This document shows, piece by piece, positions 1 through 37,460 of a stretch of DNA of 37,460 nt; position 1 is the first letter of the stretch, and every line of letters starts with the position of its first letter. Where the stretch lies: assembly GCA_937937185.1 (NCBI GenBank), contig CALDCO010000135.1, forward strand, positions 1 to 37,460, in the 5' to 3' direction. The notes beneath the pieces were generated by a model. That model was not told the origin of the DNA, searched no databases, and was given only the letters and a program-made list of their open reading frames with translations. Position numbers and translations under genes: made by a program. Source of the DNA: an uncultured Flavobacteriaceae bacterium. Its GTDB lineage: Bacteria; Bacteroidota; Bacteroidia; Flavobacteriales; Flavobacteriaceae.

Positions 1-1054
1 ATTTACCATAGATGAAGAAACAGGAATGACAGGCGCAATGGGCTTAAAAGGCGGCTTATTATCTGGTGAAATTCTATTAAATTTAGACACAGAAGAAGAT
101 AATGAAATTGGAGTAGGCTGCGCAGGGGGGATCGATGTTACAGCAACAAGAACTTACAAAGAAGAAGAAATGACAGCCCAGATGCTTCAGGATAAAACGG
201 GCTATGTAATTACTGTAAAGGGTTTACAAGGCGGACATTCTGGAATGGATATTCACAAGGGTTTAGGAAATGCTAACAAGATTTTAAACCGTTTATTATT
301 TGATGGATTTGAAAATTTCGGACTGCGTATTTCAGAAATCGATGGGGGGAGTTTAAGAAACGCTATTCCAAGAGAAGCTAAAGCCATAGTAGTTATCGAT
401 GCGGTTCATGATGCTGCTTTTAATACTGAAATGGCAGTATTATCTCAAATTATTAAGTTGGAATTAAAAACTATGGAACCAGATATAGAAATCGTTGTAT
501 CTAAATCTCAAACTCCTGAAAAAATTATGGATCTAGGGGTGCAAGAAGGTATTACACGTGCTTTATATGCTGCATTAAATGGCGTGTACAGAATGAGCGC
601 AGATATTACAGATTTGGTAGAGACTTCAAATAATATCGCTCGCGTTATTGTAAAAGACGGAAAACTAAAAATAGGTTGTTTAACGCGTTCTTCTGTAGAG
701 AGTTCAAAAATGGACTTAGCCAATACCTTGAGAGCAACGTTTGAGCTAACCGGTTGTGAGGTAGTATTTTCTGGTGATTACCCAGGGTGGACTCCCAATA
801 TGAACGCTTCAATCCTAAAAGTACTAACTGAAGTTTACGAAAAATTAAATGGAGAGAAAGCCCATGTTGCCGCTTGCCATGCGGGATTAGAGTGCGGAAT
901 CTTGGGAAAAAATTACCCCGATATGGAAATGATAAGTTTTGGCCCAACAATTAAAGGGGCACATTCACCAGATGAACGCGCAAGTATCTCTTCAGCTAAA
1001 AAATATTGGAAGTTTGTCTTAGAGGTTTTAAAAAACATCCCTAATAAAAATTAA
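1..1054 (+). CDS. pepD: aminoacyl-histidine dipeptidase (PepD, M20 family), 5' truncated by window edge
   Basis: Reading frame is open to the window start (FTIDEETGMTGAMGLKGG...). PepD-like motifs: LLNLDTEEDNEIGVGCAGG, GLQGGHSGMDIHKGLGNANK, HAGLECGI, SFGPTIKGAHSPDER. Confidence 0.93.
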   Translation, partial: FTIDEETGMTGAMGLKGGLLSGEILLNLDTEEDNEIGVGCAGGIDVTATRTYKEEEMTAQMLQDKTGYVITVKGLQGGHSGMDIHKGLGNANKILNRLLFDGFENFGLRISEIDGGSLRNAIPREAKAIVVIDAVHDAAFNTEMAVLSQIIKLELKTMEPDIEIVVSKSQTPEKIMDLGVQEGITRALYAALNGVYRMSADITDLVETSNNIARVIVKDGKLKIGCLTRSSVESSKMDLANTLRATFELTGCEVVFSGDYPGWTPNMNASILKVLTEVYEKLNGEKAHVAACHAGLECGILGKNYPDMEMISFGPTIKGAHSPDERASISSAKKYWKFVLEVLKNIPNKN

Positions 1055-1080
1055 CTTTTCCCGTTTCGATAAAAAAACAA

Positions 1081-2316
1081 ATGAGAACTCCTATTTTAGT
1101 GGAAAATAAAAAATTCATTTTAGAGCATAAACTTAAAGAAATAGATGCAATTATTAGGTCGGAATATGAAAAAGAAGCTCATTTAGGGGTATTAGCAGGG
1201 CTTTCGGGAATGGCTTTGTTTCAATTTTATTATTCCAAATATTTAAATATTGATGCTAATGCCGATCTTGGAGTAGACATTATTTCTAAGGCCATAGAAA
1301 AAATAAATAATGGTTACAGTTTTTCTACTTATTGCGCAGGAATTGCAGGCTTGGGATGGACACTCGATCATTTAGAACAAGCAGATTTTATAGATATTGG
1401 AAGTGACGATTTACTTTCTGAATTCGATGATTTCATTAAAAAAAGAATGCTTTCAGATTTTAAAAACACTAATTACGACTTTTTACACGGCGGGATTGGT
1501 TATGCGTTTTATTTTTTAAACCGCTTTAGAAATACAAATTCAGTAACGCTTAAAAAAAAGTATACTAAGATATTGTTTGAATTTATAGACTTGCTAGAAG
1601 GGTTATCCGAAACAGAGGCCAATAATAAAATAAAATGGAAATCGGTTTTAAATATAAAAACTGGAGAAGAAGGTTATAATTTAAGTTTATCTCATGGGAT
1701 GTCAAGTATTATAGGCATACTTACAAAACTTTATGAGCACGATGCATTTAAATCAAGAACTGAGCATTTACTCTTAGGCGCAATAAATTATGTGTTAAGT
1801 CTTGAAAACGAAGATAAAAAATCTTGTGTTTTTCCCAATTCAAAAACCTTAGATAATGCTGTTAGTAAGAAAAGTAGATTGGCTTGGTGTTATGGCGATT
1901 TAGGTGTGGGAATTCGATTATGGTTTGCTGCCAAAGTACTAAATGATGAAAAGTTAAAAGAAAAAACAATTTCTATTTTTAAGCATGCCGCGCTTAGAGT
2001 AAAACAAGAAGACACCATGGTAGTAGATGCAGGAATCTGTCATGGCTCCTACGGTAATGCGCAATTATTTAATAGAATATACCAAGAAACAGGAATAATA
2101 ACTTTTAAAGAAGCAGCAAATTTCTGGATAAATGATGGTCTGGAAAAAGGCACATTTGAACAGGGTTTTGCAGGTTATAAACAATGGAAAGGGAGCGATG
2201 AAAAATGGGGTAAAGAGCTTAGTCTTTTAGAGGGTGTTGCTGGCATCGGATTGGTGATAATTGACCATTTATCGAGTTTTAATACGAATTGGGATGAATG
2301 TTTAATGATAAGTTAA
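1081..2316 (+). CDS. lanthionine synthetase C family protein (LanC-like cyclase)
   Basis: 411 aa. LanC-type zinc-site motifs WCYGDLGVGIRLW and GICHGSYGN, plus repeated barrel motifs (GLSGMALFQFYY, HGGIGYAFYFLNRF, SHGMSSIIGIL, LLEGVAGIGLVI). Confidence 0.92.
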   Translation: MRTPILVENKKFILEHKLKEIDAIIRSEYEKEAHLGVLAGLSGMALFQFYYSKYLNIDANADLGVDIISKAIEKINNGYSFSTYCAGIAGLGWTLDHLEQADFIDIGSDDLLSEFDDFIKKRMLSDFKNTNYDFLHGGIGYAFYFLNRFRNTNSVTLKKKYTKILFEFIDLLEGLSETEANNKIKWKSVLNIKTGEEGYNLSLSHGMSSIIGILTKLYEHDAFKSRTEHLLLGAINYVLSLENEDKKSCVFPNSKTLDNAVSKKSRLAWCYGDLGVGIRLWFAAKVLNDEKLKEKTISIFKHAALRVKQEDTMVVDAGICHGSYGNAQLFNRIYQETGIITFKEAANFWINDGLEKGTFEQGFAGYKQWKGSDEKWGKELSLLEGVAGIGLVIIDHLSSFNTNWDECLMIS

Positions 2317-2318
2317 AA

Positions 2319-4571
2319 ATGAATAAAAAAAATCCATATAAAAACTTCAATAATTACATTTTAAGAACACCACTTTTCTCTTTTTCTTCATACAAAATAC
2401 TAACTTCTAAAGCCGTTGTTACTAACGAAGATTTTATTAAAATATGTAACGAACCTATAGTAAAAGAAGCTTTATTTTTAGCATCACCTTCATTTTATAA
2501 GGAAGTTGAACGTTGGCTTAATGGGGAAATTAAAGATAAAGACAAACAAGAAAAATTAAAACTATCGCTTTTAAAATACATCTCCAGAATGTCTTCAAGA
2601 TGCACGCCTTTTGGTTTGTTTGCAGGATGTTCTTTAGGTACATTCGGAGAAGAAACTAAAATAGAATTAGAAGGCGCTACTAAAAATGAAAGACACACGC
2701 GGTTAGATATGAATTATTTAGTCGCATTATCTCAAGATTTAGTTAAAAATGAAAAGATAAAAACGCAGCTTCTATTTTACCCCAATTCTAGTATTTATAA
2801 GGTTGGAAGTCAATTAAGATATGTTGAATATACTTATGAAAATAGTAAAAGGCAGCATCAAATTGTTGCCGTCGATGATTCAGAGTATTTACGTCGCGTT
2901 CTTGAAAAAGCAGAACATGGTACCAAATTAGAAGATTTAGCTTTAATCTTAGTTGATGAAGAAATCAGTATAGAAGATGCTAAAGGCTTCATAAATGAAT
3001 TGGTTTCCAGTCAATTACTTATTAGTGAAATAGAACCATCGGTTTCTGGTCCAGAATTTTTAGAACAAATCACTTCAGTTTTAAAACGATTAGAAGGCGT
3101 CGAAGATGTGTTAAGAACTCTAGAAACTGTAAATAAAAAAATAAAAAATATTGATACAAGTATTGGGAACAATCCTAAAGATTATCTGGATCTAAATGCC
3201 TTTTTAAAAGATTTAGGAACAACATCGGAACTGAAATTTTTATTCCAATCAGACATGGTGTTATGTCATAAAAACAATACTATTAATAACGAAACGATAA
3301 CTCATATAAAGAAAGGACTTTCTCTATTTAATAAAATTACATTACCGCCAAAAACAACTTTACTAGGTCAATTTAAAGATGCGTTTTTTGAACGCTATGA
3401 AGAACGAGAAGTGTCATTATCTAAAGCTTTGGATGTAGAAATAGGAGTAGGGTTTAAACAAAACGAGTCCTCAGGAGATGTAAATCCTTTAGTAGACGAT
3501 CTTCTTATACCAAGTTTAGAAAATAAAAATGCATCTAGAGATATAAGATGGCATTCGGTAAATGCGCTATTCCAAAAACTATTAATAAAAGCGTTTAAAG
3601 AAAATGCTTATAAAATAGTTTTAGACGAGAATGATTTTATAGAACTTGAAACCAATTGGAATGATGTTCCTGATACGTTTTCTAGTATGCTAGAATTGGT
3701 GGTCATTGATGGTGTTGAGAAAGTAAAAATTAATTCGGCAGGAGGATCTAGTGCAGCAAATCTTTTAGGACGTTTTTGTCATGGAGATAAAAAACTTTAC
3801 GATTTTACTAAAGAAATAATAGCTGTTGAAACCAGAATTAATACGAATAAAGTTTTAGCAGAAATTACGCATCTTCCAGAGGCTAGAGTTGGAAATATTT
3901 TAATGCGGCCAAGTTTAAGAGATTTTGAAATACCTTATCTGGCAAAATCCTTAAAACCAAAAGCACAGCAATTAGAAATTAGCGATTTAATGCTTTCAGT
4001 AAAAAATAATAGAACCTTATTTTTAAGATCTAAAAAGAATAATAAAGAAGTAATACCGCACCTTTCAAATGCTCATAACTATTCAGGGAATGGATCATTG
4101 CCTATTTATCATTTCCTTTCAGAAATGCAAACTCAGAATAAGCGTTCGGGTATTGGTTTTAATTTAGGCCCTTTTGCTAATGATTATGAGTTTTTACCTA
4201 GAATTGAGTTCCATAATTTAATAGTACATAACGCAACATGGAATTTAAATAAAAAACATTTGAAACCGTTATTAAATGCTAATAGTAGTAATGAAACACT
4301 TTTAAAAGCAGTTAATGTATTTAGAGAAAAATTAAAAATGCCGCAGTATGTTATGCTTGTTGATGGGGATAACGAATTATTGGTGAATTTAGAGAATGCT
4401 ACTTCAGTTAGAATGTTATTAGGAACGGTAAATAAAAGAACCACTTTTAAGCTTAAAGAATTTTTATTTTCAGAAAATGGCACAGTAAAAAAGGGTGAAG
4501 ATTATTATACCAACCAGGTGATTGTGGCTTTTTATAATGAACAAAAATTAAACGACGCTAAAAGAAATTAA
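2319..4571 (+). CDS. lantibiotic dehydratase N-terminal (glutamylation) domain protein, LanB-N
   Basis: IxRTPLFSFSSYK near the N-terminus and MSSRCTPFGLFAGCSLG, characteristic of Lant_dehydr_N. ATG at 2319 is preferred over the upstream start at 2298 because LanC ends at 2316. Confidence 0.92.
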   Translation: MNKKNPYKNFNNYILRTPLFSFSSYKILTSKAVVTNEDFIKICNEPIVKEALFLASPSFYKEVERWLNGEIKDKDKQEKLKLSLLKYISRMSSRCTPFGLFAGCSLGTFGEETKIELEGATKNERHTRLDMNYLVALSQDLVKNEKIKTQLLFYPNSSIYKVGSQLRYVEYTYENSKRQHQIVAVDDSEYLRRVLEKAEHGTKLEDLALILVDEEISIEDAKGFINELVSSQLLISEIEPSVSGPEFLEQITSVLKRLEGVEDVLRTLETVNKKIKNIDTSIGNNPKDYLDLNAFLKDLGTTSELKFLFQSDMVLCHKNNTINNETITHIKKGLSLFNKITLPPKTTLLGQFKDAFFERYEEREVSLSKALDVEIGVGFKQNESSGDVNPLVDDLLIPSLENKNASRDIRWHSVNALFQKLLIKAFKENAYKIVLDENDFIELETNWNDVPDTFSSMLELVVIDGVEKVKINSAGGSSAANLLGRFCHGDKKLYDFTKEIIAVETRINTNKVLAEITHLPEARVGNILMRPSLRDFEIPYLAKSLKPKAQQLEISDLMLSVKNNRTLFLRSKKNNKEVIPHLSNAHNYSGNGSLPIYHFLSEMQTQNKRSGIGFNLGPFANDYEFLPRIEFHNLIVHNATWNLNKKHLKPLLNANSSNETLLKAVNVFREKLKMPQYVMLVDGDNELLVNLENATSVRMLLGTVNKRTTFKLKEFLFSENGTVKKGEDYYTNQVIVAFYNEQKLNDAKRN

Positions 4572-4572
4572 A

Positions 4573-5472
4573 ATGGCAAAGGACGTACAAAGAAATTTCA
4601 TATTGGGAGATCGTTGGTTATATTATAAAATATATACTGGACCAAAAACATCAGACCTCGTTTTAACTGAAATAATAAAACCTGTAGCTCAGCAACTTAT
4701 AGACTCTAAGATAATAGATAAATGGTTTTTTATTCGTTATGCAGATCCTAAACACCATCTTAGAATTCGCTTTCATCATACAAATCCTGAACAAATTGGC
4801 ACAATAATAAATACTTTATATCCACATTTTAAGACGTTTGTAGATCAAGACTTAATCTGGAAAATACAAATAGAAACTTACCAAAGAGAAATTGCACGTT
4901 ATGGCTCTAATACGATTGATTTAAGTGAAGACCTGTTTTATCACGACAGTAAAATGATGGTTAATTTTATTGATTTAATTGAAGGCGATGAAGGGGAGGA
5001 GCTACGTTGGTTATTTTCTATAAGAGCTATCGATTCGTTTTTAAATAGTTTTAAATACACTAATGAAGAGAAAAAAGAACTTTTAGTACGATTAAGTACT
5101 GGTTTTAGGAGTGAATTTGGAACCTCTAAAGCCTTAGGCAAGCAACTTAATGATAAGTATAGAATTAAAAGCCAAAAACTACAAGAATTTATGACTTTTA
5201 CAGCCCAAGATAATCCAGATCATGCGATTATTTTAGAGGTGTTAAGTGAAAAAGAAAATGCGATCTCTTATATTGTAAATGGCATAATAAAACATAAAAA
5301 AGAAGACACTTTAGAAATGAATATTAATGATTTAATGGGGAGTTATATTCACATGCTAATGAATCGTTTGTTTAAATCGAAAAACAGATTACACGAAATG
5401 GTATGTTACGATTTTTTATGCCGTTATTATAAATCCTTGATTGCAAGGCAGAAAAGTTTTATTAAAGTTTAG
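4573..5472 (+). CDS. thiopeptide-type bacteriocin biosynthesis protein (SpaB_C-like elimination domain), stand-alone
   Basis: RWLYYKIYTGPKTSDLVLTEIIKPVAQQLIDSKIIDKWFFIRYADPKHHLRIRFH is the typical SpaB_C N-terminal signature. Starts 1 nt after LanB-N stop. Confidence 0.9.
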   Translation: MAKDVQRNFILGDRWLYYKIYTGPKTSDLVLTEIIKPVAQQLIDSKIIDKWFFIRYADPKHHLRIRFHHTNPEQIGTIINTLYPHFKTFVDQDLIWKIQIETYQREIARYGSNTIDLSEDLFYHDSKMMVNFIDLIEGDEGEELRWLFSIRAIDSFLNSFKYTNEEKKELLVRLSTGFRSEFGTSKALGKQLNDKYRIKSQKLQEFMTFTAQDNPDHAIILEVLSEKENAISYIVNGIIKHKKEDTLEMNINDLMGSYIHMLMNRLFKSKNRLHEMVCYDFLCRYYKSLIARQKSFIKV

Positions 5473-5593
5473 AGAAGTGTTTTTTTAGTTTTAAAAGTGA
5501 AAATTTATCAAAGGCTTTTAGAGATTTAATTTCTTCTTTTGGTGAAATTTTTAAAACTCTAAAAAATTAATTACAATTTGTAGAATTTAATTT

Positions 5594-5601
5594 TATATTT
5601 G
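5594..5601 (+). promoter_or_regulatory. possible Bacteroidota -7 element (TATATTTG) for the 5622 gene
   Basis: TATATTTG matches TAnnTTTG, 20 nt upstream of the ATG. No well-spaced -33 element. Confidence 0.4.
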
Positions 5602-5621
5602 TATCTCTAAACCTGCTTATT

Positions 5622-7178
5622 ATGAGAAACTTAATTTTCTTTATATTCCTATCATTCAATTGTTACGCTTTAGGTCAATCTATCACAGATTCATTAGAAA
5701 AAGATGTTATTAATCAATTTAAAAAAGATAGTATTAATTACGACTTTATAACTAGTTTAAGTGTAATAGACTCATTAGTAACGAAAGATAAAATTGATGG
5801 CTACAAGAAAAGATTAAATAGTCTAATATCTGGTTTACCCTCTAAAGAATCAAAAGAGAAAAAAGAGATAAAGCGGGTAAAACAGATTTATGATTTAGTC
5901 CATGAGGCACTCTTTGAGAAATATGAAGAATTAGCTTATTTTCCTCAAATTTTTGAAAATAAAACATATAATTGCGTGACTGCTACAGCCATTTATGCCT
6001 ATGTTTTTGATAAATTAGAAATCCCTTATGTGGTAAAAGATGCTCCTGGACATGTTTTTTTAATTGCCTATCCACAAACGCATAAAATTCATTTGGAGAC
6101 AACAGTCCCAGGAGTATATGGATTTAGCAATCCTAAAGATTCAGATGTTAAGGAAGTTGTAGATAACTTGATTAAGTTCAAATTGGTGACACAAAATGAG
6201 GCTGACAGTTTAGGCTATAGCAAAACATACATGAACTACTTTTACGGTGAAGATTTTTTAAATAAATCTGCATTGATAGGGATGCAGTACTATAATAAAG
6301 GCTTAGACGAATATTCTAAAAAAAAATATAAAATAGCTAAAGAAAATATTACTAAATCATTACTATTCTTTCCCTACGCTCCAGCAGAGTTTTTAAATAA
6401 AGGTTTAATTTTTTTAACGTTAGATGAAAGCAAATTAAATACGCTTAAAGATATAGAGCAACTTTATGAAGCTTATTCTTCTCTCGAATATAAAAAAGAT
6501 TTTAATCACAGTGATATTAAAATTCAATTGTATAAAATAACAGATAACGATCTTAATGATTTAGAATTCATTGAAAATACAGTCTCTATTTTAACGAAAT
6601 TTGAAGATGAAGAACTCAACATTAAAAATAAAACTTTCTTATATGAATATTTGTTATCAAAAAATGCCAAAGCAGATGAATTAGAGGAAATTATAAGAAT
6701 TGCAGATATATTATTTCAAATGAACCCTAAAAATAAATTAGCTAAAGAGGCTATAGATTATGCAGTATTTAAAAAATTAAGTCTATTGCCATATTCTTCT
6801 GATGCATTAGATGTCGTGAGTGAATACACATTGAGGTATGATTTTTTAAAGGGAAACAAAAAAATAGACTCCTATAAAATTTATATTTACGGTAGACTTA
6901 TTGATGATAATTTTAAATCTGAAAATATTTCGTTAGGAAGAAAATATTTTGATCAATTTGATTCTTTAATTATTGAAAATGATAACGGTAAAAAATTGTT
7001 GATTAACCCAGAATTAGTTTCAAATATTTACGCTTTTGTTGGAAAGTACTACTACAGACAAAATAAATTTAAAACAGCGTTAAAAATACTTAATAAAGGA
7101 CGGGAGATATATCCAAGGCATAAAGAAACCAATAAATTAATTAAGTGGACCAAAGAAGAAATGAGCGGCAAATTTTAA
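5622..7178 (+). CDS. secreted transglutaminase-like and TPR protein
   Basis: N-terminal signal peptide (MRNLIFFIFLSFNCYALGQS). Transglutaminase-like Cys/His/acid pattern (YNCVTATAIYAYVFDKLEIPYVV, GHVFLIAYP, IHLETTVPG). C-terminal TPR-like helices (YYNKGLDEYSKKKYKIAKENITKSLLFFP, YYRQNKFKTALKILNKGREIYP). Confidence 0.7.
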   Translation: MRNLIFFIFLSFNCYALGQSITDSLEKDVINQFKKDSINYDFITSLSVIDSLVTKDKIDGYKKRLNSLISGLPSKESKEKKEIKRVKQIYDLVHEALFEKYEELAYFPQIFENKTYNCVTATAIYAYVFDKLEIPYVVKDAPGHVFLIAYPQTHKIHLETTVPGVYGFSNPKDSDVKEVVDNLIKFKLVTQNEADSLGYSKTYMNYFYGEDFLNKSALIGMQYYNKGLDEYSKKKYKIAKENITKSLLFFPYAPAEFLNKGLIFLTLDESKLNTLKDIEQLYEAYSSLEYKKDFNHSDIKIQLYKITDNDLNDLEFIENTVSILTKFEDEELNIKNKTFLYEYLLSKNAKADELEEIIRIADILFQMNPKNKLAKEAIDYAVFKKLSLLPYSSDALDVVSEYTLRYDFLKGNKKIDSYKIYIYGRLIDDNFKSENISLGRKYFDQFDSLIIENDNGKKLLINPELVSNIYAFVGKYYYRQNKFKTALKILNKGREIYPRHKETNKLIKWTKEEMSGKF

Positions 7179-7202
7179 TAGTTATAAGTCAGTTGTTTAA
7201 AT

Positions 7203-7268
7203 ATGAAAAACTTCTATCCATTAAAAAATTTTCGAATAAGCAGAATAAATTTTTCTAACCCCGACTAA
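7203..7268 (+). CDS. tiny ORF MKNFYPLKNFRISRINFSNPD; candidate truncated RiPP leader peptide
   Basis: ATG at 7203, TAA at 7266-7268. Composition and LKNFRISRI motif resemble Bacteroidota RiPP leaders. It runs into the first HlyD-tail repeat at ~7255 and has no GG and no core peptide. Confidence 0.25.
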   Translation: MKNFYPLKNFRISRINFSNPD

Positions 7269-7373
7269 ACACTTTCCCCAACTGGTAAAAAATACGTTCC
7301 GAAATGGTTAATTCTTCGGCAATAATTTCGGCAGAGCCTTGCATTTCTTGTTTGAAATCTATTCAATAAATTA

Positions 7374-7404
7374 GACCTGTCAGGTTTCCAAAACCTGACG
7401 GGTC
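7374..7404. repeat. palindrome copy 1 (REP-like)
   Basis: GACCTGTCAGGTTT-CCA-AAACCTGACGGGTC, 14-bp arms with one wobble pair. Confidence 0.9.
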
Positions 7405-7579
7405 TGGAGTACAAGTTTGATAGGTTGCTTATGTAATGAAAAATAATTATTTGAATTAAAATTAACCTCTATTAAACACCTCACGTAATTGATAAAAAAC
7501 ACGTTCTAAAATGGTTATTTCTTCAACAATAATTTTGGGAGAGACTTGCATTTTTGTTTAAAATCTATTCAATAAATTA

Positions 7580-7610
7580 GACCTGTCAGGTTTCTAAAAC
7601 CAAACGGGTC
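7580..7610. repeat. palindrome copy 2 (degenerate)
   Basis: GACCTGTCAGGTTTCTAAAACCAAACGGGTC, same position in the repeat unit but mutated right arm. Confidence 0.85.
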
Positions 7611-7786
7611 TGGAGTACAAGTTTGATTGGTTGCTTATGTAATGAAAAATAATTATTTGAAATAAAATTAACCTCTATTAAACACCTTACGTAATTGGTA
7701 AAAAATACGCTCCAAAATGGTTAATTCTTCGACAATAATCTCGGCAGTGTCCTGCATTTCTTGTTTAAAATCTATTCAATAAATTA

Positions 7787-7817
7787 GACCCGTCAGGTTT
7801 CCAAAACCTGACGGGTC
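7787..7817. repeat. palindrome copy 3 (perfect)
   Basis: GACCCGTCAGGTTT-CCA-AAACCTGACGGGTC, perfect 14-bp arms. Confidence 0.95.
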
Positions 7818-7878
7818 TGAAGTACAAAGTTCGATAGGTTGCTTATGTAATTTTGTTTAAAATCTATTCAATAAATTA

Positions 7879-7909
7879 GATCCGTCAGGTTTCCAAAACC
7901 TGACGGGTC
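7879..7909. repeat. palindrome copy 4
   Basis: GATCCGTCAGGTTT-CCA-AAACCTGACGGGTC, one mismatch. Confidence 0.9.
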
Positions 7910-7966
7910 TGGAGTACAAGTTCGATAGGTTGCTTATAGAATGAAAAATAATTATTTGAATTAAAA

Positions 7967-9289
7967 TTAACCTCTATTAAACACCTCACGCAACTGGTAA
8001 AAAATACGCTCCAAAATGGTTAATTCTTCAACAATAATTTCGGCAGTGCCCTGCATTTCTTGCTTAAAATCAATGGGTTTATTAAATGATGTATTTAAGC
8101 TTTCTAATTTTATAAATATGGTATAACTCGCTTCCCCTTGTTTTGGCACTGCAGAAATACTATTAATTGTACCTTTTAAACTGCCCCATTCCTGGTAAGG
8201 GTAATTGTTTAATTTAATAATAACTTCCTGCCCTTCTTTAACTTTTCCAGAATTTTGAGTGGGCATGGTCACTCTACCTATTATCCCTTTAATATCATTT
8301 GGAACAACGGTAAATAAAACATCACCAATTTTTACATTTTGATAGGTATTCCAAACATCGAATAAAGTGACTTTTCCATCGATAGGGCTCTTAATAACGT
8401 ATTGTTGTTCCCATGCTGTAATTTTATTTTCCAAATTTTGTTTTGCCTCTTCTAGTTTTTGATCGGTTAAAAAGGAACTACTTTGGTCTCCAATATTTGC
8501 TTGTTTTAAACTATTTTGAAGTGATAAAATGGCATTTTCGTCTGTTCTAATATTAGACTGAATAGACTCATAATTTCTTTTGGTTGCAGAATAGGTGTTT
8601 TGTTGTTTTATGTATTCATTTTCAGAAATTATTTTTTTCTTATACATTTCCTCCTGTTTCTTGAAGAGTTTTTTAGCATTTTCTAATTCAGTTTTAAACT
8701 GCTTCAGCTGGTTTTTACTGTTGTAAAGACTGTTTCTTCTTGTTTTAATCTGCAAGTTTAGATTAAAGGCGGTGTTCTTTTCAGAATTGAATTTATTGTA
8801 GTTTAAGTATTCTTGATATTGAAACCGAAACTGATTATAGGTGCTTTGTATGTCTCCAATCTTAATATTAGAGGGGAATTTTATTTTCAAAGAATCAAAA
8901 TCACTAAAATTAGGAGTGAAAGTAGAGAGTTTATTTTTTAAAAAAACAACGTCTTTATAATTTGCAGTGCTTTCAATTACTGCTAAAACCTCTTCTTTAT
9001 TTACACCATCACCAGCTTCAACAAAAATATTGGTTAGTTTTCCAGACGCTTTAGCATCAATATATGCGGGAGGGTTTTTAGAAGTAATGGTAACTTGCCC
9101 CGGAACAATATCATTATAGCTTATAAACGAAACACCAATTAATAATACCAAAACACAAATAAAAACAACAGAAATACCCCACGATATTAACCAATTAGGT
9201 GCTTGGCCAAGTATTTCTTTAACTTGGTCTGAGCGCTCGTCTAGCTCATCAATTTTTCTAGGTTCTATGATCTCTTTTTTATTGGACAT
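7967..9289 (-). CDS. HlyD family secretion/periplasmic adaptor protein
   Basis: Single N-terminal TM (WLISWGISVVFICVLVLLIGVSFISY), lipoyl-like half motifs (ASGKLTNIFVEAGDGVNKEEVLAVIES; VIKSPIDGKVTLFDVWNTYQNVKIGDVLFTVVP), long coiled coil. Confidence 0.92.
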   Translation of the reverse strand: MSNKKEIIEPRKIDELDERSDQVKEILGQAPNWLISWGISVVFICVLVLLIGVSFISYNDIVPGQVTITSKNPPAYIDAKASGKLTNIFVEAGDGVNKEEVLAVIESTANYKDVVFLKNKLSTFTPNFSDFDSLKIKFPSNIKIGDIQSTYNQFRFQYQEYLNYNKFNSEKNTAFNLNLQIKTRRNSLYNSKNQLKQFKTELENAKKLFKKQEEMYKKKIISENEYIKQQNTYSATKRNYESIQSNIRTDENAILSLQNSLKQANIGDQSSSFLTDQKLEEAKQNLENKITAWEQQYVIKSPIDGKVTLFDVWNTYQNVKIGDVLFTVVPNDIKGIIGRVTMPTQNSGKVKEGQEVIIKLNNYPYQEWGSLKGTINSISAVPKQGEASYTIFIKLESLNTSFNKPIDFKQEMQGTAEIIVEELTILERIFYQLREVFNRG

Positions 9290-9290
9290 A

Positions 9291-11495
9291 TTAATTTCCC
9301 AATTCTAATTGATTTTTAACTAAGGTGTAATACGCGCCTTTCTTCTTGGTTAGTACTTCATGAGTCCCTTTTTCTATAATTTCTCCTTTATCTAATACAA
9401 CAATCTGATCGGCGTTCTTAACCGTACTTAAACGGTGTGCTACGACCACCACCGTTTTTCCTTTGTAAAATTCTTTCAGATTTTCCATAATTACTTTTTC
9501 ATTATTAGCATCAAGCGCACTAGTGGCTTCGTCGAAAAAAAGGTATTTCGGGTTTTTATATACTGCTCTAGCAATTAAAATACGTTGTTTTTGTCCGCCA
9601 CTTACATTAATGCCTCCAGCTCCAATTTTTGTATTGTAGCCAGACGGCAATTCTTCAATAAAAGATTCAATATTCGCCACTTTAACAGCATGAGTCAATC
9701 GTTGTTTATCTATCAATCCATCAGAATCCGATTCGGTAATGTTTTTTGCAATGGTATCTGTAAATAAAAAGCCATCTTGCATAACCGATCCACAACATTT
9801 TCTCCAAAATTTGGTGCTAATGGTGTTTAAATTGGTTTGCCCAATATGGAGGTCTCCTTTATTAAAATTATAGAATTTTAATAATAATTTCACTAATGTT
9901 GTTTTGCCACTACCACTAGCACCAACAATGGCGGTGACTTTGCCTTGAGGAAACTCAAAATTTAAATTATTTAAAATAAGCGGTGCTTTTTTTCCGCCAT
10001 AGCGAAATTTACCATTCGTTATTTTTATGGTTTTATCTTTTGGTAATTCAGTTATGGCTTCTTCAAATCTGTTTTCTTCGTCTTTTTTATTGTGTATTTC
10101 AGAAAGCCGTTCAATACTTAACTTGGCATCTTGCCCAGTTTGAATAAAGGTAATGAAGTTATTTATGGGTAAGTTTAATTGCCCAATAATGTATTGAACA
10201 GAGAGCATCATACCAAGTGTTAAATTCCCTTCGATAACTGCTTTTGCAGCAATAAATGTAATTAGAATGTTTTTTAATTCATTTAAAAACCGACCCCCAG
10301 TATTTTGAGTTTGCGATAAGGCTAATCCTTTTATTGATATTTTAAATAACTTTACTTGAATGGCTTCCCATTCCCAACGCCGTCGCCGCTCTGAGCCATT
10401 TAGTTTAATCTCTTGCATTCCAGAGATAAGCTGGAATAAACTACTTTGGTTATCAGAGGATTGATCAAAACGTTTATAATCCAAATCGGCTCTTTTCTTT
10501 AAAAATAATAAGGTCCAACCAATGTATAAAAACGAACCTATAAAGAAAATGCTAAAAATAGTAAGGTTATAATAGGCTAAAACAATTCCAAAAATAATAA
10601 GATTAAAGGCAGAGAACAGGGTGTTTAAAGTCGTGGAGGATAAAAACGTTTGTATTCTATTATGGTCGTAAATGCGTTGCATAATATCTCCAGTATTTTT
10701 GGAATCAAAAAATGAAATAGGCAACCGCATTAATTTCACTAAAAAATCGGAGATTAAACTTATATTTATTCTGCTAGTCATGTGAAGTAATATCCATCCT
10801 CTAATAAGTTCTACAGAAGTTTGAGAGATAAACAACACTAGCTGGGCAATGAGTATTAGGTATACGAAATTGATGTTTTGATAATTAATTCCATAATCGA
10901 CCACTGCTTGGGTTAAAAATGGGAAAATAAGCTGTAATAAGCTGCCAACTAATAACCCAAGAATAAGCTGTAAAATGTATTTTTTATAAGGTTTGAAATA
11001 CCAGAATAAGAATTTGAAACCATACTCTTTTTTATCCTCCTCCTTAGTTTGATCAAATTCTGGTGTGGGTTCTAATAACAATAAATGACCTTTTGAATTT
11101 TCGTCTTTGCCGTGTTTTCCAACCCAGCCCTTAATAAAGTCTTCTTTAGAATATTTCACCAATCCATGCGCAGGATCGGCAACGTAAACCGTATTCTTTT
11201 TTATTTTATGTACCACTACAAAATGGCGCTGCCGCCAATGTGCAATACAGGGCAATGGGACTTCTTCAACTATCGTTTTATAATCTACGGCTACTGCTAA
11301 GGTGTGAAGCCCTATAGCTTCTGAGGCTTCTGCAATTCCCTCTAAAGAGACTCCTTCTCTTGTAATGTTTGCTTTTCTTCTCAGGAAATCTATAGAATAC
11401 GATTTTCCATAGTGTTTTGCAATCATTCTTAAACAAGTAGGACCACAATCCATTTGGTCTAATTGTTTATAAAAAGGGAAATGGGTTTTTGTCAT
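9291..11495 (-). CDS. peptidase-containing ABC transporter (C39 peptidase + TM domain + ATPase)
   Basis: C39 motif QLDQMDCGPTCLRMIAKHYGKSY, HWRQRHFVVVHKI, DPAHG; Walker A GASGSGKTT; signature VSGGQKQRILIARA; Walker B YLFFDEATSALD. Confidence 0.95.
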   Translation of the reverse strand: MTKTHFPFYKQLDQMDCGPTCLRMIAKHYGKSYSIDFLRRKANITREGVSLEGIAEASEAIGLHTLAVAVDYKTIVEEVPLPCIAHWRQRHFVVVHKIKKNTVYVADPAHGLVKYSKEDFIKGWVGKHGKDENSKGHLLLLEPTPEFDQTKEEDKKEYGFKFLFWYFKPYKKYILQLILGLLVGSLLQLIFPFLTQAVVDYGINYQNINFVYLILIAQLVLFISQTSVELIRGWILLHMTSRINISLISDFLVKLMRLPISFFDSKNTGDIMQRIYDHNRIQTFLSSTTLNTLFSAFNLIIFGIVLAYYNLTIFSIFFIGSFLYIGWTLLFLKKRADLDYKRFDQSSDNQSSLFQLISGMQEIKLNGSERRRRWEWEAIQVKLFKISIKGLALSQTQNTGGRFLNELKNILITFIAAKAVIEGNLTLGMMLSVQYIIGQLNLPINNFITFIQTGQDAKLSIERLSEIHNKKDEENRFEEAITELPKDKTIKITNGKFRYGGKKAPLILNNLNFEFPQGKVTAIVGASGSGKTTLVKLLLKFYNFNKGDLHIGQTNLNTISTKFWRKCCGSVMQDGFLFTDTIAKNITESDSDGLIDKQRLTHAVKVANIESFIEELPSGYNTKIGAGGINVSGGQKQRILIARAVYKNPKYLFFDEATSALDANNEKVIMENLKEFYKGKTVVVVAHRLSTVKNADQIVVLDKGEIIEKGTHEVLTKKKGAYYTLVKNQLELGN

Positions 11496-11529
11496 TAATT
11501 TAGTTTTTAGATTATAAAATCTAAGCCAC

Positions 11530-11537
11530 CAAAGATA
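11530..11537 (-). promoter_or_regulatory. possible -7 element (TATCTTTG) for the exporter operon
   Basis: Plus-strand CAAAGATA is TATCTTTG on the minus strand, matching TAnnTTTG, 35 nt upstream of the ABC start. Confidence 0.4.
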
Positions 11538-11553
11538 CTAGAATATTTAAACA

Positions 11554-11583
11554 AAAAAAGCAGCCTTTAAGCTGCTTTTTTTA
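11554..11583 (-). terminator. rho-independent terminator (bidirectional-looking)
   Basis: AAAAAAAGCAGC-CTTTAA-GCTGCTTTTTTT, between the PPIase stop and the ABC start. Confidence 0.85.
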
Positions 11584-11604
11584 AATGATAAGATAAACAA
11601 TAAA

Positions 11605-12726
11605 TTATTTCTTAATGCCAACCATTTCTAAATCGAAAACCAAGTTAGAATTAGGTTTTATAAGCCCTCCCGCGCCTCTTTCTCCATAGGCTAAAAAAGA
11701 AGGAATAAAGACACGTACTTTATCACCTACTTTCATGTTAAGTACCGCTTCTCTGAAACCAGGAATTAATCGCGCTCTTGAATTGTATTGTACTTCTAAA
11801 GGCGAATAAGTTCTTTTTTCGTTATAGGTATCATTGTCTTTAGCTATAGATTCCCAACTTGTATCAAACAAGGTACCATCGACTAAATATCCAGCATAAT
11901 TTACCAATACTTTATCTTGCGCAGTAGGCTGTTTTCCGTTTCCTTCTTTGGTATATATTAATACAATACCAGAAGGCATCTTTTTTACCTTGCCTTTAAG
12001 GTTTTCATTGGTTTTAATAAAATCCTCACGAGCAACATTCATTAATTCTTCCTTACGCTTTTTCTCCTTTTCTACCTCTATAAAGTGTTCATCAAATATT
12101 TTAACCGCGTTAAAAGATTTGGCTTCTTTACCTTTTCTGATAATATTTAGTTCATTAATGACTACAGGAACTTCAGGTTTGTCACCTGGGGCTTTTACAT
12201 TCGATATTTTATCTTGAATGTCTAAACCTACTACTAATTCTCCAAACACACTATGTTTATTATTTAAGTGAGGGGTTGGTACTTCAGTAATAAAAAATTG
12301 ACTACCATTAGTCGTTGGTCCAGAATTCGCCATCGATAAAATCCCAGGTTTATCATGCTTTAAGTCAGGATGAAACTCATCTTTAAAACGGTAGCCAGGA
12401 CTTCCAGTACCAGTTCCTAGAGGATCGCCACCTTGAATCATAAATTTATCTATTACGCGGTGAAATGTTAAACTGTCGTAGAATTTTTTGCCAGCATATT
12501 TTTCGTCTACTTTAGTATTGGTGCCTTCTGCTAACGAAACAAAATTCCCTACCGTTACAGGCGCTTTGTCATGATATAGTTTAGCAACCATAACACCTTG
12601 AGTGGTAATGAATTCTGCATAAATCCCGTCTTCTAAATCGGGATATTTTTCTTGACAAGAAGAACTGGTTAAACATATAAATACTGCTAAAACGAAGGTT
12701 TTAAGTGTCTGTTTTAAATTAGTCAT
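11605..12726 (-). CDS. cyclophilin-FKBP fusion peptidylprolyl isomerase, lipoprotein-like
   Basis: Lipobox-like LTSSSC. Cyclophilin part TTQGVMVAKLYHDKAPVTVGNF...FHRVIDKFMIQGGDPLGTGTG...GSQFFITEVPTPHLNNKHSVFGEL. FKBP part KVLVNYAGYLVDGTLFDTS...FREAVLNMKVGDKVRVFIPSFLAYGERG. Confidence 0.93.
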   Translation of the reverse strand: MTNLKQTLKTFVLAVFICLTSSSCQEKYPDLEDGIYAEFITTQGVMVAKLYHDKAPVTVGNFVSLAEGTNTKVDEKYAGKKFYDSLTFHRVIDKFMIQGGDPLGTGTGSPGYRFKDEFHPDLKHDKPGILSMANSGPTTNGSQFFITEVPTPHLNNKHSVFGELVVGLDIQDKISNVKAPGDKPEVPVVINELNIIRKGKEAKSFNAVKIFDEHFIEVEKEKKRKEELMNVAREDFIKTNENLKGKVKKMPSGIVLIYTKEGNGKQPTAQDKVLVNYAGYLVDGTLFDTSWESIAKDNDTYNEKRTYSPLEVQYNSRARLIPGFREAVLNMKVGDKVRVFIPSFLAYGERGAGGLIKPNSNLVFDLEMVGIKK

Positions 12727-12752
12727 TATTATTAAATTTATTGTTTTTGAAA

Positions 12753-13286
12753 TTATTTTTTGGTTATTGAATTTACAGTAACATTACATATTATAGGAAC
12801 ATTAGTTCCAATTTTATCCTCATCACCATAATATCCATAGGCTTTTTGGGAAGGAAATATAAAAGTAACCGTTTCTCCCGTTTTCATTAGTTTTATTCCT
12901 TCTCTTAACCCTACAAATAATTTTTCTTTATCTACGGTATAGTTTTGAGTTTTATTATCGTTTTTAGAGTAAATGAGATTCCCTTTTAAATCAGAAACCG
13001 AATAACTAAAGTTAACGAGATCTCCAAAGTTAGGCGTTATGGCTTCAGAATTTGGGTTAGTTATATTGTATTTATACCAAAAACCACTATTTGAATTTAT
13101 ATAAGTGGAGTCACTACCTATAAGCGTAATAATTTTATTTTTTTGTTTTTCAAAAAGCGCTTTATTTCTTACCACAGATTCATTAATGAATGACCCAGAA
13201 GATTCAGAGATTGGTCGTCTTGCTTCAGGAACTTTGCAGTTTAGTATAAATAGAGAAATAAATAATAAAATTATAATTTTAGGCAT
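12753..13286 (-). CDS. gldI: gliding motility-associated peptidyl-prolyl isomerase GldI (FKBP-type lipoprotein)
   Basis: Lipobox ISLFILNC and FKBP-like core (FGDLVNFSYSVSDLKGNLIYS...VGLREGIKLMKTGETVTFIFPSQKAYGYYGDEDKIG), in GldI-like context next to a DHH phosphoesterase. Confidence 0.85.
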   Translation of the reverse strand: MPKIIILLFISLFILNCKVPEARRPISESSGSFINESVVRNKALFEKQKNKIITLIGSDSTYINSNSGFWYKYNITNPNSEAITPNFGDLVNFSYSVSDLKGNLIYSKNDNKTQNYTVDKEKLFVGLREGIKLMKTGETVTFIFPSQKAYGYYGDEDKIGTNVPIICNVTVNSITKK

Positions 13287-14298
13287 TTTTTAAGGCGCTA
13301 TTATGAAGTGGTAATATACTAATAAATTTCTCAATAGTTGCTTCTAATGAAGTATTGCTTTTGCCTCCAGCAGCATTCGTATGGCCGCCCCCTTCAAAAT
13401 GAGCTCGAGACATTTCATTTACAGAAAAATTCCCTTTAGACCGCAAAGATATTTTAATAATATTGTTTTGTTTGTCCTCAATAAAAATAGCAGCAAGGAC
13501 GATATTATCTAGCGATAAACCATAATTTACAAAACCTTCAGTATCCCCTTTTTTATAATCAAACTGTTGTAATTCGGCTTGAGATAGTGACGTGTAAGCT
13601 GTTCTAGATTCTGAGATAATCTTTAAATTATTTAAGGCGACACCAAGCAATTGCATACGATTATAACTATTAGTGTCATAAATATGATTATGTATCAAGG
13701 CATTGTCTGCACCTTTATCTATTAAATTAGCAATAATACGGTGCGTTGTACTTGTCGTCGATCGGTATCTAAAAGAACCAGTATCTGTCATTATACCTAC
13801 ATACAAACAAGTAGCAATGTCTTTATCTATGTCATTTAAAGCGTCGATTTTATCTAAAAAATGATAAACCATTTGGCAGGTAGAACTCATAGTTACATCA
13901 CTAAACATATACTTGGCATAACCATCTGGTTGTTGATGGTGATCGATCATTATTTTTAATGCTTTACTTTGTTTTAAAACCGATTCCATACTTCCAGTTC
14001 TATGTAAAGCATTAAAATCTAAAGTAAAAATAATATCGGCCTTTTCAATTAACTCGTTGCAAACAGGCGTATCGTTTTCATGTTTTAAAATACGATGTTC
14101 TAAGGGAAGCCATTTTAAAAAATTAGGATAATCATTAGGTGCAATAATCGTTGCTTTATGATTAATTTTGAGTAAATAATGAAGGAGCCCTAATGTTGAA
14201 CCAATGGCGTCTCCATCTGGATTTTTATGAGGTACAATTACAATGTTTTTTTCACTAGAAAGCAATTGTTTTATTTCTAATAGGTCTTGTTTATTCAT
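13279..14298 (-). CDS. DHH family phosphoesterase (NrnA-like oligoribonuclease/PAP phosphatase)
   Basis: PHKNPDGDAIGSTLGL, TLDFNALHRTGSM, MIDHHQQPDGYA, YVGIMTDTGSFRYRSTT, GGGHTNAAGG. Confidence 0.95.
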   Translation of the reverse strand: MNKQDLLEIKQLLSSEKNIVIVPHKNPDGDAIGSTLGLLHYLLKINHKATIIAPNDYPNFLKWLPLEHRILKHENDTPVCNELIEKADIIFTLDFNALHRTGSMESVLKQSKALKIMIDHHQQPDGYAKYMFSDVTMSSTCQMVYHFLDKIDALNDIDKDIATCLYVGIMTDTGSFRYRSTTSTTHRIIANLIDKGADNALIHNHIYDTNSYNRMQLLGVALNNLKIISESRTAYTSLSQAELQQFDYKKGDTEGFVNYGLSLDNIVLAAIFIEDKQNNIIKISLRSKGNFSVNEMSRAHFEGGGHTNAAGGKSNTSLEATIEKFISILPLHNSALKNA

Positions 14299-14415
14299 AA
14301 GAAGCGAAGATACAATTTTTAATAATTGATTTATAATCGAATTGATTTTTGACTTCCTGTTTTATTAGCAAAATGTAAATTTTTAGCTCAAAAATAAAAA
14401 CTAAAGAAGAGTTCA

Positions 14416-14445
14416 TTGTTTATCTTAATAAATAGATTATTTTTG
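14416..14445 (+). promoter_or_regulatory. Bacteroidota-type promoter upstream of ndk
   Basis: TTG (14416-14418), 19-nt spacer, TATTTTTG (14438-14445), fitting TTG-N17-23-TAnnTTTG. Confidence 0.7.
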
Positions 14446-14465
14446 CAGGAAAATTTAAACATAAA

Positions 14466-14885
14466 ATGGCAACGAATAGAACATTTACAATGCTTAAGCC
14501 TGATGCAATAGAAAAAGGGCATGTTGGCGCAATTTTAGAAAAAATTAATGCTTCTGGATTTAGAATAGTCGCCATGAAGCTTACGCAAATGACAAGAACA
14601 GATGCTGAAGCTTTTTATGCGATCCATAAAGAACGACCGTTTTTTGGAGAATTAGTAAAATACATGACTCGCGGTCCTATTGTTGCTGCTATATTAGAAA
14701 AAGACAACGCTGTTGAAGATTTTAGAACCTTAATTGGAGCAACTAACCCTGCTGATGCTGCCGAAGGTACTATTCGTAAGTTATATGCGGCTTCTATTGG
14801 AGAAAATGCTGTTCATGGGAGTGACAGTGATGAAAATGCTGCTATTGAAGGCCGTTTTCACTTCTCGGGAAGAGAGCAATTTTAA
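14466..14885 (+). CDS. ndk: nucleoside diphosphate kinase
   Basis: [62 protein letters not shown]. Confidence 0.98.
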
Positions 14886-14913
14886 GTCGAAAAAAAGTAT
14901 TACTACAACATAG

Positions 14914-14948
14914 AGCCTTTAGATTCCTAAGAAATAGAGGCTTTTTTT
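14914..14948 (+). terminator. rho-independent terminator after ndk
   Basis: AGCCTTTA/TAGAGGCT stem followed by TTTTTTT. Confidence 0.7.
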
Positions 14949-14960
14949 GTGATGTAGATT

Positions 14961-16550
14961 TTATCTTTTTAGTGTGAAATGAGAAACGAATTTATTATTT
15001 GATTTGTTTTTATCTGTATATTCAACAGAAAACCAATAATCGGAAACAGGCAATTGTTTTCCGTTGTAATTACCATCCCAGCCTGCTGAGTTGGGACCTA
15101 AATCTATTATTAATTTTCCATAACGATTATAAATAAGCAGCTTTTTAATTTCAATATCAGTACATTCTTTTCCTAGAATATTCCATCTGTCGTTAAATCC
15201 ATCTCCATTAGGAGTGAAGTATTTAGGATAATTAACCAAACACACCTCTATTATTTCTAGATTAAAAGATGTGGTATCAAAACAACCAGCGATATCTGTA
15301 TCGACTCTTAGGTATATGGTTAAAGGCGTATCTGCGTTATTAACTAGGTAGGCATTTGATGGAATTATAGGGTTTAAGCCTGTATTGGCATCATTTTGAT
15401 TAGTGTGATAGGTGACAGTTACCCCATTAGTTTGCGTGTTATCATTAGTAGTGAGATCAAAAATTTCATTTCCAGAATTATCTGTATCAAATTGCAGCAT
15501 ATCTGGAACTGGTAACGCTTCTATACGATCTGTAAGCCTTAGGGATTCCGTTTTTGTAATTGTTTTACAGCCAGATGAATAAGTGACTTCGACACTGTAA
15601 ATTTCATCAACGCTAATGCATACATTTAGCAATTGAGCTGAGGTTTCTCCATTGATAACGGTTCCATTTAAAAACCATTGATAAGTAAAATCATTTGTTA
15701 TCTCACAACCTCCAGTTTGGTTAGATGTTATGGCGTTAATCGTTGTACAATTTGAAGTGCAGTCAATAACATCGTTTGTATTGAGTGCTAAATCAAAATC
15801 TACAGGGCAAGATTTTTTTAAAGATATTTCATCAATATTTAAAAATGTTATTGAAAGCGGTCCAACTGCAGGATGAGCACCATCAATTACAATATATTGC
15901 TCTCCACCATCGGCACAAAAAGAAGCTTTAAAATCATTACAAGTATTGTATTCAAAAATATTATTGGGGTCATTAACAATTTGTGGAGTAGCTCCTATTG
16001 GTCCGTTTTGGATATCTGCTGTGATTCCATTATCATCCTCGAGATTAAATAAACCTGTCCTGTTAGAAAAATTACGATTATGAAACCAAAATATTAAATT
16101 ATTGGGAATCCCGCTGAAGAAAGAATCAGGTTCTATTACTGCAGATAAACAGTATTCTTCTCCTGCTTCCAGTTCTTCAATAAGCTTTCCTTGCATAGCT
16201 TCTAAGCCAGGTATAAAACCTACATAACCCTTACCAAAGTCACATGAAACTGGGATAATGCCGTCTATACAGTCATCATGCCAAAAATTTGGGGAGCCAC
16301 TTTCAATTCCATTTATTTTACTTGTACCATACCAGCCTTGAGCACTAGTGATATCAAACCATATTTCAGAGGGTCTGGGCGAGTTTAAACAGCCTTCAAT
16401 ATCAATGGTTTCAAAATCCCCATTTAAAACCATTTCAGGCCCACAAGTAGAATTAGGTGTTTGGGATAAAATAATATGAGGTAAAAAAAATAAAACGTAA
16501 GTAATTAGTATTACTTTCAAATGGTTAACAAATTTTATTACTTTATTCAT
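14961..16550 (-). CDS. T9SS type B sorting domain-containing (gliding motility-associated C-terminal domain) secreted protein
   Basis: Signal peptide, then CHU_C-like C-terminus: YPKYFTPNGDGFNDRWNILGKE...IYNRYGKLIIDLGPNSAGWDGNYNGKQLPVSDYWFSVEYTD. Start at the MNKVIKF Met; the ORF track start is 16562. Confidence 0.93.
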   Translation of the reverse strand: MNKVIKFVNHLKVILITYVLFFLPHIILSQTPNSTCGPEMVLNGDFETIDIEGCLNSPRPSEIWFDITSAQGWYGTSKINGIESGSPNFWHDDCIDGIIPVSCDFGKGYVGFIPGLEAMQGKLIEELEAGEEYCLSAVIEPDSFFSGIPNNLIFWFHNRNFSNRTGLFNLEDDNGITADIQNGPIGATPQIVNDPNNIFEYNTCNDFKASFCADGGEQYIVIDGAHPAVGPLSITFLNIDEISLKKSCPVDFDLALNTNDVIDCTSNCTTINAITSNQTGGCEITNDFTYQWFLNGTVINGETSAQLLNVCISVDEIYSVEVTYSSGCKTITKTESLRLTDRIEALPVPDMLQFDTDNSGNEIFDLTTNDNTQTNGVTVTYHTNQNDANTGLNPIIPSNAYLVNNADTPLTIYLRVDTDIAGCFDTTSFNLEIIEVCLVNYPKYFTPNGDGFNDRWNILGKECTDIEIKKLLIYNRYGKLIIDLGPNSAGWDGNYNGKQLPVSDYWFSVEYTDKNKSNNKFVSHFTLKR

Positions 16551-16844
16551 AATCAAAGACATTTAAATCTCTTAGTTTGAAGCATTATGAATTGGGGACT
16601 AAATGGCTGAAGGAATAAATTTTTATTTTATTGAAGTATGATCTTTAAGACATATTACCTAATCAAAGCTTCATTATACTACAAATATAGACTAAATTCA
16701 TGCAATTATATTTTAGCTAAAAGTTAAAATTTAAATATTAACGAAAAAACAGGCTTATAGGTGTTTTGTTTTGAGAAATAAATATAAAATGAGTGAAGAT
16801 CGCTAATGCGATGCGTTTCCATCGCATAGTTGCGACCATAGTTT

Positions 16845-18299
16845 TTATTTTCTTAGTGAAGAAATTCTATTATTTGGAATATGTTCTAAAAGTAATCGTT
16901 CAAAATTAATATTAAACATATTAGCTTTGGGGTTTAGTATTCTAGCATTCTTATCTATTAAAAACACATTGTTAATAGGTTTTATAGCCAATGTTGTTAT
17001 CGCTTCTTTCGGCGCTTTAAATCGATATTCATTAGCATTAACTAAGTTTAAGCGTTTTAAGATTTGAAACTGTTCTTTTAAAGAGATATTGTTTGTAGAA
17101 ATTGCTAAATAATCGAACTCAGGGTATTCTAACTTTAGTTTTTTAATACGCTTGTGGGTATCTATTAAATGGTTTTTGTTTTTTACATCCCAAAAATAAA
17201 TGATAGTAGGTCTTTTAATGAGTTCAGAAATTGAAACTTCTTCGTCATTGTTGTTAAGTAATGCAATATCTGGTATAGGTTCGCCAGGTTTCAAACGCTG
17301 GTAGGTTTTAACCAATTGTTTGGCTTTTTCTATTTGTTTTTCATCTGTATTTTTCTCGATAAAAGAGTTTAAAATAGGTTCGTAATCTAATGTGTTTTGA
17401 GAACCATTTATAAACATGATAGTATTGTAATTTAATAAAGCATTTTTTAGAGACTCTTTTTTAATTAGGCTATCAACAATTTTTAATTTATCTAAATTAT
17501 AATCAAGTGAATATTCGTTGTAAATACTGTCTTTAGAATGCTGAAAATGTTTTCTTAAAGCAATATTATTAATATGGAAGCGTAAAAAAGAGTTATAGGG
17601 AATATAATTCTCTAAAAGCGCATTATTATAATCTACTTCTTTACGATAAGCATAAAAATTTTCAGGAATCGTATTGAAGATTTCTAATTCACTCTTTTTA
17701 TAATTAGCAAAGGGATAAAATTCTTTTGCGTTATAATAGTTATAGTTAATATTAGCTAAAGCGACTTTCTGAAATAATTTTGAAGGCATATTTTTTGAAT
17801 TAAATGCCCTTAGTCGCTCTAATTTTTTAGTTCTAAGATGATTAATTTTTTCTTGAAATAATTCAGGGCTTAATTGACTGTAATTGAGAGTTGTTCCTTT
17901 TACTTCCTTTTCATTTTCAAGAAATAAATCCATCAAATAGTTATTTTCCTTTGCGCCTTTTCCTGTAAAAACAATAGACTCATCAAAATCATAAGTATTA
18001 AGGCGAAGCATCAAACTGTCTCCTGGCTCTATTAACACACTTTGTAATTCTCTTCCATGAAAGAAATAATATAAGCCTGCTCTTGCATTTTTAATGGTGT
18101 ATTCAAATCGGTTTTTATCATTTAAGGCAATAGAATCTATAAATTTCTTATTATACTTTAAAACAATATAATTGCTTTTAGGATTAATAATCTCTCCTCC
18201 AAAAAAAGCGTTGCTATGAGCCGTTTCGTTCTTGTTAGTCTTGCATGATGTGAGACTAAAAATTATAAACATAAAAGATAATAAAAATTTATTAAGCAT
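16845..18299 (-). CDS. TlpA/thioredoxin-like lipoprotein lacking CXXC
   Basis: Lipobox IFSLTSC, DUF4369-like N-terminal region, C-terminal thioredoxin-like fold (PTIIYFWDVKNKNHLIDTHKRIKKL...PINNVFLIDKNARIL). Confidence 0.75.
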   Translation of the reverse strand: MLNKFLLSFMFIIFSLTSCKTNKNETAHSNAFFGGEIINPKSNYIVLKYNKKFIDSIALNDKNRFEYTIKNARAGLYYFFHGRELQSVLIEPGDSLMLRLNTYDFDESIVFTGKGAKENNYLMDLFLENEKEVKGTTLNYSQLSPELFQEKINHLRTKKLERLRAFNSKNMPSKLFQKVALANINYNYYNAKEFYPFANYKKSELEIFNTIPENFYAYRKEVDYNNALLENYIPYNSFLRFHINNIALRKHFQHSKDSIYNEYSLDYNLDKLKIVDSLIKKESLKNALLNYNTIMFINGSQNTLDYEPILNSFIEKNTDEKQIEKAKQLVKTYQRLKPGEPIPDIALLNNNDEEVSISELIKRPTIIYFWDVKNKNHLIDTHKRIKKLKLEYPEFDYLAISTNNISLKEQFQILKRLNLVNANEYRFKAPKEAITTLAIKPINNVFLIDKNARILNPKANMFNINFERLLLEHIPNNRISSLRK

Positions 18300-18449
18300 T
18301 ATAATATAAGGATTGAACGGCTGTGTGTCAGTTTTACAAAAGTATATTTTGAAATAGAGTATTGCTGTTAATTAGGTGTTAAAAATGCAGGATCTGGTAT
18401 TCTAGGCTTAATAGAAGGCTTTGAATTTCATGTTATGGCTTAATTTTTC

Positions 18450-18457
18450 TACTTTTG
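18450..18457 (+). promoter_or_regulatory. possible -7 element (TACTTTTG) upstream of the ABC-F gene
   Basis: Matches TAnnTTTG; no convincing -33. Confidence 0.4.
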
Positions 18458-18548
18458 CCGCAAACTTTTTAAAAGGAGGTTGTAAGTAATAAAAAGTGAT
18501 TATTTATAGTTATACAAAGCTATTTTAAGTTAATCGAAGACCCTTTAA

Positions 18549-20195
<1,647 letters not shown>

Positions 20196-20343
20196 TTTAC
20201 ATATGGATAAAGCTTTCTAGATCACATAGCAATTTTTTGTAGTCGTTTTAAAATATACGCGAACATCGTTAAGTCATTAAACTATTAAAATTACAGACTG
20301 ATGCCCTAGGTATAATATTTAATACGAGTTAAGGATTAATTAT

Positions 20344-20583
20344 TTAATGTGAACTCATCGCAATTCGGACTTGTTCTATAATTGGAGTTGCTTTATCCAG
20401 CTCTTTTTCATGTACAAAAACTTCTTGTTGTCCAGGAACAGAAGCACCAAACCCTGCAAGTCTACCGAATTCAGATTCGTCTTTTATAACCGCTATAATT
20501 CCAATTTTTTCTAGCCTTTGAAATATTTGCTGTACAATTATAAAGTTACCCGTGTATATCTTAATATAATTTGTGTCTGTCAT
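20344..20583 (-). CDS. DUF2007-like putative signal-transducing protein
   Basis: 79 aa: IKIYTGNFIIVQQIFQRLEKIGIIAVIKDE...GASVPGQQEVFVHEKELDKATPIIEQ. Confidence 0.85.
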   Translation of the reverse strand: MTDTNYIKIYTGNFIIVQQIFQRLEKIGIIAVIKDESEFGRLAGFGASVPGQQEVFVHEKELDKATPIIEQVRIAMSSH

Positions 20584-20598
20584 ATAGATTTTTTTAAA

Positions 20599-20646
20599 GA
20601 AGCGGTTTAATTTTTTTTAGCAAATTAAAAAAAATTAAACCACTTC
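20599..20646. repeat. 20-bp-arm inverted repeat
   Basis: GAAGCGGTTTAATTTTTTTT / AAAAAAAATTAAACCACTTC, one mismatch, 8-nt loop. Confidence 0.9.
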
Positions 20647-21004
20647 AAATTCTAAATGAGAAGTTACAAAAATTTAGTCAATAAATTACACATCGTGCAG
20701 TGTAAAATTCGTTAAAGTTGTGTAAAAATAAATCTACGGTTTTTATTTGTTCGTAAATGAAGTATTGCTATAAAATGTTAAATTATTTTATAACCTAGCA
20801 TGGAGAAACGAGCTAAAATTTTGAGACGATTTAATCCCTTTGTGGGAAAAAAGAATCGATTTATGAAGTAAATTTTCTGGAAAGTGTCTTTTCAGCGTTC
20901 TTTTTTGCATAAAAACGATTTCGTCGAAAAAATACGATTATGTTAAAATAATATTTAAAATCTATATACATTTGTTAATAAACAAACAATTTAAAATAAT
21001 TATT

Positions 21005-22087
21005 ATGAGCAAATTTCTTAAGTTTAAATCGATTACAGTCGCTTTTCTAATTGCAGTTATTGCTTTTAGTTGTAGTTCTGATGACAATACAGATATTACG
21101 ATTCCGCCCCCAATGGATGATGATCCAGTTGCAACATTTGATGCAGAACTATCTGTTTTTGAGGAAGGTGGAGATATGAGAGCCGTTACAGTTGCTGCAG
21201 ATGGGAGCACTGGAGCTGAGATTACATCTAAAGTAGCATTTACTACTGTTACTAACAATATGCGAAGATTATACATCACCGAATCTGTTAATGGTGGCGC
21301 ACCAGAACCTTTTGTTTTTACCTCCCAAGAAGTAGATGAAAAACCTGATGGTTCTTTAGATTTAGTTGGAGATGATAAAACAACTTTTGAATTTCAAATT
21401 AACTTACCTGCGCCAATGGCTGAAGGCGAAAGTATAGTTTATACGTTTTGGGCAACCACTGGAAGAGGTGACTTTAGAGATGTAACTAAGAGAAACGCAA
21501 TAGCTGAAGATGATGACACTGCTATAGGAACGATTACAGTAAATTTTGGTACACCAGATACGACTAATGGTAATGGCATAAGAGAATTTTCTACGACTAC
21601 ATTAGTGGTGCCATTAGCAGATGGATCGTCTGATACATTTATTTCTCTATTTGATGGACAAGTTTATAAATTAAGCCAAGGAGAAGAAACTGCTGCTTTA
21701 TGGGATTTTGGATATTACTTTTTAAATGCTGATGGCGCCTCTTTGGCATCTACGGTAAATTATCCTAATCTTTTTGATGTAGATGGTACAGCTCCACTAG
21801 ATTCCATTTCTGATCTTACTGGTGTTGATGCAAGCGAATTAAATGCCTCTTACTTTGCACTCTCTGCGGCAACTGTGGCTGATTTTGATTCAGTTACATT
21901 AGGAGCAGATATTGATGCTATTTTTACTCAGACACCTACTGCTCAAAGAATTAATAATCTAGAAGTTGGTAATATAGTTGAAGTAGAAGATCAATACGGA
22001 AATAGAGCTTTAATTAGAGTGGATAATATTGTTCCAGGATTTGGTTCTGATGGAAAAATTGAAATGACGGTTAAAGCTAAATTATAA
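21005..22087 (+). CDS. hypothetical lipoprotein
   Basis: MSKFLKFKSITVAFLIAVIAFSCSSDDN lipoprotein signal, acidic linker. No family recognised with confidence. Confidence 0.8.
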   Translation: MSKFLKFKSITVAFLIAVIAFSCSSDDNTDITIPPPMDDDPVATFDAELSVFEEGGDMRAVTVAADGSTGAEITSKVAFTTVTNNMRRLYITESVNGGAPEPFVFTSQEVDEKPDGSLDLVGDDKTTFEFQINLPAPMAEGESIVYTFWATTGRGDFRDVTKRNAIAEDDDTAIGTITVNFGTPDTTNGNGIREFSTTTLVVPLADGSSDTFISLFDGQVYKLSQGEETAALWDFGYYFLNADGASLASTVNYPNLFDVDGTAPLDSISDLTGVDASELNASYFALSAATVADFDSVTLGADIDAIFTQTPTAQRINNLEVGNIVEVEDQYGNRALIRVDNIVPGFGSDGKIEMTVKAKL

Positions 22088-22112
22088 ATAATTTAGTTTT
22101 GCAGATAAAATA

Positions 22113-22149
22113 AAAAAGAGGCGGTCTGAAAAGATCGTCTCTTTTTTTA
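22113..22149 (+). terminator. rho-independent terminator
   Basis: AAAAAGAGGCGGTCT-GAAA-AGATCGTCTCTTTTTTT. Confidence 0.8.
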
Positions 22150-22169
22150 TTGAAGTGGTTTAAACTTTT

Positions 22170-22886
22170 TCATTTACTGTTTTTACTGTTCCAAATTACC
22201 GAATTAAAATTCTTTCCTTGAGAAATAGCATAAAAAATAATGATACCAATAACAGACTTAAACATAAACAAGAATAAGATTAAAAATTTAGAAGACATTA
22301 GTTGGCTTTCTAGTAACTTAAAGTTAAACAGAAATGTAATTAAAAAACTAGATAATATAGCCGAAACCATTAAGGTTTCAAAACTTCTAAAAGGGAGCAT
22401 AATCCATTTTCTTAAAGGATGTAAATCATTACCCCATTTATGAATTAAGTAGTAGTAGCCATTTCCAATTGGCGCAAATAAAAGAGGATCATCAGGATTT
22501 TTAAGCTTAAATAATTTTGAAGGCGCCATGACTTTAAAACCTTGCAATTTAGTCTGGTGGTTTTTTTCTAATGATTTGATCTTAAATATCGCTTCGTTTG
22601 GGAATTCATTTTTAAATAATTTGGAATCTAAAAACCGCAATCGATAATCGATGCATATGGTTTTAATGGTATTGATATGGTATATTTTATCGGTATCTAA
22701 AAGCTCAAAGTTAAAGGCATTGGTTGTTTTTTCTACCCCATTAGAAAGGACGTCTAAAATTAAAGTTTCTTTTTTCGATTCAGCTTCAAAAATAGATTGT
22801 ATTTGCTCAATAACCGACTCAGGATTATAACTTTTATTTTTTTTGTAACGTAATTTATCTTCTATGTTTGTAGGCTGTAGCAACAT
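22170..22886 (-). CDS. hypothetical protein with two predicted C-terminal TM helices
   Basis: ORF extends to 22970, but MLLQPTNIEDKL at 22886 is the likelier start. TM-like TLMVSAILSSFLITFLFNFKL and FLILFLFMFKSVIGIIIFYAIS. Confidence 0.65.
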   Translation of the reverse strand: MLLQPTNIEDKLRYKKNKSYNPESVIEQIQSIFEAESKKETLILDVLSNGVEKTTNAFNFELLDTDKIYHINTIKTICIDYRLRFLDSKLFKNEFPNEAIFKIKSLEKNHQTKLQGFKVMAPSKLFKLKNPDDPLLFAPIGNGYYYLIHKWGNDLHPLRKWIMLPFRSFETLMVSAILSSFLITFLFNFKLLESQLMSSKFLILFLFMFKSVIGIIIFYAISQGKNFNSVIWNSKNSK

Positions 22887-23146
22887 GTTTTTCTTTTTTT
22901 TATAAAAGTACGATATAAGTGTTTTATAAACAATAGGTTGGTTATCTATTTCTGAATAACGGCAACGCATTTCTTACATGAAAATAGCAGTTCGAAGAAA
23001 TAAAAACTAAAATAACCTTTTAGCGGAAAGGGGATTTACATCCTGTCTCAGCTATGACTGTTTGTGCGGGTTAGTAGATTAATTTATCAGGTACACACCA
23101 GAGTAGACGACAACAAGCCATTACTTTTAGCCATTATTGAGGAACG

Positions 23147-23947
23147 TTATTTATTAACTTTTAATATTTGGTCAAACATTCCCGACATATGATTTACCAA
23201 ACCTTCATTTGTATTTTTAACAGAGCCACCTATTAACGGTGGTTTTGGGTCGTATTCCAAATTCAACATGACCAATTTCGCATAGGTTTCTCCTTTGATT
23301 TCGTTCACAAGAGCCAAGCACATATCTATTCCAGCAGAAACTCCTGCTGAAGTCCATAATTTACCGTCTTGAACATAGCGTTCTTGTACGAATTCAGCAT
23401 TGTAAGACTCAATCTTTTCTTTAGCACGATACCAGTTTGTTGTCGCTTTTTTGTTGTCTAAAAGTCCAGCTTCACCGAGAATCCAAGCACCAGTGCATAC
23501 GCTAGTAGTATATTTTGTTGTTTGGTCAATTTTTTTAATCCAACTAATTAAATTTTGATTTTTACTCGCTTGAATAGTTCCAATAGTCCCTCCAGGAATT
23601 AGTAAGATATCCAGTTTATCCACTTCTTCAATGCTTTTTATAACTGAGATTTCAATTCCAGAACTTGTCTTTACTGCACCTTTTTTCTCAGCAACAAAAA
23701 AAACATCAGTTCCAATCATATTTGATAATACAGCGTTTGGTCCAAAAGCATCTAAGTCAAAAAAGCCATCATAAACTAAAATACCGATTGAATTTATTTC
23801 AATCTTTTCTTCAGTCAATATGGCTTGTCCGATTTCTTCATCGGTTAAAATTTTTTCATCAATAGCTTTATCTTCCGCAGTCTTGACTTTGGTATTTTCC
23901 TGACAAGAAAGTATAAATAGAAATAATAGAATGGTAAGATGTTTCAT
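23147..23947 (-). CDS. DJ-1/PfpI family protein with lipoprotein signal
   Basis: MKHLTILLFLFILSCQ lipobox; DJ-1/PfpI motifs GILVYDGFFDLDAFGP, ILLIPGGTIG, TSVCTGAWILGEAGLLDNKKATTNW. Confidence 0.88.
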   Translation of the reverse strand: MKHLTILLFLFILSCQENTKVKTAEDKAIDEKILTDEEIGQAILTEEKIEINSIGILVYDGFFDLDAFGPNAVLSNMIGTDVFFVAEKKGAVKTSSGIEISVIKSIEEVDKLDILLIPGGTIGTIQASKNQNLISWIKKIDQTTKYTTSVCTGAWILGEAGLLDNKKATTNWYRAKEKIESYNAEFVQERYVQDGKLWTSAGVSAGIDMCLALVNEIKGETYAKLVMLNLEYDPKPPLIGGSVKNTNEGLVNHMSGMFDQILKVNK

Positions 23948-23996
23948 AGTTATGTTCAAATGTTGTAAAACGTAAGCCTATTATTTATTGGGTTAA

Positions 23997-24752
23997 TTAA
24001 TCTCTATTTTTACGTAGTAACCATAATTTTACATAACGCATAAATACAACATAGCCTTGAATGTAACCAATGGTTAATCCTATAACGCCATCTCTAAAAC
24101 CACTTTGAACAAGGTAATGTTTTACGAATCCCCAAAACGGTTTTATTATAAAATGATAAGGCGTTAAAGCGCCAGTTTTTTTATCATAATCTTTCGCCTG
24201 AAGTGTGGCATATCGATTCATTTTATCCATGTATTGATCAAAACTGCGGTAAGAATAATGTAGAAATTTGTGCTCTAATTTTCCAACAGTTCCGTTAACT
24301 ATAAGTGCTTCATGAACCTGTCTGTTATCATATTTACAAACATCTTTTTTAAAAAAACGAATAACGCTATCATTACGCCAACCGCTATAATTAACGCGCT
24401 GCCCCATAAAATGATTGATCCGTTTTATATTATAGGCATCGTAAGGTATTTTATCTTTACTTAAGATAGACAAGATTTCAGTTTTTAATTCTGGAGTTAC
24501 ACGCTCATCGGCATCAACTAAAAGAATCCATTGGTGTTGCGCTTTAGATATGGCATAATTTTTTTGAGCGCCATAAAAATCGAATTCACGTTGTAAAATT
24601 TTTGAAACTAAAGGTTGCGCTTTTTCGAAAGTACCATCGTTACTATAACTGTCTATAACTAATATTTCGTCAGCGAAATTAACAGAAGCGATAACAGCTT
24701 CAATGTTATCAACCTCATTTTTAGTTGGAATAATTGCAGTTAATTTATGCAC
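23997..24752 (-). CDS. glycosyltransferase family 2 (LPS core GT, WaaE/KdtX-like)
   Basis: LTAIIPTKNEVDNIEAVIASVNFADEILVIDSYSNDGT, REFDFYGAQKNYAI, WILLVDADERVTPEL. Confidence 0.92.
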   Translation of the reverse strand: MHKLTAIIPTKNEVDNIEAVIASVNFADEILVIDSYSNDGTFEKAQPLVSKILQREFDFYGAQKNYAISKAQHQWILLVDADERVTPELKTEILSILSKDKIPYDAYNIKRINHFMGQRVNYSGWRNDSVIRFFKKDVCKYDNRQVHEALIVNGTVGKLEHKFLHYSYRSFDQYMDKMNRYATLQAKDYDKKTGALTPYHFIIKPFWGFVKHYLVQSGFRDGVIGLTIGYIQGYVVFMRYVKLWLLRKNRD

Positions 24753-24801
24753 TAAACGTAATTTTAATTAAACTCATTTTAACTTTTTCGAAAAAGTAAA
24801 T

Positions 24802-25836
24802 TTACCTTATTAATTTATAACGTGTTTTAAGTTTTCTAAAAGTAGAAATTTTTCGTTTTTCGGGCACAATATTTTCTTTCAAATAGCGCTCTACGGCTTC
24901 TACCATTCTTAAAGCCGATTTGCCATCGTTATAGGGATGATAGTCGGCAATAATTTCAGCTCTGTTTTTTTGATAAGCATCATTAGTTATTGTTTTTTCT
25001 ACTAATTCAGTAAGTTTACTATAGTCATTGCTATTTTCCCAAAGAATATTATTCGAAATATTATTAAACGAAATAACGGGTTTGTTTAAAAGGATAAATT
25101 CGTAGATAACAGAAGAGGTGTCACTCACTAGAACATCAGCAATCATTAAAAATTTAGTAATGTCGTTTTCAGGTTGAAAAACAATATTAGGAGTGTTTTT
25201 TGCAAGCACTTTATAGTTTTCCACCCATTCTTTAGCCATTAAGGGGTGAAACTTTAAAAGGATAAGGTATTCTTTATTAGCGGCCAGAGTTTTTAATGCT
25301 TCCAATAAAAAAGGCGCGGAAGTTAATTTTGGGGAAAACGTGGGCGCATAAAGAATTATTTTTTTTACCTGATGCGATTTTAATAGCTCGATTTTATGTT
25401 TACTATAGGCAGCTTTATTTTTACCATAAACATCTAATTTTGGCCATCCCGTTTCAATCACTTCAAAATCCTTATGAATGGCTTTTAAATCATTAAATGT
25501 CTTAGTAAAATAAGGGCCTTGGGTGAGGTACAAATCAAAATAATGTCTAATCCTAAAATGCCCTTTTTTTTCGCCTGCCAAACCATGAAATATTTGTGTT
25601 TTAAGACCTCTTAAAAAATAAGGAACTTCATTGCCAGGGGCAAAAATAACATCACTCTTGTAAGATTTTAATGTTGAAATTGAAGCGGTATGCGTTTCTG
25701 TTTTAAAGGGGAAATCATGCATGAGTTTGGGCGCAACATACCAAATATAATCATGTTTTTTTTCTTGTAGCACCTCTTTTATAGGCTCTAAAATAGCGAA
25801 CGCATAATTGTTTAAACAGAATAAAATGAATTTCAT
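24802..25836 (-). CDS. CDP-glycerol glycerophosphotransferase family protein
   Basis: FHGLAGEKKGHFRIRHYFDLYLTQGPYFTK, GWPKLD, ILYAPTFSP, LLKFHPL, VLVSDTSSVIYEFILLNKPVISFN. Confidence 0.85.
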   Translation of the reverse strand: MKFILFCLNNYAFAILEPIKEVLQEKKHDYIWYVAPKLMHDFPFKTETHTASISTLKSYKSDVIFAPGNEVPYFLRGLKTQIFHGLAGEKKGHFRIRHYFDLYLTQGPYFTKTFNDLKAIHKDFEVIETGWPKLDVYGKNKAAYSKHKIELLKSHQVKKIILYAPTFSPKLTSAPFLLEALKTLAANKEYLILLKFHPLMAKEWVENYKVLAKNTPNIVFQPENDITKFLMIADVLVSDTSSVIYEFILLNKPVISFNNISNNILWENSNDYSKLTELVEKTITNDAYQKNRAEIIADYHPYNDGKSALRMVEAVERYLKENIVPEKRKISTFRKLKTRYKLIR

Positions 25837-25894
25837 GTATTTAAAATACCTTTATTTTTTTTTAATGCATATCATATAGCCAAGCGCTTTTATG

Positions 25895-26575
25895 TTATAA
25901 CATTTTATTTACAGCTTCTAAATCTTCTATAAAATCAATTTCCATACAATTATAAGCCGAAATATCTACTGCTTTCACCTTAATATTATCTTTTTCAATA
26001 GCTAACTCTAAGCCTCTTTCAAAATAATCGTTGGCATCGCAAGCCTCTAACCAATTAATAAAAGGGCTCATGTCTTTAGAAGCAATGAAATTAATACCAA
26101 CAGCTTCTCCCAAACCATTTTTTACCGTTTTAGATAGCTTGTTTATATAATCGTTTTTAAGGCTGTACTTTACTTCTTCTTCGGCTACTTTACTTGTGTT
26201 AACAGCCACAAAAGAGGTGTTATTTTCAATGTGCGGATTTAAAATGGATAACAGTTTTTCATCAAAAACAACATCGCCGTTAAGCCATAAAACCGATTCG
26301 TTTCTGTATTTTTTAATGGCCTGAAGTAAACTTTTTGAAGTATTTGTTCTATCAAAAAACGGATTGTAGATATAGGTTAATTCAGGGAACTGTTCCATGA
26401 TGGTATTTTTTTTAAAACCTACGACTACATTTATATCATCAATATTATAGTAAGAAGAGAGATTTTCTACTTGCATACCCATAATGGTTTTACCATTTTT
26501 AAGAGGCGTAAGCGGTTTAGGAAATGGGTTACCTAGTCTTGAGCCAATACCAGCTGCAAGTATAATTATTTTCAT
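25895..26575 (-). CDS. NTP transferase domain protein (phospho-alcohol/sugar-phosphate nucleotidyltransferase-like)
   Basis: MKIIILAAGIGSRLGNPFPKPLTPLKNGKTIM, NPFFDRTNTSKSLLQAI, LWLNGDVVFDE. Confidence 0.88.
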   Translation of the reverse strand: MKIIILAAGIGSRLGNPFPKPLTPLKNGKTIMGMQVENLSSYYNIDDINVVVGFKKNTIMEQFPELTYIYNPFFDRTNTSKSLLQAIKKYRNESVLWLNGDVVFDEKLLSILNPHIENNTSFVAVNTSKVAEEEVKYSLKNDYINKLSKTVKNGLGEAVGINFIASKDMSPFINWLEACDANDYFERGLELAIEKDNIKVKAVDISAYNCMEIDFIEDLEAVNKML

Positions 26576-26706
26576 ATATAGTGTAATGCTTTAGCGGTTT
26601 CAAAGATATAGTTATTCATTAAGTTAAAAAAATATAGCTTTTATTGAATGCCGAGAAGTGCTGCTTTTTGTAATTTTGAATGTTAAATTATAATTGATCG
26701 TATTGA

Positions 26707-27321
26707 ATGGTTGTATTGAATGAAAAACATTACATAGGAGAGGGGCTTATTAGAACTTGCTATGTAAATCCTGAAGATAAAAATCAATGCATTAAAGTAC
26801 CAAAACCCCATGTTGAAAGAAACTATACTTATAAAGAGATCTTATACTATTTAAAATTGCATAAAAGAGATCGCTCTGCGTATGATTATTCTTTTTATTC
26901 AGATTACAAAGGTGAAATAACGACTAATTTAGGCGTTGGACAAATTTTTGATTTAATAAGAGATGAGCCTACTGGCACTGTTTCAAAAACATTAGAATAC
27001 TATTTAGGTAACGAATCGTTAATTGATGGTGAAACCTTATGGGAAGCCCTATTAAAGCTTAAAGCGCAAATGACTTTTTTTAAAGTTTTTACAAGAGATT
27101 TAAGAGCTCGAAATTTGTGCTGCAAATTGCTGAATAACAATACGATTCAAATCATAATAATAGACGGCATTGGACATCGTGATTTTTTTCCTCTAGCCGA
27201 TTATTTTAATCATTTTTCAAAAAAGAAAATAGAACGTACTTTTAAAAAATGGCATTTTACAAGTATTAAAGATCAAAAAGTATTTTTATTAGAAGAACTG
27301 TTAAAAACCAATGGACAGTAG
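26707..27321 (+). CDS. YrbL family protein (kinase-like fold)
   Basis: YIGEGLIRTCYVNPEDKNQCIKVPK, FTRDLRARNLCCKLL, IIIIDGIG. Confidence 0.85.
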   Translation: MVVLNEKHYIGEGLIRTCYVNPEDKNQCIKVPKPHVERNYTYKEILYYLKLHKRDRSAYDYSFYSDYKGEITTNLGVGQIFDLIRDEPTGTVSKTLEYYLGNESLIDGETLWEALLKLKAQMTFFKVFTRDLRARNLCCKLLNNNTIQIIIIDGIGHRDFFPLADYFNHFSKKKIERTFKKWHFTSIKDQKVFLLEELLKTNGQ

Positions 27322-27323
27322 AG

Positions 27324-28376
27324 TTATGATAATACTTTTTTTATAAATGTGGTTAATTTGGGTCTTATGTATTCTGTTTTAAATAATTTATAAAAAGCCT
27401 TAGGGTTTTGTTTTGCTTTTCCTTTATCATAATCGATAAAATCTGAGAGGTGAACGGCCACATGTTTTTTTACTTCGTTATTACCAAACCAACTCTTTTT
27501 GCTAATAGAAGGAGAGAAAATGCTAAAGGTTGGTACATTTAAAGCTTTAGCAATATTATTGGCGCCACCTTCATTACCAATTAAAGCATCGCAAACAGCA
27601 GTTATTGCTGTAAACGCTCTTAAGTTTTTACCAAGAACATCTGCATAAATATTCTTTTTAGTGTTTTTATGCGTAGCGTCGTAAATTAATTGAACCGCTT
27701 CTTTTTGTTTAGGCATATAATTAAAAAGCAATTGTACGTTGTTATTCGTTGCAATAATACAATCTAACAAAGCTGCCATGTTTTTTTTAGGATAGGTTTT
27801 GTCTGTATTACTTCCAACAACACTAATCATAAACAAAGGTTGGTCTAAATTAATATGAGATTGTTTTAAAAACGCTTTAGCTGTTTCTACTTCTTTCTGG
27901 GTTAAATAAATTTTTGGAAAAACATCCTTTTTAAACTCAATACCTAAGGGTTGTAATAATTTAAGTCTGTTTTCAATAGCCAGGCTTGCATTATTTTGAG
28001 GTTTAGTAAGTCTTTTGATAGGTCTTGAAACCAAAAAAGACGTATAGATTTTATGGTAAGCAATCGTTAATTCCGCTTTAGAAAAAAAACAAATTAATGC
28101 GCTACTAATAATACTATATACATCTATAACAATATCGAAGCGTTGCTTTCTTATCGTTTTTAAAAAAGAGAAGAATTTTAATTTTGAGTTTTCAATTTCT
28201 GGAGTACAAAAAATAAACTGGTCAATAAAAGGATGATTTTTTACTACTGGATACGTATGAGAATTAATCAAATAATGCAGTTCTGCCTCAGGATATTTTT
28301 CACGCAACAATTCAAATAGGAGAGCTGTTGTTAGTACATCTCCAATCATTTTTTGCTGTATGACTAATATCTTCAT
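27324..28376 (-). CDS. glycosyltransferase family 9 (heptosyltransferase-like)
   Basis: MKILVIQQKMIGDVLTTALLFELLREKYPEAELHYL, SVVGSNTDKTYP, ALIGNEGGANNIAKALNVPTFSIFSPS. Start at 28376; the ORF track start is 28409. Confidence 0.92.
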   Translation of the reverse strand: MKILVIQQKMIGDVLTTALLFELLREKYPEAELHYLINSHTYPVVKNHPFIDQFIFCTPEIENSKLKFFSFLKTIRKQRFDIVIDVYSIISSALICFFSKAELTIAYHKIYTSFLVSRPIKRLTKPQNNASLAIENRLKLLQPLGIEFKKDVFPKIYLTQKEVETAKAFLKQSHINLDQPLFMISVVGSNTDKTYPKKNMAALLDCIIATNNNVQLLFNYMPKQKEAVQLIYDATHKNTKKNIYADVLGKNLRAFTAITAVCDALIGNEGGANNIAKALNVPTFSIFSPSISKKSWFGNNEVKKHVAVHLSDFIDYDKGKAKQNPKAFYKLFKTEYIRPKLTTFIKKVLS

Positions 28377-28393
28377 GTAGAAAATAAAATTAC

Positions 28394-28444
28394 TAAAATA
28401 AAACCCCAAATTTCAATCGAAATAAATTCAAATCGAAATTTGGG
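28394..28444 (-). terminator. inverted repeat, likely terminator after dapD
   Basis: CCCAAATTTC (28405-28414) / GAAATTTGGG (28435-28444), perfect 10-bp arms, followed on the minus strand by GTTTTATTTTAG. Confidence 0.6.
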
Positions 28445-28493
28445 ATAAGTTTGTTAGCGTTTATACCATTTTAGTTTTGAAATGGTAGAGCTG

Positions 28494-29345
28494 TTAAACA
28501 GCGACATTATGCTCTCTTAGTGCCTCATTAAGCGACGTTTTTTTATTGGTACTTTCTTTGCGTTTTCCAATAATTAAAGCGCAGGGTACATTATAACTTC
28601 CAGAGGGAAATGTTTTTGCATAACTACCTGGGATTACCACAGACCTAGCGGGAACAAGTCCTTTCATCTCTATTGGCTCATTTCCTGTAACATCAATAAT
28701 TTTTGTTGAAGCCGTTAATACCACATTTGCTCCTAAAACGGCTTCTTTTTCAACACGAACGCCTTCTACCACAATACAGCGCGACCCAATAAAGGCATTG
28801 TCTTCAATAATAACTGGGGCAGCTTGTAATGGTTCTAAAACCCCTCCAATACCAACACCTCCAGAAAGGTGTACATTTTTTCCTATTTGCGCACAGCTTC
28901 CAACAGTTGCCCATGTATCTACCATAGTCCCTTCATCGACATAAGCTCCAATATTAACATAACTTGGCATTAAAATAGTGCCAGAAGAGATATAAGCACC
29001 GTGTCTTGCAACAGCATGAGGTACAACACGAATTCCTTTTTCTTTATACCCTTTTTTTAATGGAATTTTATCATGGTATTCAAAAATTCCAGCTTCTAGG
29101 GTCTCCATTTTTTGAATAGGAAAATATAAAACGACAGCTTTTTTTATCCATTCATTAACTTGCCAGCCTTCAGCTGTAGGTTGAGCAACACGAAGCGTTC
29201 CTTCGTCTAACAAATTAATTACTTTTCTAATCGCAGTAGTTGTTGCTTCTTCAGATAATAAATCACGGTTATCCCAAGCGTTTTCAATAATTTGCTGTAA
29301 TGTAGTCATCGTTGTATTTTCAATAGTTTGTTGTAATTCAGTCAT
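28494..29345 (-). CDS. dapD: 2,3,4,5-tetrahydropyridine-2,6-dicarboxylate N-succinyltransferase
   Basis: LQQIIENAWDNRDLL, KKAVVLYFPIQ, VVPHAVARHGAYISSGTILMPSYVNIGAYVDEGTMVDTWATVGSCAQIGKNVHLSGGVGIGGVLEP. Start is 29345 or 29309. Confidence 0.97.
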   Translation of the reverse strand: MTELQQTIENTTMTTLQQIIENAWDNRDLLSEEATTTAIRKVINLLDEGTLRVAQPTAEGWQVNEWIKKAVVLYFPIQKMETLEAGIFEYHDKIPLKKGYKEKGIRVVPHAVARHGAYISSGTILMPSYVNIGAYVDEGTMVDTWATVGSCAQIGKNVHLSGGVGIGGVLEPLQAAPVIIEDNAFIGSRCIVVEGVRVEKEAVLGANVVLTASTKIIDVTGNEPIEMKGLVPARSVVIPGSYAKTFPSGSYNVPCALIIGKRKESTNKKTSLNEALREHNVAV

Positions 29346-29601
29346 TGGTTTATTCTTTATCGTTTCGTAGCATTATACCATGTTTTTTAAGGCGTAGTGG
29401 TTTTAAACTCACATTTTAGGCATTAGAAACCATCAGTTTTTTGGGCTATAAATTTTTATCACCAAGCTCTAATGTATCAGGTTTGCTAAACTTTGGCAAA
29501 TATAATAGGTCTTGTCTATAATTTAGCATATTTTTTGGCTGAATTAGATAGAGAAATGGCATATCTATAAATTAAAGTTTAAATTTGCCCAAAAATTAAA
29601 A

Positions 29602-30012
29602 ATGGGAAGGCTTTTAGCTATAGATTATGGGAAGGTGAGGACAGGCTTAGCCGTTACCGATGAATTACAAATTATAGCATCAGGTTTAACGACAGTACCT
29701 ACTAGCGAATTAATTCATTTTTTAAGAAGGTATACTGAAAAAGAAAATGTGGAATTATTTCTGGTAGGAGAGCCTAAGCAAATGAATAATGAAGTAAGTG
29801 AAAGCGAGGCACTCATTATTCCTTTTTTAAAACAACTTAAAACTATTTTTCCTAAAATACCTATTAAACGTGTTGATGAGCGTTTTACTTCAAAGATGGC
29901 ATTTCAAACAATGATTGACGGCGGATTAAGTAAAAAGCAACGCAAAAACAAAGCGTTAATTGACGAAATTAGTGCGACCATAATTTTACAAAGTTACTTA
30001 TATAATAAATAA
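29602..30012 (+). CDS. ruvX: Holliday junction resolvase RuvX (YqgF)
   Basis: MGRLLAIDYGKVRTGLAVTDELQIIASGL, FLVGEPKQMNN, RVDERFTSKMA, DEISATIILQSYL. Confidence 0.96.
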   Translation: MGRLLAIDYGKVRTGLAVTDELQIIASGLTTVPTSELIHFLRRYTEKENVELFLVGEPKQMNNEVSESEALIIPFLKQLKTIFPKIPIKRVDERFTSKMAFQTMIDGGLSKKQRKNKALIDEISATIILQSYLYNK

Positions 30013-30024
30013 ATCTTAAGTGTA

Positions 30025-30615
30025 ATGATATTACCTATTGTCGCTTATGGCGATCCTGTTTTAAAGAAAAAAGCAACTGAAGTCACTAAAAGCTATCCCA
30101 AATTAAATGCACTTATAGTGAATATGTATGAGACCATGTATGCGGCTAATGGTGTTGGTCTTGCTGCTCCACAAATTGGGCTATCCATTCGTTTATTTAT
30201 CATAGACGCTTCTCCTTTTGCTGAAGATGAAGCACTGGATGAAAAGGAAAAAGAACAGCTTAAAAATTTTAAACACACCTTTATAAACCCTAAAATAATT
30301 GAAGAGCAGGGCGATGAATGGGCTTTTAATGAAGGCTGCTTAAGCATTCCAGACGTTCGCGAAGATGTATTCAGGAAACCTAATATTAAGGTAGAGTATT
30401 ATGACGATGCGTTTAAAAAACATACTATTGAATTAGACGGCCTGTCTGCAAGAGTATTTCAACATGAGTACGACCATATTGAAGGCGTTTTATTTACGGA
30501 TAAATTGTCCAGTTTAAAAAAACGTTTAATTAAAGCTAAACTTAACAATATCTCCAAAGGAAAGGTTAAAATAGAGTATCGCATGCGTTTTCCACATATA
30601 AAAAAGAAGCGATAA
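30025..30615 (+). CDS. def: peptide deformylase
   Basis: GVGLAAPQIG, EGCLSIPDVREDV, FQHEYDHIEGVLFTDKL. Confidence 0.98.
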   Translation: MILPIVAYGDPVLKKKATEVTKSYPKLNALIVNMYETMYAANGVGLAAPQIGLSIRLFIIDASPFAEDEALDEKEKEQLKNFKHTFINPKIIEEQGDEWAFNEGCLSIPDVREDVFRKPNIKVEYYDDAFKKHTIELDGLSARVFQHEYDHIEGVLFTDKLSSLKKRLIKAKLNNISKGKVKIEYRMRFPHIKKKR

Positions 30616-30617
30616 AA

Positions 30618-30650
30618 TTTGTATATCACAAAATAACAAATGTATATTTG
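30618..30650 (+). promoter_or_regulatory. Bacteroidota-type promoter upstream of the DUF5606 gene
   Basis: TTTG (30618-30621), 21-nt spacer, TATATTTG (30643-30650). Confidence 0.65.
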
Positions 30651-30672
30651 CTTACCTTATTGAGAAATAAAC

Positions 30673-31089
30673 ATGGCTTTAGATAAAATATTAGCAATAG
30701 CAGGGAAACCAGGCTTATATAAACTAGTTACACAAACGCGAGGTGGTTTTATAGCGCAGTCATTATTAAATGGTAGAAAAATGTCTGTTGGGATTCAACA
30801 AAATGTTAGTGTGCTTAGTGAAATAGCAATTTATACGTTAACAGAAGAAAAGCCATTAAAAGAAGTGTTACAACTTATAAAAAAGAAAGAGAAAGGGCAA
30901 CCAACACGCATTAGCCATAAAGAATCTAAAGATAAATTAGAAGAATATTTTTTCGAAATACTACCAGATTATGATGAAGATAGGGTTTATGCTAGTGACA
31001 TAAAAAAGGTTGTTCAATGGTACAATACTTTGCAGAAAAACGATTTGTTAGCTTTTGATGAAGAAAAAGCTAAAAATGAAGAAGAATAA
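30673..31089 (+). CDS. DUF5606-like conserved protein
   Basis: ALDKILAIAGKPGLYKLVTQTRGGFIAQSLLNGRKMSVGIQQNVSVLSEIAIYT, a conserved Bacteroidota protein next to mazG/def. Confidence 0.85.
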   Translation: MALDKILAIAGKPGLYKLVTQTRGGFIAQSLLNGRKMSVGIQQNVSVLSEIAIYTLTEEKPLKEVLQLIKKKEKGQPTRISHKESKDKLEEYFFEILPDYDEDRVYASDIKKVVQWYNTLQKNDLLAFDEEKAKNEEE

Positions 31090-31108
31090 TTATTATAAAA
31101 ATGAAAAC

Positions 31109-31137
31109 AAAATCCAGCCTATAAGCTGGATTTTTTT
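31109..31137 (+). terminator. rho-independent terminator
   Basis: AAAATCCAGC-CTATAA-GCTGGATTTTTTT. Confidence 0.88.
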
Positions 31138-31177
31138 GTTTTAAATTATCTTTACGCAACGCAAACAAGAACAATAA

Positions 31178-31960
31178 ATGAATTCTAGAGAAAACCAACT
31201 AAAAGCTTTCGATAGGTTGTTAACTATAATGGATGAATTAAGGGCAGAGTGCCCATGGGATAAAAAACAAACCATGGAAACGCTTCGACATTTAACTATT
31301 GAAGAGACTTATGAATTAGGGGACGCCATTTTAGATAATAATTTAAATGAAGTAAAAAAAGAATTGGGCGATTTAATGCTGCACTTGGTTTTTTATTCTA
31401 AAATAGGAAGTGAAACGAACGATTTTGATATCGCCGACGTCTGTAATGCTATTTGTGATAAACTAATTCACCGTCACCCCCATATTTATGGCGACGTTAA
31501 AGTGAAAGATGAGAACGAAGTCGCTCGTAATTGGGAAAAACTAAAATTAAAAGAGGGTAAAAAGAGTGTTTTAGAAGGCGTTCCTAAGAGTTTGCCAGCT
31601 TTAGTAAAAGCGAATCGCATTCAAGATAAGGTAGCTGGATTAGGCTTCGATTGGGAACACCCAGAACAAGTTTGGGGAAAGGTACAAGAAGAGATTGAAG
31701 AATTTAAAACAGAAATCGCCAAAAGCGATAAAAAAGCGATGGAAAATGAGTTTGGGGATGTTTTATTTTCTATGGTTAATTATGCGCGCTTTTTAAATAT
31801 TAACCCCGAAAATGCTTTAGAACGCACAAATAAAAAATTTTCAAATAGATTTAAATATCTGGAAAACAAGGCTAAATCACTAAATAAAGAGCTTAAAAAT
31901 ATGAGTTTAGAAGAAATGGACGTGTACTGGGAAGAAGCTAAAAAAATGTTAAAAAACTAA
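31178..31960 (+). CDS. mazG: nucleoside triphosphate pyrophosphohydrolase MazG
   Basis: ECPWDKKQTMETLRHLTIEETYELGDAI, KKELGDLMLHLVFYSKI, EFGDVLFSMVNYARF. Confidence 0.97.
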   Translation: MNSRENQLKAFDRLLTIMDELRAECPWDKKQTMETLRHLTIEETYELGDAILDNNLNEVKKELGDLMLHLVFYSKIGSETNDFDIADVCNAICDKLIHRHPHIYGDVKVKDENEVARNWEKLKLKEGKKSVLEGVPKSLPALVKANRIQDKVAGLGFDWEHPEQVWGKVQEEIEEFKTEIAKSDKKAMENEFGDVLFSMVNYARFLNINPENALERTNKKFSNRFKYLENKAKSLNKELKNMSLEEMDVYWEEAKKMLKN

Positions 31961-32132
31961 TTTTTTAACCACCGAATGATCCAAAATAAATATCACTTCG
32001 TATATGTTTTAAGATGGCATAATACTCTCAATAAGATTGGTTAATAGCGAATACAACTTCTTAATTTATGTCATTTGAAAAATTATTTCTTGTCAGCGAA
32101 ACAGAAATAATGGTTAGTTTAGTTAGGAGCCA

Positions 32133-32165
32133 AAATCCTGTTTGTTGTATAAACGAACAGGATTT
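32133..32165. repeat. 14-bp stem-loop in the ORF-less gap
   Basis: AAATCCTGTTTGTT-GTATA-AACGAACAGGATTT, one G-U wobble. Confidence 0.85.
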
Positions 32166-32406
32166 GGTTTATAAAACGATTGCGCTTAGATTAAATTAAG
32201 ACCAACACAGGTTATACGCAAAATGTTTTTTCTTTGTTAATAAAGCGACCTTATCAATTACATCGTGCAAATCACTATCTACATCTTAAAACGTCGAAAA
32301 CTACTAAGATCCTAAAATAAATTTAGGCGTTGAACAAATTTATAAACACGATAGTTAAAGATTTATGTTTTTAGTCAGTGTTCAAAAAAGGTAAAGAATA
32401 AATAAA

Positions 32407-32444
32407 AATAGTAATTGGTGAGCAAACCATTTACTATTTTTTTT
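32407..32444 (+). terminator. orphan rho-independent terminator
   Basis: AATAGTAATTGGT-GAGCAA-ACCATTTACTATT followed by TTTTTT, one mismatch; no ORF of the track lies immediately upstream. Confidence 0.75.
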
Positions 32445-32700
32445 GTTTACGAATTCTAGATTAGATTTCGATGATATGAAGTTTATAAAATGAGTTTTTA
32501 TATCACACCGCTCCCACTAGCTTGTCGATAATGCCAGGAAACCTGAAAGACAAAACAAGTAAATCACTTATTAGCCATCTGAAACTGCAATAAGATGGTA
32601 AATAAAAGTAAATAATTTAGAATTCATTATAAAACTCTAATATTTAAGTAAACAAATAAAAGTTGTTTTGCTACTTTTGTGCGAAAGATTACACTAGTGA

Positions 32701-33219
32701 ATGATTTTAAAAGGATTTAAAGAAAAATCTAATAAAAAGTATATTGAGGAAAGACTCAAAAACCGCATTGTAAATTCCTCTGAGGGGAAAATACAAACCC
32801 TTGGTGTGGTATTTAGTCAAGATGAAAAAGACGATTTCGATCGATTTAAAGTGCTTGCTTCAGACTTAGAAATTAAATCTAACGGTATTAACATCATTGC
32901 CTTTACCGAAGATGTTAATAAAGAACGTGGTCTTTGGGATGCGATTTATAATCCTAACGATTTTGGTTGGAAAAACATTATTAAACATCAAGAATTAAAA
33001 CAATTTATTGATGCCCATTTCGATTTATTAATAAGCTATTATACAAAGGAAAATACAGAACTAAAACTTATTACTGCCGCTTCTAATGCAAAACTAAAAG
33101 TGGGTATTTTGCAAACGGATGAACGGTTTAATGACCTTATTATAAAAACTGATATTAAAGATATTAACACTTTTACTAGTGAACTTATAAAATATTTAAA
33201 AATACTTAACAAACTTTAA
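32701..33219 (+). CDS. conserved hypothetical protein (DUF6913-like)
   Basis: 172 aa immediately upstream of dap[45 protein letters not shown]. Confidence 0.8.
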
Positions 33220-33221
33220 AA

Positions 33222-34100
33222 ATGAATGCACCTTTTTTAGGCACCGGAATTGCAATAGTTACCCCTTTTAAATCAGATTTAAGTGTCGATCATGATGCCT
33301 TAACTACCATAGTAAACTATAATATCGATAATGGGATAGATTATATAGTAATTAGTGGAACAACAGGAGAAAGTGTAACGGTAACTAAAGCAGAAAAAAA
33401 GGAAATTATAAAAACCATAAGGGCCGCTAATAAAGGCCGATTACCTTTAGTTTTAGGAATAGGAGGCAATAATACTCAAGCCATTATTGATGAGATAGCG
33501 ACTACCGATCTTTCTGAGTTTGCAGGAATATTATCCGTTTCTCCGGCTTACAGTAAGCCCACTCAAGAGGGGATTTACCAACATTTTAAAGCGGTGTCTA
33601 AAATATGCCCTGTGCCAATAATTTTATACAATGTGCCTGGCCGTACTGCTTCAAATATGCTTCCTGAAACCACGATAAGATTGGCTAACGATTTTGAGAA
33701 TATTGTTGCTGTAAAAGAAGCAGGGAATAATGTTGGGCAATATTTACAATTGTTAAGAGATAAGCCCAAAGATTTTTTAATTATATCTGGCGATGACGAT
33801 TTGGCATTGGGTGTTGTTTTAGCTGGTGGTGCTGGTGTTATTTCGGTGATAGGTCAAGGTTTTCCAAAGCAATTTTCAAAAATGATTAATCTAGGCTTAG
33901 AAGGTAAAAATAAAGATGCTTACGCGATTTACTATAAACTAATGGAATCCATAGGGTTAATTTTTTCTGAAAACAATCCGGCAGGAATAAAAGCGGTGTT
34001 AGCGGCTTTAAACTTATGCCGTGCTAGCGTTAGATTGCCTTTAGTTGAAGCTTCTGAAGCATTAAAAAGTAAAATTAAAAAAGCGATAGAAATTATCTAA
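33222..34100 (+). CDS. dapA: 4-hydroxy-tetrahydrodipicolinate synthase
   Basis: [69 protein letters not shown]. Confidence 0.98.
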
Positions 34101-34297
34101 AATTGCAAAGATTAAATTTAAGGTTGTACTCTATTTTTTTATGACGTAAAATAATTTAAACCACTTCAGTTTATTTATTTTAAAAGTTAAAGAATACTAA
34201 AACACTAATAAATACAATGTCGTAAGCCTTACTTTAGCTATAAATTATATTTTTAAAATCCATATTAATAGCGTATTTTTGCATCTTGTTAAAAATT

Positions 34298-35098
34298 ATG
34301 AAGCACCTGTTTTACATTTTAGTATTGTTTATAAGTTTGACTGCTTGTAACGAATATCAAAACGCTTTAAAATCTGAAGATATTTCCACAAAATTTAAAT
34401 TAGGGGAGAAATTATATGAAGAAGGGAAGTTTGCTAAAGCAAATAAATTGTTTGTCCAAATTGTTCCAAATTACAGAGGAAAACCGCAAGCAGAAAAACT
34501 AATGTATTTGTACGCAAATACCTTTTACAAAATGGAAGATCATTATGTTGCAGGGTATCAATTTGAGCGTTTTGCCACATCTTACCCTAAAAGTACTAAG
34601 GTCGAGGAGGCATTATTTAAAAGTGCCGAAAGCTACTCCTATTTATCTAGAATATACTCTAAAGACCAGACCGAAACGAATGATGCTTTGGCAAAACTTC
34701 AAACTTTCATTAATATTTACCCAAATTCCACCTATTTAAAACAAGCCAATGCTTTAGTTAAAGAATTACAATTTAGATTAGAAAAAAAAGCCTTTAGCAC
34801 CGCTAAACAATATAATACAATAGGCGATTATAAGGCTTCAATTTCTTCTTTCGATAATTTTATAATTGATTTCCCTGGCTCCTCTCTAAGAGAAGAAGCA
34901 CTATATTACAGATACAACTCTGCCTATTTGCTAGGGACTAAAAGTGTAGAGCAAAAAAAGAAAGAGCGGCTTGAAACCGCAAAGTCTTACTTTAATGCCT
35001 TTAAAAAGGCATACCCAGATTCTGAATTCTTAAAAAATACAGAAGACTTAGAAAAAGACTTAGATAAGCAATTAGAACAATACAGTACGAAAAGTTAA
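34298..35098 (+). CDS. bamD: outer membrane protein assembly factor BamD
   Basis: Lipobox LFISLTAC; YANTFYKMEDHYVAGYQFERFATSYPKSTKVEEALFKSAESYSYLS. ATG at 34298; the ORF track uses an upstream TTG. Confidence 0.94.
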   Translation: MKHLFYILVLFISLTACNEYQNALKSEDISTKFKLGEKLYEEGKFAKANKLFVQIVPNYRGKPQAEKLMYLYANTFYKMEDHYVAGYQFERFATSYPKSTKVEEALFKSAESYSYLSRIYSKDQTETNDALAKLQTFINIYPNSTYLKQANALVKELQFRLEKKAFSTAKQYNTIGDYKASISSFDNFIIDFPGSSLREEALYYRYNSAYLLGTKSVEQKKKERLETAKSYFNAFKKAYPDSEFLKNTEDLEKDLDKQLEQYSTKS

Positions 35099-35110
35099 TA
35101 ACTTACTATT

Positions 35111-35437
35111 ATGGATTTAAAAAAGATTGATGCCCCTTTAAGTACAACGACTTATAACAGAAATGCAGTTGATGCTGAAACAGGAAATATATATGAAGCG
35201 ATTTCTATAATTTCTAGAAGAGCAGAACAAATCAATTCAGAAATTAAAAAAGAACTCATTGAAAAGTTAGAAGAGTTTGCAACTTATAATGACAGTTTAG
35301 AGGAAGTTTTTGAAAATAAAGAGCAAATAGAAGTGTCTAAATTTTATGAAAAATTACCTAAACCTCATGCTTTAGCAGTTCAAGAATGGTTGGATAGCAA
35401 GATTTACCACAGAAGAACTGAAGAAGAAAACAAATAG
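35111..35437 (+). CDS. rpoZ: DNA-directed RNA polymerase omega subunit (RpoZ family)
   Basis: GNIYEAISIISRRAEQINSEIKKEL, located between bamD and coaBC. Confidence 0.9.
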   Translation: MDLKKIDAPLSTTTYNRNAVDAETGNIYEAISIISRRAEQINSEIKKELIEKLEEFATYNDSLEEVFENKEQIEVSKFYEKLPKPHALAVQEWLDSKIYHRRTEEENK

Positions 35438-35444
35438 GATTTCT

Positions 35445-36656
35445 ATGTCTGTATTAAGCGGTAAAAATGTGCTCTTAGGCATTAGTGCTGGTATTGCTGC
35501 TTATAAAACAGCCTTTTTAGTAAGAGCATTAATAAAGGCAGGTGCTAATGTAAAAGTAATTATGACACCTGCTTCTAAAGATTTTGTAACGCCTCTTACC
35601 CTTTCTACACTTTCAAAAAACCCAGTACACTCTACTTTTTATAATGAAGAAGACGAAAATGCTGTGTGGAATAATCATGTAGAACTCGGCCTATGGGCGA
35701 ACTACTTTATTATAGCCCCTGCAACAGCAAATACCTTGTCTAAAATGGCAAATGGAACTTGCGATAATTTGCTGTTGGCAACTTACTTATCGGCCAAATG
35801 TCCTGTTTATTTTGCGCCAGCGATGGATTTAGACATGTACAAGCACCCTTCCACTATAAAGAGTTTTGAAACACTAAAAAAATATGGAAATATCATCATT
35901 CCTGCTACTTCTGGCGAATTGGCTAGTGGTTTGGTTGGACTAGGAAGGTTAGCAGAACCAGAAGATATTGTTAACTTTATAGAAAGTGATATTTTAAACC
36001 AACTTCCATTAAATGGTAAAAAAGTACTACTTACTGCAGGACCTACTTACGAAGCGATAGACCCTGTTCGATTTATTGGAAACCATTCTAGTGGTAAAAT
36101 GGGATTTGAAATTGCCAAAGCTGCTGCTAATTTAGGGGCTGAGGTCATTTTAGTATCAGGGCCTACTCAACAAAAAGCAACTCATAGTTTAATTACTATG
36201 ATACCTGTGACAAGTGCTTTGGAGATGTATAATGCCGTTCATAAGTACTTTAATTCGGTAAATATTGCTATATTATCCGCAGCTGTGGCAGATTATAGAC
36301 CAAAAGAAATTGCGAATCAAAAAATAAAAAAGAAGGATTCTACGTTAACACTAGAGTTAGAGAAAACGAAAGACATATTGGCATCCTTAGGAGAAATAAA
36401 ATCTAAGCAGTTGTTAGTAGGATTCGCCTTAGAGACCAATAATGAACTAGAAAATGCAAAAGGAAAACTAAAAAAGAAGAATTTAGACCTAATTGTGTTA
36501 AATTCGTTAAAAGATAAAGGCGCTGGTTTTAAGGGAGATACCAATAAAGTTACTATTATTGATAGTAATGAAAAGGTTATAAGTTACAAGCTAAAGTCTA
36601 AGGCCGAAGTTGCTCAAGACTTGTTAAATGTCATAATAAATAAATTAAATGCGTAA
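35445..36656 (+). CDS. coaBC: bifunctional phosphopantothenoylcysteine decarboxylase / phosphopantothenate-cysteine ligase
   Basis: GKNVLLGISAGIAAYKTAFLVRALIKAGANVKVIMTPAS, APAMDLDMY, LLTAGPTYEAIDPVRFIGNHSSGKMGFEIA, AAVADYRP. Confidence 0.98.
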   Translation: MSVLSGKNVLLGISAGIAAYKTAFLVRALIKAGANVKVIMTPASKDFVTPLTLSTLSKNPVHSTFYNEEDENAVWNNHVELGLWANYFIIAPATANTLSKMANGTCDNLLLATYLSAKCPVYFAPAMDLDMYKHPSTIKSFETLKKYGNIIIPATSGELASGLVGLGRLAEPEDIVNFIESDILNQLPLNGKKVLLTAGPTYEAIDPVRFIGNHSSGKMGFEIAKAAANLGAEVILVSGPTQQKATHSLITMIPVTSALEMYNAVHKYFNSVNIAILSAAVADYRPKEIANQKIKKKDSTLTLELEKTKDILASLGEIKSKQLLVGFALETNNELENAKGKLKKKNLDLIVLNSLKDKGAGFKGDTNKVTIIDSNEKVISYKLKSKAEVAQDLLNVIINKLNA

Positions 36657-37460
36657 AGTTTTATATCTATTAATAGTATTACTTATTTCCACGGTGATGC
36701 ATTCTCAAGAACTTAGGGGTACTGTTGTGGTAAATGCACAAGCTACAGGAAATGCAAATTTACAATTGTTTAAAACCTTAGAAAACCAACTTACCGAATT
36801 TCTTTCTACGACGAAATGGACCAATCAAGTTTATGAACCTCAAGAAAGGATTGATTGTAATATGGTTATTATTATTAATAATTTTGATGGCGATCGGTTT
36901 GGAGCTTCAATACAAGTGCAATCATCAAGACCGGTGTATGGATCTTCTTACTCTTCTCCAATTTATAATGTAAATGATAAAGATTTTAATTTTAATTATT
37001 TAGAATTTCAAAATATTATATATAACCCTAATCAATTCGAATCTAACTTGGTTTCTGTTATTGCTTTTCATGTGTACATGCTTTTGGGTTTAGACGCCGA
37101 CTCTTTCGAATTAAAAGGTGGAGAAACACATTTTAAACAGGCTGAAACAATTGTTAATTTTTCGCAACAAGAAGGGGGACAAGGTTGGAAATTAGAAGAT
37201 GGACTACAAAGTCGTTTTGCTTTAATTAATAGTATGTTATCTAATTCCTATAAGGAATACAGAAACATTATGTACAATTACCATAGAAAAGGATTGGATC
37301 TTATGAGTGAGAATCTAAAAGATGCTAAAAGTGAAATCGCTTCGTCACTTAATCTTTTTAAAGAAATGAATAAAGTAAGGCCAAATTCTTATTTGGCAAG
37401 AATATTCTTTGATGCCAAATCCGATGAGATAGAACAAGTCTTTTCTGGTGGCCCTAATGT
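36649..37460 (+). CDS. porD: DUF4835 family protein (T9SS PorD-like), 3' truncated by window end
   Basis: Absent from the ORF track because it runs off the end. ATG at 36649: MRKVLYLLIVLLISTVMHSQELRGTVVVNAQATGNANLQLFKTLENQLTEFLSTTKWTNQVYEPQERIDCNMVIIINNF. Overlaps the coaBC stop by 8 nt. Confidence 0.88.
   Translation, partial: MRKVLYLLIVLLISTVMHSQELRGTVVVNAQATGNANLQLFKTLENQLTEFLSTTKWTNQVYEPQERIDCNMVIIINNFDGDRFGASIQVQSSRPVYGSSYSSPIYNVNDKDFNFNYLEFQNIIYNPNQFESNLVSVIAFHVYMLLGLDADSFELKGGETHFKQAETIVNFSQQEGGQGWKLEDGLQSRFALINSMLSNSYKEYRNIMYNYHRKGLDLMSENLKDAKSEIASSLNLFKEMNKVRPNSYLARIFFDAKSDEIEQVFSGGPN

Follow-up and report, generated by a model that had tools for sequence, protein, structure and literature searches.

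The window, a 37,460-base contig (C135) of a Flavobacteriaceae genome of 3.54 Mb in 362 contigs, contained an array of copies of the hlyD gene end, and these dead tails are very probably decaying leftovers of tandem duplication of an ordinary kind, not a reservoir of spare parts. The explanation in which we have high confidence is a local tandem duplication at the palindromic 3′ end of hlyD, after which the extra copies decayed neutrally and the units exchanged some sequence.

The hlyD gene (7967–9289, minus strand, 440-aa ORF, Pfam HlyD_3 E = 5e-15) was intact and encoded the membrane-fusion component of an ABC exporter that contains a peptidase; its product was 84% identical in amino acids to the orthologue of a genome of the same genus (G001). 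The HlyD partner, a peptidase-C39 ABC exporter, was encoded at 9291–11495 on the minus strand, and LanC-like, LanB N-terminal and LanB C-terminal proteins were encoded on the plus strand of the window. Together, the genes at 1081–11495 (LanC, split LanB, C39 exporter and HlyD) make up a cluster for biosynthesis and export of the lanthipeptide type. No obvious precursor peptide gene was seen beside hlyD in this cluster. In the congener (L040, 5424–5658), hlyD was followed by a small gene whose leader was of the GG type and contained an in-frame TAG.

On the 3′ side of hlyD, the unit containing the live tail was followed by four further units of ~207 bp, making five in total, arranged head to tail with a period of 206–207 (TRF score of the array, 941). 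On the minus strand, a unit began with an hlyD tail; an AT-rich spacer (~56 nt) came next, then the 33-nt palindrome and finally a short link, TCTAATTTATTGA. After the link, the next unit opened with ATAGATTTTAAACAA, which corresponds by homology to the IDFKQ codons of hlyD. All units lay on the minus strand. Unit U0 (7868–8074) contained the live tail T0 (start 8074, end of stop codon 7967), spacer, palindrome (7878–7910) and link. U1 (7776–7867) was reduced to 92 bp by deletion of the tail and the early spacer; its first 15 nt remained, as did the later half of the spacer and the palindrome (7786–7818). U2 (7569–7775) was full, with a dead tail (T2) and a palindrome (7579–7611) whose stem was weakened by changes. 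U3 (7363–7568) was full except for a 1-bp deletion, which caused a frameshift in its dead tail T3, and had its palindrome at 7373–7405. U4 (7255–7362) comprised the last and most diverged dead tail (T4), with TAG as the stop codon in place of TAA, and had neither spacer nor palindrome. This tail ran into AAAAATTTATTCTGC, and since that sequence has AATTTATT in common with the link, loss of the U4 spacer and palindrome by deletion is suggested.

Three downstream tails had been predicted on the minus strand at 7668–7772 (T2), 7462–7550 (or 7551) and 7255–7344, and all of them were recovered, with a similarity far beyond chance. The stop at the same codon in every copy was also confirmed. A search with the whole unit detected one locus in the source genome, where only the palindrome recurred elsewhere. 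No similar DNA was found among plasmid records, and Rfam gave chance matches only, all below the gathering scores. No other part of hlyD was repeated and the unit occurred once in the genome, so that the idea of remnants of full paralogous hlyD genes, raised in the original prediction, was discarded.

The palindrome, AGACCCGTCAGGTTT-TGG-AAACCTGACGGATCT on the minus strand, forms a putative terminator-like hairpin, of which the copy at 7878–7910 was the first of four. The predicted fold was stable in three of the four array copies (z −3.2 to −5.1, versus −1.5 in the remaining copy), and two copies had a terminator-like score. The pattern GACCYGTCAGGTTTNNNAAACCTGACRGGTC matched ~25 places in the source genome with up to 3 mismatches, while the reversed control pattern matched none. 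Its flanks were CCA...TAA or ATA...TAT. Within the family the palindrome was patchy, being present in 16 of 301 genomes. Inspection of 51 palindrome sites in other genomes of the family revealed no tandem duplication of the flanks at 50 of them, indicating that the palindrome alone is not sufficient; the lone exception (L120) was a tandem repeat at the palindrome with no gene end inside.

In G001, a single hlyD tail was present, with neither such a palindrome nor an array behind it. Head-to-tail copies at one locus and a single copy in a close relative are as expected when the 3′ end of a gene has been duplicated in tandem, and the ordinary tandem duplication put forward in the original prediction was supported. 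Over the 108-nt tail, T0 differed from T2, T3 and T4 at 8, 14 and 17 positions, and the dead tails differed from each other at 13–21. All tails differed from G001 at 22–28 positions and formed a clade against it; most of these differences were common to all copies, indicating that duplication occurred after the species split. The spacer and palindrome were only 5–10% different between full units.

The divergence had been described as protein-preserving, with 5 of 7 differences in the copy at 7668 being synonymous. The T0/T2 differences were indeed mostly synonymous, although over the full 36 codons the count was 6 of 8, and this bias is partly due to selection acting on the live gene alone. 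With G001 as the single outgroup and a very short sequence, which makes the polarisation uncertain, T0 had two synonymous and no non-synonymous private changes, T3 had four non-synonymous and two synonymous changes plus the 1-bp deletion, and T4 had four non-synonymous and six synonymous changes (T3 and T4 together, eight of each plus the frameshift). The only private change in T2 was synonymous; the G>D and E>K changes of this tail fell at sites that were variable in other copies too. Much of the functional-looking picture therefore arose because one live gene was compared with dead copies, but a mild synonymous excess remained: a hand count over the pooled dead branches (window and C362 copies, see below) gave 16 synonymous changes out of 33, against a neutral expectation of 25–30% (p ~0.003–0.02). 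This is a weak and unexplained signal, and exchange between units would blur the count.

Such exchange was indicated by the groupings of the four tails. All three two-by-two groupings were supported, and four of seven sites were incompatible with the best tree where 0.7–0.9 were expected (P ~0.002–0.005, or 0.02–0.04 if two adjacent sites represent one event); sequence exchange among the units is therefore likely. The original prediction had gone further and proposed recombinational exchange with the live gene, the downstream tails serving as a cassette reservoir to vary or repair the HlyD C-terminus. The common stop codon, the synonymous excess in T0/T2 and the incompatible groupings all count in favour of this proposal, but the data gave no sign of exchange feeding the live hlyD. 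Residues 406–416 at the tail start (IDFKQEMQGTA) were invariant in a between-species comparison of nine HlyD proteins, eight of them 36–84% identical to this HlyD, so it is not credible that variants would be stored for the part of HlyD that varies least. The dead copies damaged this very motif at G414 (to D in T2 and V in T3), T415 (to S in T3 and T4) and A416 (to P in T3), and one of them was frameshifted. The single-copy relative manages without the array, and similar duplications at two other gene ends (below) are at places where such use is implausible. A reservoir is thus very unlikely.

Duplication of gene ends at a palindrome recurred elsewhere in the source genome, where two single-copy loci, C362 and C112, are independent cases of the same kind. 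On C362, the palindrome was located between two convergent genes, named Lrp type and PaaY type by sequence resemblance. A 241-bp unit, comprising the Lrp-type gene end, the palindrome and the reversed PaaY-type gene end, was present twice, so that each gene had one live and one dead end; only ~2 bases were shared at the point of restart. G001 had single gene ends and one hairpin at the orthologous site. The orthologous 3′-end hairpins (L122, 1459–1489, versus L020, 201–231) differed by a compensatory change, C-G on one side and G-C on the other, affecting both arms, as would be expected if the hairpin is important. The duplicated unit on C112 was 265 bp long, included ~7 codons of the convergent gene and was doubled between an AhpD-like gene and that gene; the stem was flanked by runs of A and T. 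G001 had single gene ends here too. Its one hairpin of this sequence type close to the AhpD-like gene is at most a candidate orthologue, given a poor alignment of the intergenic stretch.

Among known systems, REP elements tagged with GTAG/CGTC are tandemly reiterated together with flanking DNA (Di Nocera et al. 2013, PMC3733652), and Pseudomonas fluorescens SBW25 has ordered REPIN clusters in which a palindromic element is repeated with its flanks (Bertels and Rainey 2011, PMC3116915). The hlyD array behaves like these REP/REPIN tandem clusters, and its palindrome resembles REP elements in being short, extragenic and present many times over. The copies lacked the unpaired GTAG or CGTC foot at one end (CGTC was solely within the stem of some copies), which places them outside the GTAG/CGTC REP families. 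Seven Y1_Tnp matches were present in the source genome, and the five of these loci that were read contained neither palindrome nor half-site. The segment flanking the hlyD palindrome, in contrast to GTAG/CGTC REP clusters, reaches 35 codons into a gene. The SBW25 clusters also differ in that their copies are described as nearly identical and belong to RAYT-linked REPINs, whereas the hlyD units were 5–20% diverged with no RAYT link found in the five Y1 loci. Bidirectional intrinsic terminators between convergent genes likewise place a hairpin at gene 3′ ends, as does the putative terminator here, but the hlyD hairpin was followed by a poor T run (AATTTATT). A literature search for hairpin-associated duplications or duplicated gene ends turned up no direct precedent apart from the REP/REPIN clusters.

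Replication forks can stall at a hairpin, and the nascent strand can then re-anneal at a short upstream match. In the mechanism that we propose, the palindrome would be the likely trigger: its hairpin would stall the replication fork, and the nascent strand would re-anneal slightly upstream at a short match, so that the stretch between would be copied twice. After the split from G001, the last 36 hlyD codons (stop included) through the 3′-end hairpin would have been duplicated repeatedly in tandem, and unequal exchange would have enlarged the array. Selection would have been kept only on the tail still attached to the rest of hlyD. The remaining copies, no longer coding, would decay, suffer deletions and now and then recombine among themselves. 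The array, its absence from G001, the decay and the recurrence at other palindromes of the source genome were observed; the stalling step and this order of events are conjectural.

Part of the divergence might predate the death of the tails if stretches of tail and palindrome had been imported as diverged alleles from related strains and joined by illegitimate recombination. This would account for the mildly raised share of synonymous changes on the dead branches, those of T4 and the dead PaaY tail in particular, and the divergence between tails (7–20%) is near that between congeners (20–26%). It is nevertheless unlikely, as several separate imports would be required, no source allele was found, and the small difference in spacer and palindrome argues against it. 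A false assembly of mixed strains has to be considered for a fragmented assembly with 362 contigs and 3% contamination, in which several palindrome arrays sit at contig ends. The hlyD array, however, was interior to a 37-kb contig, its units were mutually different with private deletions, and the ~2 bases shared at the C362 restart are too short for a false join in an assembly graph, all of which make an artefact highly improbable. That the units are a small mobile element of REP/REPIN type carrying a piece of hlyD is extremely improbable. The ~25 occurrences of the palindrome and the presence of Y1 transposase genes in the genome would suit such an element, but the single locus of the whole unit ruled it out as a dispersed element, and neither the five Y1 loci examined nor the palindrome ends (no GTAG or CGTC foot) connected the palindrome with such an element.

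Local duplication followed by decay also carries a caution, that in-frame copies of a gene end which conserve the stop and are rich in synonymous changes need not be functional. With three single-copy loci in one genome, palindrome-linked gene-end duplication can be put to the test as a mutational process, and its general interest is modest. A stronger version, in which the palindromic 3′-end hairpins of this lineage are hot spots that duplicate the preceding gene ends, and the dead tails go on recombining with the live gene and are thereby partly kept coding-shaped, seems rather improbable; if true, it would provide a general, selection-free source of gene-tail arrays.

Tandem duplications were surveyed in ~0.6 Mb of the source genome. 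Among the contigs sampled from this genome and from G001, other families of hairpins or repeats were also seen in tandem duplications between genes. In the source genome, C9, C43, C89, C100, C129, C133, C228, C230 and C329 contained dispersed repeats with the palindrome, as arrays of 150–430-bp units often located at contig ends, and several of these repeats had a transposase-like reading frame. The arrays on C9, C100, C228, C230 and similar ones were rejected as gene-tail cases, as a dispersed repeat was common to most of them; we take its reading frame to resemble the start of an IS4/IS1634-type transposase. Small stand-alone GIY-YIG proteins were encoded near or inside intergenic repeat arrays at L020 (1922–2254, Pfam E 3e-16) and L193 (8757–9038, 3e-15); the L193 gene had the same hairpin repeats on both sides, suggesting a link between nuclease and repeat.
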